Positions 1 through 64,000 of a stretch of 64,000 nt of DNA are shown piece after piece (position 1 is the stretch's first letter; each line of letters opens with the position of its first letter). Origin of the DNA: Bradyrhizobium sp. BR13661 (GTDB taxonomy: Bacteria; Pseudomonadota; Alphaproteobacteria; Rhizobiales; Xanthobacteraceae); assembly GCF_029892425.1 (NCBI RefSeq), contig NZ_JARXWB010000030.1, positions 1-64,000 on the forward strand, read 5' to 3'. The translations under genes were made by a program, and so were the position numbers. Under the pieces are notes generated by a model that did no database searches, was not told the origin of the DNA, and saw only the letters and a program-made list of their open reading frames with translations.

Positions 1-166
1 CGTACCGCACTAACAGGCCGAACACATGGCTGCTCCGACCAAGCTGCAAAGTGAAGATTCTCCTTGCCAACCAGGAGCCGTCCACACATGGCCCACTGCG
101 TCTCCGGAGAAGGTCCGCGATTAGGCCGCCGTTGGTGGGTGACCGGACATTAGAGGGGCCGGCTGC

Positions 167-352
167 TCAATGAGTATATGCCCGGCTGGCCTTAGCGATG
201 TAGTCGACAAAGCCACTGATTGTCGCCAAGGCTCCGACGCCAAAGCCGGCCAGCGCAGTTAGTGACAGGTCGGAATTCGATCCGACCTTGGAAATAGCAT
301 CGCTAAGGGACTCGACAGAACTTGTCGTGCTGTCGATACCTTCGCCGCTCAC
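167..352 (-). CDS. small hypothetical protein with one hydrophobic segment
   Basis: This is a 61-residue reading frame. Its second half contains a hydrophobic stretch (about residues 30-52, rich in Leu, Ala, Gly and Val) that could be a membrane helix. The first half is Ser/Thr rich and polar. I recognise no family and see no strong ribosome-binding site. It sits in a decayed accessory region, so it may be a chance frame or a truncated gene. Confidence 0.3.
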   Translation of the reverse strand: MSGEGIDSTTSSVESLSDAISKVGSNSDLSLTALAGFGVGALATISGFVDYIAKASRAYTH

Positions 353-376
353 TGTAATAGTTACCCGATATCGCCA

Positions 377-616
377 TTGAAATGTGGTGTCTCCCCTGCT
401 AGAAGCCCCGCTCTCAAATTAGGAGCCTCCTCCATACCAAAGAAGACGAAGAAGATTGCCCGCCGCGAATGGACCGCAGCGGACGTGAAAGCGTTGCGTG
501 CCCATTCCGAAGCCCGCACACCTGTTGCAATAATTGCGAAGCTCACGAAGCGAAGCGTGCCCTCTTTACGTATGAAGGCATCAAGCCTTTGTATCGGGCT
601 CGGTCACCAGCGTTGA
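377..616 (+). CDS. short SANT/Myb-like helix-turn-helix protein, possibly with a decayed start codon
   Basis: The C-terminal 55 residues (from RREWTAADVKALRAHS to SLCIGLG) match the pattern of short rhizobial DNA-binding-like proteins: a Trp early in helix 1, a basic middle and an Arg/Lys-rich recognition helix ending in a xLGIxL-type tail. Two relatives lie at 9541 and 14059. Relatives begin just before the basic Lys/Arg stretch. Here that position (434-436) reads ATA, preceded by AGGAG (421-425), so the normal ATG may have mutated. The ATG at 377 is in frame but has no clear ribosome-binding site. The gene may therefore be a recent pseudogene. Family recognition is from pattern memory; a nucleic-acid-binding role is inferred. 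Confidence 0.55.
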   Translation: MKCGVSPARSPALKLGASSIPKKTKKIARREWTAADVKALRAHSEARTPVAIIAKLTKRSVPSLRMKASSLCIGLGHQR

Positions 617-1109
617 CGCGTCCCGCCTACGACGTCGCCGCCAGAATCGTCCGTTTGTCACCGTTGCGATTCAGTTTAACAAACGTATCGAGGCTGGGAA
701 CGGGCTTTCTCGTTTCATAGTCGGCCTCACCGCCCCCGTAAGGCTTCGGCATTCGGGGATCTTGATCGCGGTCGCCATGACGGGGTCCATGGGACTTGTT
801 CGTGCGGCGCCCTTGCCGTTCACGCGGTCCCATTGGGTGCGAAGTTCGGCGCGTCGAGAGAAGTATTCAGTCAAAATGTCACTCCCAAATGAAAAGGACA
901 GCCATACCGGCTGCCCTTGCTGTGCGTGCAATTGCCCGTGCACGCGTCGGGCATTGTCTGCTATAGTGGAGCATGGGGCGCTTCACCGTATCGGTAGATG
1001 TCGACACTGACTCAGAATGGTATCTGACGTCGGCGTCGTTTGAAGTTTTTACGGAAGCCCTAGAACACGCAACCGGAATTGCGATATGGCTCCATGGAGA
1101 GGCCAGCAA
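617..1109. other. gene-poor stretch before the IS66 remnant
   Basis: No convincing gene is visible. A plus-strand frame from 973 starts with about 55 protein-like residues but then runs antisense into the IS66 tnpB remnant. It could be a gene cut by the insertion or a chance frame. Confidence 0.4.
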
Positions 1110-1420
1110 TCCACCCGGCATTTGGATTCACGGAAGGGCGTTAGACGAACCAGCATCGTACCCTCGCGAACAGGTGGCCAGGCGAAGCCCCCCTTCTCGA
1201 GCCACTTCGTCGCTAGAACCATTCCCGAGCCGTCAAAAACCAGTAGCTTCAAACGATCCGATCGCTTCGGATCGGAAGACATAAACGTCACCGCTGTAGG
1301 GCTTGCCGCTTAATCCCTCCGCTACCAGCGCGACCAGGCCATGAACGCCTTTGCGAAAGTCAATCGGCTGCGTCGCGACGAACCGACGAACACACGGACC
1401 ATTGGACCAAACGAGATCAT
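1110..1420 (-). pseudogene. IS66-family TnpB (Orf2) remnant, several frameshifts
   Basis: The minus strand encodes typical IS66 TnpB sequence split over frames: MISFGPMVRVF from 1420, then FVATQPIDFRKGVHGLVAL and SGKPYSGDVYVFRS in a second frame, then KRSDRLKLLVFDGSG and WLEKGGFAWPPVREGTM in a third. At least two indels break it, including two extra bases near 1285. The 3' end no longer matches the family. The start ATG overlaps the tnpA stop (ATGA at 1417-1420), as is usual in IS66 elements. TnpB is an accessory transposition protein of unknown biochemical role. No functional product is expected. Confidence 0.85.
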
Positions 1421-1840
1421 CGCGTCGACCTCACCGCCGCCAGCACGCGCTCCAGCGTCGCGGCGTCGACGCCGACGGGCACGCGCACCGTCGCGCCCGC
1501 GATCATCACCTCGATCCGCTCAGCCGGACTCACCAGAACATGCGCCTTATCGATCGCGTTCGGTTGCGCCTCGACGGCGGCGTCGAGCCTGACTTGCACG
1601 AACTGCGGAGCTTCGCTCGACGCGAGCCGCGCCTGGCGCCGCCACACACTTAGCAGTCCCCGGTTGACCCGGTTGCGTCGAGCCACCTCGGAAATGCTCG
1701 TCTCCGGATCGGCGCTCTCGGCCACGATCCCGCGCCTTCTCCGCATCGCTCCAACTGCGCCGTCGCCTCTCCCCCGTGATCACCTCAATCCGGAGATACG
1801 AGGCGGCATCATGCCTGTCTTGATGTCTGTCTTGATGCAT
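1417..1840 (-). pseudogene. IS66-family TnpA (Orf1), one-base frameshift
   Basis: From an ATG at 1840 the frame reads IEVITGERRRRSWSDAEKAR, then shifts. The rest, IVAESADPETSISEVARRN and RGLLSVWRRQAR, continues in a second frame to a stop at 1417. One extra G near 1730 (CGGGATCG where CGGATCG would keep the frame) explains the break. The helix-turn-helix region and the C-terminal AGATVRVPVGVDAATL stretch are well preserved, so the lesion looks fairly recent. TnpA is the small DNA-binding protein of IS66 elements. Confidence 0.85.
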
Positions 1841-2144
1841 GGAATGAGCGTCCCTCGCGTTGTCAAATCCACGCGCGAGTCTCGCTCATCCCGTCTACCT
1901 AAACGAGGTGGGGTCGTCGTACCGTTATCGTTGCAACTACCAAGCATCCGGTGACGACTTCACCGGACGGATACAACAGAGCAGAGACCCACTGCGCGCC
2001 AAGAAGTATCCGAGACACTTTCTGAGGCCGCAATGAGCGGTCACGATCTTGTAGAGACGCTTTCTTTGCTGCTGGGCTAGAGGGCGAATTCTCAACTAAG
2101 AACTGCTTCAGAAGCCACGAACAACAGCGCAACGCCCGAACGCC
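1841..2144. other. intergenic stretch between IS66 tnpA and a small gene
   Basis: I see no gene. It would contain the left end of the IS66 element, but I could not identify a terminal inverted repeat by eye. Confidence 0.4.
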
Positions 2145-2330
2145 CTATTTTAAGTTCAGTTGCCTCAGATAGAAGCCCTGCCTTTCGACAGCAGATCTAA
2201 TTTCGGCGCTAACGCTTTTGATGCGTTTCCTGCTTTTTCGCCACTTCAATGCCTGACCTAAAATCGAAGGCTTTGATCCGTTGCTTACAACTAGCAGCTC
2301 GCGCTTCTGGTTGATGTAGATATCGAACAT
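2145..2330 (-). CDS. small basic hypothetical protein (61 aa)
   Basis: The start at 2330 is chosen because a strong GGGGGAGGGGGC ribosome-binding tract lies directly upstream. The 61-residue product begins MFDIYINQKRELLVV and contains a Lys/Arg-rich middle (WRKSRKRIKSVSAEIR) and ends VERQGFYLRQLNLK. It resembles small uncharacterised proteins common in Bradyrhizobium, recognised only by pattern. No transmembrane segment or known motif is visible. A longer frame extends upstream but that part looks non-coding. The function is unknown. Confidence 0.6.
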   Translation of the reverse strand: MFDIYINQKRELLVVSNGSKPSILGQALKWRKSRKRIKSVSAEIRSAVERQGFYLRQLNLK

Positions 2331-2469
2331 GCCCCCTCCCCCAGCTGGACTTTGTAACTCCTTTGCGCCGGGAAAGGGTTGCAGATCTGCAACATGTTTG
2401 GTGCGGCGCGACGGACGCGTCCGGAGACGGCCCCTGGTTAGGTCATCTTGAGCGGACGGCTGACCGCGC

Positions 2470-2690
2470 TTATGCGGCGTGAGCCACGTTCTGCGGTCGC
2501 CAATTCCAGGGCATGAGTTCGCGGATGCGCTTGGTAGGGTGATCCGATAGGCGCGCCAGCACGCCGGCAAGCCAAGCCTGCGGGTCGATGTCATTGAGCT
2601 TGACGGTGGCGATGAGGCTGTAGATGGCAGCAGCACACCGGCCGCCCTCACCCGGCGAAGGTACGACGATTTCCACGTTACGATGGTTCA
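2470..2690 (-). pseudogene. IS66 transposase (TnpC) C-terminal fragment
   Basis: The frame holds GGRCAAAIYSLIATVKLN, then DIDPQAWLAGVLARL and ending in ELMPWNWRP, the highly conserved C-terminal tail of IS66 DDE transposases. The upstream LFAGSDEGG-type motif is broken by a small deletion near 2655. Nothing of the catalytic domain remains. It lies upstream of the tnpA/tnpB remnant in transcriptional order, whereas tnpC normally follows tnpB, so it comes from a separate IS66 copy or a rearranged one. Confidence 0.85.
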
Positions 2691-2821
2691 TCGGCGGGTT
2701 CATTTTCATTCGTCTCTCGGACGCCTATCCGCTCGGGTATTCCCGGCCGTTAGCTTCAACGCTCACGACCGCGCGTCTTAAGGTAAGCCGCTTGAAGTGA
2801 TTTGAGACCTCTCTTCTCTTT

Positions 2822-4324
2822 TCATTTAGAAATGGAAGAGCTTCGGTCGCTGAGCGGGTGGTCTGACTGATTTGGAAAAGCCGCTTCCCGGTCGCGCCGA
2901 GCGTTTGACACGGACGAAGAAGAAGCTCTCGCGAGCCCTAGCCCCATCAAAATCGCGAATGGGATGAAATATCCCGGGATCTGAAGAGAGAAATCCACGA
3001 GTGAATGAAGAAAACCAAGCACTGCAATGCCGTTGATTGCAGCCAACTTTGGTTCGGCTGATTTCGGCTGTTGAATGGCCGCGCGTGACAGAAGAATTAT
3101 AGTCGCGAGGGCAGCCAGCGCGACCATCGCAGCAATCGGCACTCCCATTTCAACTGCGATTTCTAGGATGGTCGAGTGAGCATAATCCCAGACTCCCGAG
3201 CCAAAAAATGTCGGTGGTCGCAACGACGGAAAAATATCTTCGAAAGTCCCCGCCCCACTGCCAAACAATGGATGCCGTTGAATAGACTGAAAGCATAGCT
3301 CGTAGACGGACCACCTCTGCTCATCGATAAGGCCTTGGCTTGCAATTCTTCCGATTTGAAGAAGCCAAGCGAACAATGCGGCAGCGCCCGCCAAAGCGAA
3401 GAAGAAAAGCCCCCCTCGACCGATCTTCACTCGGCTGGCAACCATGAGAAGCACAAACGTTAGCAGCCCAGCGCACGAAGAAATAAGGGCGCCGCGAGAC
3501 CCGCTGGAAAGAAGTGCAAAGAAGCAGACGAGAGCTCCGGCCGTACTGAGAAGCGCATCAAACAAAAGCTTCTCATATCCAGGATTCAGCAATAGCAGCC
3601 GGATAGAAGAGGTTCGAATGGCCTGCCAAGAAGACAGGGCGGAACTTGCCCAGAGGATTAGACCAGTGCCCGCAAACGTTCCAGCGGTGTTGTGGTTGAT
3701 AAATGTCGTTGTGAAGCTGCCAATATAAGCGGACTTCGTCGCCCAGAGGATCGCAGTTGGCGTAAATACGAGCGCAAACAAGCCATAGGCTGCATAAGCT
3801 AGGATTGAAATTCGCGCAACCTTTAGTAGCGATACGCTACTCCTATACGATGTTCCTAGCAAAAATCCGCTGATGAAAGCGAGCGCAAAGGCAAAGAAGT
3901 GACCAATAGCGAGGTCGGGGATCTTTTCTCGACTAGAGATCCTAGCATTGACGCTAGGCCCGAGGAGCTCGTTCAATCGTCGCCAGCTCGGGTCATTTAG
4001 CTCATTCAGTCCAAGAGGGAGAACCTGAATCGCTGAAACAACCGCATAGCAAAGGTAAATGCCAAGCGCAGCTCGAAATATTAGCCGTTGCTGAGCATTA
4101 AGTGGAAAGCCAGCTCCCAACACGGCGGCAAACGAAAGGACAATCGTCCAGCAGACCACCCAAACCAGATCTACCGATCCGAAAAATAACGGCGCGAAAG
4201 CAAGGACAACTGACGTTGTCCATAGCTGAACCGATCTGAGCGTGACTAGGCCGAAATATCGTCCTGAAGACGATTGAAATATGCGTCCATTAGTTCGCCC
4301 CTCTGACAGATATTCGCGCGGCAT
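2822..4324 (-). CDS. O-antigen ligase/Wzy-like polysaccharide polymerase membrane protein
   Basis: The product of 500 residues has about ten to twelve hydrophobic segments and a large extracytoplasmic loop typical of the Wzy_C/WaaL family. Around residues 280-310 lies SSGSRGALISSCAGLL, the SRG-type motif before a membrane helix. Residues about 345-395 contain HPLFGSGAGTFEDIFP and a conserved H in WDYAHSTILEIAVEMG, matching the family's GxGxGxF and Hx4LE patterns. Such proteins join or polymerise undecaprenyl-linked glycans at the periplasmic face. The start at 4324 lies 35 bases inside the upstream export gene, so the two are probably translationally coupled. Base composition is visibly more AT rich than the core genes downstream, suggesting acquisition. 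Ligase versus polymerase cannot be decided. Confidence 0.8.
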   Translation of the reverse strand: MPREYLSEGRTNGRIFQSSSGRYFGLVTLRSVQLWTTSVVLAFAPLFFGSVDLVWVVCWTIVLSFAAVLGAGFPLNAQQRLIFRAALGIYLCYAVVSAIQVLPLGLNELNDPSWRRLNELLGPSVNARISSREKIPDLAIGHFFAFALAFISGFLLGTSYRSSVSLLKVARISILAYAAYGLFALVFTPTAILWATKSAYIGSFTTTFINHNTAGTFAGTGLILWASSALSSWQAIRTSSIRLLLLNPGYEKLLFDALLSTAGALVCFFALLSSGSRGALISSCAGLLTFVLLMVASRVKIGRGGLFFFALAGAAALFAWLLQIGRIASQGLIDEQRWSVYELCFQSIQRHPLFGSGAGTFEDIFPSLRPPTFFGSGVWDYAHSTILEIAVEMGVPIAAMVALAALATIILLSRAAIQQPKSAEPKLAAINGIAVLGFLHSLVDFSLQIPGYFIPFAILMGLGLARASSSSVSNARRDREAAFPNQSDHPLSDRSSSISK

Positions 4325-5504
4325 TCACGTTAGAAACAGCATTCGCGGTGTTAGAGACACTATTAGCCGTATTGTTGATGAGTGCTAGGAGCTTGTAGTA
4401 GTCAACGACTTTTGCGTTCGCCACATACAGCACATCCTTCGAGTGCATCTGGAATCCAGCGGCTAGCAACATACCCGACGGATCTCGCAGATTCACCCGA
4501 TAAATCGTCGGTATCCGATCGTAGACAAACCTCGATGTGTCAACACCAAGCTTCTCAAGAAGAGGGCGATCTTCGAAACGGTAGACGAAGATTTCGCTCG
4601 GATCCGATTGATTGTCGTTGAGTCCACCCGCCTTACCAATAGCTTGAGTCAGAGTGAGCGTTTCGACGTCAAAGCTAATATCCGAAATCTGGCCGAAGAC
4701 GTTCTGGTTGAGAGCACCCAGCGCCGTGAAGGTTGGCGTCTCTCGCGTAATAAAAATAACGTCATTCGGCCGAACAAAGATGTTCTCGCGCGGATCGTGA
4801 ACCACTCGGCTCATGAGTACTCTGACGCGTTTGCCATCCCTCTGCAGAGTTATGTAGCTCTCGATCGCTTCGAACTTTGGGCCGCCTGCCCGTGCGATTA
4901 AAGCGAGAAGCCGCTCTCCAACGCTATTGAGCGCCAAAACTCCCGGCGTGTTAACATCCCCCAACACACTCACGACGCTAGAGTGCTGCTGATTGAGACT
5001 AATAACAACTTGTGGCTCGATCGCGCGATTCCTCAAGCGGGCCACAACAGCCTGTTGAATCTCGGGGATCGTCCGTGCAGCTGCTGGAATCTCGCCCGCA
5101 TAAGGAACGTAAATGCTACCTTTCTGATCGACGGCCTGCGCCGGCAGGTCGACAAAATTACCCGGACGGGCACCAGCTGCCTGGCCAGGCGTAAAAAGAC
5201 CACCGGGCGCTGCCTCGAAGATAGAGATATTGAGCACATCTCCGACACCAACAACTTGGTTAGGCTTTGGGCGTTTGTCCGGGAACTGGCCCTTGAAACT
5301 TATTAAGTTTGGCTGGGACAGAAACCCGATCGTATCCGCGGAGACATCGACCAACGCGTACGGCAGAGATGCCGCCGACTGAAGCTCTGCTGTTGCATCA
5401 GCCTTAATGTCATCGCTCCTAGGCCCTGTATTCGGAAGGAGGCTGCAGGATGCCAAACCAACCGCAAAAATAGCAACCAGCAGCGAGGAAAACAGTCGCC
5501 CCAT
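4290..5504 (-). CDS. polysaccharide export lipoprotein (Wza/BexD-type, Poly_export + SLBB)
   Basis: The chosen start at 5504 gives MGRLFSSLLVAIFAVGLASC, a 19-residue signal followed by a lipobox cysteine, so the protein is probably an outer-membrane lipoprotein. An alternative ATG is at 5540. The mature part has a Poly_export domain (VVGVGDVLNISIFEA, then SIYVPYAGEIPAAARTIPEI) and SLBB-like repeats (SVLGDVNTPGVLALNSVGER; later DVETLTLTQAIGKAGGLND). The C terminus is rich in Asn, Ser and Val repeats. Wza-type proteins form the outer-membrane channel for capsule or exopolysaccharide. The downstream overlapping gene is a ligase/polymerase. No tyrosine autokinase, flippase or glycosyltransferase lies beside them, so the rest of the pathway must be elsewhere or lost. 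Confidence 0.85.
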   Translation of the reverse strand: MGRLFSSLLVAIFAVGLASCSLLPNTGPRSDDIKADATAELQSAASLPYALVDVSADTIGFLSQPNLISFKGQFPDKRPKPNQVVGVGDVLNISIFEAAPGGLFTPGQAAGARPGNFVDLPAQAVDQKGSIYVPYAGEIPAAARTIPEIQQAVVARLRNRAIEPQVVISLNQQHSSVVSVLGDVNTPGVLALNSVGERLLALIARAGGPKFEAIESYITLQRDGKRVRVLMSRVVHDPRENIFVRPNDVIFITRETPTFTALGALNQNVFGQISDISFDVETLTLTQAIGKAGGLNDNQSDPSEIFVYRFEDRPLLEKLGVDTSRFVYDRIPTIYRVNLRDPSGMLLAAGFQMHSKDVLYVANAKVVDYYKLLALINNTANSVSNTANAVSNVNAARISVRGAN

Positions 5505-6106
5505 AACAGATACGCCCCAAAAAACGCTACGCTTGCTCATTACTCGCAACCCTGCGCACGTGCGCCGCAGCAAAAGCTGAGCGTCATCCGCCGAGGAACC
5601 GTCGCGAGTGCAAGCTTCAATTCGACCCCCTTCGCCCATCAATGGCCAAACGCATACAAATTGACCCCAATAGACTCGATCAAGCGGATAGAACCTACAC
5701 GGCACGTTAAGGGTATCAAAGCTTGATTAGGCTGCTCGGCAGCGTTTTACCCCAATCGTGGCAGTAAGGTCACACTGCCCGCCAGCCACTTAAGTCTTTG
5801 AAAAAACTCGTATCTTTGTTTCTTCTCAACTGGCCAATCTCAAGCAATCGGGCAAAGCCGCTACGAGCCTACGCTCGTATGGTTGCTGATTTCCTACTGC
5901 GAAACTGAATTACGAGTTTGCATTACCTAACAAAGATCGCTGCCCAGCGGAGGGGTAAAGCTAGGCGGCAACGCTAAAGCGATCCGAACCAGCTATGGAA
6001 ATAAGGGCCAGTGCCGGGCACACCCAATTGCTTGGCGAAACGATACATAATCATTATTGTGAAGTCGTCTGAGCGCGGCAAGCTGGGAAAGCTGAAGGGG
6101 TTAGGA
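5505..6106. other. intergenic region upstream of the export gene
   Basis: About 600 bases lie between the start of the export lipoprotein and a small secreted protein gene on the other strand. It presumably holds two divergent promoters. A 7-bp perfect hairpin (TACGAGC, loop CTAC, GCTCGTA) sits at 5862-5879. No coding frame looks convincing. Confidence 0.4.
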
Positions 6107-6367
6107 ATGTCGGGATTGGTGAAGTTATTGTTGGGGGTCGTTCTTGTCGTTTCCATTGGCGCAATTGCGAATGAAGCCGCCGCTCGAGGACGAGCATATC
6201 CTCTCACCCGTTGCGGTCCTGATCTAGCCTATTTGTGTCCAATTCGGGGTTATTTTGATCTCGTACCTTTTCATTATGACTTGGCCATCCATCCGCGCTG
6301 CATCCGAGAAGCTCCCATCGAAACAACCGGTGGAATCCGCCGCAGACTGGTTATCTTTTGTGGCTGA
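6107..6367 (+). CDS. small secreted cysteine-containing hypothetical protein
   Basis: The ATG at 6107 is preferred over in-frame upstream starts because AGGGGTTAGGA lies directly before it and the N terminus then becomes a clean signal peptide (MSGLVKLLLGVVLVVSIGAI, cleavage probably after the AAARG region). The mature part of about 60 residues has four cysteines (RCGPDLAYLCPIRGYFD, HPRCIRE, VIFCG), suggesting two disulfides in the periplasm. It matches a family of small exported proteins that I remember as common in Bradyrhizobium, without known function. It stands alone beside the IS3 remnant. Confidence 0.7.
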   Translation: MSGLVKLLLGVVLVVSIGAIANEAAARGRAYPLTRCGPDLAYLCPIRGYFDLVPFHYDLAIHPRCIREAPIETTGGIRRRLVIFCG

Positions 6368-6469
6368 CGGCGTAATCGTTGCACGAGCACTAACATTTCG
6401 AGCTCGACGAGCGACGGTCTAGCTCCCCACCGCAGTCGGCAGATAAAATTGAGCCTGCTCCCAAGTTTT

Positions 6470-7690
6470 GTCCCGTTCTGAGTTCGCCATTGCCGTTGGA
6501 TTTGCCTGGTTGGGCGGTGGAAGCAACGGGGGCTGGCGCGTAGCCTTCGGCATAGCGCAGCGCCAGATCCCGGCGCTGGTGGCAGTCATCGCTAACTCGG
6601 ACGGGGTTCTCCAGCCAAGCTGCGAGTGTGGTCGTGTGTCGTTGTCATCGACCCGCCAACGTCCAAGTGTGACGCGGGCTTGTGCCAGTGGCATGAACAT
6701 CGTCTCATTCAACAGCTCATCCCGCAGCCGGCGGTTAAAGCTCTCGATGAAGGCGTTCTGCATGGGCTTGCCCGGCGCGATGTAGTGCCTTCGACACGGC
6801 TTTGTCGGCCCATACCAGGATTGCGTTGCGTGAGTTCCCTGCCGTTGTCGCTGACCACCACCCTGCGCTTGCCGCACTCGATCATCAGCCGGTCCAGTTC
6901 CTGCGTCATACGAACGCCGGAGAGCGAGGTATCGGCCACCACCGCCAGGCACTCACGGGTATCTGGTCAACCAGAAAAGCTCTTCCCGCTCCATCGGGCA
7001 GAGGAGCTGACGGTGCGTCGCCGCGGTGGCCGCAAGCCGGCGATCGGGACCACGACGCCGATGCTAGTTCCGATAATGCCGGAAGAACGGTGGTCGCCCG
7101 ACTTTGTGTCGGACTAGCTGACCGACGGCCGCCGCTTTCCGCATCCTGACCGTCGCCGACGATTGTATCCCTCCCGCCTGAGCAGAAGATGCAGCCGTCG
7201 ATACCCGAAGCGGCGGCGGGGCTCCTGGGCAATCGCCCTCATGATGGCGAACGCTAGCATCGTGAGCCTGGGTCGTCCGGTGTCTCAGGTTCATGGGGCA
7301 GCAGCCGATGGCTTTACACGCCCGCCGCCGTTCGCTCATCTCAAAATGTCTGGCGCAGATGCACGACAGCTTTCCGCTTCCATGCGGGCGTCAACACTTC
7401 TTTCCCACGAGGTCCTTCAACGCCGCACTGTCCAGCATAGCCTCATTAGCATAGCCTTGGCCAGGAGCCGCTTCAGCTTCGTGTTCTCATCCTCGAGCCT
7501 CTCAGCCGCTTGGCCTCGGCACGTCCATTCCGCCGAACCTCGCCTTCCATTTGTACATGCTGGCATCGCTGACGCCGTGCTCGCGGCATAGATCGGCCAC
7601 CGAAACCCCGGCCTCGTGCTCCTACAAAATCCCGACGATTTGCTCTTCGCTAAAACGATTGCGCTTCGCGCTCTGGTCTTCGTCTTGGGA
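6470..7690 (-). mobile_element. degenerate IS3-family (IS407-like) insertion sequence with internal inversion
   Basis: On the minus strand OrfA begins near 7675 (KRNRFSEEQIVGIL, then an in-frame TAG, then EHEAGVSVADLCREHGVSD) and continues in shifted frames to LKRLLAKAML and LVGKKC near 7390. OrfB follows with MSERRACKAIGCC (from 7339), MRAIAQEPRRRFGYRRLHLL, then, after a segment that lies on the opposite strand, RECLAVVADTSLSGVRM, VVVSDNGREL, the DDE catalytic-region text NAFIESFNRRLRDELLNETM and RPHSQLGWRTPSELA. Multiple frameshifts, a stop and a small internal duplication near 7450 mean that no active transposase is possible. The exact element ends were not located. Confidence 0.85.
6957..7171 (+). 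other. inverted internal segment of the IS3 orfB remnant
   Basis: This roughly 215-bp piece encodes the middle of IS3 OrfB (EELTVRRRGGRKPAIG, then EERWSPDFVSD, stop, LTDGRRFRILTVADDCI) on the plus strand, whereas the rest of OrfB is on the minus strand. The edges carry GGGTATC (6957-6963) and GTATCCC (7165-7171), a short imperfect inverted repeat. Flipping the piece back restores a continuous OrfB order. Confidence 0.8.
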
Positions 7691-7947
7691 CAGAACGAAA
7701 TTCAAGCTGGAATAAGCCCGTGGGGTCACGGGCGCTCACCAATTCGAAGGATATCTCGCGCCGGTGTTGCTCAGATCTAATCGAAATTCCAATGAAAAAG
7801 TTCGTCAACGAATGTCTGGAGCCAAGTGCTCGCCTTAGTGGCGCAAGTGCCACACACTAAAGCGATTTCATCAATTAAGCACTTTTGACTCCAAAACACG
7901 GCAATTTTCTGCTTTCAAGGTTCCGGCGGGGCCTGGGGAACAGAAAG

Positions 7948-8205
7948 ATGTTTAAGCCTAATCGAAAATCGCCAATCGAGTTGAACCAGCTCGAAGCAGC
8001 AATAACTACCGCGGTCCGAAGATCAGGTCCAAATTGTGAAGGATTTGTGGGTGTAGTCGTCGGTGAATGCCGCCCGCAATCTATACAAGATTCAAACTGG
8101 ACAGTCCGCGGTATAAAGTTCGGAACTGCTGAACGAGATAGCTGCAATTCTGCCCTTTCGCTAATTGTAGATCGCTTAAAGCGCGAATTCGAGATTAAGG
8201 GATAA
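7948..8205 (+). CDS. hypothetical protein (85 aa)
   Basis: The start at 7948 is preferred because GGGGAA lies nine bases upstream. The product MFKPNRKSPIELNQLEAAIT continues with VRRSGPNCEGFVGVVVG, DSNWTVRGIKFGTAER and a C-terminal helix ALSLIVDRLKREFEIKG. The mixed alpha/beta pattern and even codon use look like a real protein, and it resembles an uncharacterised rhizobial family. No signal peptide or membrane segment is present. The function is unknown. Confidence 0.6.
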   Translation: MFKPNRKSPIELNQLEAAITTAVRRSGPNCEGFVGVVVGECRPQSIQDSNWTVRGIKFGTAERDSCNSALSLIVDRLKREFEIKG

Positions 8206-8361
8206 TATAAACAGTCAAAAGTGAGTTTGGACCTCACGGCTGTGGCCACGGACATTCACGATGATCGCGCGAGATAACCGTCTCATTTGTTTTTAGGCAC
8301 GCGATAATCTCGATTTGCTCGTATTGCGTGAGGCGAGTGCCGTTGGCCGCACCGCTGACCT

Positions 8362-8775
8362 TTAAGTGCTGTGACCGATTCGTAGTTCGGGAAACCGCGT
8401 TGAGAATACCGCGGTCAAAAATCGAAGATGGCCGATCGTCGCCTCTAGTTCGATAAGCCGCCGCTGACCGTTCAAGATCTCTTTGTCAAACAAACTTTGA
8501 TGATGCTCATCCAGAGCTTCCCGGTGCAAATACTCATCATCGCCGTTACCGATTGTTACTGCTGCACGCTCGATCACGTCGCGTACCCTTTCATCGAGAC
8601 CAGCGTACTCCCTCTCAGCGGCTGCAAGCGCAATCTCGATAGCTTCGATGATAGGGGCAAGACGGGCCCGATCGGTTTCAGCATCCCTCGCCGCTGAACG
8701 AGCTCTAAAGTGGGTCCGGCGCGGCCCAAGCTTCGACATCCGATGAATGCTGGCTCTCCAAGAAAACTGAAACAT
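8362..8775 (-). CDS. hypothetical protein (137 aa), intact copy of a duplicated family
   Basis: The start at 8775 (MFQFSWRASIHRMSKLG) is chosen because the frameshifted paralogue at 11989 begins with the matching MFQLFLRARTHNF. The conserved core is acidic and helical: IIEAIEIALAAAEREYAGLD, RVRDVIERAAVTIGNGDDEY, LFDKEILNGQRRLIELEA, FLTAVFSTRFPEL. The heptad-like pattern suggests a helical bundle or coiled coil. No known domain was recognised. It is the first member of a trio of genes (this, a SANT-like gene and a VanZ-like gene) that recurs downstream in the same order. Confidence 0.65.
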   Translation of the reverse strand: MFQFSWRASIHRMSKLGPRRTHFRARSAARDAETDRARLAPIIEAIEIALAAAEREYAGLDERVRDVIERAAVTIGNGDDEYLHREALDEHHQSLFDKEILNGQRRLIELEATIGHLRFLTAVFSTRFPELRIGHST

Positions 8776-9361
8776 GCATTCATCTTTCGATATATGGCGC
8801 GCGATCGAAGCATCGCCAAAGGTAGTTAACAAAGACCTAGCGGCCAAGCCGCGGCTGGCGCGGGCAAGACGGAGGCATGAGACTGCCCGACTGCCAGGGG
8901 CGCGACTTTGCGACCGATGCGGCGGATTCAGGACTGGTGGCCAAGCTGCCTCAAGACCTGTCGATGGGCGAGGTCTGCATCGGCTCGACATCCTACCCCT
9001 CAGCGGGGTCGGCAACAGTATCACGCGGCAACCAGCGTATGAGGCGCGATGAAGTGAATCTCTCAGAGAACCTTTAACCAACGCTATCGCGACTATAGCC
9101 GCTGTCCAAATTTCCGGCTGGTTTTGGCTCAACGAAAGGCCTGGCTGCAATCCACTCATGGACAAAACATGCTGCGAGTTTAGTGACAAGCGGAGCGCGT
9201 TGGCGAAATATCTCGATCACTTGAGTATTCGACTACTATGCGCCAATCGCATCTTGCCTGACAAAACCCCTGATACTTGGGACGCGCCTAGGCGTCGGGC
9301 GCGTCCCCTAGCCACAACGCACTGCGCATCCTTGGCGTTTTGGGGCATCCCGTTACTCGCA
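8776..9361. other. intergenic region without clear gene
   Basis: Several short frames exist (for example one of 66 codons from 8877), but none shows a recognisable domain, a good ribosome-binding site or a paralogue in the window. Confidence 0.4.
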
Positions 9362-9714
9362 GTAAGGTTGAGAGGTTAGCTTAATCTACGGTCGTTGTTG
9401 CGAACCCTCACACAACATCGATAATTCCTTCGCGCGCCGGTTTTTCCCCAAGGCCTGGTCCCACCCAAGCAAAGCCGTCGAGCGAATATGGGTCGCTTGG
9501 CGGCTTTGTCGTTGCGTTAATGCGAAAGGAATATTTGGCTATGGCGCGCAAGCCCTGGTCGTTCAAGGAGGACCGCCGACTCATGGAATTGGCGAAGTCT
9601 TCCGCTACGCTAGAAGAAGCGGCGAGGCAGCTCGGGCGAACTCCCGATGCGATCAAACGCACGGCTTTACGGCTGGGCCTGTCCTTGAAATCAAAAACCG
9701 CCAAGAAGGATTAA
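9362..9714 (+). repeat. duplicated segment, copy 1 (SANT-like gene plus 5' flank)
   Basis: The segment from GTAAGGTTGAGAGGTTAGCT through the short SANT-like gene is closely similar to 13881-14232 along its whole length, including the non-coding stretch around CCCACCCAAGCAAAGCCG. Similarity outside the coding part shows duplication of DNA rather than convergent protein evolution. Confidence 0.85.
9541..9714 (+). CDS. short SANT/Myb-like helix-turn-helix protein, copy 1
   Basis: The 57-residue product reads MARKPWSFKEDRRLMELAKS, then TLEEAARQLGRTPDAIKRTA and LRLGLSLKSK. The early Trp, acidic helix and the RTPDAIKRTALRLG recognition-like helix are typical of SANT/Myb-like or sigma-like minimal helix-turn-helix domains. 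The paralogue at 14059 shares nearly every residue. An in-frame ATG at 9520 would add seven residues, but the conserved start in both copies is MARKPW. No partner gene is obvious. A DNA-binding role is inferred. Confidence 0.75.
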   Translation: MARKPWSFKEDRRLMELAKSSATLEEAARQLGRTPDAIKRTALRLGLSLKSKTAKKD

Positions 9715-9944
9715 CCTCCAAGAGTGGACGCCGTCACTACGCGCGAAGCTCAACCGTCGTCCGCCGTCTAAGTTTGCCGAAACGAGATCGCGACGAATAA
9801 TTCTTTTGTCCTGATTTGGCTCGCCGCAGGGCCTCCTGCTCCCACAAGCGGCTAAACTGAGCAATTGAGCTAGGCCGGCGCAAGTTGTTTAACGATGTTA
9901 TTCCCTTTCTAAGCCAACCGCCAATTAAAGCGCTACGCTTCCGT

Positions 9945-10310
9945 ATGCGCCAAAAGCACCTCATCGCCGCCGCTGCGATTTGCCTTGCCCTCATCGCCTA
10001 CGCCACTCTGACGAGGCTAGCAGGCAGGCCCGCCCTCATGGGCCATCACGAGGCCTACTGGGTCGTTGTAATCGAGCGTTTCAGCGCCTATGGGCTGCTT
10101 GGACTACTCTTCTCTCTTCTTCTGCCTGGGCGGTTCTTCTCAGCTTGCGCGCTCGTCGTTGCTGTCGCCACGGCGCTCGAAATCCTCCAAGCAATGACGC
10201 CCGATCGTGATCCGGGCCTTCTGGATGTGCTGCAAAAAGTGGCAGGAGGTACGGTCGGCGTCATACTAGCCCAAACGATCCTCGCCTTCTTACCCCGGCC
10301 GCCCTCCTGA
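9945..10310 (+). CDS. VanZ-family-like small membrane protein, intact copy
   Basis: Starting at 9945 (MRQKHLIAAAAICLALIAYA), this 121-residue protein has three to four hydrophobic segments (about residues 5-20, 37-60, 62-85 and 100-118). It carries the VanZ-like pattern RFSAYGLLGLLFSLLLPGRF followed by a conserved LEILQAMTPDRDPGLLDVLQ and a glycine-rich helix. VanZ-like proteins are small membrane proteins of unclear function; the founding member raises teicoplanin resistance. A broken paralogue lies at 17087. No partner gene supports a specific role. Confidence 0.7.
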   Translation: MRQKHLIAAAAICLALIAYATLTRLAGRPALMGHHEAYWVVVIERFSAYGLLGLLFSLLLPGRFFSACALVVAVATALEILQAMTPDRDPGLLDVLQKVAGGTVGVILAQTILAFLPRPPS

Positions 10311-10527
10311 AATCACATCGTTCGTATGGTTTAGACTCAGCATCCCGGTCTCAACCACATCCGTTTCAGTCGAATGAGCGCAGAATTTAGAATGCGATCG
10401 CACTGTCATCGAAATTGACTTCGACCTTGCCCGACGCAAATGTTGCGTGCACAATCGAAACTTAGATTTTGGACTCCAATTGTATTTCTCGTGTTGCTGA
10501 TTGCTAGTTCCATTTGGAGAGCACATT

Positions 10528-11514
10528 ATGACCGCGCCACCGACTGTTCTCGTCACGGGAGGCGCGGGTTATATCGGCTCGCATGCCTGCCGGGCCCTTA
10601 CTGCGGCCGGCTATCACCCCGTCGTCTATGACAATCTCACGACGGGCCATCGCAGCTTCGTCGCCGGGGAGCTGGTGACGGGCGATCTGCTCGATGGCGC
10701 GACGCTGGCGCGCGCCTTTGCCGACCACAAGGTTACGGCGGTGATGCATTTCGCGGCAGCGAGCCTCGTCGGCGAGTCCATGACCGACCCGCAGAAATAC
10801 TACATCAACAACGTCCAGGGCACGCTGTCGCTGCTCCAGGCGATGCGCAACGCCGCCTGCCACCGCATCGTGTTCTCCTCGACCGGTGCGGTCTATGGCA
10901 ATGCCGATTCCAAGGCGCTGCCGGAGGATTTTCCCTGTGCGCCGATCAACCCCTACGGGGCTTCGAAGTGGATGATCGAGCGCATGCTCGGCGACTACCG
11001 CGCGGCCTACGGCTTCGGTGCATTCTGTCTGCGCTATTTCAACGCCAGCGGCGCCGATCCCGCCGGCGGCATCGGCGAATTGCGCGACAACGAGACGCAC
11101 CTCATTCCGCGCGCCATGATGGCGTTGCAGGGCCATGTCGAGTTCGCCGTGTTCGGTGACGATTACGACACGCCCGACGGCACCGCGATCCGCGACTACA
11201 TCCACGTCACCGACCTTGCGGCGGCGCATGTCGCGGCGCTGAAGCTGCTCGAAACCGGACATGCCGGCGGCAGCTTCAATCTCGGCACCGGCGCGGGCTT
11301 CTCGGTGCGCGAGATCCTCACCGCGATCAGGCAGGAGACCGGGCGCGAGGTGCCGCACACCGTCAAGCCGCGCCGCGCGGGCGATCCGACCTATCTCGTC
11401 GCCGATCCCTCGGCTGCGCGAAAGGTGCTGGACTTCGTGCCGCGCCATTCCGACCTCGCCACGGTGATCCGCACCGCCTGGGCCTGGCACCAGAAGGCAC
11501 ATCCGAACAAGTAG
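10528..11514 (+). CDS. galE: UDP-glucose 4-epimerase
   Basis: The enzyme interconverts UDP-glucose and UDP-galactose in the cytoplasm, supplying galactose for surface glycans. The product of 328 residues starts with an NAD-binding Rossmann motif VLVTGGAGYIGSHA, followed by the YDNLTTGHRSFV region. The catalytic pair is seen in NPYGASKWMIERML (Tyr and Lys of YxxxK), with a Ser/Thr-rich FSSTGAVYG before it. Later come RYFNASGADPAG and the IRDYIHVTDLA substrate-binding region, so the chain is complete for the extended SDR family. The ATG at 10528 has GGAGAG eight bases upstream. It stands alone on its strand; the export/ligase pair at 2.8-5.5 kb is a possible consumer of its product. Confidence 0.95.
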   Translation: MTAPPTVLVTGGAGYIGSHACRALTAAGYHPVVYDNLTTGHRSFVAGELVTGDLLDGATLARAFADHKVTAVMHFAAASLVGESMTDPQKYYINNVQGTLSLLQAMRNAACHRIVFSSTGAVYGNADSKALPEDFPCAPINPYGASKWMIERMLGDYRAAYGFGAFCLRYFNASGADPAGGIGELRDNETHLIPRAMMALQGHVEFAVFGDDYDTPDGTAIRDYIHVTDLAAAHVAALKLLETGHAGGSFNLGTGAGFSVREILTAIRQETGREVPHTVKPRRAGDPTYLVADPSAARKVLDFVPRHSDLATVIRTAWAWHQKAHPNK

Positions 11515-11559
11515 GCACGCCTAAGCCCCACTTTGGCAGACCGATTTGGCTGCCCACAG

Positions 11560-11989
11560 CAAAGGGGCGTCATGACTATAACTCTAATTTGCCTTAAGGT
11601 CGGGAAGCCGACTGAGTAGCCCGCCTTCAAAAACTTGAAGTGCGCGATCGACGGGCCAAGCTCCTTGAGCCGGTGCTGGCCGTTCAGGATTTCCTTGTCG
11701 AAGAGATCATGGTGATGACTGTCGAGTGGCTCGCGCTCGAGATATTCGTCATCGCCGTTTCCAAGGGTCACGGCAGCCCTGGCCAATACATCCTCCACCC
11801 GGCGGTTCAGGCCTGACTGCTCTCTCTCAGCCGCGTGCAGGGCGTCTTCGATCGCGACCAAGATGGTTTCGATCGGGATTGATCAGTTTCAGCGTCGCGC
11901 TCGGGTGAACGGGCACGGAATTCCTGGTCAGCCCGGCTGTGGCCTTTCAGGAAGTTGTGTGTGCGGGCCCGCAAGAACAGCTGAAACAT
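11560..11989 (-). pseudogene. frameshifted second copy of the 137-aa hypothetical gene
   Basis: From an ATG at 11989 the frame encodes MFQLFLRARTHNFLKGHSRA and FRARSPERDAETDQS, then shifts near 11870 by one base. The second frame supplies ETILVAIEDALHAAEREQSG, AAVTLGNGDDEYLEREPLD and LFDKEILNGQHRLKELGPS, aligning closely with the intact gene at 8362-8775. The original stop is also lost, so the second frame reads on into the 3' end of galE on the opposite strand. It is the first element of the second copy of the duplicated trio. Confidence 0.8.
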
Positions 11990-12053
11990 GCGTGCATTTT
12001 CCGGTTGAAAGCGTCAAGGCCAAACGAAGACCAGAAAATGGGTCCAGGATGAG

Positions 12054-12338
12054 TTAATAAAGGCCAAAGCCGGCGGACGGCTCGGCCCGATTTTGGGCCA
12101 TCCATGCTTTCCAAGCGCCTTCGTGCTTGGCGTACAATTCCTGCCAACGCTGTTCGACGACGACCAGCCGATGGATGCTGCCGTCGCGCACGATCCCGCC
12201 GTCTCCCCGGCCAACAAGCGCCTGGCTATCCAGACGTTCGAACTCGAACGTCTCCTCGAACGTCAGACCGATCAGGACCCGCCGCCCACCCGCATCGACG
12301 AAATATCGCCGCGGCGCGTTGTTCCTCGGCTCAATCAC
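12054..12338 (-). CDS. hypothetical protein (94 aa)
   Basis: The product begins MIEPRNNAPRRYFVDAGGRR and contains VLIGLTFEETFEFERLDSQA and the C-terminal aromatic stretch WQELYAKHEGAWKAWMAQNR. This looks like a compact alpha/beta protein and resembles an uncharacterised family that recurs in Bradyrhizobium. Its start overlaps by eight bases the end of a small membrane-protein gene on the same strand, suggesting a two-gene unit. The function is unknown. Confidence 0.6.
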   Translation of the reverse strand: MIEPRNNAPRRYFVDAGGRRVLIGLTFEETFEFERLDSQALVGRGDGGIVRDGSIHRLVVVEQRWQELYAKHEGAWKAWMAQNRAEPSAGFGLY

Positions 12339-12456
12339 GACGCGCCGTCTCTCGCCAGATCCAGGAGCCGCTCAGTGCACGAAGACGACGACCATAAGCC
12401 CAAATAAACAGCGGCGCTCCAATCACCAGCAACAGCAAAGCAACGAGCCAGATCAT
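12331..12456 (-). CDS. very small membrane protein (41 aa)
   Basis: The frame from the ATG at 12456 reads MIWLVALLLLVIGAPLFIWA then YGRRLRALSGSWIWRETARR, i.e. one N-terminal transmembrane helix and a basic cytoplasmic tail. It overlaps the following hypothetical gene by eight bases. The start was chosen at the beginning of the hydrophobic helix; upstream codons are in frame but look non-coding. The ribosome-binding site is weak, so confidence is limited. Confidence 0.4.
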   Translation of the reverse strand: MIWLVALLLLVIGAPLFIWAYGRRLRALSGSWIWRETARRD

Positions 12457-12604
12457 GTACACAATCCCAACTTTGTCAGCACAGAAGCAACCAATGGCTT
12501 TTAAATCCCTACGCAGCTTAAGCCACCGGCGGTCCGGCACACAACGGTCGCCGCGATTTAACCTAACCGGACATGGTTACCTCGTCACCCCCAGGCGGAT
12601 GCCA

Positions 12605-12763
12605 TCAGAATGCCCTTCGTGTCGGCGGCCGAGAGCCGGATGACCCGTAGGGTGCGTAGAGTTGACGCATATACTTGCGCTTTTGCGATCGCGACGAACG
12701 CACCGCGTAGCCGGACGCGAAGCCGGCGAAGAAGATCAAGAGTACGATCAGGAAAGGCGCCAT
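12605..12763 (-). CDS. small single-span membrane protein (52 aa)
   Basis: The start at 12763 gives MAPFLIVLLIFFAGFASGYA, one clear transmembrane helix, followed by a strongly basic tail VRSSRSQKRKYMRQLYAPYG. GGAAAG lies eight bases upstream of the start. Positive-inside reasoning puts the tail in the cytoplasm. Small proteins of this build are common in rhizobia without known function. An upstream in-frame ATG at 12868 would add a polar extension with no supporting signal. Confidence 0.5.
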   Translation of the reverse strand: MAPFLIVLLIFFAGFASGYAVRSSRSQKRKYMRQLYAPYGSSGSRPPTRRAF

Positions 12764-13306
12764 TGGGAAATCTTTCCATTTGCGGAACGTTTCCTTCTCC
12801 CTAGACGCAGCATTCTCATCGCTCAGTTGTGTCGAGATGATGATGAACGCCGCTGATTTCGTCAGCAAGCGCGAGAAATGTTGGGCAGCAATCTGCTTGA
12901 GGATTAGCCGTTCTCAATCAGCCGCAGAACCACAGAATCATTCTCACCAGCGACGGCGTGATGAAATAGACCAGCCGGCCATCGCGATCAGCACGACGCT
13001 GAAGAACGCACCGTTCTCTGATCTTGGAAAGAGGAAGCGCGGCCCAGGCCTTTTAAAGCATTTGCATATTCGTATCGATTGTTTGCGAGATCATAGACGA
13101 ACGAATTCGACGATCTCGTGACGCGCCTCGCAGGAACCCAACTCGAGACGATTCACCAAAGCATTGTTTCATGCGTGCATCATGATTGGATTGTGAACCG
13201 GAGTTCTTACGTCCTTCACGATCTCGCGCGCAAAGACTCTGGTCGTATGGACAGGAATCAAGCTGCCGGACATCGCGGCAGAGACATCGATGTCTGCGCT
13301 CTTAAG
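12764..13306. other. intergenic region with a possible broken small membrane gene
   Basis: No intact gene is convincing. On the minus strand, 12918-13035 encodes GAFFSVVLIAMAG in one frame and LVYFITPSLVRMILWFCG before a stop in the next. These would join if a single C were restored near 12976, so this may be a small membrane-protein gene broken by one deletion. No start codon was found for it. Confidence 0.35.
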
Positions 13307-13720
13307 CTAGTGCGGAGCTATCGGCACGAGGTCCGGCGTTTGGCTATCCGCTCCCGACCGGCCCCGAAACACGAAGAGGCCCTTATCCGTCGAGACAATG
13401 TCGCCTGGCTGCAGTGTGTCGTCGCCGAGCACGCGCTCCGTTGCAATCTTCTCCGGCGGATCCGGCTCGAGCGATCGCAGCGGGACATTGTGCCGCCAAT
13501 CCCGCCGCGCCTGTTCAGCGCGCTTGCGGGCCTCGTCTACTCGGCGCTTCCACTCCTCGCGCGAAACCAGACTATCCGGGGAAGCAGCCACATCGCTGGT
13601 CTGCGCCTCCACGTTTGGAGGCGTCGACACCTCATCGCCGGCCAGCACCTGTCCGCTCCCGAGCTGGAGCGACACGACCAACACGACCACAGTTGCAAGA
13701 TCTATCCTCATGCTGGTCAT
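13307..13720 (-). CDS. exported hypothetical protein (137 aa)
   Basis: The chosen start at 13720 gives MTSMRIDLATVVVLVVSLQL with a signal-peptide pattern and a likely cleavage near VLAGD. An ATG at 13711 is an alternative. The mature part has a charged helical stretch REEWKRRVDEARKRAEQARR, then VLGDDTLQPGDIVSTDKGLF and VFRGRSG, a possible small beta domain. It is probably periplasmic. I recognise no family; the LQPGDIVSTDKG segment resembles short repeats in other rhizobial exported proteins. It stands alone. Confidence 0.65.
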   Translation of the reverse strand: MTSMRIDLATVVVLVVSLQLGSGQVLAGDEVSTPPNVEAQTSDVAASPDSLVSREEWKRRVDEARKRAEQARRDWRHNVPLRSLEPDPPEKIATERVLGDDTLQPGDIVSTDKGLFVFRGRSGADSQTPDLVPIAPH

Positions 13721-13880
13721 TATGCTCACGCGGCAATGCGCGCGCGATTCTATTTCATTGCCGCCGCAATGTCTGCGGGCGTCGAGGATGCCGTGGCGCG
13801 CGACGATCTTCGCGCGAATTGGGCTCAGCTTACGGAAACTCCCGTGGTTGTACGGAGCAGTAAGCACCAACTTCGTCGCG

Positions 13881-14232
13881 GTAAGGTTGAGGGGTTAGCT
13901 TAATCGGCGTTGTTTGTTGCGAAGTCTCACCGATCGCATATCCATCTCCGCACCGGGCTCCCCCAAGGCCCGGCCCCACCCAAGCAAAGCCGCTGAGCGA
14001 ATATGGGTCCGCTTGGCGGCTTTGCCGTTGTGTTGACGCGTAGAGGATCATGTCGGTTATGGCGCGCAAGCCCTGGTCGTTCAAGGAAGACCGCAGGCTG
14101 ATGGAATTGGCCAAGTCTTCGATTTCGCTGGAAGAGGCAGCAAAGCAACTCGGGCGCACGCCCGATGCCATCAAGCGCATGGCCCTGCGGCTCGGCCTGT
14201 CGCTTAAGTCGAAGAGCGGAAGAAAGAGCTAA
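13881..14232 (+). repeat. duplicated segment, copy 2
   Basis: This is the counterpart of 9362-9714. It begins GTAAGGTTGAGGGGTTAGCT and carries the same non-coding blocks (CCCACCCAAGCAAAGCCG and GCTTGGCGGCTTTG) before a SANT-like gene. Scattered substitutions separate the copies, so the duplication is not recent. Confidence 0.85.
14059..14232 (+). CDS. short SANT/Myb-like helix-turn-helix protein, copy 2
   Basis: The 57-residue product MARKPWSFKEDRRLMELAKS, ISLEEAAKQLGRTPDAIKRM, ALRLGLSLKS is nearly the same as the gene at 9541. The changes are mostly conservative (SATLEEAAR to SISLEEAAK), which suggests that selection still acts on both. An ATG nine bases upstream (14050) is possible. The role is unknown; the fold suggests nucleic-acid binding. 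Confidence 0.75.
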   Translation: MARKPWSFKEDRRLMELAKSSISLEEAAKQLGRTPDAIKRMALRLGLSLKSKSGRKS

Positions 14233-14290
14233 ACCTGGTTGACAACAAGCTCCGTGCCCATCGCTCATTGAGCGGAGGGAAGCGTGAGGT

Positions 14291-14836
14291 CTAAACCTCA
14301 ATCAGACCTCTAGCGGCTGCAAGAGCCACTACGCCAACATGTGTTTGTTCGGCGAAGGCACCTTCCAGCAAGTGCGAACGAAGTTCGCCCAATGACGCGA
14401 GACTAACGGAAACGCCCGGTTCCTCGGTGAAATTAGAGACTCGCTCTCCCGTCCGAACAAAAAACGAATGAGTTGTATTGCTGATGCGGCAGGAGCAGGT
14501 TGCACCTTTCCCGATCAGCTCAATGGTCTTCGTTGGGTAGCCGGTTTCCTCAAGAAGCTCGCGCGCCACTGCAGTACGCGGATCTTCGTTTGGGTCCAAC
14601 ATTCCGGCAGGCAACTCAAGCGAAAACCGCTCAATTGCTGGACGATACTGCCTCACCAATAATACGCGAGAATCGGGTGTGATCGCGAGCGCAACCACAT
14701 AATCTGGTTGCGCAACAGCGTAATAGGTTTCGGCCGGCGAGCCGCTACCAAACTGCACGTCTCGTGCGACAACTTCGAGCCAAGGGGACACCGGAATTCG
14801 GGAGACACCTAGGATTTTCGGGAAAACGTCGGCCAT
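14291..14836 (-). CDS. NUDIX hydrolase, ADP-ribose pyrophosphatase-like
   Basis: This 181-residue protein carries a complete NUDIX box, GMLDPNEDPRTAVARELLEE followed by TGY (about residues 78-100), with the REL and EE residues that bind the divalent metal and activate water. The preceding LLVRQYRPAIERFSLELPAG is typical of ADP-sugar pyrophosphatases, which hydrolyse ADP-ribose or related nucleotide sugars to clear reactive metabolites. The start at 14836 has AGAGG upstream. The gene interrupts the second copy of the duplicated trio. The precise substrate cannot be read from the sequence. Confidence 0.85.
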   Translation of the reverse strand: MADVFPKILGVSRIPVSPWLEVVARDVQFGSGSPAETYYAVAQPDYVVALAITPDSRVLLVRQYRPAIERFSLELPAGMLDPNEDPRTAVARELLEETGYPTKTIELIGKGATCSCRISNTTHSFFVRTGERVSNFTEEPGVSVSLASLGELRSHLLEGAFAEQTHVGVVALAAARGLIEV

Positions 14837-15280
14837 TTGTGCCTCTTCGGTGGTTGAAATTCAGCTACCTGAACAGATTGTTGGCCGTTTCCAAACAACT
14901 AGTTTCTAGTTTCGAGGATCTCTACCTGCTCCCCAGGGAACTTTGCAGCCTAAATCGAGCTCGACCACAAGAATTCGGCAGGACGGAGTTTCCGTCGTGG
15001 TACATTATTGCGTTATCGGCATATCGACCTGCTTCGCGCTCAGCGTTGCTTTCGTGGCGTTACGCCTCTGGGTGGCCCGCCATCCGCGCGCTACAGGCAC
15101 ACTTCGATCACGGGAAATCCGGGTCCTACGGCTTCAGCGCCGTTAACCACATTGACGTCCCTTGAGCGATCGCGCCGCTGGCTCGCACTCCGTGGGCAAG
15201 GCTGCAGGCCCGTTTAAACCTTATCTTAGCGCCGTGATGCTTAGTATCCGGGTCAACCTTCTTTGACCCGCACGGGCCGG
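14837..15280. other. intergenic region between the NUDIX and EAL genes
   Basis: About 440 bases without a convincing frame. It presumably contains the divergent promoters of the two flanking genes. No hairpin terminator or operator stood out. Confidence 0.4.
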
Positions 15281-16870
15281 ATGAAAGCAGCACGGCCGAA
15301 ACTCTCATTGATGGCGCTCGTGCTTGCGGGTGCGGCCGCGTTCGGCTTTGCGGGTCACTTTGCCGCGACGCGCTTCATCCACGATCAGCAGGTGCGGCAG
15401 CTCGACGCGCTCACCGAGGTGGTGCTGCGCCGCTCCGAATTCGCTGTCGACTTTGCCGCCGCAAGCCTCGACGATCTGGCGGGACGCGGGCTTGCCACAT
15501 GCGATCCAGCCTCGCTCCAGGCGATCCGTCTCCACGTCTATCAGCGCTCCACAGTGAAGGACGTGCGCCTCGTCAATGCGGATGGCTCGGTGATCTGCTC
15601 GGCCTATTCCGAAACGCTCGAATTCGACAAGGGCTGGGTCGACCGCACCGACATGCTTGCCTCGCGCGATTCGACGCTGATGCTGTTCCGCGTCGAACAG
15701 TTCGGCGGTGACGCACTCGGCGTGCTCAGAGACATCGGCGACAACAAGGCCTTGGTCGCCATCCTCGGGATCAATTCCAGCCTGTTCGACGTCATGCCGG
15801 CCGAGTTGCGCGCACATGGCGGGGTATTTCTGGCACTCCAGAACGGCGCACAGCTCGGCGCGTTCATGCCTGACATGGACAAGGCATTCGCGCATCCGGT
15901 CGATTTCGAAAGGGACTCAGCGCGCTATCCCCTGCGGACCCACATCCGCGTCGACCAGACGGTTCTGTCGACATGGAACAGCGAAGCTTACTGGCCCGCG
16001 ATGGCGCTCGCGCTCGCTCTCGGCGCGCTGTTCGGCTTCCTTCTGTCGCGGACCCGGCGCATGGAAGGCCCCGTCGCCGATCTTGACCGTGCGCTCGCGC
16101 GTGGTGAGTTCAGGCCGTATTTCCAACCGATCTTCGATTTGCAGACCCGCCAGATCAGGGGCTGCGAGATCCTGGTGCGCTGGCTGCGTGAGGACGGATC
16201 GGTCGTCCCGCCGATGAACTTCATTCCGCTAGCGGAGTCCAGCGGACGGATCGAAGCCATGACCTGGCAGTTGCTCGATCGCGCGCTGGCCGATCTCCAG
16301 CCGCATTTGAAGGCTGACAAGAACTTCAAGCTGTCGTTCAACGTCGTGCCGAAGCACCTTTTGACCCCAGGCTTCGTCGATACGCTGCGCGCCACCGTCA
16401 GCACGGCCAGAGTTTCGGCCCGGCAGGTCGTGGTCGAGGTGACAGAGCGCGGCGAGCTCGAAGACCTCGCGCGCGCCGCGAAAGCGGTGAGCGAGCTGCG
16501 CGAATACGGGTTCCGCGTCGCCATCGACGACGTCGGCGTCGGACATAGCGGGCTATCGCGCTTGAAGGGATTGGGCGCAAATACGATCAAGATCGACAAG
16601 TTCTTCATCGACACGATCACGGTAGACGCCTCCACCACGACGATCGTGGAAATGCTGGCGGCACTCGCCAGGGATTTCCACATGACCGTCGTGGCCGAGG
16701 GAATCGAGACCGAGGAACAGGTCCACGCGCTGATCTCATGCGGCGTTGAGGAGGGACAGGGCTATCTCGTGGCAGCCCCCCTGCCATTCAGGAAGTTCGC
16801 CGAGTTGCTCGACAGAGCAAGCCCTGATCCTTCGGCAGGTGTGACAGAGAACGTTGAACTCGTCGCCTAG
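15281..16870 (+). CDS. EAL-domain c-di-GMP phosphodiesterase with CSS-type periplasmic sensor
   Basis: The protein of about 529 residues has a first membrane helix (residues 8-30), a periplasmic domain of about 200 residues with spaced cysteines (GRGLATCDPASLQ, DGSVICSAYSE) like the CSS-motif redox sensor, a second helix (about 235-255) and a C-terminal EAL domain. The signature reads EILVRW rather than EAL. The catalytic set is otherwise present: FNVVP, VEVTERG, AIDDVGVGHSGLSRLKGLG, IKIDKFF and VAEGIETEEQ. It should hydrolyse c-di-GMP to pGpG, with activity perhaps set by disulfide state in the periplasm. ATG 15281 is used; an upstream TTG (15263) is less likely. Activity is inferred from intact metal ligands. 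Confidence 0.85.
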   Translation: MKAARPKLSLMALVLAGAAAFGFAGHFAATRFIHDQQVRQLDALTEVVLRRSEFAVDFAAASLDDLAGRGLATCDPASLQAIRLHVYQRSTVKDVRLVNADGSVICSAYSETLEFDKGWVDRTDMLASRDSTLMLFRVEQFGGDALGVLRDIGDNKALVAILGINSSLFDVMPAELRAHGGVFLALQNGAQLGAFMPDMDKAFAHPVDFERDSARYPLRTHIRVDQTVLSTWNSEAYWPAMALALALGALFGFLLSRTRRMEGPVADLDRALARGEFRPYFQPIFDLQTRQIRGCEILVRWLREDGSVVPPMNFIPLAESSGRIEAMTWQLLDRALADLQPHLKADKNFKLSFNVVPKHLLTPGFVDTLRATVSTARVSARQVVVEVTERGELEDLARAAKAVSELREYGFRVAIDDVGVGHSGLSRLKGLGANTIKIDKFFIDTITVDASTTTIVEMLAALARDFHMTVVAEGIETEEQVHALISCGVEEGQGYLVAAPLPFRKFAELLDRASPDPSAGVTENVELVA

Positions 16871-17086
16871 TCTCTAGCGCAATCAGCGAAGATGGCATGG
16901 CAAATGCTTCGCATGCGCCATGTTCGCACTGCTGGTCTTGTTGGCTATTTTTACGGCGGGATTTGCCGCAGGCTCGGCATTCGCGAACTTCGCTCGCGAA
17001 GGCGTCGACGTCGGCTGAAGCGAATTTCCTTTTGAGCAGCGAAGGGTTCCGGGCGCGCCCCTCGCAAACTGGGTTATGCCGCTGGC

Positions 17087-17455
17087 ATGTTCCGAAACCC
17101 ACTTGTCGCTGCGACAGGCCTCTGCCTCGCCCTGATAGTCTACGCCACGCTGGCAACGCTGACCGTCAGGCCAGTGCTCATCGGCCACTCCGAGGCCTAC
17201 TGGGTCGTGGTTGTCGAGCGGTTCAGCGCCTATTGTTTGCTGGGCGTGCTTTTTTCATTTCTGCTGCCTGGACGATTTGGCCTGGCATGCGCCCTTGTGG
17301 TGTCGGTCGCAATTGGTCTCGAGATGTTTTAGGCGTTGACGCCCGATCGCGATCCGGGTCTGCTGGATGTGCTGCAAAAGGCAGCAGGCGGAACCGTAGG
17401 CGTTGCCCTGGCCTCGCGTTTTTGCCCCGGCCACCGTCTTGGTTGAGATCGTCAC
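17087..17455 (+). pseudogene. VanZ-like membrane protein, amber-interrupted copy
   Basis: The frame begins MFRNPLVAATGLCLALIVYA, continues RFSAYCLLGVLFSFLLPGRF and matches the intact gene at 9945 until LEMF, where a TAG (17330-17332) replaces the CAG of the paralogue. It then resumes ALTPDRDPGLLDVLQKAAGG and shifts frame near 17420 before LAFLPRPPSWL. One stop plus one frameshift make it a pseudogene. It is the third member of the second copy of the duplicated trio. Confidence 0.85.
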
Positions 17456-17509
17456 AGCGTTATCTCCGCGAGGCGCTGCACGAGACAGATTGGCAAATGG
17501 CTTCCTGCC

Positions 17510-17791
17510 GTGGAACGTCAACTGCTTCTGGCTGTCGCCCTGATCACAGGGACGAGCTTGTTGGGCACGAGCTTGCCAGCGGCGGCGCAGGGCACTTCCT
17601 CGAACGGTGTGCGCAGCGGCTATGCCGGGACGAACTCGTCCAGCTCGACCACCACGTCGACAGGATCGTCCACTGGAGCTTCCTCCACCCAGGCACCTCG
17701 GAACCTGGGTACCGGCCAAGGACGAACCGAAGGCGCTATGGGCCTCTCACCCCAGTTGCAGAAAGAGATGGGGATCAGCCGTCAACAATAG
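17510..17791 (+). CDS. small exported Ser/Thr-rich protein
   Basis: A GTG at 17510 starts a 93-residue product with a signal peptide (MERQLLLAVALITGTSLLGT, cleavage near PAAAQG). A low-complexity Ser/Thr/Gly region (SSSSTTTSTGSSTGASS) and a C-terminal MGLSPQLQKEMGISRQQ follow. It is probably periplasmic. Such proteins are frequent in Bradyrhizobium, and I know of no function. The start codon is uncertain because no strong ribosome-binding site is seen. Confidence 0.55.
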   Translation: MERQLLLAVALITGTSLLGTSLPAAAQGTSSNGVRSGYAGTNSSSSTTTSTGSSTGASSTQAPRNLGTGQGRTEGAMGLSPQLQKEMGISRQQ

Positions 17792-17902
17792 CGGCCGTTG
17801 GCGGCTCGGAAGCAGCAGCGCGACCTGACGCCAGTGGCGGGGTGTGATCACCGCGCGGGAGTTTGCGACGAAATAGCGGCGCCTCAATTGGCCTCCGCTC
17901 CG

Positions 17903-18349
17903 TTACTTCACCATCTGCCCACGCAGTTCACCACCGGGATTGAGGGCGGTGTGGATGTTCGCGTACCATTTTCCGGCCAGCAGATCCGTCGCCTGATTTT
18001 CGGTGAGCGTGGCTGTGCCCTGGATCGGGCTTTGGACCGTCTTGAACGGCAGGGCGATGCCAGCGTTCTTGCCGGCTTCACTGGGGCCATGGAAATGGGC
18101 CCCCATCGCAGGCCCCGTCAGGCCGGCAAAGGTGATCGTATAGGTCAGGGTTTTCGTATCGGTGTCAAAGGTGGCTTCTGCCTTACCCGACCCCGATGAG
18201 TTGTTGGGTGGCACTTCATTGCTGCCTTTGAGATCGGCCTGTAGTTTCACCACCTCTGCGTTTGCCGCACCAGTCGCAACGATCAGCAGAGCGGACAGCG
18301 CCGCCGTCCCCAATAGTGTCACGCAGACCCGATATCTGGCTTTCTTCAT
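17903..18349 (-). CDS. CHRD-domain exported protein
   Basis: The ATG at 18349 has a strong GGGAGGGG six bases upstream and yields MKKARYRVCVTLLGTAALSA, a signal peptide cleaved near ANAEV. The mature protein of about 115 residues is a single CHRD domain: LKGSNEVPPNNSSGSGKAEA, TLTYTITFAGLTGPAMGAHF HGP, and the closing YANIHTALNPGGELRGQM. CHRD domains are beta-rich modules named after chordin; the His of AHFHGP and NIHT are characteristic. Bacterial stand-alone CHRD proteins are exported and of unknown role. The gene stands alone. Confidence 0.9.
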   Translation of the reverse strand: MKKARYRVCVTLLGTAALSALLIVATGAANAEVVKLQADLKGSNEVPPNNSSGSGKAEATFDTDTKTLTYTITFAGLTGPAMGAHFHGPSEAGKNAGIALPFKTVQSPIQGTATLTENQATDLLAGKWYANIHTALNPGGELRGQMVK

Positions 18350-18513
18350 GGCACCCCTCCCTGCGGGCTCATTGGCCCGACGCGGATGGAACACCGGCCG
18401 CAGCCGGAAATTCCGGATGCGGATTAATGCACGATTCGGGACAATTTTCGCGGGAAACTCAGCGGTCCCGCAGCGGCCGGTCTCACGCGAACGGCCGAGG
18501 GGGCAAGGGCGGC

Positions 18514-18798
18514 TTAGGCCACTCCGCGCTTATTATAGACCTCGTTCGGCGTCAGGAGTTCGGCCATCTGCCGGTGGGTGGCCTGAAGCGCCTCGATGGC
18601 ACTATCGAAGTCATAATCCGACTCGCGAACGGAGGCGAAGAATTTGGCCGTCAGCGCCAGGTCCAGCTTCACCCGCGTTGCGCCATCCCGGCTTTTCTTA
18701 CGGTCAAGCGACAAGTGAATGGCTCGCAGTCTCGCCTCGCCGCTGCTGCAGTCGCAGAGCGCGCCGAGTTCGTCATATGTCATCCAGATCTGAGGCAT
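18514..18798 (-). CDS. hypothetical protein (94 aa), helix-turn-helix-like N terminus
   Basis: The product starts MPQIWMTYDELGALCDCSSG EARLRAIHLSLDRKKSRDGA, which reads like a degenerate helix-turn-helix (a short helix, DCSSGEARLRAI and basic residues). It ends FDSAIEALQATHRQMAELL. GGAAGTGAC lies just upstream of the ATG. Similar short proteins are frequent in Bradyrhizobium. Regulation of DNA is a guess only. Confidence 0.6.
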   Translation of the reverse strand: MPQIWMTYDELGALCDCSSGEARLRAIHLSLDRKKSRDGATRVKLDLALTAKFFASVRESDYDFDSAIEALQATHRQMAELLTPNEVYNKRGVA

Positions 18799-18922
18799 GT
18801 CACTTCCACCACGCTTGTTCGGCCGCAGACTAGATCGTGATGTCTAAAGCTTCGTTGTGCAGGGCTCGCTGCGTCGCGCTTTCACCGCAATAGCGTCAAC
18901 GCAAGACTAAGATACAGGAGGG

Positions 18923-19369
18923 CTAAGATGCTGGGGGTCTGGCAGGCCCGAACGGAGGCCGCGGCCGCGAGCGGCTATCGAGCCCCTTCGGCAATTTGTC
19001 GGCATTGAGCTGCACGACCGCGCATTTGGCCTCGGCCACCGGCGCTTCGCCCTGGCTGTAGATCAGCGTGCACTCGAACTTGATCTCAGGCACCTCTCTC
19101 GCCGACCCCGAACATGTTGCCACCGCGCCGTTGCAGGCGCCGACGAGATCGACCACGACCTGATCCGGGCCGAACAAACCCGGGGCGCCCTCGGCATGAC
19201 GTTCTACGGTCAGCACAGCCGTAAAGCGATGCTGATCGACCTGATAGGAGCCGCCATAGGTGAAGAAGCCGTCACGGCCGGCGATCTGCCCATCAACCAG
19301 ATCGACAAGGCCTGTGCCCTGGCCACGCGGGGTCCTGAACCAGGCAGCGTATTTGCCGTCTCTCAGCAT
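18923..19369 (-). CDS. GrlR-like regulatory-fold protein
   Basis: The start at 19369 (MLRDGKYAAWFRTPRGQGTG) is chosen because GrlR-type proteins begin with a short lead and the YxAWFRTPxGxGxG motif; ATG 19378 is an alternative. The body contains LVDGQIAGRDGFFTYGGSYQ, FTAVLTVERHAEGAPGLFG and a C-terminal acidic/basic tail. The fold is lipocalin-like in the E. coli type III secretion repressor GrlR, where it binds the activator GrlA. No GrlA-like partner or type III genes are seen here, so the biological role is open. The last 20 residues are Pro/Arg rich and look like an added tail. Confidence 0.7.
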   Translation of the reverse strand: MLRDGKYAAWFRTPRGQGTGLVDLVDGQIAGRDGFFTYGGSYQVDQHRFTAVLTVERHAEGAPGLFGPDQVVVDLVGACNGAVATCSGSAREVPEIKFECTLIYSQGEAPVAEAKCAVVQLNADKLPKGLDSRSRPRPPFGPARPPAS

Positions 19370-19517
19370 GAAAAACATCCGTCGTAAAATCGAGAGGTAT
19401 TTGCGACCAACTCTGGGGCGCGACAATGACCATTGCGACGCGGTTTTCGCCAGGGTTAACGGCCTGCAAAGCCGATTCTTAAAATTGCCGGCGCAGCTGC
19501 ACACGCCGGCAGCAAAT

Positions 19518-21239
19518 TCAAAACAATTCTAAGCCGTCGTCCGCCGCCTCGACCGCTTCAACCCGCCGGGTGACGGTGCTCGACGACAGCCCGAGGGCTT
19601 GCAAGAATTCTCGATGAACGTCGCGCTCGCGCTCCATCGTGTAGCGCGCAAAAAGATCGTCGAGCAGCGCCTCGTCCTGCGGCAGCATGCGATGCGTGCC
19701 CGCGCTTGCCGTCTCGAGCCGCGTCGCGACGGTGGGCAGCGTTGCGGAGGTCTCGCCGAGCGAACGCATCAGGCCTTGCGCCGAATTCATCAGGCTCTCG
19801 AACTCGGCGCCTTCGTCGACGAGCCGGCTCATCAGCTTGCCGAGACGTTCGTTGCCACCTTCGACCTCACGCAGCGCCTGCAGGATCTGCGGCTCGAGCT
19901 TGGCGAGCTGGGTGGGATCGCCCTGGACGCGGAGCTCCTTCAACTCGCCCGCGGATTTCTCGATACCGTCGAGAACGGGGCGCAAGCGCGCGGCGCCGGC
20001 CGAGACCTGGTCGGCAGTCGCCTTGAGCTCGTTGGCGATGACGACGAAGGCGCTGCCGCGGCTGCCGAGATGGCTGGCCTTGAGGCCCGCATTCATACCG
20101 ATCAGCGTGATGTCGACCGTGGCTTCAGCGAGGCCCGCAATGGCCTGACGGAATTTCGCCAGCGTATCCTCGACGACCGCCAGGGCCTCGTCGACCGAGC
20201 GGCCGGCGCTCTCGCAGGTCGCAATCAGGGTCGAGGCGTGGGCCAGCGTCTGCTTGATGCGGGTGAGGAACGACGAGGAGGATCCGTTCTCGCCGCCGAA
20301 CAGCGTCCGGCCGTGACCGACAACGCCGCTTGCGTCATTCAGGATCTCCGTCAGCGCGCGGACGATCTGACCGATGTCGCCGCCGAACTCGCGTTGGGCG
20401 TCCCTCAGCTGGGCCGCCTGCAGCGTGCGGATCGCATGGGCGCCGTCTTCGCTTGCGACCGGTCCGGGGACGAGGCTCGGCCCCGAGCCGGACGACAGGC
20501 GCAAGCCGTGACAGACATGTTCGAGGCGCTGCCGGGTGCTGTCGCCAGCTTGCAAGGATATGATCGCGCCGCCCACCGCTTCTGCGATCTTCCGCGTGCT
20601 GCCGCTGGCGAGATCGGCGAGATGGCTGCTCTTGCTGCGCTGCTCGCGCAGGCCGGAATAGGCCGCACCGAGTTCGGTGCTTTCCGCGACCAACTGACCG
20701 CCGTAAGTCTTCTCGAATTCCTTCTGCCGGCCGGATGCAGTGGCGACCGCCTCCGACAGGCGCTGCTGGTCCCGCGCGCAGCCCTCGATCGAGCCTTGCA
20801 CGGCCTTGCCGAGGTCGTAGGCCTCCTGCGTGAAGGCGAGAAAGCCCTCGCGGTCGCCGTCGAGCGATGCCGCCTCGATCCGGGCGCTGCGCGCGATGAT
20901 GGTAATCATCCCGATATGCTTGAACAACGGCTTGAGCAACGCAGACGCCTCGGTCGTGCTCTTGCCAATCATCGCAAGCAGCGCGCTCTCGGCCGGCAAC
21001 GCCCGCGCCAGCTCGCTCAGTCGCGCCGCGATCTCCTGCAGTGCCGTCGCGGCGCCCTCGATCTCGGCGCCGGAGAGCTCTCCGGAGAGAGACGCGAGCC
21101 CCTGATTCAGGTCCTTGAAGATGATGTGGCCGCGCCCGAGCTCGCCACCCACGCGTGCAAATATGGTCTCGATGCGCGACGAGACGTCCTCGACCGCTGC
21201 AACCGCATCCGTCACATTGCTGGCCGGGTTTGCAGACAT
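19518..21239 (-). CDS. soluble MCP-like protein with two degenerate signalling tips
   Basis: This protein of 573 residues, starting at 21239 five bases beyond the cheB stop, has no membrane segment. It is almost entirely helical. Two regions resemble the MCP signalling tip: IGMITIIARSARIEAASLDG near residue 125, and DITLIGMNAGLKASHLGSRG with FVVIANELKATADQVSAGAA near residue 385. Both lack the full ALNAxIEAARAGExGRGFAVVA signature. It is translated with cheB and ends the chemotaxis cluster. It could act as a cytoplasmic array component, decoy or scaffold, but whether it contacts CheA/CheW is unknown. Confidence 0.7.
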   Translation of the reverse strand: MSANPASNVTDAVAAVEDVSSRIETIFARVGGELGRGHIIFKDLNQGLASLSGELSGAEIEGAATALQEIAARLSELARALPAESALLAMIGKSTTEASALLKPLFKHIGMITIIARSARIEAASLDGDREGFLAFTQEAYDLGKAVQGSIEGCARDQQRLSEAVATASGRQKEFEKTYGGQLVAESTELGAAYSGLREQRSKSSHLADLASGSTRKIAEAVGGAIISLQAGDSTRQRLEHVCHGLRLSSGSGPSLVPGPVASEDGAHAIRTLQAAQLRDAQREFGGDIGQIVRALTEILNDASGVVGHGRTLFGGENGSSSSFLTRIKQTLAHASTLIATCESAGRSVDEALAVVEDTLAKFRQAIAGLAEATVDITLIGMNAGLKASHLGSRGSAFVVIANELKATADQVSAGAARLRPVLDGIEKSAGELKELRVQGDPTQLAKLEPQILQALREVEGGNERLGKLMSRLVDEGAEFESLMNSAQGLMRSLGETSATLPTVATRLETASAGTHRMLPQDEALLDDLFARYTMERERDVHREFLQALGLSSSTVTRRVEAVEAADDGLELF

Positions 21240-21244
21240 CGCAA

Positions 21245-22336
21245 TCAGCCCGCCACCGCCGGGTGCCCGGCCTGAAACCATTGCATGATCTCGCGCGGAA
21301 TCTGGTTCAGCGAGACCACCTTCTCGACCCCGCCGTGGGCAATGGCTTCCTTGGGCATGCCGAACACCACGCAGCTTTCCTCGTCCTGCGCCCGGGTCGA
21401 GGCGCCGAGCTTGCGCATCTCCAGCATGCCGCGCGCGCCATCATCGCCCATGCCGGTCATGATGACACCGAGCGCGTTGGCTCCGGCATGCTGGGCAGCC
21501 GAGCGAAACAGCACGTCGACCGAAGGACGATGCCGCGACACCGGCGGCCCGTCCTTGATCGCGACCTGAAAGCGCTGGCCGATGCGCTGAAGCAGCATGT
21601 GGCGCGCACCCGGAGCGATATAGGCCCAGCCCGGCAGCACCGGCTCGCCGTCCTCGGCCTCCTTGACGCGGATCTGGCAGACGCTGTCGAGCCGCCTGGC
21701 AAAGGCCGCCGTGAAACCCGCCGGCATGTGCTGGACGATCAGGATCGGAGGACAGTTCGCGGGCAGCATCTCAAGCACGTCGTTGAGTGCTTCGGTTCCG
21801 CCCGTCGAGGCACCGATGCAGACGATGCGCTCGGTCGTCGGTCGAACCTTGCCCAGCACTGGCGGCGGGATGATGGCGTCCGCCGTCAGCTTCTTCTCGA
21901 TCACCCGCCGTTCCGCACGTGGCCGCACACGCGCGCGCGCCGCCGACTTCACGGATTCACGCAAGCGCGTCGAGCACTCGAGCAACGCCTGACGCGTGTC
22001 GATCTTCGGCTTCGGCACGATATCGACGGCGCCAGCCTCGAACGCCTCGAACATCACGTGCGAGCCTTCTTCGGTGAGCGAGGAGCAGATGATCACCGGA
22101 ATCGGACGCTGCGCCATGATCTTGCGCAGGAACGTCATGCCGTCCATGCGCGGCATCTCGAGGTCGAGGATCATGACGTCGGGGATTTCGTCCTGGAGGC
22201 GCCGTGCGGCAACGAACGGATCGGACGCCGTCGCCATCACCTCGATATCAGGGTCATCGTTGAGGATCGTCTGAAGGATTTGGCGCACCGACGCCGAATC
22301 GTCCACGATCAGTACGCGAACTTTCTCCCCCGGCAT
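21245..22336 (-). CDS. cheB: chemotaxis protein-glutamate methylesterase/deamidase
   Basis: CheB removes methyl groups from receptor glutamates to adapt the array. The 363-residue chain has an N-terminal receiver (phospho-acceptor Asp58 in [14 protein letters not shown], with Lys109) and a C-terminal methylesterase. Its catalytic triad is visible as Ser177 (IGASTGG), His203 (VQHMPAGF) and Asp299 (MTGMGDDGA). The linker of about 40 residues is basic ([11 protein letters not shown]). It follows cheR by 18 bases and precedes the soluble MCP-like gene, so the three are probably co-transcribed. All residues needed for activity are present. Confidence 0.95.
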
Positions 22337-22354
22337 GTTGCAACGTGCTCCCGA

Positions 22355-23209
22355 TCAAACCTGGAAAATGGTCGGCTGAACCTGCTTCAGGCCCGGAACA
22401 GAACTGTGAACCATCGACTCGGAATGTCCGACCAGCAAATACCCGCCGGGCCGCAGATGACTGCAAAGCTGCTCGACCACCTTGCGCTGCGTCGGCTTGT
22501 CGAAATAGATTAGCACATTGCGGCAGAAAATCATGTCGACGTCGCGGTCGACCGGATAGGCCGGATCCATCAGGTTCATCCGCATGAAATGCGTCATGCG
22601 CCGCAGTTCGGGCACCACCCGCGCTTCGCCGCGCGACTTGTCGCGTGAGGACAGGAAATACCGCTTCACGAACGGCTCCGGCACCGGTGCCAGCACGTCG
22701 CGGGTGTAGATCGCGGTCTTGGCGAGGCGCAGCACCGCGGTCGAGATGTCGGTTCCAAGGATGCGATACTGAAACCGCGATCCGCTTCGCGTCATGTCGT
22801 CCAGCACCATGGCCACGGTATAGGCTTCCATGCCGGTAGAGCTCGCCGAGCTCCAGACCTTCAGGTTCGCGTCTCTGCGGCCGTGCGCCTTGAGCAGCGC
22901 CGGGACGGCGATCTCCCGCATGAAGGTGAAATGCTGCGGCTCGCGGAAGAAGTCGGTCTTGTTGGTCGTCACCACATCGATCAGATGGGTGAGCTCTGCG
23001 TCGAAATGTTCCGGCTCGAACAGGTTGTCGACATATTCGTTGAGGTCAGAGAAATTCAACGCCCGCACACGCTTGTGCAGGCGCCCCTCCAGCATCAGCC
23101 GCTTGCCCTGCGGCAGCTTGATCCCGACCTGGCCCTCGATCAGTTCGGCAATGGTGCGGAAATGGCGGTCCGACAGATGCACAGCCGTATCCTGCATGGC
23201 GGGCATCAT
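22355..23209 (-). CDS. cheR: chemotaxis receptor glutamate methyltransferase
   Basis: CheR transfers methyl groups from SAM to receptor glutamates. The 284-residue product has the N-terminal helical domain (HFRTIAELIEGQVGIKLPQG KR) and the SAM-binding domain, seen in FFREPQHFTFM, KVWSSASSTGMEAYTVAMVL, ILGTDISTAVLRLAKTAIYT and FCRNVLIYFDKPTQRKVVEQ. The family motif is usually SAGCSxGEE; here it reads SSASSTGMEAYT, a noticeable variation in the SAM pocket. ATG 23209 is preferred over a GTG at 23218 because GGGGGTGG lies before it. A hairpin terminator (23301-23335) separates it from the upstream MCP. Confidence 0.9.
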   Translation of the reverse strand: MMPAMQDTAVHLSDRHFRTIAELIEGQVGIKLPQGKRLMLEGRLHKRVRALNFSDLNEYVDNLFEPEHFDAELTHLIDVVTTNKTDFFREPQHFTFMREIAVPALLKAHGRRDANLKVWSSASSTGMEAYTVAMVLDDMTRSGSRFQYRILGTDISTAVLRLAKTAIYTRDVLAPVPEPFVKRYFLSSRDKSRGEARVVPELRRMTHFMRMNLMDPAYPVDRDVDMIFCRNVLIYFDKPTQRKVVEQLCSHLRPGGYLLVGHSESMVHSSVPGLKQVQPTIFQV

Positions 23210-23300
23210 CGCCGCCACCCCCGGCCCCGAAGGCCCGCATGCAATGAATGTCGGACCATCAGGGCCATCTGGAATCCTACGCGTTTACGCGACAACCGAA

Positions 23301-23335
23301 GAAGGCAGGCCCGCCTCAAAGGCGGACCTGCCTTC
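23301..23335 (-). terminator. hairpin between the third MCP gene and cheR
   Basis: A 16-bp stem (GAAGGCAGGCCCGCCT at 23301, loop CAA, AGGCGGACCTGCCTTC at 23320) with a single mismatch follows the MCP stop codon. The T-run on the minus strand is weak (TTCTTCGG), so it may be a terminator, an attenuator or an mRNA stabiliser that lowers cheR/cheB expression relative to the receptors. Confidence 0.65.
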
Positions 23336-23343
23336 GAAAAACC

Positions 23344-25149
23344 TCAGCGTTGAAAATCGGCGTCCCGATCGTCCTCGCCGTCGTTCATATCGAACGCGAA
23401 GCCACCTGCACCCGCAGCCTTCATGGCGCGTGCCGGTTTGGCCTGCGGCTTCTTGGCGGGACGCTCGGCTGCTGCCATGGTCGCAGCCTTGGCGCGGAGC
23501 TGAGTGACGGCCCGGTCGATCGGTGCCGGGGCATGGCTCTTAGCGCCGTGCTCGATGCGGAAATAAGCAATCGTCGACTGGAGCTGCTCGGCCTGCGAGG
23601 CGAGTTCTTCCGAAGTGGACGACACCTGCTCGGACGCGCTTGCATTCTGCTGCCCGACCTTGTCGAGCTGCTGGATCGCCTGGTTGATCTGCGAGGAGCC
23701 GACATCCTGCTCGCGGCAGGCCGCAGTGATCTCTTCGACGAGCTCGGCCGTCTTCTTGATATCGGGCACGAGCTTGGACAGCATCGCGCCGGCCTCCTGC
23801 GCGACCTTGACGGTCTCCGTCGACAGAGTACCGATCTCGGCTGCGGCCGCCTGGCTGCGCTCGGCAAGCTTGCGCACCTCGGAGGCGACCACCGCAAAGC
23901 CCTTGCCGTGCTCGCCGGCGCGCGCGGCCTCGACCGCCGCGTTGAGCGCAAGCAGGTCGGTCTGGCGCGCGATCTCCTGCACGATGGTGATCTTTTCGGC
24001 GATGGTCTGCATCGCACTGACGGCGCGGCCGACCGCAGCACCGCTGGCTTCGGCGTCCTTGGCGGACTGCGCGGCGATCTTCTCGGTCTGGTTGGCGTTG
24101 TCGGCGTTCTGCTTCACGTTCGAGGCCATCTCCTCCATCGAGGAAGACGCTTCTTCGGCGGACGAGGCCTGCTCCGTCGCCCCCTGCGAGAGCTGCTCGG
24201 CGCTGGCCGAGAGCTCCTGGCTGCCGGCCGAGACGTTCTGGGCGGCGGTGAGCGCTTCAGAGACGATCTGACGGAGCTTTTCGACCATGCGCTCGAGCGC
24301 GATACCGAGCGTATCCTTCTCCGACAGTGGCTTGGCCTCGACGGTGAGGTCACCCTGCGCAATCTGGTTAGCGACCGCCGCCGTCGCATTCAGGTTCGTC
24401 GTCATGGTGCTCAAAGACTTGACGAGATCGCCGACCTCGTCATTGCTGGAAACCTCGATCTTGTAGCTGAGGTCGCCGATCGCAACTGCATCGGCGAGGC
24501 CAACGGCACGGGTGAGCCCACGGCTGATGCCGATCGCGATCCAGAACGCCGCCACCAGTGCGATTACGAGGGATACCGCGAGCAGAGCCAGCAAGGTGGT
24601 CTGGGCACGAGCGCCTTCTTCCCGCGACTGTTCGGACCGGTCAGCCATCAGCTTGGTGAGGAAGGCCACATATTCATCGGCAACCGCAATCGCTTCGCCT
24701 CCTGCCTTCCGTCCCTCCGTCGAGGAACGCTCCGCTGCCTTTGCCCTGTCGACCTTCGCGAGATGGAGCGTCTCATCCTGAACCGCATTCATCTTGCCGT
24801 AAGCAGCGGCAAACTTCTCGATCAGCTTTTTCCCCGCCTCTGTAGCGATCGCATAGAGCTCATCCTTCTTCTTGCCGAACTCCGCTCGCATGCCGCCGAT
24901 CTCGGTGGCGAAGCGATCGGTCTCCGCGTCAGATGTCGCCAGGATTGCGTTCTTTTCTGCGCGGATCTGCAGGATCACGATCTTTTGGAGTTCAGCGGCC
25001 CTCTGCAGGCGTCCGCCCGCGGACACCAGCGTCTCGCTGGAGCTCATGAGGTCGCTGAGCTTCATGTAGGAGACGGCGCCAGCGGCGACGAAGAGAAGGA
25101 GGATGATGCCGAAAGCGCTCGCAAGCTTGGCTTTGACGGTGAATCTCAT
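23344..25149 (-). CDS. methyl-accepting chemotaxis protein, one extra HAMP-like repeat
   Basis: This 601-residue receptor has TM1 (residues about 8-30), a helical periplasmic sensor (30-185, HBM/4HB type), TM2 (about 186-208), a HAMP domain and then one extra HAMP-like unit ([30 protein letters not shown], about 262-300). The cytoplasmic part has methylation helices and the invariant tip ([40 protein letters not shown]), ending in an acidic tail [25 protein letters not shown] precedes the ATG. It follows a cheW gene in the operon. The ligand is unknown. The cytoplasmic half is nearly identical to the two neighbouring receptors. Confidence 0.93.
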
Positions 25150-25210
25150 GGTGGGCGTTTCCTGGATTGAATTGGGTTGCTACGCTTTACGACGCATCAC
25201 TGTTACGCGT

Positions 25211-25699
25211 TCAGGCAGCACAAGAGGCGTCGATCGACGCCTCGCGCCCCTCAGGCAGTTCATCGCTGGCCATCAGCTTGGTCAGATCGAAGATGACGAC
25301 GAATTTGTCGCCCTTGCGCCCGATACCGGCCGCATAGTCCGACTGCCACCGCCCGCCCACATCAGGCACGGGCTCGATGGCCTGCTCGTCGATGTCAGTC
25401 ACTTCGAACACGCAGTCGGCCACGAAACCGACGCCGACGAGGCGTCCTTTCATCGGTACGTCAAGAATGATGATGCGGGTCGCCTCGGTGGCCGGCACGG
25501 CCGGAAGACCGAGCTTGGTCCGGAGATCCACGATCGGATACCCCGCGCCGCGCACGTCGATCATGCCGAGCAGGAAATTCGGTGCATGCGGCAGGCGCGA
25601 GATCGGCCGCATGTCCAGGATTTCCCGCACGTTGCGGATCGAGATGCCGAACGTCTCGCCGGCGAGCCCGAGCGTCAGATATTGCGAGGTTGCGGCCAT
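25211..25699 (-). CDS. cheW: CheW coupling protein (second copy)
   Basis: The start at 25699 gives MAATSQYLTLGLAGETFGIS, a 162-residue CheW-like domain. Characteristic stretches are IRNVREILDMRPISRLPHAP, LLGMIDVRGAGYPIVDLRTK and VGFVADCVFEVTDIDEQAIE. CheW links receptor tips to the CheA P5 domain in the array. It lies between two MCP genes. The other CheW (29484) is only moderately similar, so the two may serve different receptor subsets. The same frame extends far upstream through the MCP gene, but that part is antisense-style noise. Confidence 0.9.
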   Translation of the reverse strand: MAATSQYLTLGLAGETFGISIRNVREILDMRPISRLPHAPNFLLGMIDVRGAGYPIVDLRTKLGLPAVPATEATRIIILDVPMKGRLVGVGFVADCVFEVTDIDEQAIEPVPDVGGRWQSDYAAGIGRKGDKFVVIFDLTKLMASDELPEGREASIDASCAA

Positions 25700-25730
25700 G
25701 CTTGGGTCCCGGTTCAGATGGTTGTTGTTG

Positions 25731-27662
25731 TCAGCGCTGAAATTCGGCGTCGCGATCGTCTTCGCCGTCATGCATGTCGAACGCGAATCCGCCACCGCCC
25801 GCGACCTTCGTCGCGCGCGCCGGCCTGCGGGCGGGCATAGGCTTCCTCGCGCCACGATCCGCTGCCTCCATCTGTCCCGCTTTGCTGCGGAGCTGGGCGA
25901 CAGCGCGGTCGATTTGCGCGGGCGCGATGTTCTCGCGGCCTGCCTGTTCAATGCGGAAGAACGAGATCGTCGACTGGAGCTGCTCGGCTTGCGAGGCAAG
26001 CTCTTCCGAGGTCGATGACACCTGCTCGGAAGCGCTGGCGTTCTGCTGGCCGACCTTGTCGAGCTGCTGGATCGCCTGGTTGATCTGCGAGGAGCCGACA
26101 TCCTGCTCGCGGCAGGCCGCGGTGATTTCCTGCACCAGCTCGGCGGTCTTCTTGATGTCGGGCACGAGCTTGGCCAGCATGCCGCCGGCCTCTTGCGCGA
26201 CCTTGACGGTCTCCGTCGACAGGGTGCCGATCTCGGCGGCGGCCGCCTGGCTGCGTTCGGCGAGCTTGCGCACCTCGGAGGCGACCACCGCAAATCCCTT
26301 GCCATGCTCTCCGGCGCGCGCGGCTTCGACGGCCGCGTTGAGGGCGAGGAGGTCGGTCTGGCGCGCGATCTCCTGCACGATGGTGATCTTCTCCGCGATG
26401 GTCTGCATCGCGTTGACCGCGCGGCCCACGGCGGCTCCGCTGGCTTCCGCGTCCCTGGCCGATTGCGCTGCGATCTGCTCGGTCTGGTTGGCGTTGTCGG
26501 CATTCTGCTTCACGTTGGAGGCCATTTCCTCCATCGAGGACGACGCCTCTTCCGCCGACGAAGCCTGCTCGGTCGCGCCTTGCGACAGCTGCTCGGCACT
26601 GGCCGACAGCTCCTGGCTGCCGGCGGAGACGTTCTGCGCCGCGGTAATCGCTTCGGTGACGATCTGCCTCAGTCTCTCGACCATGGTCTCCAGCGCGATG
26701 CCCAGCTTGTCCTTGTCGGAAATGCGCTTGGCTGTGACCGTGAGATTGCCCCGTGCGATCTCGTTGGCGACCTCCGCGTTGGTGTTCAGGCTGGCAATCA
26801 TCCGCTCCAGGGCGATGCCCAGCGTATCCTGGTCCGACAGCCGCTTGGCTTCCACGGCGAGATTGCCCTGTGCAATCTCGTTGGCGATTGCGGCTGTCGT
26901 ATTGAGGTTCGCGGTCATGCCGTTCAGTGCCTTCACGAGATCACCGACCTCGTCGTTGCTCTTGACGTCGATCGTCTGGCTGAGATCGCCGATCGCCACC
27001 GCGTTCGCCAAGCCAACCGCCTTCGTCAGTGCACGGCTGATGCTGAGCGCGATCAAGGTCGCAGCGGCAGCGCCGATGATCAGAGACGCAATCAGGATGC
27101 TCATGAGCAGCATCTGGGCGTGGCTACTGTCCGCCCGCGACTGTTCCGCCCGCTCGTCCATGAGCTTCTTGAGGAAGCCGACATACTCATCGAGGCTCTT
27201 CGATGCCTCGGCGACAGACCTGCGGACCGCTCCGGTCGACTGCTCCAGCGCCTTGGTTTTGTCGGATCGCGCGAACTTGAGCGACTCGTCCTGGGCGGCA
27301 TTCACGTCGCGATAAAGCGCCGAGAACCGGTCGAGCATCTTCTTTCCGGTTTCGGTCGCCGTCGCGTAGATCTCGTCCCTGGTCTTGACCAGATCCTCGC
27401 GGATCTTGCGCACCTCGGCCGTATAGCGCTCGACGTCGCTGTCCGACTGCGCCAGAATGGCATTCTTTTCAGCGCGGATTTGCAGCAGAAGATCCTTCTG
27501 CAATTCGTCCGCCTTCGCCGATCGTCCGGCGGCCCCGATCAGGACCTCGGTCGAGCTCGCCAAGTCGCTGAGCTTCAGATAGGCGACGGCGCCTGCAATC
27601 ATGGAGAGGAGAAGAACCGCACCAAAGGCAGTGGCGAGCTTTGCTTTGACGGTGAAGCGCAT
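25731..27662 (-). CDS. methyl-accepting chemotaxis protein, two extra HAMP-like repeats
   Basis: This 643-residue receptor begins [20 protein letters not shown] at 27662, with AAGG eight bases upstream. It has TM1 (8-30), a helical periplasmic sensor, TM2 (about 186-210), a HAMP domain and two tandem HAMP-like units ([20 protein letters not shown] ... then [20 protein letters not shown]). The signalling tip is intact ([20 protein letters not shown]). The C terminus ends [16 protein letters not shown]. It differs from its neighbours mainly in the sensor and in the number of HAMP-like units. An in-frame ATG at 27719 would add 19 residues before the conserved start. Confidence 0.93.
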
Positions 27663-27745
27663 TTCAATGAACCTTCGGGCCTGGCCCGGTTTGATGTTGG
27701 AAAGTGCGAGCGACATCACCAGCTGCGCCCGTCCAGCAGCAACAC

Positions 27746-29443
27746 TCAGCGTTGGAACTCGGCGTCGCGATCGTCTTCGCCGTCGTTCATATCGAAAGCA
27801 AAGCCGCCACCACCCGCGACCTTCATTGCGCGCGCCGGCTTCCGGGCGGGTACAGGCTTCTTCGCGCCGCGTTCTGCCGCCAGCATCTGCCCCGCCTTGC
27901 TGCGGAGCTGGGTGACGGCGCGGTCGATCGGCGCGGAGGCGGCACGCTCGGCACGGCCGGCCTGTTCGATGCGGAAGAACGTGATCGTCGCCTGGAGCGC
28001 CTCGGCCTGGGAGGCGAGCTCTTCCGAGGTGGACGACACCTGCTCGGACGCGCTGGCGTTCTGCTGGCCGACCTTGTCGAGCTGCTGGATCGCCTGGTTG
28101 ATTTGCGAGGAGCCGACATCCTGCTCGCGGCAGGCGGCGGTGATTTCCTGCACGAGCTCGGCCGTCTTCTTGATGTCCGGCACCAGCTTCGACAGCATGT
28201 CGCCGGCGTCCCGCGCAACCTTCACGGTCTCGGTCGACAGCGTGCCGATATCGGCCGCGGCAGCCTGGCTGCGCTCGGCAAGCTTGCGCACCTCGGAGGC
28301 GACCACCGCAAAGCCCTTGCCGTGCTCGCCGGCGCGCGCGGCTTCGACCGCCGCGTTCAGCGCAAGCAGGTCGGTCTGGCGCGCGATCTCCTGTACGATC
28401 GTGATCTTCTCGGCGATGGTCTGCATTGCCTGGACGGCACGGCCGACAGCGACGCCGCTGGCTTCCGCATCCTTGGCCGACTGCGCCGCGATCTTCTCGG
28501 TCTGGTTGGCGTTGTCGGCGTTCTGCTTCACGTTGGAAGCCATTTCCTCCATCGAGGAGGAAGCTTCCTCCGCCGACGAGGCTTGTTCGGTCGCGCCCTG
28601 CGAGAGCTGCTCGGCGCTCGCTGAGAGCTCCTGGCTGCCGGCAGAGACGTTCTGCGCGGCGGTAAGAGCCTCCTCGACCACCTGACGAAGCTTTTCCACC
28701 ATGATGTTCAGAGATTTCACGAGATCGCCGATCTCGTCATTGCTGGAGACGTTGATCGTCTGGCTGAGATCGCCGCTCGCCACCGCACTGGCAAGGCCGA
28801 CCGCGCGGTGAAGGCCACGCGAAATGCTCATCGAAATCCAGATCGCAGCGATCAGGCCGATCGTCAGCGAGACCAGCACGGCAAAAATCAGCAACATGTG
28901 AGCGCGGTTGCCGTCCTCGTGAGCCATCGCGGTCTGGTCGGCCATGTTCTTCTTGACGTTGGTGACGTAGACGTTGGCGGCGTCCAACGCTTCGCGGGCG
29001 GCCTTGCGGACCTCGACCGCAGAGAGCTCGACGGCTTTCGGCCTGTCGGTCCGGGCGGCCTTGAGAGCGCTGTCCTGAACGGCATTCATCCGGGCGTAAG
29101 CCGCACCGAAATCCTCGATCAGCTTCTTGCCCTCGGTAGAGGCCTGCGCATGGATTTCCTCCTTCAGCTTCAGAAGCGTCTCGCGCTGCTTGGCGATCTC
29201 GGCGACGAAGCCGTCCGCCTCGCTATCGGCCGCCAGAAGGAGATTCTTCTCGGCCCGAACCTGGAGCAGAATGCCCTTCTCGATTTCCGCTGCGCGGTCC
29301 ATCCGGCCGGCGCGCGATACGAGGTTGTCCGCCGTGTCGATCATCTCGCTCAACTTCACATAAGCGAGACCGCCCGCCGCCATCGAGAGCAACAGGACGA
29401 CGCCAAACGCGCTGGCAAGCTTTGCCTTGACCGTAAATCTCAT
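27746..29443 (-). CDS. methyl-accepting chemotaxis protein, no extra HAMP repeat
   Basis: This 565-residue receptor starts [20 protein letters not shown] (AGGGG upstream), with TM1, a helical sensor (about 30-185), TM2 (about 187-210), a single HAMP domain ([20 protein letters not shown]) leading directly into the signalling helices, and the same tip as its neighbours. The tail reads [18 protein letters not shown]. It follows the first cheW by about 40 bases. Compared with the other two receptors it lacks the extra HAMP-like units, so it is the shortest of the set. The ligand is unknown. Confidence 0.93.
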
Positions 29444-29483
29444 ATCCAGCCCCTAACCCCGTCTCGCGCCCGGAGACCTCGTT

Positions 29484-29945
29484 TCAATTCAGAATTCGTT
29501 CCATGTTCGGAACGATGACGAACTCTTCACGCCATTTCGCAATGAAGCGAATGAACTCCGGCTTCCAGTGCATGCCGACGCGCGGCGTCTGCTGCACGGC
29601 GGCCTGCGAGATCTCCGTGACTTCGTAGACCTTGTCGGCGGTGACGCCGACCAGAACCGGCTCGCCGTCGAGCTCGATCTCGATGACGACGATGCGTGTG
29701 TCGGCGGAATCGTCGAGCTGCGGCATGCCGAAGCGGATACGCAGATCCGCCAGCGGAATGACGTTGCCGCGCACGTTGATCACGCTGGGAACGAAAGCCC
29801 GCGCGCCCGCCACCTTGGTCACCGGCACGGGATCGATGATCTCGCGAACGAGGCCGGCGTCGAGCGCGAATTTCTCCTCGCCAAGGCCGATCATGACGAC
29901 CTGCATCGCGTCGGCCTGATGTTGATCCGCCTGTCCACCGGTCAT
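29484..29945 (-). CDS. cheW: CheW coupling protein
   Basis: This 153-residue CheW has the family pattern VVMIGLGEEKFALDAGLVRE, VPSVINVRGNVIPLADLRIR and VLVGVTADKVYEVTEISQAA. Its ATG overlaps the cheA stop by one base (TAATG), indicating translational coupling and roughly equal stoichiometry with CheA. It couples receptors to CheA. A second CheW is encoded at 25211. Confidence 0.95.
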   Translation of the reverse strand: MTGGQADQHQADAMQVVMIGLGEEKFALDAGLVREIIDPVPVTKVAGARAFVPSVINVRGNVIPLADLRIRFGMPQLDDSADTRIVVIEIELDGEPVLVGVTADKVYEVTEISQAAVQQTPRVGMHWKPEFIRFIAKWREEFVIVPNMERILN

Positions 29946-32038
29946 TACGCCGCCTCGCTGATATGCTGTTTCTCGACCTTCGACTGCGCCAGCGCAACGA
30001 GCTGCGCGACATCGAGGATCAGCGCCGCCGTGCCGTCACCCAGGATGGTCGCGCCGGAGAAGATGGTGACGTCCGAATGCAGCTTGGAGAGCGATTTGAT
30101 CACGGTCTGGTGGTTGCCGATGATCTGGTCGGCGACCAGGCCAACGTGAGTCTCGCCGGTCGAGATGATGATCGTCTTCTGGTGCCGATCCGGCGTACCC
30201 GACGACGACATGATCTCGCGCAGGCGCAGGAAGGGCACGAGGTTGCCGCGCACGTTGAGGAAGTTGCGGCCGCGCGAGCGTTCGTCCTCGGCGGTCAGCT
30301 CGATGCATTCCTCGACGGCCGAGAGCGGAATGATGTAGCGGCCCTCGCCGACGCGGATCAGCAGGCCTTCGATGATCGCGAGCGTCAGCGGCAGGCGCAG
30401 GGTCACCGTGGTGCCCTGGCCCGGCCGGGTCGACAGGTCGATCGAGCCGCGCATGTTCTCGATGGTGCGCTTGACCACGTCCATGCCGACGCCGCGGCCG
30501 GATAGCGCGGAAATGGTCTGCGCGGTCGAGAAGCCCGGATGGAACAGGAACTGGTGGATCTCGTGATCGGAAAGCACCGCACCGGCGGCGATCAGGCCCT
30601 GCTCTTCGGCCTTGGCACGGATGCGGGCGGTGTTGAGGCCACCGCCATTGTCCTTCACCGTGACGAGAACCTGCGCACCGGAATGCACGGCGGCGAGCTC
30701 GATGCGGCCCTGCTCGGTCTTGCCGTTGGCCGTGCGGGTCGCGGTGTCCTCGATGCCGTGGTCGATGGCGTTGCGGATCAGGTGCACCAGCGGATCGGCC
30801 AGGCACTCGATCATGGTCTTGTCGAGCTCGGTATCCTCGCCCGTCGTGACGAACTCGACCGGCTTCGACAGGTCGCGCGACAGATCGTGGATCAGGCGGC
30901 GGAAGCGGCCGAACAGCGAGCCGATCGGCACCATGCGCGCGCCCATCGTGGTGTCGCGCAAGGACGAGGCCAGACGCTCGATTTCCTCGGCGATCATCTT
31001 GATCGACAGATCGGAACCGGAGGCAGCGAGCTGGGTTAGCCGCGCCTGGGCGATCACGAGCTCGCCGACGCGGTCCATCAGCTCGTCGAGGCGCTCGGCC
31101 TGGACGCGGACCGTGGCGATGCCGCGGTCATCGCGCTTGGCTTCAGCCTTGGCTTCCGGCTTCGCTTCGAGTTTCGCTTCGGGCTTTGCAACCGGCTTCG
31201 GCTCCACATTCGCTGCGGGCTCAACGGCAACGGGTGCTGCAACTGCCTCAACCACCGGGGCAGGCGTTTCGGCGACCGGCTCCTCGTCGAGGAGCTGGAA
31301 CAGCGGCATCGGCGCGGGCGCTTCGACGTGCTCCAGCGGCGAGAGCGTCAGCTTCATCTCGTCCGAGACGAACATGAAAACGTCGTCGATCGCAGCCTTG
31401 TCGCAGGCCGCGTGCAGCTTGACGTCCCACTTCAGATAGCAGTCTTCCGGGTCCATCTCGTCGAGGAACGGGATGCCGTCGGTCACGGGAACGACGAAGC
31501 AGGGACCGAGCTTGCAGAGATCTTCCAGCAGATCGAGCGGGTTCGATCCGTTGCGCAGGATATGGGACTCGAATTCCAGATAAAGGTGCCAGCCGGCCTG
31601 CTTGCTCTCGACGGGCGCGAGCGGCGGGGCTTCAGCGATCTCGGCGACCGCGGCAGCGGGCCGATCCGGCGAAACGAAGCGCTTGAGGTCGTCGAGGATG
31701 GCTTCGCCGATGATGTCGTCGGTCGACTGCGGATCCTCGATCAGCGCGCGAATGTAATCCTTGGCGGCGAGCGCGACCGAGATCAGCTCCTGGGTCGGCT
31801 TGATCTCGCCCTTGCGGACGCGGTCGAACGCGGTCTCGAATTCGTGGGTGAAGGAAGCGACCTTGTCGAAGCCGAACATCGCACCCGAGCCCTTGATCGT
31901 GTGCAGGGCGCGGAAGGCGGAATCGACCAGCTCGCGGTCGTCGGGACGCTGGCCGAGGTCAAGCAGAGCCCCTTCCAGGACCTCGAACAGCTCGCTGGCT
32001 TCCTGGCGGAAGACCTCGGTCGGGTCCATCGCACTCAT
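29945..32038 (-). CDS. cheA: chemotaxis histidine kinase CheA
   Basis: CheA autophosphorylates and passes phosphate to CheY and CheB. The 697-residue chain carries the Hpt domain with His46 (FRALHTIKGSGAMFGF), a mid-region for response-regulator binding, and a low-complexity Ala/Pro/Lys/Glu linker with repeated KPEAK/KLEAK-type units (about residues 285-315). The dimerisation and ATPase domains follow (N box HLIRNAIDHGIE, G1 DNGGGLNT, G2 GRGVGMDVVKRTI), then a C-terminal CheW-like P5 domain (IEGLLIRVGEGRYIIPLSAV). The start ATG at 32038 overlaps the cheY stop (ATGA). All kinase motifs are intact. Confidence 0.96.
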   Translation of the reverse strand: MSAMDPTEVFRQEASELFEVLEGALLDLGQRPDDRELVDSAFRALHTIKGSGAMFGFDKVASFTHEFETAFDRVRKGEIKPTQELISVALAAKDYIRALIEDPQSTDDIIGEAILDDLKRFVSPDRPAAAVAEIAEAPPLAPVESKQAGWHLYLEFESHILRNGSNPLDLLEDLCKLGPCFVVPVTDGIPFLDEMDPEDCYLKWDVKLHAACDKAAIDDVFMFVSDEMKLTLSPLEHVEAPAPMPLFQLLDEEPVAETPAPVVEAVAAPVAVEPAANVEPKPVAKPEAKLEAKPEAKAEAKRDDRGIATVRVQAERLDELMDRVGELVIAQARLTQLAASGSDLSIKMIAEEIERLASSLRDTTMGARMVPIGSLFGRFRRLIHDLSRDLSKPVEFVTTGEDTELDKTMIECLADPLVHLIRNAIDHGIEDTATRTANGKTEQGRIELAAVHSGAQVLVTVKDNGGGLNTARIRAKAEEQGLIAAGAVLSDHEIHQFLFHPGFSTAQTISALSGRGVGMDVVKRTIENMRGSIDLSTRPGQGTTVTLRLPLTLAIIEGLLIRVGEGRYIIPLSAVEECIELTAEDERSRGRNFLNVRGNLVPFLRLREIMSSSGTPDRHQKTIIISTGETHVGLVADQIIGNHQTVIKSLSKLHSDVTIFSGATILGDGTAALILDVAQLVALAQSKVEKQHISEAA

Positions 32039-32400
32039 GCGCGCACCAGCTTTGCGACGACGGCGAGCAGTTGCTCGGGCTTGAACGGCTTGGTGATCCA
32101 CCCCGTGGCGCCGGCGCTCTTGGCTTCCTGCTTCACCGTGTCATTGGATTCGGTGGTCAGGAACACGATGGGCATGCCGACCGCGCTCGGCAATTTGCGC
32201 AGCGCCTTGATCAGCTCCAGCCCGTTCATGACCGGCATGTTGAGGTCGGTGATGACGAGATCGAGCTTGCCGGCCTGTGCCTTGGCGAGGCCCTGCGCGC
32301 CGTCACCGGCCTCGATCACGCTGTGACCGGCCGGCTCGAGCACGACCTTGATCATCTGCCGGATGCTGGGAGAGTCGTCGACCGTGAGAATCGTGGCCAT
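32035..32400 (-). CDS. cheY: single-domain response regulator CheY
   Basis: The 121-residue receiver carries the acidic pair VDD (8-10), phospho-acceptor Asp52 (VITDLNMPVMNG), Thr82/Thr83 (FLTTES) and Lys104 (WITKPFKP). Phospho-CheY binds the flagellar motor switch, or acts as a phosphate sink in multi-CheY systems. Its ATG overlaps the stop of the upstream STAS gene (TAATG) and its stop overlaps the cheA start, so the genes are translated as a unit. Confidence 0.95.
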   Translation of the reverse strand: MATILTVDDSPSIRQMIKVVLEPAGHSVIEAGDGAQGLAKAQAGKLDLVITDLNMPVMNGLELIKALRKLPSAVGMPIVFLTTESNDTVKQEAKSAGATGWITKPFKPEQLLAVVAKLVRA

Positions 32401-32723
32401 TAGGTGCCATCTTTCTTTTGCGGGAAGTGCTGATTGATCATCGCCTCGCTGGCGAAACCGGCGCGGCCAAGGGTGTTACGCAGAGACTGGGAAAAGGACG
32501 TCAGGACCACCGGGCGGCCCTGGGCATCGCCGGTCTTGGCAGCCGACAGCAGCAGCTGGATCGAGGTCACGTCGGCCTTGTCGACGCTGGAGCAATCGAT
32601 CTCGAGCCGGTCCTGCCGGCCGAACGCTTCGCGGATCAGGTCGTAGACGCTGCGGATCGCGGCGATGCTGCAATCTGCAGGCAGCCGCAGGGACCACTTC
32701 GGCTCAGTGACATCAGACGACAT
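32400..32723 (-). CDS. STAS-domain protein, first gene of the che operon
   Basis: From the ATG at 32723 (GGGGGA upstream) the 107-residue product reads MSSDVTEPKWSLRLPADCSI, then RLEIDCSSVDKADVTSIQLL and RPVVLTSFSQSLRNTLGRAG. This is the STAS fold of anti-sigma-factor antagonists. The usual phosphorylatable Ser of SpoIIAA-type proteins lies in a DSSG motif; here the equivalent stretch is DVTSIQLLLSA, so a Thr/Ser is nearby. STAS proteins head several alphaproteobacterial che operons. Its role in the array is not established. It overlaps cheY by one base. Confidence 0.8.
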   Translation of the reverse strand: MSSDVTEPKWSLRLPADCSIAAIRSVYDLIREAFGRQDRLEIDCSSVDKADVTSIQLLLSAAKTGDAQGRPVVLTSFSQSLRNTLGRAGFASEAMINQHFPQKKDGT

Positions 32724-33011
32724 TCGTCCCCCAAATTGCCTGGGACTCACTGCACGCATGGCGAGAATCCCGTAAAATAACTATTCGCGGACGGGAGTGT
32801 GGAAACTCCTAACGGAGCCCCCCGTACAACTACGGGTCACAATCCGAAGAATTTCGCGTATGCATGCAAGCGTGTGCACCAGCCGCTCAAATCCCATGCG
32901 CAGCGCGCAACGTTGAGGCAGCGTGACGCAGCACGGATGTTTGCTCCGCGTTAAATCGACCGGGCTATTCGTTGAGGTCATGCTTCGCCATCCGAACCAG
33001 TCCGGCCGCCG

Positions 33012-34151
33012 ATGCTGACCCAAGCGCTTCTGGTTGATGACAGCCGCTCTGTTCTCAACTACCTGAAACGTCACATTGAAGCGGAGGGCCTCGTCGAGGC
33101 CACGACCTTCCTCGATCCCGTCGAGGCGCTGGCCTGCGCGCGGGAGCGCGTGTTCGATTTGGTGCTGGTCGACTACGAAATGCCGCACATGGATGGCATC
33201 AGCTTCATCCGCACGCTTCGTACGCTGCCCGGCTGCGTCGACATCCCGATCGCGATGATCACCTCGCGGCAGACCGACGACATCAAGATGGAAGCGCTGC
33301 AGGCAGGTGCAACCGATTTCCTGCCCAAGGCGCCGCAAAGTCTCGAGATGACCGTGCGCCTGCGGAATTTAATTCAGCTTGGTGCAGCCGTACGCAAGCT
33401 CAACGATCGGGCTGCACATCTGGCGAGCGAAGTCGCAGCCGCAACACGCAAGCTCGGCGAGCGCGAGGAGGAGATCATCCTGCGGCTTGCCCTCGCGGTC
33501 GAATATCGCGACAACGACACCGGCGAGCACACGCTACGGGTCGCCCGCTACAGCCGCATCATCGCCGAGCAGCTCGGCCTCCCTCCCCGGCTTTGCCGCG
33601 ACATCTACCTCGCCGCACCGCTGCACGACGTCGGCAAGGTCGCCATTCCCGACAACATCCTGCTCAAGCCCGGCAAGCTGACCGACGAGGAGATGGCTGT
33701 CATCCGCACCCACGCCACGATCGGCGCGAAGATCCTGGCCGACTCCGGCTGCGAGCTGATCCAGCTCGGCGCGCAGATTGCCGCAGGCCATCACGAGCGC
33801 TGGGACGGCGGCGGCTATCCGGACCGGCTGAAGGCAGACCAGATCCCGATCGCCGCGCGCGTGGTCGCGGTTGCCGACGTCTTCGACGCCCTGACGACAC
33901 GGCGTCCATATAAAGAGCCGATGCCGCTGGACGTGGCGCGCGACTATCTGGTGCGGAACCAGGGACGGCAGTTCGACCCGGCCTGTGTCGAAGCCTTCCT
34001 CTCGCGCTGGAATGAGGTGGTGGCGATCGCCACCGGGCAAGCTGGGCCGCTGTTGCAGAAATCGGAGCCGATCCTCGCACCCTTCATACTGGGAGCGGCC
34101 GGGAACCGCCTTGACCAGGATCGCACACCAGACACCGCGGCGGCGGTCTGA
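33012..34151 (+). CDS. HD-GYP response regulator (c-di-GMP phosphodiesterase)
   Basis: This 379-residue protein has an N-terminal receiver (Asp54 in LVLVDYEMPHMDG, and Lys106 of FLPKAP), a helical linker (130-165) and an HD-GYP domain with His205-Asp206 (AAPLHDVGKVAIPDNILLKP) and the GYP motif (HHERWDGGGYPDRLK, about 260-272). HD-GYP enzymes hydrolyse c-di-GMP to pGpG or GMP. It is divergent from the che operon across a 288-base gap, so a chemotaxis-linked or independent kinase may phosphorylate it. No cognate kinase is adjacent. It could connect chemotactic state to the motile-sessile decision. Confidence 0.9.
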   Translation: MLTQALLVDDSRSVLNYLKRHIEAEGLVEATTFLDPVEALACARERVFDLVLVDYEMPHMDGISFIRTLRTLPGCVDIPIAMITSRQTDDIKMEALQAGATDFLPKAPQSLEMTVRLRNLIQLGAAVRKLNDRAAHLASEVAAATRKLGEREEEIILRLALAVEYRDNDTGEHTLRVARYSRIIAEQLGLPPRLCRDIYLAAPLHDVGKVAIPDNILLKPGKLTDEEMAVIRTHATIGAKILADSGCELIQLGAQIAAGHHERWDGGGYPDRLKADQIPIAARVVAVADVFDALTTRRPYKEPMPLDVARDYLVRNQGRQFDPACVEAFLSRWNEVVAIATGQAGPLLQKSEPILAPFILGAAGNRLDQDRTPDTAAAV

Positions 34152-34336
34152 CCTCGCGCGTTCCATCAGGGTTGGCCGACCCGCCTTATTCTGCCATCAC
34201 GGGTTTGAACCTGTTCCTGCTAGGGTGCACCAATACAAAGAGTGATTCTGATCACACTTGGGTGGGTTCATCCCCTGCTAGGCTTGCGGCCGGACAGTGG
34301 ATCAGCCGGATATCGTTCGAACGGGAAGAGAAAGTC

Positions 34337-35008
34337 ATGAGAACCCTGATCGGCGCCTTCATCGGCGTGTTGTGCCTCGCCGCCCCCGCCTTCGCGGAGA
34401 CCCCGGCCGCAATCGTCGAGGATGTGCAGGGCAAGGTCGACGGTGTCGAGTTCATGGACTATGTGGCGCCCGGCAAGATCATCAAGCTGGGCCCTAAGGC
34501 CGGCATCACGCTCAGCTATCTGAAATCCTGTCTGCGCGAGACCATCACCGAAGGCGTCGTGCTGGTCGGAGCCGAGCAGAGCACGGTACAGCTCGGCAAC
34601 GTCCAGCGCGTCAAGGTGCCGTGCGATGCCAACGCGGCGCAGCTCTCCGAGCGCGAGGCGAACCAGAGCGCGGCCACCACGTTCCGCACCATGCGCAACG
34701 ACGTCAAGGGCGGCGCGCCGTCGAAGCTGCCGACCATCTACGGCACAGCCCCACTGATCCAGGCCAAGGGCGGCAGCACGCTCACGATCGAGCGCACCGA
34801 CGGCAAAGAACCGACAATCAACGTGCCGCTCAAGAACGACATCATGGTCGGCGGCAAATTCTACGATATGACCAAGACCGGAAAGTCGCTGACGCCAGGC
34901 GGCAGTTATCTCGCGACGCTCGGCGCCAAGCGTTTCGCCTTCCAGGTCGACGCCAGCGCGACCGCATCGCCGACGCCGATTGTCGGCCGTCTGCTGCGAC
35001 TCGAATAG
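34337..35008 (+). CDS. exported protein upstream of the CHASE2 cyclase
   Basis: The ATG at 34337 (GGAAGAG upstream) gives a signal peptide MRTLIGAFIGVLCLAAPAFA followed by a mature domain of about 200 residues. The stretches IVEDVQGKVDGVEFMDYVAP, GKIIKLGPKAGITLSYLKSC and ITEGVVLVGAEQSTVQLGNV suggest a FecR-like beta domain; this is inference. Two cysteines (LKSC, KVPC) could form a disulfide. It lies 19 bases upstream of an adenylate cyclase with an extracytoplasmic CHASE2 sensor, so it may supply or modulate the signal to that sensor. Confidence 0.7.
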   Translation: MRTLIGAFIGVLCLAAPAFAETPAAIVEDVQGKVDGVEFMDYVAPGKIIKLGPKAGITLSYLKSCLRETITEGVVLVGAEQSTVQLGNVQRVKVPCDANAAQLSEREANQSAATTFRTMRNDVKGGAPSKLPTIYGTAPLIQAKGGSTLTIERTDGKEPTINVPLKNDIMVGGKFYDMTKTGKSLTPGGSYLATLGAKRFAFQVDASATASPTPIVGRLLRLE

Positions 35009-35027
35009 AGGACCCGCGACAGCAACG

Positions 35028-37178
35028 ATGCGGCGGATCGGCAGGCGGGACATCGTTGCGGCGATCCTGATTGCGCTCGTTGCGGGCGCCGCCTTCACGT
35101 CGTCGCCGCTCCAAGGCCTGCAAGGTCTCTCGCTCGACATTCTCACGGCCTTGCGCTGGAAGCTGATCGGCGACCACCGCGATCCCGCGACATCGCCGGT
35201 CGTCGTCGTCGCGATCGATGGCGAGACCTACGAAACGCCGCCCTTCAAGGGATCGCCGACCCAGACCTGGACGCGCGAGATCGGCCGGGTGCTCGGCAGC
35301 ATCACCGATGGCGGTGCCAAGGTGATCGGATTCGACGTCATCTTTCCGAGCTCGATCGAGCAATCGGAAATTCCTTTTGGTGACGCCTCATTTGGCAGCC
35401 GCGTCAAGGGATTTGACCGGGACTATCTGATCGCGCTCAGGCGCCTCTCCGACAGCGGCAAGCTGGTGCTTGGCGAAATTCTCAGCAACGACCATTCCGA
35501 CAGGCCCGACCGCGCGCAGCAACTGGTGGTGAAAGGCAACATCCGCGCCCTCAACGTCCACACCGACCCCGACGATGTGATACGGCGGATGCCGCTGAGC
35601 TTTCCCATCGAGGGGCAGGCGGTGCCCACGATGGCCGTCGAGCTCGCAGCCCGCGCCTTGGGCGCAAAGCTCGAGATCGGACCGACCGGGGTGACGAGCC
35701 TGTCCGGCTATGCGATTCCGAGCGCGGTGCCCAATACGCTCACGCTCAACTTCCGCGGCATGGGCCGCGACATCCCGGCCTATTCCTTCGCCGACCTGCG
35801 CGCTTGCGTCGAGAAGAAGGACACCGAGTTCTTCCGCCGCGCCTTCGACGGCAAGATCGTGCTGCTCGGAAGCATCCTCAATTTCGAGGACCGTAAGCTC
35901 AGCTCGATGCATCTGGCCCATGGATATGACGGAACACCGGGGGCGCGATGCGCCCTTCCTGCGCCTGCGAACGCCGAGCAGAAAGCGCGCAGCCAGATCG
36001 CCGGTGTTTTCGTCCATGCCACCGTCGTCCGAAATCTGCTCGAGCATGATGCCGTCACCGAGATCAGCTCTCCGCTGCGGCTGATGCTGACTGTTCTGTT
36101 CGCAGCGATCATCGCTGCTGCCGCTTGCCTGCTGGCGCCCACCGGCGCGGCGATCGCCTGGCTCGGCCTCACCGTCGCCTACGCGGCTGTCGCCATCAGC
36201 ACATTCGCGCATGCCATCGCGCTGCCCTTGACCGAGCCCGCGCTCGCGGGTCTCGCGGCGCTGGGGCTGATGATCGGCTACCGCTTCGTGATCGCCGACC
36301 GCGAGGAGCGCTTCCTGCGCAAGAGCTTTGCGTTCTATCTCGCGCCCGAGGTGATCGAGAGCATGGTCGCCTCCGGCAAGATGCCTGTGCTCGGCGGCGA
36401 GATGCGCAACATCACCATGTTCTTCTCGGACCTCAGCGGCTTCTCCTCGATCGCCGAGAAGATGACGCCGGGCGAGCTGGTCGCATTGATGAACGACTAT
36501 CTCTCCGCCATGACCGACATCATCGAAAGCCACGGCGGCTACGTCGACAAATATATCGGCGATTCCGTCGTCGCGATGTTCGGCGCGCCGGCGGACGATC
36601 CCGATCACGCGCGGCACGCTGTTGCGGCCGCGCTGGAATGTCGCGACCGGCTGGAAGAGCTCAATGAGAATCATCCCGCGTTCCGCGGACGCGGCCTGGC
36701 CCACCGGATCGGGTTGAACAGCGGCGAAGCCGTGGTCGGCAATATCGGCTCGCGCCGCCGCTTCAACTACACGGTCATGAGCGACACTGTGAATCTCGCC
36801 TCGCGGCTCGAAGGCGCCAACAAGTATTTTGGTACGACGATCATGGCGTCGGAGGCGACCGTGAACCAGAGCCGGGACGCCTTCACCTGGCGCGAACTCG
36901 ACACGGTCAGGGTGCAGGGACGCGACGAGCCGATCACCGTGTACGAACCACTCGCCGAAAAGAGCAAGGAGACGCAGGAGCAGGATCTACGCGCAGCGAC
37001 CTACGCCAAGGGCCTTGCATGCTGGCGTGCGCGCGACTTCGCGAAAGCCGCCGAGCTGTTCGAAACTGCCGCCGGCCACGATCAGCCGTCCCGATACTTT
37101 GCCAAGCGGGCGCGGACACTGGCGGCAAGTCCGCCACCGGCGGACTGGACGCCGGTGAACACGCTCGAAGGAAAATAG
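35028..37178 (+). CDS. CHASE2-domain adenylate/guanylate cyclase
   Basis: The 716-residue protein has an N-terminal helix, an extracytoplasmic CHASE2 domain (residues about 30-330: VVVVAIDGETYE, GAKVIGFDVIFPS), three membrane helices (about 350-430) and a class III cyclase domain. The catalytic stretch shows MTMFFSDLSGFSSIAEKMTP with the metal Asp, GGYVDKYIGDSVVAMFGAP with the second Asp, and the NSGEAVVGNIGSRRRFNYTV region. The C terminus has a TPR-like tail. It makes cAMP (or cGMP) from an external signal. The next gene encodes a cyclic-nucleotide-gated channel, a plausible direct receiver. ATG 35028 is chosen 19 bases after the upstream stop. Confidence 0.9.
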   Translation: MRRIGRRDIVAAILIALVAGAAFTSSPLQGLQGLSLDILTALRWKLIGDHRDPATSPVVVVAIDGETYETPPFKGSPTQTWTREIGRVLGSITDGGAKVIGFDVIFPSSIEQSEIPFGDASFGSRVKGFDRDYLIALRRLSDSGKLVLGEILSNDHSDRPDRAQQLVVKGNIRALNVHTDPDDVIRRMPLSFPIEGQAVPTMAVELAARALGAKLEIGPTGVTSLSGYAIPSAVPNTLTLNFRGMGRDIPAYSFADLRACVEKKDTEFFRRAFDGKIVLLGSILNFEDRKLSSMHLAHGYDGTPGARCALPAPANAEQKARSQIAGVFVHATVVRNLLEHDAVTEISSPLRLMLTVLFAAIIAAAACLLAPTGAAIAWLGLTVAYAAVAISTFAHAIALPLTEPALAGLAALGLMIGYRFVIADREERFLRKSFAFYLAPEVIESMVASGKMPVLGGEMRNITMFFSDLSGFSSIAEKMTPGELVALMNDYLSAMTDIIESHGGYVDKYIGDSVVAMFGAPADDPDHARHAVAAALECRDRLEELNENHPAFRGRGLAHRIGLNSGEAVVGNIGSRRRFNYTVMSDTVNLASRLEGANKYFGTTIMASEATVNQSRDAFTWRELDTVRVQGRDEPITVYEPLAEKSKETQEQDLRAATYAKGLACWRARDFAKAAELFETAAGHDQPSRYFAKRARTLAASPPPADWTPVNTLEGK

Positions 37179-37374
37179 AAACCGACGTCGACCGGACGGC
37201 CTTCGGCCCAGCCGAGCCCTACTGAGTGCGTGATGGCGAAGTGGATGCAGCGCGCAATCGTTGACTCAGGTCAATCCCGTTACGCAAGCCCCCCGCTATC
37301 AGGAGAAGTTCGCGGGCTGCCCGCGGAACGTCGAGCTTCGCTTGCCGACTCTGGTCTATCCAGCGTGAACGTCG

Positions 37375-38523
37375 ATGAGATCCGCTTACTGGCCGTCACT
37401 GGGCTCCATCCCCTCCAATGGTCTTGCGACCATTGGGCTGCTCGCGATGATCCTCAACACGGCACCGGCGGCGACGACGGCCCAGCGGCTCCTGTTTTCC
37501 TCGACCGTCATTGCGGTCTCGGCCGCAATGACCGCCATGCTTGCTTTCCACCTCTGGACGGTCCCGGGATGGCGGAAGCGCTTGAGATATATAGCCTCGA
37601 CCGAGGGGATGATTGACCTGGCCTCGGCCTGCGCGCTGCCATTCGGGTGGCTCATCATGCCGGACCCGCAAGATGCCCTGCTCTTTGCTTTGATATGGGC
37701 CCTGCGTTACATCCGCCACGCTTCAGGCCTCGCGCTGTTCTGGCGCGTGATGCATCGCAGTCGCACCGCGCTGCTCAGCATTCTCAGTCTCTTCATTGCG
37801 ATCTTCTTCGTCGCCTCCTCGCTCGCCTACATTTTCGAGCGGCATGCTCAGCCGGACGCGTTCGGCAGCATACCGCGGGCCATGTGGTGGGCCATCGTCA
37901 CCATGACCACAACGGGCTATGGAGACATGTTACCGGTCACGATCTGGGGACGGCTTCTGGCAGGATGGGTCATGGTCGGCGGCGTCGTGATGTTTGCACT
38001 GCAGGCGGGCATCATCGCCGCCGCCTTCGCCGCAGAATTGCAGCGTCGGCACTTTCTCCACATCTGGGACCTGGTCACGCGCGTACCGCTATTCCAGAAG
38101 CTCGGCGCCGCCACCATCGCCGATATCGTACGGCGGCTGGAGATGCGCGACGTCAGCAAGGGCGCCGTCATCGTCCGCAGGGGCGAGCCAGGCGACACCA
38201 TGTATTTCGTCGTTTCAGGGGAAGCTGCCGTGCTGCTTGACTCGACGACCATCACGCTCAATCCCGGAAGCTTCTTCGGCGAAATGGCGCTCTTGTTCGG
38301 TGCCCCCCGCGCGGCGACCGTCGTCGCCACCAAGCCCAGCGTCCTGCTCGTGCTCGATGTTGCGGATTTGCGCGAATTGGCGGCAAGACGGCCGGAGCTC
38401 GTCAATCTCATCGAGGCCGAAGCCCGACGCCGCAAAGATGCCAATGCGACAGGACAAACGCCGCCGTCGCCCCCGTCCAAAGGAACGCCCCGCGAGTTCG
38501 CCGCCGCGCCAACCCCGGACTGA
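37375..38523 (+). CDS. MloK1-like cyclic-nucleotide-gated potassium channel
   Basis: This 382-residue channel aligns with MloK1 of Mesorhizobium, as I remember it, over most of its length. It has about six membrane helices, the selectivity filter TMTTTGYGDMLPV (about residue 182), and a C-terminal cyclic-nucleotide-binding domain with IVRRGEPGDTMYFVVSGEAA, FFGEMALLFGAPRAATVVAT, where the Glu and Arg that bind ribose and phosphate are both present. The S4-like segment (RYIRHASGLALFWRVMHRSR) has few ordered positive charges. It is expected to pass K+ when cAMP binds. The C terminus ends in a Pro-rich tail. It lies about 200 bases after a cyclase gene. Confidence 0.9.
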   Translation: MRSAYWPSLGSIPSNGLATIGLLAMILNTAPAATTAQRLLFSSTVIAVSAAMTAMLAFHLWTVPGWRKRLRYIASTEGMIDLASACALPFGWLIMPDPQDALLFALIWALRYIRHASGLALFWRVMHRSRTALLSILSLFIAIFFVASSLAYIFERHAQPDAFGSIPRAMWWAIVTMTTTGYGDMLPVTIWGRLLAGWVMVGGVVMFALQAGIIAAAFAAELQRRHFLHIWDLVTRVPLFQKLGAATIADIVRRLEMRDVSKGAVIVRRGEPGDTMYFVVSGEAAVLLDSTTITLNPGSFFGEMALLFGAPRAATVVATKPSVLLVLDVADLRELAARRPELVNLIEAEARRRKDANATGQTPPSPPSKGTPREFAAAPTPD

Positions 38524-38619
38524 ATGCCGATCGACGCGCGCCGTTGATGTTCCTCAATGACATCGGATGCTGCTCGAGTCAGATAGACGCTCCGAGAATC
38601 CGGACAGGTGCTCGTTGCC

Positions 38620-40539
38620 ATGGCCGTCGTCACTCGTCGCGTTCAACTGATTGCGCTCATCGGCCTTGCCGTACTGGCGACGCTTACCTGTCCTCGCCTG
38701 GGCGAGGCCGCGCAGACCGACTACGACGACTGCGTCGCGATGCAATACGACCGCGTCAGAACCGAGGCGGAGATCGCGGCCACCATCGCGACCTGCACGC
38801 GCGTGTTGCAGGATCCTTCCGCCTCGGCCGAGCGGCGCGCCTACGCCCTCTATTTCAGGGCCCTCAATCACTTCCTCGAAACGACGCGGCTTTCCCTTGC
38901 CGAGATGAAGCCGATCGGATCGGCCGGCGATGCTGCGCAACGCGAGCTCAAATCCGCGCTTGATGACCTCGCCGCATGCATCGCTGTCGCACCCGCGCCG
39001 CATCCGCAACCCTTCAGCCTCAGGGCGACGATCCATACGGTGCTGGAGCAGTTCGACTTGGCCCTCGACGATCTCGCGCAAGCCATCCGCGCCGATCCGA
39101 AAATCTCCCATCACTTCGTCCAGCGCGCGCTGATCCTGGAGCGGCTCGACCGGTTTTCGGAAGCCCGCGCCGATCTCGACGCAGCCGTCGGGCTCGACCC
39201 CGGAAACCAGAACGCGTGGATCAATCGCGCCATGCTGTGGGCCCGGTATGGTGATGTCGAACGGGCGTTTGCCGATTACGGCCGTGCCGAAGCCGTCGGC
39301 GGCGCCCAGACCTGGCACGCGCTCAGCGGCCGCGCGCGGCTTGCGGTCAGTCGTGGCGATCCCTCGCGCGGCTTTGCCGACTGGACCCGGGCCGCCGAAC
39401 TCACGGTGCTGCCCACGCTGGCCGCGCAATTCCACGTTCGCGCCGGAAATCTGGCGCGCGACTACCTGAAGGATCGCGACAAGGCTCTGCAATCCTACGC
39501 GCGGGCGCTTGCCGTCGCACCATACCACGCGGACGCCCTCATTCAGCGCGGCATGGCCTTCGAACGCGCCGGCCGGCTCGACGATGCGTCAAACGACTAT
39601 CGCAAGGCGGGCGAGATGACCCGCGGCAATCCGCTCGAGAAAGGCATCTACGACTACTCGGTCTTCCGACTGGAGGTGCTGCGCGCACGAGCGGCGCGAA
39701 AGGCGGGCGATCCGCCGCTGCCGCCAAACGTCAATGTCCTGTCCGGCTCGGCCCAGGCTGCCGGCAAGGATCGCGGCCGGCGCATCGCCCTCGTCGTGGG
39801 CAACGCGGCCTATGAGCATGTTCCGGCCCTGATGAACGCCGACCGCGACGCCGAGAGCGTCGGGGCCGCCCTGGGCGAGGCCGGGTTCGCTCGCGTCACG
39901 GTGGCGACCGATCTGGACAGGAGCCAGATGGAAGGCGTGCTGCGGCAGTTTGCCGACGAGGCGGCCGGCGCGGACTGGGCGCTGGTCTACTATGCCGGCC
40001 ATGGCATCGAGATTGACGGGGCCAATTTTGCCATACCGATCGATGCGAGCATAGATACTCTGAGAGAAGCTTCCTCGCACGCAATCTCGATCGATCAGAT
40101 GGTCTCCGCCGTCGAGCGGGCGAAGACTCTTCGCCTGGTCGTTCTCGACGCCTGCCGCGACGATCCGTTCGTGCAGGAGGCGCATCGGGCGGCCGCCAGC
40201 AAGCGAACGTTCAACAAGTCCGCCGATGCCGCGCTTGATCCTCTGATCGCCCGCCGGAAGGAAATCGGGGGAGGCCTCGCCGGCGTACGCCTTGCCCAAT
40301 TGAACACGATCGCGCTGTTCTCCACGCAACCCGGCCAGATCACGCTCGACGGCGACGAACTGAACAGCCCCTTCACGCGGGCGTTCGTGTCGAACATGGC
40401 GACCCCGACCCTCGACCTGCGCCTGTTCTTCGAACGGATTCGCCAGGACGTGTCGAACACCACACAGGGGCGTCAGCGCCCGGCCGTCGACGGGCGCCTC
40501 AGGGAAGGCGAGCAGTTCTTCTTCTTTCCGGCGCGGTGA
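38620..40539 (+). CDS. TPR and caspase-like (peptidase C14) protein
   Basis: The product of 639 residues has a signal-like hydrophobic N terminus (residues 10-28), then TPR-type helical repeats (about 40-370; for example FDLALDDLAQAIRADPKISH and RFSEARADLDAAVGLDPGNQ). A caspase-like domain follows: GRRIALVVGNAAYEHVPAL, the catalytic His in WALVYYAGHGIEIDG and the catalytic Cys in RLVVLDACRDDPF. Both residues of the dyad are present, so it may be an active Cys protease cleaving after basic residues or Asp. A GTG 12 bases upstream is an alternative start. Such proteins (orthocaspase type) are seen in bacterial signalling and defence contexts, but a role here is not shown. Confidence 0.85.
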   Translation: MAVVTRRVQLIALIGLAVLATLTCPRLGEAAQTDYDDCVAMQYDRVRTEAEIAATIATCTRVLQDPSASAERRAYALYFRALNHFLETTRLSLAEMKPIGSAGDAAQRELKSALDDLAACIAVAPAPHPQPFSLRATIHTVLEQFDLALDDLAQAIRADPKISHHFVQRALILERLDRFSEARADLDAAVGLDPGNQNAWINRAMLWARYGDVERAFADYGRAEAVGGAQTWHALSGRARLAVSRGDPSRGFADWTRAAELTVLPTLAAQFHVRAGNLARDYLKDRDKALQSYARALAVAPYHADALIQRGMAFERAGRLDDASNDYRKAGEMTRGNPLEKGIYDYSVFRLEVLRARAARKAGDPPLPPNVNVLSGSAQAAGKDRGRRIALVVGNAAYEHVPALMNADRDAESVGAALGEAGFARVTVATDLDRSQMEGVLRQFADEAAGADWALVYYAGHGIEIDGANFAIPIDASIDTLREASSHAISIDQMVSAVERAKTLRLVVLDACRDDPFVQEAHRAAASKRTFNKSADAALDPLIARRKEIGGGLAGVRLAQLNTIALFSTQPGQITLDGDELNSPFTRAFVSNMATPTLDLRLFFERIRQDVSNTTQGRQRPAVDGRLREGEQFFFFPAR

Positions 40540-40550
40540 CCGGAACCGCT

Positions 40551-41744
<1,194 letters not shown>

Positions 41745-41809
41745 CTATTTTGCAGATTTCGTAAGCCGGACCGATGGAGGGTTTCGCCATTGTCTTGTAC
41801 TATTCGAAC

Positions 41810-42676
41810 ATGAGAACCGCAGCCCCCACCCCGGCGATCCGGGTCTACAATCTGTTCGGCGAAGCCGGCGACCTGCCCGACGTCGTCCATTGCGAGACGA
41901 TTGCCTCGCGCTCGGTGCTGCATGACTGGACGCTTGCCGTGCATCGCCACGCCCGGCTGCACCAGGTGCTGCTGATCGAGCGAGGCGGCGGCGAAGCGAC
42001 GCTCGATGGACGGGTGGTGCCCTTGAAGCCGATGCAGATCGTCAACGTGCCGGTCGGCCATGTCCACGGCTTCAGCTTCGTGCCCGGAACCGAGGGTTGG
42101 GTGCTGACGATCGCCGCGGAGATTCTCGACGAGGCGCTGCTCGCAGCCGAAGGCCTGCGCGGCGTCCTGGCGCGCTCGGCCGTGGTGCGCGGCACGCCGC
42201 AGATCCGCGCCATCATGAAGCAGATCTTTGCCGAGCACGCCGCGCGCGATTTCGGCCGCGCGCATGTGCTGCGCGCATTGTCGGCGGCCATGATCGGCCT
42301 CGTCGCACGTGCGCTGACGGGCGAGAGCGGCACTGGCGGCAGTTCTGAGTCAAATCTGTTCCGCCGCTTCGAGGCTCTGCTCGAACAGCATCATCTGGAG
42401 CGCTGGACCGTTGCGGACTATGCGGAAGCGCTGGCGATCACGCCGACCCATCTCAACCGCGTCACGCGCACCGCGACCGGCGACACCGCCTCGCACCTGA
42501 TCCTGAACCGGCTGATCCGCGAGGCACGGCGCAATCTCGTCTACACCAACCTGCCGGTCTCGACGATCGCCTATGCGCTCGGCTTCGAGGACCCCGCCTA
42601 TTTCAGCCGGGTCTATGCCGCAGCCACCGGGCTGTCGCCGCGCGCCTTTCGCGCGCAGCTTCATGGCGGCGAGTAG
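41810..42676 (+). CDS. pobR: AraC-family regulator of 4-hydroxybenzoate catabolism
   Basis: The 288-residue product has an N-terminal sensor (cupin-like: LAVHRHARLHQVLLIERGGG, MQIVNVPVGHVHGFSFVPG) and a C-terminal AraC double helix-turn-helix (WTVADYAEALAITPTHLNRV and VSTIAYALGFEDPAYFSRVY). It is divergent from pobA, the standard arrangement for an inducer of that gene in rhizobia, so PobR is a reasonable name. An in-frame ATG at 41774 adds 12 residues. The last 66 bases are duplicated at 45759-45824. 4-hydroxybenzoate as effector is inferred from context. Confidence 0.85.
   Translation: MRTAAPTPAIRVYNLFGEAGDLPDVVHCETIASRSVLHDWTLAVHRHARLHQVLLIERGGGEATLDGRVVPLKPMQIVNVPVGHVHGFSFVPGTEGWVLTIAAEILDEALLAAEGLRGVLARSAVVRGTPQIRAIMKQIFAEHAARDFGRAHVLRALSAAMIGLVARALTGESGTGGSSESNLFRRFEALLEQHHLERWTVADYAEALAITPTHLNRVTRTATGDTASHLILNRLIREARRNLVYTNLPVSTIAYALGFEDPAYFSRVYAAATGLSPRAFRAQLHGGE
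42604..42674 (+). repeat. direct repeat, copy 1 (3' end of pobR)
   Basis: The bases 42609-42674 (from GGGTCTATGCCGCAGCCACC to GGCGGCGAGT) are identical to 45759-45824. With one indel the similarity extends five bases further left. Offset between copies is 3150 bases. The copies flank the MarR/VOC/hydroxylase/DUF2783 cassette. Confidence 0.95.
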
Positions 42677-42685
42677 GGCCAGCAG

Positions 42686-43171
42686 TCAGGCAAGCTTATC
42701 CGACAGTTTTCGCATGGCGCGATCGAGGATATTGATCTCCTCGGTCGTCAAGAGACGGAGAAGCTTCGCTTCACGCTCCAGGGCGAGCGGCGCGATCTTA
42801 CGGTAGAGCATGCGCCCGGCATCCGTCAGGGCGACGATCAGTTCGCGGCGATCATCTGATGCGTGCGTCCGGCGGACGATGCCGCGAGCTTCCAGCCTCT
42901 TCATGGCACGGCTGACCTGCATTTTGTCGAGCGTCGTCAGCGGCCCGACTTCCTTGGTCGCGATTTCGCTGCGCGCCCCAAGGATGGCCAACACACGCCA
43001 TTCCTGCCGCGACAGGGCAAAGCGCTCCAGATAGACCTCGGAGATTGCAAGCGACACCTGCTCGGCAAGTCGCGCCAGGCGGTAGGGAAAATACTGCTGG
43101 AGATCGAGGCCGGCGTCGTCCGGCACTCCGATCTTCACTCTCTTTTTTGCGTCGTTGAAACGTCCCGCCAT
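42686..43171 (-). CDS. MarR-family regulator
   Basis: From the ATG at 43171 (GGAG upstream) the 161-residue protein shows the MarR winged helix: LSRQEWRVLAILGARSEIAT, LDKMQVSRAMKRLEARGIVR and the DDRRELIVALTDAGRMLYR wing. It is divergent from the VOC/hydroxylase operon and converges with pobR with 9 bases between stops. It likely represses the operon, with an aromatic ligand as inducer. The first residues (MAGRFNDAKKRVKIGVPDD) are basic. An upstream in-frame ATG at 43285 would overlap the VOC start and is unlikely. Confidence 0.85.
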   Translation of the reverse strand: MAGRFNDAKKRVKIGVPDDAGLDLQQYFPYRLARLAEQVSLAISEVYLERFALSRQEWRVLAILGARSEIATKEVGPLTTLDKMQVSRAMKRLEARGIVRRTHASDDRRELIVALTDAGRMLYRKIAPLALEREAKLLRLLTTEEINILDRAMRKLSDKLA

Positions 43172-43283
43172 GCCCGCCGCTCCATCGCGCAAGATCGGTC
43201 CCCGACATTTGATCCAGATCAAGGCCGAGTAATCGTAACAAATGATACTAATCGATAAAACTGGCTGCAGGGAGCGAAACATC

Positions 43284-43826
43284 ATGCAAATCGAGAAGAT
43301 CCATCACGTCGCCTACCGCTGTGTCGACGCCAAGGCGACCGTCGAGTTCTACAAGAAAGTCATGAACATGGACCTTCTCGGCGCCATCGCCGAGGACAAG
43401 GTGCCGTCCACGAAGGCGCCTGACCCCTACATGCATATCTTCCTCGATGCGGGGAACGGCAACATCCTGGCCTTCTTCGAATTGCCGAACTCGCCGCCGA
43501 TGGGACGTGATCCCAACACGCCGGACTGGACGCAACACATCGCCTTCCAGGTCAAGGACCTCAACGAACTCGAGGAAGCCAAGACCCGTGCCGAGGCTGC
43601 CGGTCTCGATGTGGTCGGCGTCACCGACCACACCATCTTCAAGTCCATCTACTTTCGCGACCCGAGCGGTCACCGTATCGAGGTCGCGGCCTGGACCGCG
43701 ACGCCCGACCAGCTCGACCGTATGAAATCGGTCGCGCAGGAGATGGTTGAAGAATGGTCGCGCACCAAACGGCCGCCGCGCCACACTGCATGGCTTCACG
43801 AGAAGGAATTTGCGGGCGCGCAATAG
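43284..43826 (+). CDS. VOC-superfamily protein (glyoxalase/extradiol dioxygenase fold)
   Basis: This 180-residue protein begins MQIEKIHHVAYRCVDAKATV (GGGAGCG upstream), with an early His as metal ligand in VOC enzymes. It continues HIFLDAGNGNILAFFELPNS, TQHIAFQVKDLNELEEAKTR, and SIYFRDPSGHRIEVAAWTAT, the second VOC motif with the closing Glu. VOC members include extradiol dioxygenases, glyoxalases and epimerases. Beside a FAD aromatic hydroxylase, a ring-cleaving or isomerising role on the hydroxylated product is plausible. The C-terminal tail (EEWSRTKRPPRHTAWLHEKE) is unusual. The substrate is unknown. Confidence 0.8.
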   Translation: MQIEKIHHVAYRCVDAKATVEFYKKVMNMDLLGAIAEDKVPSTKAPDPYMHIFLDAGNGNILAFFELPNSPPMGRDPNTPDWTQHIAFQVKDLNELEEAKTRAEAAGLDVVGVTDHTIFKSIYFRDPSGHRIEVAAWTATPDQLDRMKSVAQEMVEEWSRTKRPPRHTAWLHEKEFAGAQ

Positions 43827-43853
43827 CGGCTCGCAAACCCGGAGAAGCCGACC

Positions 43854-45491
43854 ATGACCCAATACATCTACCCTCGGTTCGACTATGTACGCTCTGCCGA
43901 GCAGGCCGCCGGCATCGTGCGCCGGCACCCGATCGTGGTGATCGGCGCCGGTCCGATCGGCCTGACCGCGGCGCTCGATTTCGCGGCGCGCGGCCAACCC
44001 GTCATCGTTCTGGACGACAACGATACCGTCAGCATCGGTTCGCGAGCCGTCTGCTATGCCAAGCGACCGCTCGAGATTTGGGACCGGCTGCAATGCGCGG
44101 CGCCCATGGTCGCGCGCGGCGTGAGTTGGAACGTGGGCAAGGTGTTCTTTCGCGATCAGCTTTCCTATCAGTTCGACCTGTTGCCGGAAGCGGACCACCG
44201 CTGGCCCGCCATGATCAATCTCCAGCAATACCACCTGGAGGAAATTCTGGTCGCCAAGTGCCGGGACAACCCGCTGATCACGCTCGCCTGGAAGCACCGC
44301 CTGATCAGCCTGAAGCAGACACCGGACCATGCCGAGCTTGCCGTCGAGACGCCCGACGGCATCTTCACCATGGAAGCGCAGTGGGTGATCGCCTGTGACG
44401 GCGCGAACTCCGATACGCGGCGAATGGTGGGCGCCGAGTTCAAGGGACAGTATTTCCAGGACCGCTTCTTGATCGCCGACGTCGTCATGAAGGCGGATTT
44501 TCCGACCGAGCGCTGGTTCTGGTTCGACCCGCCGTTTCATCGCGGCCAGTCAGTCCTGCTGCACCGGCAGTCCGACAACATCTGGCGGATCGACTTCCAG
44601 CTCGGCTGGGACGCCGATCCCGACGAGGAGAAAAAGCCCGAACGCGTGATCCCACGCATCAAGGCGATGCTCGGCGACAAGGCGGATTTCCAGCTCGAAT
44701 GGGTCTCGATCTATCAGTTCGCCTGCCGGCGCATCGACAATTTCCGTCACGGCCGCGTCCTGTTCGCCGGTGACGCGGCGCATCAGGTCTCGCCATTCGG
44801 CGCGCGCGGCGCCAACACCGGCGTGCAGGATATCGACAATCTTGCGTGGAAACTCGCGATGGTGCTGCGCGGCGAAGCCTCGGAATCACTGCTCGACACC
44901 TACCACACCGAGCGTGCCTTCGCCGCAGACGACAATCTGCTGAATTCGACGCGCGCCACCGATTTCATCACCCCGAAAACCAAGGTCAGCCGCTATTTCC
45001 GCGACGCCGCGCTGGAACTCGCGCAGCACCACGATTTCGCCCGACCGCTGGTCAACAGTGGCCGGCTATCGGCTCCGACGCCTTATGTCGCCTCACCTCT
45101 GAACACGTCGGATGACAGCGGGATAGTCGGCAACATGCGGCCCGGCACCAACGCCACGGACGCTCCCATCATGATCGGCGACAAGCCTGGCTGGTTCCTC
45201 AACTGTCTCGGCGACGGATTTACGGTCGTGACCTTCGGCCATCCGACGAGCAATACGAGGGTGACGGCTGGACAACTCGAAGCGCGGATCATCTGCGTCG
45301 GACGCGACATCGAGGACGCGCGCGGCATCCTCGCCACCCGCTATGGTGCTTCGCCGGGCACCACCTATCTGTTCCGGCCCGACCAGTATATCGCTGCGCG
45401 CTGGCGAGAATTCGACGAGGCCGCGATCGCCGACGCGCTGTTGCGAGCCGCAGGCTGCACCGAAGCCTGTCAGAAGGAGCTCGCCGCATGA
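43854..45491 (+). CDS. FAD-dependent aromatic hydroxylase (MhpA-like)
   Basis: The 545-residue monooxygenase has the Rossmann motif VVIGAGPIGLTAALDFAARG (about residues 23-42), the DG motif WVIACDGANSDTRRMVGAEF and the second FAD motif RVLFAGDAAHQVSPFGARGA (about 300-320), followed by a thioredoxin-like C-terminal domain. It resembles class A flavin hydroxylases such as MhpA and resorcinol or 3-hydroxybenzoate hydroxylases. GGAGAAG precedes the ATG. The ATGA overlap with the next gene and the 27-base gap to the VOC gene show an operon. The substrate cannot be read; it is probably a phenolic acid. Confidence 0.88.
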   Translation: MTQYIYPRFDYVRSAEQAAGIVRRHPIVVIGAGPIGLTAALDFAARGQPVIVLDDNDTVSIGSRAVCYAKRPLEIWDRLQCAAPMVARGVSWNVGKVFFRDQLSYQFDLLPEADHRWPAMINLQQYHLEEILVAKCRDNPLITLAWKHRLISLKQTPDHAELAVETPDGIFTMEAQWVIACDGANSDTRRMVGAEFKGQYFQDRFLIADVVMKADFPTERWFWFDPPFHRGQSVLLHRQSDNIWRIDFQLGWDADPDEEKKPERVIPRIKAMLGDKADFQLEWVSIYQFACRRIDNFRHGRVLFAGDAAHQVSPFGARGANTGVQDIDNLAWKLAMVLRGEASESLLDTYHTERAFAADDNLLNSTRATDFITPKTKVSRYFRDAALELAQHHDFARPLVNSGRLSAPTPYVASPLNTSDDSGIVGNMRPGTNATDAPIMIGDKPGWFLNCLGDGFTVVTFGHPTSNTRVTAGQLEARIICVGRDIEDARGILATRYGASPGTTYLFRPDQYIAARWREFDEAAIADALLRAAGCTEACQKELAA

Positions 45492-45682
45492 CGCTGAACC
45501 TTAAACCTGGAATCGTCGATCCCGACGGATTCTATGCCGAGCTGATCGACAGCCAGCGGGATCTCGACGAGGAGCAATCCCTGCGCATGAACGCCCGGCT
45601 GATCCTGCTGCTCGCCAATCATATCGGTGATCGGGCGGTGCTCTCCGAGGCGATCCGTTACGCGCGTGATCCTGCGGGCTGA
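45488..45682 (+). CDS. DUF2783-family small protein
   Basis: The 64-residue product (MTLNLKPGIVDPDGFYAELI ... LRMNARLILLLANHIGDRAV) matches the DUF2783 pattern. Its ATG overlaps the hydroxylase stop (ATGA), so it is co-translated. DUF2783 proteins are regularly encoded beside FAD-dependent aromatic hydroxylases and may be an accessory or small subunit. This role is inferred from context only. Confidence 0.8.
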   Translation: MTLNLKPGIVDPDGFYAELIDSQRDLDEEQSLRMNARLILLLANHIGDRAVLSEAIRYARDPAG

Positions 45683-45703
45683 TCGGCCAACATGGACAGC
45701 AGC

Positions 45704-45735
45704 GAACCGCTCGGCCCGATGAGGCCGAGCGGTTC
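45704..45735 (+). terminator. rho-independent terminator after the hydroxylase operon
   Basis: A perfect 13-bp stem (GAACCGCTCGGCC, loop CGATGA, GGCCGAGCGGTTC) is followed by TCATTTTGG, a modest T-rich tail. It sits 21 bases after the DUF2783 stop codon. Confidence 0.85.
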
Positions 45736-45754
45736 TCATTTTGGAGGTTTCCGT

Positions 45755-45824
45755 CAGCGGGTCTATGCCGCAGCCACCGGGCTGTCGCCGCGCGCCTTTC
45801 GCGCGCAGCTTCATGGCGGCGAGT
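45755..45824 (+). repeat. direct repeat, copy 2 (pobR 3'-end duplicate)
   Basis: This non-genic copy is identical over 66 bases to the 3' end of pobR (42609-42674) and lies directly after the terminator of the VOC/hydroxylase operon. It even contains the last sense codons of pobR. It marks the right edge of the 3.15-kb cassette. Confidence 0.95.
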
Positions 45825-46103
45825 GAAGCGCCCCTTGCAATCGGCGCGGTCATCCCTTATGTACGCGCCTCACTTTGTAATCAGGCAACCGACAATGCGG
45901 AAGTCACAGCAAGCATCAGTGCTGATGATGACGGGAGGGCTAATGCCCTCGTCCGCCGTGGATCTGCTTTGCGCCTGAACGAACGTCACACCTGACAATC
46001 GAAGCGGCCCGGAGCGGATACGGCTCCGGGTGCCGAACGAGCTCTCGCGGTGCCCCAGAGTCGTGCAAATCCAGCACGGGAGCTCGAGCACCACAGGTGT
46101 CCT
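45825..46103 (+). promoter_or_regulatory. structured 5' leader upstream of the EF-Tu-like gene
   Basis: No gene is seen in these 279 bases. The leader holds an 8-bp hairpin (CCCGGAGC at 46008, loop of 7, GCTCCGGG at 46023). It also holds a nested set GGTGC (about 46049) with GCACC (about 46089) enclosing GTGC-AAATCCA-GCAC, plus two copies of GAGCTC. This could fold into a regulatory structure before the AGGTG ribosome-binding site. It might also contain the promoter. Folding was judged by eye only. Confidence 0.35.
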
Positions 46104-47309
<1,206 letters not shown>

Positions 47310-47311
47310 GG

Positions 47312-47340
47312 AATGGGGGCCGGATCAACCGGCCCCCATT
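47312..47340. terminator. bidirectional terminator between the EF-Tu-like gene and pcaG
   Basis: A perfect 12-bp inverted repeat (AATGGGGGCCGG, loop ATCAA, CCGGCCCCCATT) lies just after the EF-Tu-like stop and overlaps the pcaG stop codon on the other strand. A-rich and T-rich edges are built into the stem, so it can serve both converging genes. Confidence 0.8.
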
Positions 47341-47966
47341 CACACATCGAAGAACACCGTCTCGTCCGGGCCCTGCAGATTGATCGTGAAGGCGTACACG
47401 ACCTTGCCGGCACGCTCGCTGCGCGTGGCGACCAGCGTCTTGCGACGCACCGGAGGCTCGACCAGGTTGAGCACGGGATCGGCGGCGTTGGCGGCCTCCT
47501 CATCCGAAAAGTAGAGTCGGGTATTGAGCCCGATATTGATGCCGCGCGCGACGATCCAGACGTTGACATGCGGCGCGCATTTGCGGCCCGCCTTGTCGGT
47601 GATCGCGCCAGGCTTGATGGTCTCGAAGGTCACGAGGCCCGTCTCGAAGTCGGAACCGCCACGGCCCCAGCCGCGGAAATCCTGATCCACAGCGCCAGCG
47701 GAGCGATCGGCCGGATGGTTGTAGCGGCCAGCCGCGTTGGCCTGCCAGATCTCGAGCAGCACGTCGCGCAGCGGCGAACCAGTGCCGTCGAGCACCTTGC
47801 CTTCCAGCGTGACGCGCTCGCCCTGTGTGTTCGGCGTCACCAGCACGTTCGAGAAGTTCTTCTCGAAGATATCGAAACCGGCCATGGCCGGGATCAGGCC
47901 GATATGGACGTAGGGCCCGGCGGTTTGCGAGGCGGTTTCCTTGAGATAGTTGAGCGGCTGCGGCAT
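47340..47966 (-). CDS. pcaG: protocatechuate 3,4-dioxygenase alpha subunit
   Basis: PcaG is the structural partner of PcaH in the intradiol ring-cleavage enzyme that turns protocatechuate into 3-carboxy-cis,cis-muconate. The 208-residue chain shows SQTAGPYVHIGLIP, then VLLEIWQANAAGRYNHPADR, WGRGGSDFETGLVTFETIKP and the C-terminal VYAFTINLQGPDETVFFDV. The iron ligands belong to the beta subunit, so their absence here is normal. It starts five bases after the pcaH stop. The gene order pcaHG is standard, but the usual pcaDCB neighbours are not in the window. Confidence 0.95.
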   Translation of the reverse strand: MPQPLNYLKETASQTAGPYVHIGLIPAMAGFDIFEKNFSNVLVTPNTQGERVTLEGKVLDGTGSPLRDVLLEIWQANAAGRYNHPADRSAGAVDQDFRGWGRGGSDFETGLVTFETIKPGAITDKAGRKCAPHVNVWIVARGINIGLNTRLYFSDEEAANAADPVLNLVEPPVRRKTLVATRSERAGKVVYAFTINLQGPDETVFFDV

Positions 47967-47970
47967 GTGC

Positions 47971-48848
<878 letters not shown>

Positions 48849-48849
48849 A

Positions 48850-49776
48850 ATGCAATGCATGAAAGAAATCGATCATTTAGCCCTCGACGGCCACGCCCTC
48901 GAACTGTTCCTCGCGGTGCTGGAGGAAGGCTCGGTGACATCAGCCGCGACGCGTCTCGGCCTGACGCAATCCGCCGTCAGCCACGCCCTGAACAAGCTGC
49001 GGCGGATTGCCGGCGATCCATTGTTCGCGAAGTCCGGCCGCGGCATCGTCGCGACCGCCCATGCCCAGGCACTGGCCGCGAAGGCACGCGCACTGATCGA
49101 CGAGATGCGAAGCTTTGCCGGCGGTGTCACCTTCACGCCGGCGAGCGCGCAGCTGTCGCTGACAATCGCTGCCAACGACTTCCAGCGCGACCTGCTGCTG
49201 CCGCGCTTCTTCGGACATGTCGCCGCGCAAGTGAAGAACCTGAACCTGCGCGTGATCCCGTCGCAATCGCCCTCGCCTGCGATGCTGCGCGAGAATCGCT
49301 GCGACCTCCTGATCACGCCGTTGCCGCCTGTTGGCATCGACATCGTGCAGAAGCGGCTGCTGAGCGATCATTACGTTTGTTATTACGATCCCAAGACGCG
49401 CACGGCGCCGTCGAGCCGCGGCGCCTATCTCGCCGCGCGCCACATCACGGTCGTCTATACCGACAATGAGCGGCTCGACTTCGATCGCCGGCTCGCTGCC
49501 AATGGCTTCCACCGTGACATCGCCATCTCCGTGCCGAGCTTTTCCGGCGTGCCGTCGTTCCTGCACGGGACGCAGATGCTGGCGAGCATGCCGAGCCTGC
49601 TCGCACAAGGCGTGATGGCTGGCTTCGCGCATGCGCGGATTCCGCTGGCGTCGCGCACGCGCACGCTGGCCGAGCTGCCGATGTTCATGGTCTGGCACCA
49701 GCGTTACCAGAAGGACCCGGCGCATCGATGGATTCGCGCGCAACTCGAGTTCGTGGCTGCGACGGCCGCCGGCTGA
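48850..49776 (+). CDS. LysR-family regulator divergent from pcaHG
   Basis: The 308-residue product has the LysR helix-turn-helix (LELFLAVLEEGSVTSAATRL, GLTQSAVSHALNKLRRIAGD) and an effector-binding domain (LSLTIAANDFQRDLLLPRFF; VYTDNERLDFDRRLAANGFH). It is divergent from pcaHG and may control it. The sequence does not look like PcaQ, the usual pcaHG regulator, so I leave the symbol blank. An ATG at 48859 is an alternative start and may be preferable because the operator candidate ends at 48848. Confidence 0.85.
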   Translation: MQCMKEIDHLALDGHALELFLAVLEEGSVTSAATRLGLTQSAVSHALNKLRRIAGDPLFAKSGRGIVATAHAQALAAKARALIDEMRSFAGGVTFTPASAQLSLTIAANDFQRDLLLPRFFGHVAAQVKNLNLRVIPSQSPSPAMLRENRCDLLITPLPPVGIDIVQKRLLSDHYVCYYDPKTRTAPSSRGAYLAARHITVVYTDNERLDFDRRLAANGFHRDIAISVPSFSGVPSFLHGTQMLASMPSLLAQGVMAGFAHARIPLASRTRTLAELPMFMVWHQRYQKDPAHRWIRAQLEFVAATAAG

Positions 49777-49857
49777 ACCGGTCCGGCGGCCCGGGCGATG
49801 GCCAGCCCCTCGCCAAACCCACTGGTTGCGCGCGGGCGGCCACGCTAGAATTCGGCC

Positions 49858-51162
49858 ATGACAGTGACCGATATTGCGAGCCGAACCTACAATCACAGCT
49901 GGCGGCTGGATCCCATCATCCGCAGCCTGCTTGATACCGACTTCTATAAGCTATTGATGCTGCAGATGATTCGGGAATCGTACCCGGATCAGCAGGTCAC
50001 CTTTTCGGTGATCAACCGCTCGCGCCATGTGCGCCTTGCCGAAATCATCGACGAGGCCGAGCTGCGCGCCCAGCTCGACCACGCCCGCACCATCCGCTTC
50101 AGCAAGAAGGAACTGATCTGGCTTGCCGGTAACACCTTCTACGGCAAGACCCACATGTTCTCGGCGGACTTCATCCGCTGGCTTGCCGAATTCCGCTTGC
50201 CCGAATACGAGCTGCGCAAGGTCGAGGGTCAGTACGAAATTCATTTCCACGGCCCATGGACCCACAGCTCGATGTGGGAGATTCCGGCGCTCGCCATCCT
50301 CAACGAGCTGCGCTCGCGCGCGGCGATGAAGGGGCGCGGCCGGTTCGAGCTCGACGTTCTCTATGCCCGCGCCAAGGCCAAGCTGTGGACCAAGGTCGAG
50401 CGGCTGCGAAAGCTCGAAAATCTGCGGCTGTCAGATTTCGGCACGCGCCGTCGCCACGGCTTCCTGTGGCAGCGCTGGTGCGTGGAAGCGGTGAAGGAAG
50501 GGCTGGGTTCGTCCTTCATCGGCACCTCCAACGTGCTGCTGGCGATGGACAATGATCTCGAAGCGATCGGCACCAATGCGCACGAGCTGCCGATGGTCGC
50601 GGCCGCGCTCGCCAGGGACGACGAGGAATTGCGCTGGGCGCCCTATCGCATCCTCGACCAATGGCGCCAGACCTATGGCGGAAATCTCTTGATCGCGCTG
50701 CCGGATGCTTTCGGCACCAAGGCATTCCTGCGCGATGCGCCGGAATGGGTCGCCGACTGGACCGGATTCCGTCCCGACAGCGCGCCGCCGATCCAGGCCG
50801 GCGATGAGATCATCGCGTGGTGGCAGAAGAAGGGCCGCAACCCCAAGGACAAGCTGCTGGTCTTCTCCGATGCCATGGACGTCGGCTCGATCGAGGAGAC
50901 CTATCACCACTTCGTCGGCCGCGTGCGGCTCTCCTTCGGCTGGGGCACCAACCTCACCAACGACTTCGTCGGCTGCGCGCCGGACGGCACCTTCAATCTC
51001 GATCCGATCTCGCTGGTCTGCAAGGTGTCGTCGGTCGACGGGCATCCCGCGGTCAAGCTCTCCGACAATCCGGAAAAGGCGACCGGCATGCCCTCCGAGA
51101 TCGAGCGCTATTTGCGCGTGTTCGGCGATGCCGGGCGCGTGCGTCAGCCGGTGCTGGTCTAA
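49858..51162 (+). CDS. pncB: nicotinate phosphoribosyltransferase
   Basis: PncB makes nicotinate mononucleotide from nicotinate and PRPP in NAD salvage. The 434-residue protein is of family length and shows the N-terminal [20 protein letters not shown] (the Asp-Tyr-Lys motif), [20 protein letters not shown] (with the TRRRHG-type substrate loop), [20 protein letters not shown] and the phosphate-binding [32 protein letters not shown] closes the active site. It is probably monocistronic; a rhizobial palindromic repeat follows. Confidence 0.95.
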
Positions 51163-51263
51163 AGCATGATCCGGAAAAGTGCGCAGCGGTTTTCCGAAAA
51201 GATCATGCTCAAACAAAAATCTAAAGCGCGATGACGATTCATCCCGATCTCATCGCGCTTTAG
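51163..51263. repeat. rhizobial mosaic palindromic repeat (RIME-like)
   Basis: Directly after pncB is a long imperfect palindrome: outer arms GCATGATC (51164) and GATCATGC (51201), and inner arms CGGAAAA and TTTTCCG. A second palindrome AAAGCGCGATGA ... TCATCGCGCTTT (51223-51261) follows. This two-palindrome build is a hallmark of intergenic mosaic repeats in Rhizobiales. It could act as a transcription stop or an mRNA stabiliser. Confidence 0.8.
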
Positions 51264-51499
51264 CGACCGTCCAAATTCTCTCGATCGAGTAAATCGCAAG
51301 GGTCGGATTCCGCGGCATCGGTACGCCGCTGCCTCAGAGGTTCCGGCTTGGTCGCATTTGCAATTTCGGTTTCACAGCGCTTTCACCCTGCGAGACGGTC
51401 GCGTGACATTTTCAGGGCCAGTTAAGCAGCATTCCCGCCTAGATGGAGTTATCAGCGGAACGCACCGTTGGGATCGTTGAGTGATTTGGGGAACGCAAG
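51264..51499. other. intergenic region before the GGDEF gene
   Basis: About 236 bases without a convincing gene; the promoter of the GGDEF gene is presumed to be here. A GGGGAA ribosome-binding site precedes the GTG start at 51500. Confidence 0.4.
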
Positions 51500-52804
51500 G
51501 TGTTTCGCAGAACGACAACGTCAAGGAAACGCAGCTTCCTGCACGTCATCAAGCTCGTCTCGCCGTTCATCATGGTCGTCGTGCTCCAGGCGACGATCGC
51601 GGGATTCAGCCTCGAGTTGATGTCGTCGGTCCGCGCCTATGTCGCGGGCGAGGCGATGTGGTCGCGCTCGCAGAAGAACGCCGTCTATTTCCTCAATCTC
51701 TATCTGCATTCGGGCGAGGCCGGCCAGTTCGCGCAATACCAGACCTCGCTCGCTGTCCCGATCGGCGACGAATATGCCAGATGGGCGCTGGAGCAGGACC
51801 CTGTCGACATCGAGACCGCACGCATCGGCTTCCTGCAAGGCGGCAACCATCCGGACGATGTTCCCGGCATGATCTGGTTGTTCCGCTACTTCAGCGGCAT
51901 CAACTTCTTTCAGAAGGCGATCCGGCAGTGGGCAGCCACCGATCCGATGCTGTTGGAGCTCAGCATCTTCGGTGAAGTCATCCGGAGCGAGCTGAAGGAT
52001 GGCTCCATCCGCAACGCCGATCGCCTGCAATTCCTGTCGTCGCGGCTTTCGGAGCTGAACGCGCAGTTTACCGGACATGCCGAGCGGTTCTCGATCGCCT
52101 TGGGCGAAGGCTCTCGCACCATCAAGCTGACACTGACCTGCGTCAACATCGTTACCGCCCTGGCGCTGATCCTGCTTTTGGTCTGGCACACGCGGCGACT
52201 GCTGTTGCAACGACAGGCATTCGAGGATGCCTTGCACGCGGAGAAGGAGCTCCTGGCCTTCCAGGCCTCGCACGACTGGCTCACGGGCCTCTCCAACCGC
52301 CGCGCCTTCGAGGCCGGCCTGCAGAGCGAGCTGGACAATCACGCGGCGGATTCGCTCGGTCTGATCCTGCTTGACCTCGACCAGTTCAAGAGCGTCAACG
52401 ACAGCTGCGGCCATCTCGCCGGCGATCGGCTGCTGTGCCAGGTCGCGCAGCTGCTGCAGCAGAAGCGGCGGCCGCAAGATCTGGTCGCCCGGCTCGGCGG
52501 CGACGAATTCGCTCTGATCCTGCCGCAGTGCCTGCCCTACGACGCGGTCGACATCGCCGAGCGGCTGCGGCGGTCGCTCGAGCTGTTCAGTTTCGTCTGG
52601 GGCGACCGCTGCTTTGCGGTCACTGGCAGCATCGGCGTCGCCTGCATCACCGACGGCAACACCACACTCGAGGAGGCGATGCGTCGGGCGGATGCCGCCT
52701 GCTATCGCGCCAAGGAGAGGGGGCGCAACCGGGTTCAGGTCGACAACGGACAGCAGGATGTCGTTGTCGTCCCCCCGAGGCCGCGCGAAGCCGCTCGGGC
52801 CTGA
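51500..52804 (+). CDS. membrane-bound GGDEF diguanylate cyclase
   Basis: A GTG at 51500 with GGGGAA upstream starts a 434-residue protein. It has TM1 (about 20-42), a periplasmic sensor of about 160 residues without recognised motif, TM2 (about 210-230) and a GGDEF domain. The catalytic site is intact: ASHDWLTGLSNRRAF, LGLILLDLDQFKSVNDSCGH, VARLGGDEFALIL and the TGSIGVACI closing strand. No RxxD inhibitory motif is evident just upstream (QKRRPQDLVARL). It makes c-di-GMP. It converges with the TetR gene with a 15-base gap. Confidence 0.92.
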   Translation: MFRRTTTSRKRSFLHVIKLVSPFIMVVVLQATIAGFSLELMSSVRAYVAGEAMWSRSQKNAVYFLNLYLHSGEAGQFAQYQTSLAVPIGDEYARWALEQDPVDIETARIGFLQGGNHPDDVPGMIWLFRYFSGINFFQKAIRQWAATDPMLLELSIFGEVIRSELKDGSIRNADRLQFLSSRLSELNAQFTGHAERFSIALGEGSRTIKLTLTCVNIVTALALILLLVWHTRRLLLQRQAFEDALHAEKELLAFQASHDWLTGLSNRRAFEAGLQSELDNHAADSLGLILLDLDQFKSVNDSCGHLAGDRLLCQVAQLLQQKRRPQDLVARLGGDEFALILPQCLPYDAVDIAERLRRSLELFSFVWGDRCFAVTGSIGVACITDGNTTLEEAMRRADAACYRAKERGRNRVQVDNGQQDVVVVPPRPREAARA

Positions 52805-52819
52805 CGGCAGCCGTCGCAA

Positions 52820-53440
52820 TCATCGCGCCGGCAGGATCCCGAGCCCGACGAGATGCGCGTCCAGGAACTGCGTGACCTGCTGGCGCAGCATCTGCGGCGG
52901 CACCGCGACCATCCGCTCTTCGAGGCCGAGCGAGATGATGCCGTGGACCGCCGAAAACAGCGTCCGCGACAACAGCGCGATCTGCACGTCATCCGCATCA
53001 GGCAGCACCCGCACCAGGGGCGGATGCATCAGCGCGAAGGCGTCCATCACCATCTGAAGGATGTCATCGGGATACGGACGATCGTCCTCCATCCGGTGCT
53101 CGAACAGCGAGCGCAGCAGATTGGCGTTCTCGGCGAAGAAATCGAGATAGGTCTCGGCTAGACCATAGAGCTGGCCGACCGGATCCTCGACCGGAACCCC
53201 GCGCAGCCGCGCCGTCAGGGCCTGAACCGTCTCCCTGTTGACCGTCAGGATCACCCCGTCGAAGTCGCCGAACTCGTTATAGACACTGCCGATGGAGCAG
53301 CCGGCAGCGTCCGCCACGTCGCGAACCTTCAATGATCTGAGACCCTTAGCTGCAATAATGTCCCGGGCGATCTCCAGGATCTGGAGCCGCCTCCGATTTT
53401 TTTTCTGGTCCCGGAGCGATTCTTCTTGAACATTGTTCAT
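52820..53440 (-). CDS. TetR-family regulator with twin operators
   Basis: The 206-residue product begins MNNVQEESLRDQKKNRRRLQ and has the TetR helix-turn-helix (LEIARDIIAAKGLRSLKVRD VADAAGCSIGSVYNEFGDFD). An all-helical ligand domain follows (LLRSLFEHRMEDDRPYPDDI, LLSRTLFSAVHGIISLGLEE). The start at 53440 falls inside one of two identical 13-bp palindromes, so binding would block its own translation start and promoter (autorepression). ATG 53455 lies between the palindromes and is a second candidate start. The divergent small gene is the likely co-regulated target. Confidence 0.85.
   Translation of the reverse strand: MNNVQEESLRDQKKNRRRLQILEIARDIIAAKGLRSLKVRDVADAAGCSIGSVYNEFGDFDGVILTVNRETVQALTARLRGVPVEDPVGQLYGLAETYLDFFAENANLLRSLFEHRMEDDRPYPDDILQMVMDAFALMHPPLVRVLPDADDVQIALLSRTLFSAVHGIISLGLEERMVAVPPQMLRQQVTQFLDAHLVGLGILPAR
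53427..53439. promoter_or_regulatory. TetR operator, site 1
   Basis: TGAACATTGTTCA is a perfect 13-bp palindrome about a central T (TGAACA-T-TGTTCA). It overlaps the start codon of the tetR gene. Confidence 0.75.
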
Positions 53441-53456
53441 TTTCAAGCTACTCATG

Positions 53457-53469
53457 TGAACATTGTTCA
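53457..53469. promoter_or_regulatory. TetR operator, site 2
   Basis: This second identical TGAACATTGTTCA lies 30 bp centre to centre from site 1, about three helical turns. It lies 22 bases before the start of the divergent small gene. A dimer on each would sit on the same DNA face. Confidence 0.75.
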
Positions 53470-53491
53470 AATTAACTCGGAGACCTGCAAA

Positions 53492-53758
53492 ATGCAAACC
53501 CTCGCTGTTGATATCGCCTCCACCTTCGTCGATGACGCCGCGGCCCTGATCAGCGGCTTCGGCCGGACCATCCTGCGGGCTGCGATGGCGCCGATCGATC
53601 GGATCGCAAATGCCTGCGACATCGCCGGCGTGCTCGCTGAGCGCCGTGCGACCTTCCAGATGTGGCGTGCCAACCGCGCTCGGACCCGGCACACGGGCCG
53701 CCGCGCCAGCGTGCTCAACCGCCTCAACCCCTTTCGCCATCTGGCTCACCTCACCTGA
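53492..53758 (+). CDS. small helical protein divergent from tetR
   Basis: From the ATG at 53492 (GGAG upstream) the 88-residue product MQTLAVDIASTFVDDAAALI is amphipathic in its first part and strongly basic later (RRATFQMWRANRARTRHTGR RASVLNRLNPFRHL). It has no signal peptide or clear membrane helix. I recognise no named family; similar short Arg-rich proteins occur in rhizobia. It is probably controlled by the adjacent TetR through the twin operators. The function is unknown. Confidence 0.6.
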   Translation: MQTLAVDIASTFVDDAAALISGFGRTILRAAMAPIDRIANACDIAGVLAERRATFQMWRANRARTRHTGRRASVLNRLNPFRHLAHLT

Positions 53759-54119
53759 GGACAAGCCGATGTTGCATGCGGGTCCCTTCGAATGCGAACG
53801 CCGGCCGCAACAAAGGACTTACTATGTCCTGATATTGCCGGCCGACTCGGCGAAAGTCAGGGACGCTGTTCAGCTTTTCCTATCGGCCCCGGCGATATCC
53901 CCATCATCGCGGCATTTCCGCCCGAAGCTGCGGCCGCGACCGGATATTTGCGAACCTAACGAGACAGGCTGGAGACCAACAGGATCGGAGGGACCGAGGG
54001 GAACAGAGCAGGCCGGTGACCACGGTCACGCTGCGATCGCTCCTCGCACACTTTTCCGGTCGTGACCTTCGACCCGCAACACAACAACCTCAGGCTGCCT
54101 TTCCAAAACAGGACTAGTC
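53759..54119. other. intergenic region before the large fusion gene
   Basis: A frame from 53769 runs about 98 codons but shows no recognisable motif or good ribosome-binding site; it is probably non-coding. The promoter of the fusion gene is expected here. Confidence 0.4.
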
Positions 54120-57100
54120 ATGATCAGGGAATTGATGTCGTCACGCCGCTTTGCGCCGCTGTTCGGGGCGCAGTTCTTCTCGGCGCTCAATGACAACGTG
54201 CTCAAGAACGCACTTGTCATCATCCTGCTTTACAGCGCCGCGACCGGCCACGGTGATGCGCTGGTGACGGTGGCAGGCGCCGTCTTCATCTTCCCCTATT
54301 TCATCCTGTCCGGGCTCGGCGGCCAGCTCGCCGACAAATACGTCAAATCGGTCGTCGCACGACGCTTGAAGTTCGCCGAGATTTTTGCCGCTGGCTTCGC
54401 CGCGGCCGGCTTCTTCATGCATTCGGTGCCGCTGCTGTTCATCGCGCTCGGGCTGTTCGGCGTCATCGCCGCCCTGTTCGGCCCGGTGAAATACGCCATG
54501 CTGCCGGACCAGCTCGAAATCGGTGAACTCGCCACCGGCAACGCGCTGGTCGAAGGCGCGACCTTCATGGCCATCCTGCTCGGCACCGTCGCCGGCGGCC
54601 AGTTCGTGGCCGGCTCCACTCACATGGGCTGGGTCGCATCGGCCGTGGTCGTATTGGCTCTGTTGTCCTGGGCCTTCGCCTCGCGCATTCCGCAAACGAC
54701 GCCCTCCGCGCCCGATCTGCCTGTCGATGCCAATCCCTGGACCTCGACAGTCAGCCTGCTCAAGACACTGCATGCCGACCACCGGCTGTGGGACGGCACC
54801 GTGATCGTCTCCTGGTTCTGGCTGGTCGGCGCGATCGTGCTGTCGCTGTTGCCGGCGCTGGTCAAGGACGTCGTCGGTGGAAGCGAAGGCGTGGTGACGC
54901 TGTGCCTTGCGATCTTCGCGATCGGCATCGCCATCGGCTCGCTGTTTGCGGCCAGCCTCAGCCATGTTCGCCCGAACCTCGCGCTGGTGCCGATCGGCGC
55001 CATCATGATGGGCTTTGCCGGCATCGACCTCGCCTGGGCCATCGGTGTCACGGTGAAGGGCAATGACATCGCCGCGGTCGATTTCGCAACCTCGTTCGCA
55101 GGTTTGCGCATGCTGATCGACTTCGTCGCCTTCGCGTTCGGTGGCGGCCTGTTCGTCGTGCCGTCCTTCGCGGCGGTGCAGGCCTGGTCGGCCCCGAACG
55201 AGCGCGCCCGCATCATCGCCGCCGGCAACGTGTTGCAGGCCGCTTTCATGGTGGTTGGCTCGCTGTTCGTTGCGCTGCTTCAGGCGGCCGGATTGCATGT
55301 CGGCTGGATCTTCTTTGGCCTCGGCGTCGCCAGCTTCGGCGCGGTGTGGTTCGTGCTGACCAAGTGGGGCAAGGAAGGCGTGCGCGATTTCGGCGCCCTC
55401 TTGTTCCGCGCGCTGTTCCGCACCGAAGTCCGCGGGCTCGAGAACCTGCCGCCTCCGGGCACGCGCATGCTGATCGCGCCCAATCACGTCAGCCTGATCG
55501 ACGGCCCGCTGCTGCACGCCGTGCTGCCGATCGACGCGAGCTTTGCCGTGGATACCGGCATCTCGAAGGCGTGGTGGGCCAAGCCGTTCCTGCGTGTGGT
55601 CAAGCACTACACGATGGACCCGACCAAGCCGCTCGCCGCGCGCGACCTGATCAAGCTCGTTGCCGCCGGTGAACCCGTCGTGATCTTCCCGGAAGGCCGC
55701 ATCACCGTCTCCGGATCGCTGATGAAGGTCTATGATGGCACCGCGATGATCGCGGACAAGGCCGACGCGGTGGTCGTTCCGGTTCGCATCGAGGGCGCGC
55801 AGCGTTCGCATCTCAGCTACCTCACCTCCAGCCAGATCAAGCGCTCGTGGTTCCCGCGGGTGACGGTGACGATCCTGCCGCCGGTCAAGCTGCCGATCGA
55901 TGACACGCTGAAGGGCAAGGCGCGCCGCAATGCCGCGGGCGCCGCGCTCCAGGACGTCATGATCGACGCAATGGTCAAGAACGCGATGCTCGATCACACG
56001 CTGTTCGAAGCACTCGGCCACGCCTATCGCGACCGCGACACCGGCAAGGTGATCATCGAGGACGCGCTCGGCACCAAGCTGACCTATCGCAAGCTGATCC
56101 TCGGCGCGCAGGTTCTGAGCCGCAAGTTAGAAGCCGGCACGATGGCCGGCGAGAATGTCGGCGTGCTGCTGCCGAACTCCGCAGGCGTCGCCGTGGTCTT
56201 CATGGCGCTGCAGAGCATCGGACGGGTCCCGGCGATGCTCAACTTCTCCGCCGGCCCGGTCAACGTGACAGCCGCCATGACGGCCGCGCAGGTCAAGACC
56301 GTACTGACCTCAAGAGCCTTCATCGAGAAGGGCAAGCTCGACAAGCTGATGGCCGCGATCTCGGCGGAAGCGCGTGTCGTCTATCTCGAGGACATCAGAG
56401 CCTCGATTGCGACAGCCGACAAGATCAAGGGCATGCTCGACGGCACCGCGCCGCGCGTTGTCCGCCAGGCCAACGATCCCGCCGTCGTGCTGTTCACATC
56501 TGGCTCGGAAGGCACACCCAAGGGCGTCGTGCTGTCCCACCGCAACATCCTCGCCAACGCGGCGCAGGCGCTGGCGCGGGTCGACGCCAACGCGAACGAC
56601 AAGGTGTTCAACGTGCTGCCGGTGTTCCACTCGTTCGGGCTGACAGGCGGAATGATGATGCCTGTTCTGGCGGGCATTCCGATCTACATGTATCCCTCGC
56701 CGCTGCACTACCGCATCGTGCCCGAGCTGATCTACCAGACCGGCGCCACGATCCTGTTCGGCACCGACACGTTCCTGTCCGGCTATGCACGTTCGGCGCA
56801 CGCCTACGACTTCCGCACCCTGCGCCTGGTGATTGCCGGCGCCGAGGCCGTCAAGGACCGCACACGCCAGGTGTTCATGGAGCGCTACGGCATCCGCATT
56901 CTCGAAGGCTATGGCGTCACCGAGACGGCGCCGGTGCTGGCGATGAACACGCCGATGGCCAACCGCCCCGGCACCGTCGGCCGCCTGTCGCCGCTGATGG
57001 AAAGCAAGCTCGATCCGGTCCCCGGCATCGAGGAAGGTGGACGCCTCTCGGTGCGCGGACCGAACGTGATGCTCGGTTACCTCAGGGCCGAAAATCCCGG

Positions 57101-57524
57101 CGTGCTCGAAGTGCTCCCCGAGGGCTGGCACGACACCGGCGACATCGTCGCGATCGACGCCGCCGGCTTCATCACCATCAAGGGCCGCGCCAAGCGCTTT
57201 GCCAAGATTGCGGGCGAAATGGTCTCGCTGTCGGCGGTCGAAAGCATCGCGACCACGCTGTGGCCGCAGGCCGCGTCGATCGCCGTGTCGATCCCCGACC
57301 AGCGCAAGGGCGAGCGCATCGTGCTGCTGACGACGCAAAAGAACGCCGAACGCAGCGCGATGCAGGCCCAGGCCAAGTCGATCGGCGCCTCCGAGCTGAC
57401 CGTGCCGGCGGCGATCATGGTGGTCGACAAGGTGCCGCTGCTCGGCACCGGCAAGACCGACTATGTCACGGCGACGACGATGGCCCGCGAGCAGGCCGCC
57501 CCGGCGGAGCGCGAAGTTGCGTAA
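54120..57524 (+). CDS. lysophospholipid transporter / acyltransferase / acyl-ACP synthetase fusion (Aas-LplT type)
   Basis: This 1134-residue protein joins three modules. Residues about 10-420 are an MFS transporter (12 helices; FGAQFFSALNDNVLKNALVI) of the LplT type. Residues about 435-630 are a PlsC acyltransferase with NHVSLIDG (HX4D) and IFPEGRITVSG. Residues about 650-1130 are an AMP-binding acyl-ACP synthetase with VVLFTSGSEGTPKGVVLSHR, YGVTETAPVLAMN and GWHDTGDIVAID. In enteric bacteria LplT and Aas are separate and recycle lysophosphatidylethanolamine in the inner membrane. A lipase-like gene follows ten bases later. Confidence 0.92.
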   Translation: MIRELMSSRRFAPLFGAQFFSALNDNVLKNALVIILLYSAATGHGDALVTVAGAVFIFPYFILSGLGGQLADKYVKSVVARRLKFAEIFAAGFAAAGFFMHSVPLLFIALGLFGVIAALFGPVKYAMLPDQLEIGELATGNALVEGATFMAILLGTVAGGQFVAGSTHMGWVASAVVVLALLSWAFASRIPQTTPSAPDLPVDANPWTSTVSLLKTLHADHRLWDGTVIVSWFWLVGAIVLSLLPALVKDVVGGSEGVVTLCLAIFAIGIAIGSLFAASLSHVRPNLALVPIGAIMMGFAGIDLAWAIGVTVKGNDIAAVDFATSFAGLRMLIDFVAFAFGGGLFVVPSFAAVQAWSAPNERARIIAAGNVLQAAFMVVGSLFVALLQAAGLHVGWIFFGLGVASFGAVWFVLTKWGKEGVRDFGALLFRALFRTEVRGLENLPPPGTRMLIAPNHVSLIDGPLLHAVLPIDASFAVDTGISKAWWAKPFLRVVKHYTMDPTKPLAARDLIKLVAAGEPVVIFPEGRITVSGSLMKVYDGTAMIADKADAVVVPVRIEGAQRSHLSYLTSSQIKRSWFPRVTVTILPPVKLPIDDTLKGKARRNAAGAALQDVMIDAMVKNAMLDHTLFEALGHAYRDRDTGKVIIEDALGTKLTYRKLILGAQVLSRKLEAGTMAGENVGVLLPNSAGVAVVFMALQSIGRVPAMLNFSAGPVNVTAAMTAAQVKTVLTSRAFIEKGKLDKLMAAISAEARVVYLEDIRASIATADKIKGMLDGTAPRVVRQANDPAVVLFTSGSEGTPKGVVLSHRNILANAAQALARVDANANDKVFNVLPVFHSFGLTGGMMMPVLAGIPIYMYPSPLHYRIVPELIYQTGATILFGTDTFLSGYARSAHAYDFRTLRLVIAGAEAVKDRTRQVFMERYGIRILEGYGVTETAPVLAMNTPMANRPGTVGRLSPLMESKLDPVPGIEEGGRLSVRGPNVMLGYLRAENPGVLEVLPEGWHDTGDIVAIDAAGFITIKGRAKRFAKIAGEMVSLSAVESIATTLWPQAASIAVSIPDQRKGERIVLLTTQKNAERSAMQAQAKSIGASELTVPAAIMVVDKVPLLGTGKTDYVTATTMAREQAAPAEREVA

Positions 57525-57534
57525 GGTCCAACCC

Positions 57535-58242
57535 ATGGCCGTCGCACCGGCGGATACAAGGTGTGACGGCGTGGTGCTGCTTCACGGCATCGGCGTCGGT
57601 TCGTGGACCCTGAAGAAGCTGGAGCGAACTTTGCAGCGCCGCAGTTTTGCGACGCTCAATCTCAACTACGCGAGCCGCAAGAAGCCGCTCGAAGCGCTCG
57701 CTGAGGACATCCACGCCCCGATCGCTGCATTCGCGGCGCAATGCGACGGGGCGATCCACTTCGTCGCTCATTCCATGGGCGGGCTGGTGACGCGTGTCTA
57801 TCTTTCAAGGCACCGGCCGGCACGGCTCGGCCGTGTTGTGATGTTGGGGACGCCCAACGGCGGCAGCGAGATCGCTGATCTGTTGAAGGGCTTCGCCGTC
57901 TACCGCGCCGTTTTCGGTCCGGCCGGCTTGCAGCTCACCACCGAGCAAGCCCCCGTGCTCACCGCCCTGCCGTCGCCTGACTACGCCATCGGCATCATTG
58001 CGGGCTGCCGCACCATCGCGCCGATCGCCTCGACTTTTGTCTTGCCCCGTCCCAACGACGGCAAGGTTTCAGTCGCAAGTGCGAAGTTGTCTGGCATGGC
58101 CGACCACATTGTCGTCAAGGCAGCGCACGCGGGGTTACCGCGACACCCCATCGCAATCGAGCAAACCATCGCATTCCTGCACGATGGCCGTTTCAGCTCC
58201 GACGAGGCGGCTCACGCCGATGTGCGCCGCTCCTGCGCGTAA
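57535..58242 (+). CDS. lipase-like alpha/beta hydrolase
   Basis: The 235-residue product starts at 57535 (AAGG upstream), 10 bases after the fusion gene, so both are probably in one transcript. It has the oxyanion-hole motif VVLLHGIGVGSW, the nucleophile elbow VAHSMGGLV (Ser80) and a later Asp/His pair (PNDGKVSV; MADHIVVKAAH). Such hydrolases act on acyl esters or phospholipids; beside a lysophospholipid-recycling enzyme, a role in membrane lipid turnover is plausible. No signal peptide is seen. Its last 31 bases overlap the convergent tcuB gene. Confidence 0.8.
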   Translation: MAVAPADTRCDGVVLLHGIGVGSWTLKKLERTLQRRSFATLNLNYASRKKPLEALAEDIHAPIAAFAAQCDGAIHFVAHSMGGLVTRVYLSRHRPARLGRVVMLGTPNGGSEIADLLKGFAVYRAVFGPAGLQLTTEQAPVLTALPSPDYAIGIIAGCRTIAPIASTFVLPRPNDGKVSVASAKLSGMADHIVVKAAHAGLPRHPIAIEQTIAFLHDGRFSSDEAAHADVRRSCA

Positions 58243-59312
58243 CGCACCAGCGCCACGAAACGATAGATGCCATGCACGAACTTGCCATAGGGCATGGTGA
58301 TGAACAGCGCAAACACCGCGCCAAGATGCAACGCCAGCAGCGGCCCCATGGCGGCGGTTTCGCGCAGGATCAGAACCAGCATGCCGGTCACTCCGGTCAG
58401 GAACAGCATGGCGATGAAGCCGACATCCATGCCGTAGCTGTTCTGGTCGAGCAGCTCAGGCGCGCGGCGCGATTTGGCGGCGAACAACCCGATGGGGCCG
58501 ACGACGAGGCCGATGCCGCCGAGCGTGCCGAGCACGACAGGCAGATCCCACCACGGATATGGCGCCTCGCGGCCGAGCAGATAGTGATAGAGCGTTGCGA
58601 CCGACGTCGCGGCAAAGCACAGCAGGAAGCCGTAGAACGTCAGATGGTGAAAAAGCCTGCGCCGGTCGGCCGGCTTGTCGTCCTCGTTGTAGCAGCCGAC
58701 GCCGCCGCCATGGAGATAGCGGAGCTCGCCGGCATCGCGGATCGCCTGAAAAATCGAGCCGCCATCGGCCCGGCCGCCGATCGGTGTGCCGATGTCGCGC
58801 CAGAACGCGCGCACGCTCATGACCAGCGCAAGGATCGCATAGAGAAACGCGGCGCTGAACAGTGCGGCCATCGCATTATGCGGCATCAGTCTGTAGAAGG
58901 CGCCGGGGCCGGAGTGCACGCCGAACAGCACGCTGCGGTCGTTCAGCGCCACGAAACCGAGGATGAAGCCTGCCATGCTCAGTGCGGCAATAATGCTGAT
59001 GACAAGGCCGTTGCGCGTGAAGGCGCCGGACAGCGCCTGCGGCCAGGCATAGGCGGCATAGGATTCCGCACGCGCGACCGCGAGCGTTTGGGGAACGTTG
59101 ACGTTGAACTCGTGCGGCGGCGAGAACTGGCAATCGACGTAGCAGGCGCCGCAGGAATGGCAGAGATTGGCGAGATAGTTGAGATCGCCGTCGGAGAAGG
59201 CGCGGCGCATCTCCATGGCCGGAAATACCGCGCAAAGACCCTCGCAGTAGCGGCAGGAATTGCAGACCGTCATCAGACGGTCGGCTTCGTCAAGAATTCT
59301 AGTTCCGTGCAT
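58212..59312 (-). CDS. tcuB: tricarballylate utilisation protein B (Fe-S electron carrier)
   Basis: This 366-residue protein begins with two ferredoxin-type clusters (CNSCRYCEGLCAVFPAME and CHSCGACYVDCQFSPPHE, about residues 17-65), then about six membrane helices in the C-terminal two thirds. In Salmonella TcuB passes electrons from the reduced FAD of TcuA into the membrane. Its ATG overlaps the tcuA stop by 14 bases, so it is translationally coupled. It converges with the hydrolase gene with a 31-base overlap. Confidence 0.9.
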   Translation of the reverse strand: MHGTRILDEADRLMTVCNSCRYCEGLCAVFPAMEMRRAFSDGDLNYLANLCHSCGACYVDCQFSPPHEFNVNVPQTLAVARAESYAAYAWPQALSGAFTRNGLVISIIAALSMAGFILGFVALNDRSVLFGVHSGPGAFYRLMPHNAMAALFSAAFLYAILALVMSVRAFWRDIGTPIGGRADGGSIFQAIRDAGELRYLHGGGVGCYNEDDKPADRRRLFHHLTFYGFLLCFAATSVATLYHYLLGREAPYPWWDLPVVLGTLGGIGLVVGPIGLFAAKSRRAPELLDQNSYGMDVGFIAMLFLTGVTGMLVLILRETAAMGPLLALHLGAVFALFITMPYGKFVHGIYRFVALVRYAQERRTSA

Positions 59313-60690
59313 GTTTCGCCGCTTCCCGTCCTGCGATCCGCCCGAACACGCTGCCGATGGTCATGCCCATGCCGGCGGCGTAGCCCTTGCCGAGCACATT
59401 GCCGGCCATGATCTCGCCGGCCGCAAACATGTTGGCCGACGGTTTTCCGTCAGCCATCAGCATTCGCGCCTCCTTGTTCACGCGCGTGCCGAGATAGGTG
59501 AAGGTGATGCCGGGCCGCACCGGGTAAGCAAGATAAGGCGGCGTCTCGATCTTGCGCGCCCAGTGTGTCTTGGGCGGCGTGATGCCTTCGGTCACGCAAT
59601 CGTCGAGGATGGTGTGGTCGAACGTGCCAGGCCGCACCGCCGCGTTGAACTCGGTGATGGTCTTTTCCAGCGCGGCCGGCTCGAGCTCCAGCTTCCCGGC
59701 AAGCTCGGCGATGGTTTGACCGGCGATCGGCGGGAACAGCGTCGGCATGAAGCTGGTGACGACGGTGGAGTCAAAAATGATGTAGGCGATCTGGTCGGGC
59801 TGCGCGGCAACCAGACGGCCCCAGATTGCGTAGCGCTTCGGCCAGATGTCTTCGCCCTCATCGTAGAAGCGCTGTGCGTGCTTGTTGACGACGATGCCGA
59901 ACACCACCGAGTCATGCCGCGTGATGATGCCGCCGTCGAATTTCGGCGCACGAGCATCGATCGCGACCGCATGGCACTGGGTGGGATCGCCAACCTCCTG
60001 CACGCCCTTGTCGAGCAGCATTTTCAGGATCGAGCCGCGGTTATAGGGCGTGCCGCGGATCAGGAAATTGTCGGCGGCCTCGCCCCAATATTGCTTCAGC
60101 CATTCGATGTTGGCCTCGAACCCGCCGGCCGCTGCGACCAGCGAGGTCGCCCGGATCTCGGTCTCGCCGTCAATCGGCCGCTTGAGGCGGGCGGCGAGGA
60201 ACATGCCGTCCTCGATGACGAGATCGGTGACCTCGGCGTCGTATTCGACGTCGACGCCAAGCTGTTCGGCGGTGAGATAGAGCGCGTTGAGCATCGCGCG
60301 GCCACCGCCGAGGAAGAAGGAGTTGGTGCGGCCGAGGCTCAGCGTGCCGCCGAGCGAAGGTTGCCAGCGCACGCCCTGCTCCACGATCCAGTTGAGGATA
60401 TCCTTGGACTCGCGGATCATGTGGCGGGCGAGCACCTCGTCGGTCTGCCCGCCGGTGACGCGCAACAGGTCCTCCCAAAACTCGTCCTCGGTGTAGGGAC
60501 CGGTGAGGATCTCGGTCGCCGCGTCATGGGCGCAGCGCATGTTGCGGGTGTGGCGGGTGTTGCCGCCGCGATAGAATTTTGGCGCGCCTTCGAGCACCAG
60601 CACGGAGGCGCCGCCGCGACGGGCGCTGATCGCCGCGCACAGCGCCGCGTTGCCGCCTCCGATCACCAGCACATCATATTTGTTGCCCAT
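59299..60690 (-). CDS. tcuA: FAD-dependent tricarballylate dehydrogenase
   Basis: TcuA oxidises tricarballylate to cis-aconitate. The 463-residue chain starts at 60690 (MGNKYDVLVIGGGNAALCAA) with a Rossmann FAD motif and continues KFYRGGNTRHTRNMRC, GEIMAGNVLGKGYAAGMGMT and GRIAGREAAKHARN, like fumarate-reductase-type flavoproteins. An upstream in-frame ATG (60723) is less likely because it precedes the conserved start. The neighbouring GntR gene is divergent. No tcuC transporter is visible, so substrate uptake must use another carrier or the substrate differs. Confidence 0.9.
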   Translation of the reverse strand: MGNKYDVLVIGGGNAALCAAISARRGGASVLVLEGAPKFYRGGNTRHTRNMRCAHDAATEILTGPYTEDEFWEDLLRVTGGQTDEVLARHMIRESKDILNWIVEQGVRWQPSLGGTLSLGRTNSFFLGGGRAMLNALYLTAEQLGVDVEYDAEVTDLVIEDGMFLAARLKRPIDGETEIRATSLVAAAGGFEANIEWLKQYWGEAADNFLIRGTPYNRGSILKMLLDKGVQEVGDPTQCHAVAIDARAPKFDGGIITRHDSVVFGIVVNKHAQRFYDEGEDIWPKRYAIWGRLVAAQPDQIAYIIFDSTVVTSFMPTLFPPIAGQTIAELAGKLELEPAALEKTITEFNAAVRPGTFDHTILDDCVTEGITPPKTHWARKIETPPYLAYPVRPGITFTYLGTRVNKEARMLMADGKPSANMFAAGEIMAGNVLGKGYAAGMGMTIGSVFGRIAGREAAKHARN

Positions 60691-60769
60691 GCCGTCTGCC
60701 CGATGCGACGAAGTTGGAAACATTCTGCCCGCCGGCGGTCTCGGTCAAGCCGAGAGGCCATTGCGTACT

Positions 60770-60781
60770 TTTGTATACAAA
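60770..60781. promoter_or_regulatory. GntR operator in the tcuA-gntR gap
   Basis: TTTGTATACAAA is a perfect 12-bp palindrome in an AT-rich patch of an otherwise GC-rich gap. It matches the TTGTATACAA-type half-site pattern typical of FCD-type GntR regulators. A second partial GATATAC follows at 60782. The spacing (about 80 bp from tcuA and 66 bp from gntR) fits an autoregulated divergent promoter. Confidence 0.7.
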
Positions 60782-60846
60782 GATATACAGAAGCGGCGCA
60801 AGCGGCATCTGTGCATGGGCCGGATGCGTTACGAGCTTGAGGATTC

Positions 60847-61530
60847 ATGGCCAAGCGCCCGGCTAAAGCAGGCGGATCGATCGCGCGCGGCGGTGGCCTC
60901 GCGCTCGGCGAAGCCGTGTTCCGCTCGCTCTGCGAGGCGCTCCAGGCCGGCAACTACCGCGCCGGCGACCGCCTGCGCGAGGAGGAAGTCGCGCAGCGGC
61001 TCAAGGTCAGCCGCACGCCGGTGCGTGAGGCCCTCGGCCGCCTCGCGGCGCGCGGCTTCGTCGAGCCCGCCGGCGGCCGCGGGCTGATCGTGCGCAACCT
61101 CGACATCTCCGAAGTGCTCGAGCTCTACGCCATGCGCGAGATCATGGAAGGCGCCGCCGCGCGCCTCGCCGCCGAGCACGCATCGGCACCGGAGATCGAC
61201 GCGCTCAGGGATATCGAACAGGCCTTTGTCGAAGCGCCCGCGACCGACGCCGCCGAGATGGCAAGACTCAACCGTGCCTTCCACGAAGCGATCTGCCGCG
61301 CCGCGCGCAACCGCTATCTCGACAATGCCTCGCGCGAGCTGCAGGACTGGATCGCCCTGCTCGGCCCGACCACCTTCACCGTGACGGGTCGACCCTCGAC
61401 CAGCCACCGCGAGCATCAGGCCATAATCGAGGCCATCGCCGCCCGCGACGGCGACAAGGCCGAGCAGCTTGCGCGCGCCCACATCCGCGAGGCGCTGCGC
61501 TGCCGGCTCAAGCTGCTGCAGAAGCAGTAG
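60847..61530 (+). CDS. GntR-family (FCD) regulator of tcuAB
   Basis: The 227-residue protein has an N-terminal winged helix (RLREEEVAQRLKVSRTPVRE ALGRLAARGFVEP) and an FCD ligand-binding domain (LELYAMREIMEGAAARLAAE; LNRAFHEAICRAARNRYLDN). FCD domains bind small carboxylates with a metal, which fits tricarballylate or a similar acid. It is divergent from tcuAB, with an operator palindrome between. GAGG precedes the ATG. In Salmonella the equivalent TcuR is a LysR protein, so the regulator differs here. Confidence 0.85.
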   Translation: MAKRPAKAGGSIARGGGLALGEAVFRSLCEALQAGNYRAGDRLREEEVAQRLKVSRTPVREALGRLAARGFVEPAGGRGLIVRNLDISEVLELYAMREIMEGAAARLAAEHASAPEIDALRDIEQAFVEAPATDAAEMARLNRAFHEAICRAARNRYLDNASRELQDWIALLGPTTFTVTGRPSTSHREHQAIIEAIAARDGDKAEQLARAHIREALRCRLKLLQKQ

Positions 61531-61716
61531 GGCCTGTACTCATGAACGTCAGCTTCCGCGGGTTACGCGGAAGTCGCTCCGTTTGGCCTGCATCGACTGC
61601 TTATGGACCCATAGGCGACGTCAGGCTGTCAGTGGCTGCCTCCAGCCAGGCCAATTCGCCTCTTCCGGAACGATGGCCTAGCCCGATAAGATGCCGTCGA
61701 GGACCGGGGGGCAGAT

Positions 61717-64000
61717 ATGGCGTGGGCATCAAGGTCAGGCGGCAAAAAGAGAAAGGCGAAAGCCCGCCAGCCAGGTCGGGCCAAAGGCCCAAAGACAGCT
61801 AAAACCGCAAAAGTCAGGACCGCGAACGCTACGCGCCGCAATGCCCCAATGGCCACGCCGCGCAAGCGTCCTTTGGTTGCTGATTTGACCAGGGAGCTGG
61901 GCGAAGCACGCGAGCAACAGGCGGCGACCGCCGAGATTCTGCGCGTGATCAGCCAGTCGCCGACCGACGTAAAGCCCGTACTCGACGCAATCGTGCTGAG
62001 CGCCGCGCGGTTGTTTCGCTGCGACCTGGCGTTCTTCTTGCGGTGCCATGGCCCCACCTTCTCGCAGGCAGCCCTGGTGGGATCGGATGGATCGCACATC
62101 CCCCTCGATCCTGCGGCTTTGCGGATCGACCCCGAAATCAACTTCCCGTCACGCACCATCGTCAGCAAGAAAAACCTGCATTTGCCGGACTGGTCGGCGA
62201 TCGATCTGCCCGAACACGAGCGCCGCATTCACGAGACATATGGCATCAATTCGTCGCTGTTCCTGCCTCTGCTGCTGCGTGGGGGCGAATGTTTTGGCCT
62301 ACTTGCGCTCGCCAGCAAACACCCCCGCATATTCGGCAACAGCGAGATTTCACTGGCCGAATCCTTCCGCGACCAGGCCGTGATCGCCATCGAGAACGCC
62401 CGCCTGTTCGACGAGGTGCAGGCCAAGACGCGCGATCTCACCGAAGCCCTCACCCACCAGACCGGCAGCAGCAATATTTTGCGCGTCATTGCCTCCTCGC
62501 CGACCGACGTGCAGCCGGTGCTGCAGGCCATCGTGGAGAGCGCCTGCGAGCTGTGCGAGGCGACCGACGCGACCGTTTGTCTGAGGGACGGCGACAGCCT
62601 CGTCTACAACGCTCACCATGGCCCGATCCCGGTGGTGCTCGGGCGACATGTCATCAGCCGCGGCTTTGCCGCAGGCCGCGCAATCGTCGACCGCGCACCG
62701 GTCCACGTGCACGACGTGCTCTCCGAGGAAGGCGACGAGTTTCCGGGCGCGAAGGAATGGTCGGTCGCCCAGGGCGTTCGAAGCCTCCTCAGCGTGCCGC
62801 TGATGCGCGACGAAGAAAGCATCGGAGCGATTCTGTTGCGCCGGAGGGAGGTGCAACCGTTCACCGACAAGCAAATCACCCTGCTGCAGACCTTCGCCGA
62901 CCAGGCGGTGATCGCGATCGGCAATGTGCGTCTCTTCGAGGAGGTGCAGGCCAAGACCCGCGATCTCCAGGAATCGCTGCAATTCCAGACCGCGAGCGCC
63001 GAGGTGCTCAAGGTCATTAGCCGCTCGCCCGACACCCTGCAGCCGGTGCTCGATTGCATTGCAGAAACCTCGTGCGAGCTGTGCGGCTCCGACGGGGTCA
63101 CGATTTTCCTGCTGCGGGACGAGATGTTCCATTTCACCGCAGTCTCGGGCGCCGTGCCGAAGCACCTGGAACTCCTGCGGTCCAATCCGGTGCCAAGCGA
63201 TGATCCGACCTCCGTGTTTGGGCAGCTCGCGCTCAAGAAGCAGACGCTCCACTACCCCAACGTCACGGACGCTCGCGAACTGGATCAGGCTCGCATCAGC
63301 CTCGGCGGACCGCGGGCGCTGCTGCTGGTGCCGCTGATACAGGATGGCGACGTCCTCGGCATCATTGTCCTGCGCCAGTCACACGAGCGGCCTTTCACGC
63401 CGCGCCAGATTCAGGCGATCGAGACATTCGCCGACCAGGCCGTGATCGCGATCTCGAACGTCAATCTGTTCGACGAGGTGCAGGCCAGGACGCGCGATCT
63501 CGAAGAGTCGCTCCAGCAGCAGACCGCCACCGCCGAAGTGCTTCAGGTGATTTCGTCGTCGATGGGCAACGCGCAACCGGTCTTCGAGCAAATGCTGGAA
63601 AAGGCAACGCGCGTGTGTGGCGCAGAATTCGGGCTCATGGGCCTCTTCGACGGAGAGGTGTATCGACGGGCCGCGGTGTACAACGTACCGCCGGCGTTTG
63701 ATGCCGCCGTACCGAAGGAGTTTCGCCCGACCCTCGACAGCGGGCTCGGAGCCGCTCTCCGGACGGCGCAGGTCTTCAAGACCTACGATCTTAGCAAAAG
63801 CGAGCAATATCTTTCCAGGAGCCATCCGGCGATAGTTGCGATGGTGGAAGTCGCGGGCGTACGCACCCTCGTCATTGTGCCGATGTTGCGGGACGCAAAG
63901 CCGATCGGCGCGATATCGATCTACCGCAAGGAGGTCAGCCCGTTCAGCGATAGACAGATCGAGCTTCTGAAGAATTTTGCAAACCAGGCCGTGATAGCCA
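61717..64000 (+). CDS. multi-GAF signalling protein, incomplete at the window end
   Basis: The ATG at 61717 (GGGGGG upstream) begins a Lys/Arg/Ala-rich lead of about 50 residues (GGKKRKAKARQPGRAKGPKT), then GAF domains in series separated by near-identical coiled linkers (FDEVQAKTRDLTEALTHQTG, FEEVQAKTRDLQESLQFQTA, FDEVQARTRDLEESLQQQTA). Each GAF ends with DQAVIAIxNxxLF. At least four GAF domains are visible before the sequence stops at 64000 without a stop codon. In related rhizobial proteins a histidine kinase follows; that part is outside the window. The basic lead looks like a nucleic-acid or membrane-surface tether. The ligand is unknown. Confidence 0.85.
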   Translation, partial: MAWASRSGGKKRKAKARQPGRAKGPKTAKTAKVRTANATRRNAPMATPRKRPLVADLTRELGEAREQQAATAEILRVISQSPTDVKPVLDAIVLSAARLFRCDLAFFLRCHGPTFSQAALVGSDGSHIPLDPAALRIDPEINFPSRTIVSKKNLHLPDWSAIDLPEHERRIHETYGINSSLFLPLLLRGGECFGLLALASKHPRIFGNSEISLAESFRDQAVIAIENARLFDEVQAKTRDLTEALTHQTGSSNILRVIASSPTDVQPVLQAIVESACELCEATDATVCLRDGDSLVYNAHHGPIPVVLGRHVISRGFAAGRAIVDRAPVHVHDVLSEEGDEFPGAKEWSVAQGVRSLLSVPLMRDEESIGAILLRRREVQPFTDKQITLLQTFADQAVIAIGNVRLFEEVQAKTRDLQESLQFQTASAEVLKVISRSPDTLQPVLDCIAETSCELCGSDGVTIFLLRDEMFHFTAVSGAVPKHLELLRSNPVPSDDPTSVFGQLALKKQTLHYPNVTDARELDQARISLGGPRALLLVPLIQDGDVLGIIVLRQSHERPFTPRQIQAIETFADQAVIAISNVNLFDEVQARTRDLEESLQQQTATAEVLQVISSSMGNAQPVFEQMLEKATRVCGAEFGLMGLFDGEVYRRAAVYNVPPAFDAAVPKEFRPTLDSGLGAALRTAQVFKTYDLSKSEQYLSRSHPAIVAMVEVAGVRTLVIVPMLRDAKPIGAISIYRKEVSPFSDRQIELLKNFANQAVIA

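Follow-up and report, generated by a model that had tools for sequence, protein, structure and literature searches.

Does a row of three genes in a Bradyrhizobium genome, encoding an exported protein, a CHASE2 cyclase, and an MloK1-like channel, form a relay that carries an external signal through cAMP to K+ flux, as the initial annotation of this DNA proposed? The row lies in a 64,000-nucleotide stretch of Bradyrhizobium sp. BR13661 (contig NZ_JARXWB010000030.1; referred to here as the window), within a genome of 8.94 Mb that encodes 20 class III cyclases and, besides the channel in question, two more MloK1-like channels with 42% and 39% identity. The row itself held up, both in its coordinates and in its key residues: the exported gene does end 19 bp ahead of the cyclase gene, and a further 196 bp separate the cyclase gene from the channel gene on the same strand. 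The features of the region are as follows.

34337 to 35008, plus strand: exported protein of a family without a name, upstream partner of the CHASE2 cyclase (223 aa; hydrophobic N terminus).
35028 to 37178, plus strand: CHASE2-class III (adenylyl-type) cyclase (716 aa; PF05226 and PF00211, key residues present).
37261 to 37274, unstranded: putative FixK/FNR-type box TTGACTCAGGTCAA, 114 bp ahead of the channel ATG (strict box, in 5/5 Bradyrhizobium orthologues).
37375 to 38523, plus strand: MloK1-type cyclic nucleotide-gated K+ channel, as predicted (382 aa; PF00520 and PF00027, MloK1 as best PDB relative).
38544 to 38557, unstranded: second putative FixK/FNR-type box TTGATGTTCCTCAA, 76 bp ahead of position 38620 (strict box, in 4/4 caspase orthologues).
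38608 to 40539, plus strand: exported TPR-caspase (Peptidase_C14, PF00656, E = 1e-33; TPR repeats, hydrophobic N terminus), starting at 38608 or 38620.
37151 to 40539, plus strand: putative exchanged cassette (leader, channel, and caspase), from the cyclase 3' end to the pobA stop (identity step, dS, absence in kin).
40551 to 41723, minus strand: pobA (4-hydroxybenzoate 3-monooxygenase; TIGR02360 above its cutoff), convergent, the right-hand boundary.

The window cyclase matches CHASE2 (PF05226, E = 2e-28) over residues 16 to 363 and Guanylate_cyc (PF00211, E = 4e-26). Hydrophobic segments at residues 4 to 22 and within residues 345 to 423 flank the CHASE2 domain, the layout of a CHASE2 receptor cyclase, which suggests that this domain lies outside the membrane. 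Residues D468, K508, D512, N589, and R593 are identical in all 22 cyclases compared, while position 582 is Thr in 15 (T582 in the window protein) and Ser in 7. We take D468 and D512 to be the two metal Asp residues, K508 and T582 the Lys/Thr substrate pair, and N589 and R593 the Asn/Arg pair; all six residues sought for a class III adenylyl cyclase are therefore present. Among solved structures, the cyclase domain is closest to the adenylate cyclases 6fht and 2w01 and to CyaB (3r5g). Judged by these intact residues, the window cyclase should make cAMP. A comparable system is described in Sinorhizobium meliloti, where the CHASE2 adenylate/guanylate cyclases CyaD1, CyaD2, and CyaK sense with the outer-membrane protein NsrA and likewise combine a CHASE2 sensor and a class III cyclase with an envelope protein (PMC13001267). 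Its output is the regulator Clr, whereas the window cyclase is partnered by an exported protein of a family without a name; a word search of the main text of PMC13001267 returned neither "channel" nor "potassium."

In the channel, an Ion_trans domain and a C-terminal cNMP_binding domain share one 382-aa chain, within the range of about 350 to 400 aa used for MloK1-type channels. The K+ selectivity filter TTTGYGD occupies residues 178 to 184, and the phosphate cassette FFGEMALLFGAPRAATV, including PRAATV, occupies residues 300 to 316. The nucleotide pocket is intact, as first annotated: E303 and R312, presumably the phosphate-cassette Glu and Arg, and R353, presumably the C-helix Arg, are invariant in 11 aligned channel sequences. 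These features argue for a K+ channel of the MloK1 type, which cAMP would open. Its best solved relatives are the MloK1 entries 4chv and 2zd9 (E = 8e-68 and 2e-67). The window channel aligns with MloK1 itself (mll3241 of Mesorhizobium loti) over residues 17 to 359 and has the TTGYGD filter and the FFGEMAL...PR-ATV cassette in common with it; it differs in reading PRAATV, as opposed to PRSATV in MloK1 and in five aligned close orthologues, and in that its gene is preceded by a FixK/FNR-type box. MloK1 is a standard structural model of cyclic nucleotide-modulated channels (PMC5034309). The initial annotation called the physiological role of such channels little known, and no role appeared in the literature consulted; nor did the papers listed include one on the MloK1 gene neighborhood, which is weak evidence of absence.

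The exported protein has one hydrophobic N-terminal segment and, in the window, matched no Pfam, PADLOC, or NCBIfam family. A Pfam search of this protein and six homologues gave nothing beyond two subthreshold chance matches among the 7 proteins, and a profile of 11 homologues found no match in the PDB up to an E value of 10. An AlphaFold2 model built from three sequences reached a pLDDT of 49 and a pTM of 0.36 and was left out of fold searching. A FecR-like fold, suspected from the sequence, found no support in this analysis.

The exported protein has a fixed partner. Among 149 genomes of the family, 21 loci encode orthologues of the window cyclase (53% identity or more), and the exported gene lies directly upstream at 18 of them, with gaps of up to about 290 bp save for one match without the cyclase N-terminal part. 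The other three loci are G076, G011:C4, and G147, two of which are partial matches that start 164 and 201 bp into their contigs. At an E value of 1e-20, the exported protein turns up in 191 of the 242 genomes of the genus. It forms with the CHASE2 cyclase a conserved, fixed pair and a resident unit. In the family sample, this exported family, which has no Pfam or NCBIfam model, partners a CHASE2 cyclase in eight genera. At one locus (G177, L098:4222-6896), a TPR-caspase gene lies directly 3' of the exported gene, with the cyclase missing between them.

The channel is distributed differently. A close orthologue (E = 1e-90) occurs in 5 of 242 genus genomes, namely the window genome, G374, G299, G373, and G177, which speaks against the single exported-cyclase-channel operon of conserved order that the initial annotation had in mind. 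The gene order, offered there as a check, is for the most part not conserved, since the order seen in the window recurs only in G374. Outside the genus there are at least four close channels: those of Rhodopseudomonas pseudopalustris (G141) and Rhodopseudomonas sp. AAP120 (L115), and L118 and L119, which are 62% and 56% identical to the window channel among the matches listed. With these, the close channels at 56% identity or above number nine loci among the matches listed; five of the nine lie less than 3 kb from this cyclase family, in three arrangements. The window and G374 have exported-cyclase-channel-caspase-pobA. G299 and G373 have exported-cyclase-another caspase-channel, with an ATP synthase epsilon-like gene on the opposite strand between the last two, beside PPK2 and CBS genes. 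R. pseudopalustris has channel-CBS-like gene-exported-cyclase.

In the other four close-channel genomes (G177, AAP120, L118, and L119), an orthologue of this cyclase was not found: the best cyclase match is 35% in AAP120 and L119, the L118 genome (1.9 Mb searched) gave no cyclase match at an E value of 1e-40, and the closest cyclase of G177 is a PPK2-type paralogue at 62%. In G177, the caspase follows the exported gene, and the channel adjoins pobA on another contig. The channel is accessory, and the exported-cyclase pair does not need it, because the channel occurs in so few of the genus genomes that keep the exported partner. Nor does the channel need the cyclase, because the G177, AAP120, and L119 genomes keep a close channel without the cyclase orthologue. 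The loci are related by descent, and the linkage counts given here, like the box counts below, overstate independence.

The FixK-type consensus is TTGA-N6-TCAA (PMC5582078, PMC9104804), and a strict match to it stands 87 to 136 bp ahead of the channel start in all five Bradyrhizobium orthologues. A strict box also precedes the window-type caspase in 4/4 orthologues and, in G299, G373, and G221 (3/3), the caspase situated after the cyclase, which brings the caspase genes to 7/7 loci; at all five Bradyrhizobium loci of this channel and all seven of these caspase loci, the genes carry the box looked for in a FixK/FNR regulon. The controls were distinct loci without L118, L119, and duplicates, and the genes other than channels among them had a gap of 80 bp or more. 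In this set, the strict box preceded none of the 142 other MloK1-like channels and 34 of the 1073 genes of other kinds. When leaders were subjected to 4000 dinucleotide shuffles, 0.025% of the shuffles contained a strict box for the window channel leader and up to 1% did so for each 200-bp leader. Outside the boxes, the channel leaders of the window, G299, G373, and G177 align poorly; those of the window and G374 are near-identical and should count once. Across the whole window, a looser box pattern gave no excess (5 found versus 4.1 expected), so the case for the boxes rests on their conservation in relatives.

Several of these boxes have more than one possible client. That of G299 and G373 is flanked by the channel on one side and the divergent ATP synthase epsilon-like gene on the other, and either could be the gene it serves. 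Ahead of the two Rhodopseudomonas channels stands GTGATCCAGATCAA, with one mismatch, 125 and 82 bp from the called start, and a strict site farther upstream that also fronts a divergent gene. In the L118 and L120 channel leaders the box was not found, and the L119 leader has one with a mismatch. As for the exported gene, none of the 16 leaders scanned, window included, contains the strict box. At PPK2 or CBS loci (G299, G373, G177B, G374B, G221, and G005), these leaders carry a one-mismatch palindrome; at seven pobA loci, six have no box and that of G155 has a one-mismatch, nonpalindromic site; and the leaders of G177A, G141, and G134 have no box. In G299 and G373, the pair, the caspase, and the channel may therefore be under shared control, whereas in the window only the channel and the caspase may be.

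The conserved box suggests that a low-oxygen promoter separate from that of the pair probably drives the window channel. A FnrL/FixK-like regulator gene (L004), with best scores below the curated cutoffs, is present in the same genome. Of all the results, this conserved putative low-oxygen box is the one that is new and lends itself best to testing. The FixK2 regulon of B. diazoefficiens uses the box TTG(A/C)-N6-(T/G)CAA and has a CBS-domain gene among its listed targets (PMC5582078, PMC9104804); it resembles the present loci in box type, and CBS genes also lie in the G299/G373 islands. Word searches of the main texts returned no caspase, cyclase, channel, or potassium in PMC9104804 and no caspase, adenylate cyclase, or ion channel in PMC5582078.

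Not only regulation but also descent appears to set the channel and caspase apart from the pair. Between the window and G374, DNA identity is 63 to 87% in the cyclase, about 92% from the last cyclase bases through the caspase, and about 85% in pobA. The corresponding dS values are 0.22 for the channel and 0.23 for the caspase, compared to 0.59 for pobA, 0.63 for the exported gene, and 0.79 for the cyclase. Fourfold-site differences of 0.16 and 0.15 for channel and caspase compare with 0.22 for gyrB, 0.34 for pobA, and 0.41 for an HD-GYP fragment. A gyrB tree built from 30 genomes places the window beside the channel-less G086, G357, and G228 (support 96/93) and G374 beside the channel-less G194 and G155 (support 91/95). 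On the basis of the identity step, the low dS and fourfold-site differences, and this grouping, the channel and caspase behave as a cassette exchanged between lineages. The cassette is absent between cyclase and pobA in all five channel-less kin inspected: these genes are spaced by 3 to 29 bp in G367, G228, G357, and G194, and G155 has another gene between them. Because dN/dS is 0.19 for the channel and 0.14 for the caspase, both genes are under purifying selection and hence kept. Window-type caspase orthologues (E = 1e-150) occur in 4 of 242 genus genomes, all among the five that have the channel. Rhizobia such as B. japonicum are described as rich in metacaspases (PMC3501461). In G221, the cyclase is followed by a tandem pair of caspase-like genes (L112:2-2158).

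Beyond this locus, a general rule that MloK1-like channels lie beside cyclases was considered and rejected. Of 146 distinct other MloK1-like loci (150 loci minus two duplicates and L118 and L119), a class III cyclase domain lies no more than 5 kb away in six, all of which belong to one separate system. About 2.9 would be expected from the density in the window's own genome (20 cyclases in 8.94 Mb, applied to 1316 kb of flank), a figure close to the six observed. This system, referred to here as group II (L101, L102, L239, L241, L250, and L254), combines a CHASE2 cyclase and an MloK1-like channel at 6 loci in five genera. Its cyclase is 26 to 30% identical to the window cyclase over full length and 35 to 36% over about 418 positions in L102. 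In most of the loci there are also secretion genes upstream (in L254, Pfam identifies ABC and HlyD), together with genes for an MBL-fold hydrolase and for small proteins that have a nucleotide-binding domain. The channel directly follows the cyclase on the same strand, at 0 to 94 bp, in three loci and lies on the other strand, 2.6 to 3.5 kb away, in the other three. A joined cyclase-channel query of 397 genomes of the order, with two candidates scored per genome, returned mostly cyclases and informs on channel adjacency only for the 30 loci read; none of these 30 best group II-type cyclases has a channel in its flank of about 1.5 kb, some flanks being shorter. The pairing of a CHASE2 cyclase with a channel is thus found in two unlike settings and is a minority arrangement in both. 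The group II block supports cyclase-channel coupling, and the island is itself a candidate cAMP signaling block in five genera.

With somewhat less than even confidence, we favor a resident sensor pair joined by an accessory low-oxygen effector cassette, in which cAMP from the cyclase opens the channel. The CHASE2 adenylyl cyclase and its exported partner would read a signal from the envelope or outside and make cAMP, while the channel and the exported caspase-like protein would probably each be induced at low oxygen through a FixK/FNR-type box of their own. Binding of cAMP to the nucleotide domain would open the channel, and K+ flow would bring the membrane potential closer to the K+ equilibrium; oxygen would then set whether the channel is made and cAMP whether it opens. 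The neighboring cyclase may help to supply this cAMP; counting against a dedicated coupling, any of the genome's 20 class III cyclases could feed the channel. A bolder version, which we consider doubtful, is an electrical-response module of rhizobia and their relatives, induced by low oxygen, in which a transferable channel-caspase cassette turns a CHASE2-sensed envelope signal, via cAMP, into a change in potential and a periplasmic caspase response. If that were true, MloK1-type channels would gain a physiological role, and coupling of a CHASE2 cyclase to a cyclic nucleotide-gated channel would have arisen at least twice; if the caspase-like partner belongs to the module, a link between bacterial caspases and oxygen control would follow as well. 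A channel clade that has a conserved low-oxygen-type box and recurs near a sensor cyclase makes the role of the channel directly testable.

The main rival to a sensor pair with an accessory effector cassette is nearly as likely: a shared neighborhood without coupling, in which the low-oxygen cassette moves by recombination and stays near the pair in an island rich in FixK/FNR boxes (CBS, PPK2, and caspase genes). Exchange of the cassette separately from the pair, the patchy presence of channel and caspase, the close channels of genomes in which the cyclase orthologue was not found, and the many boxes of the G299/G373 island all fit such a neighborhood. It accounts less well for a channel within 3 kb of the cyclase at both the pobA site (window, G374) and the CBS/PPK2 site (G299, G373), for its position in R. 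pseudopalustris, where it lies across the pair from that in the window, and for the unrelated second cyclase-channel block of group II. Genomes that keep an unlinked channel without a cyclase orthologue and the two shared boxes pull in opposite directions here.

Cotranscription of all three genes as one operon, dedicated to relaying an external signal to K+ flux, would suit the common strand, the gaps of 19 and 196 bp, and the stretch between cyclase and channel, in which no terminator-like site on the plus strand and, in a simple consensus scan, no sigma-70-like promoter were found. Such an operon is unlikely because the channel has its own conserved box and the exported gene of the window has none; the box is retained, moreover, where no cyclase lies upstream of the channel (G177) and where an opposite-strand gene separates the two (G299, G373), and most of the genus lacks this gene order. 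The relay idea survives in part: intact residues, the pair, recurrent proximity, and the group II block favor it, the gene order and the channel's own box do not, and it is plausible, but not as a conserved operon. Far less probable still is a Pycsar-like defense, in which phage infection would raise a cyclic nucleotide, open the channel, trigger the caspase, and stop growth. Like Pycsar systems, the locus has a class III cyclase and a nucleotide-binding effector, and PADLOC profiles match the cyclase domain (PycC, E = 2e-29), the nucleotide-binding part of the channel (PycTIR, E = 2e-18), and, weakly, the caspase (E = 2e-4). However, these matches are confined to the cyclase and nucleotide-binding domains, at domain level, and do not amount to a PycC cyclase with a PycTIR or PycTM effector; the window cyclase has a CHASE2 sensor and Lys508/Thr582, its effector is a K+ channel, and its exported partner is spread through most of the genus.

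Two further sets of boxes were seen near these genes. In the window, the box TTGATCCAGATCAA (43209 to 43222) lies close to where an HpaR/MarR-like gene and a neighbor divergent from it start, and a box is found at the corresponding place in G177 (L097, between 9810 and 9935). At L096, L099, L103, L108, L112, and L236, a PPK2 gene and the exported-cyclase pair are transcribed divergently from an interval that holds one near-FixK palindrome, and further nearby genes have boxes, giving the appearance of a low-oxygen island.
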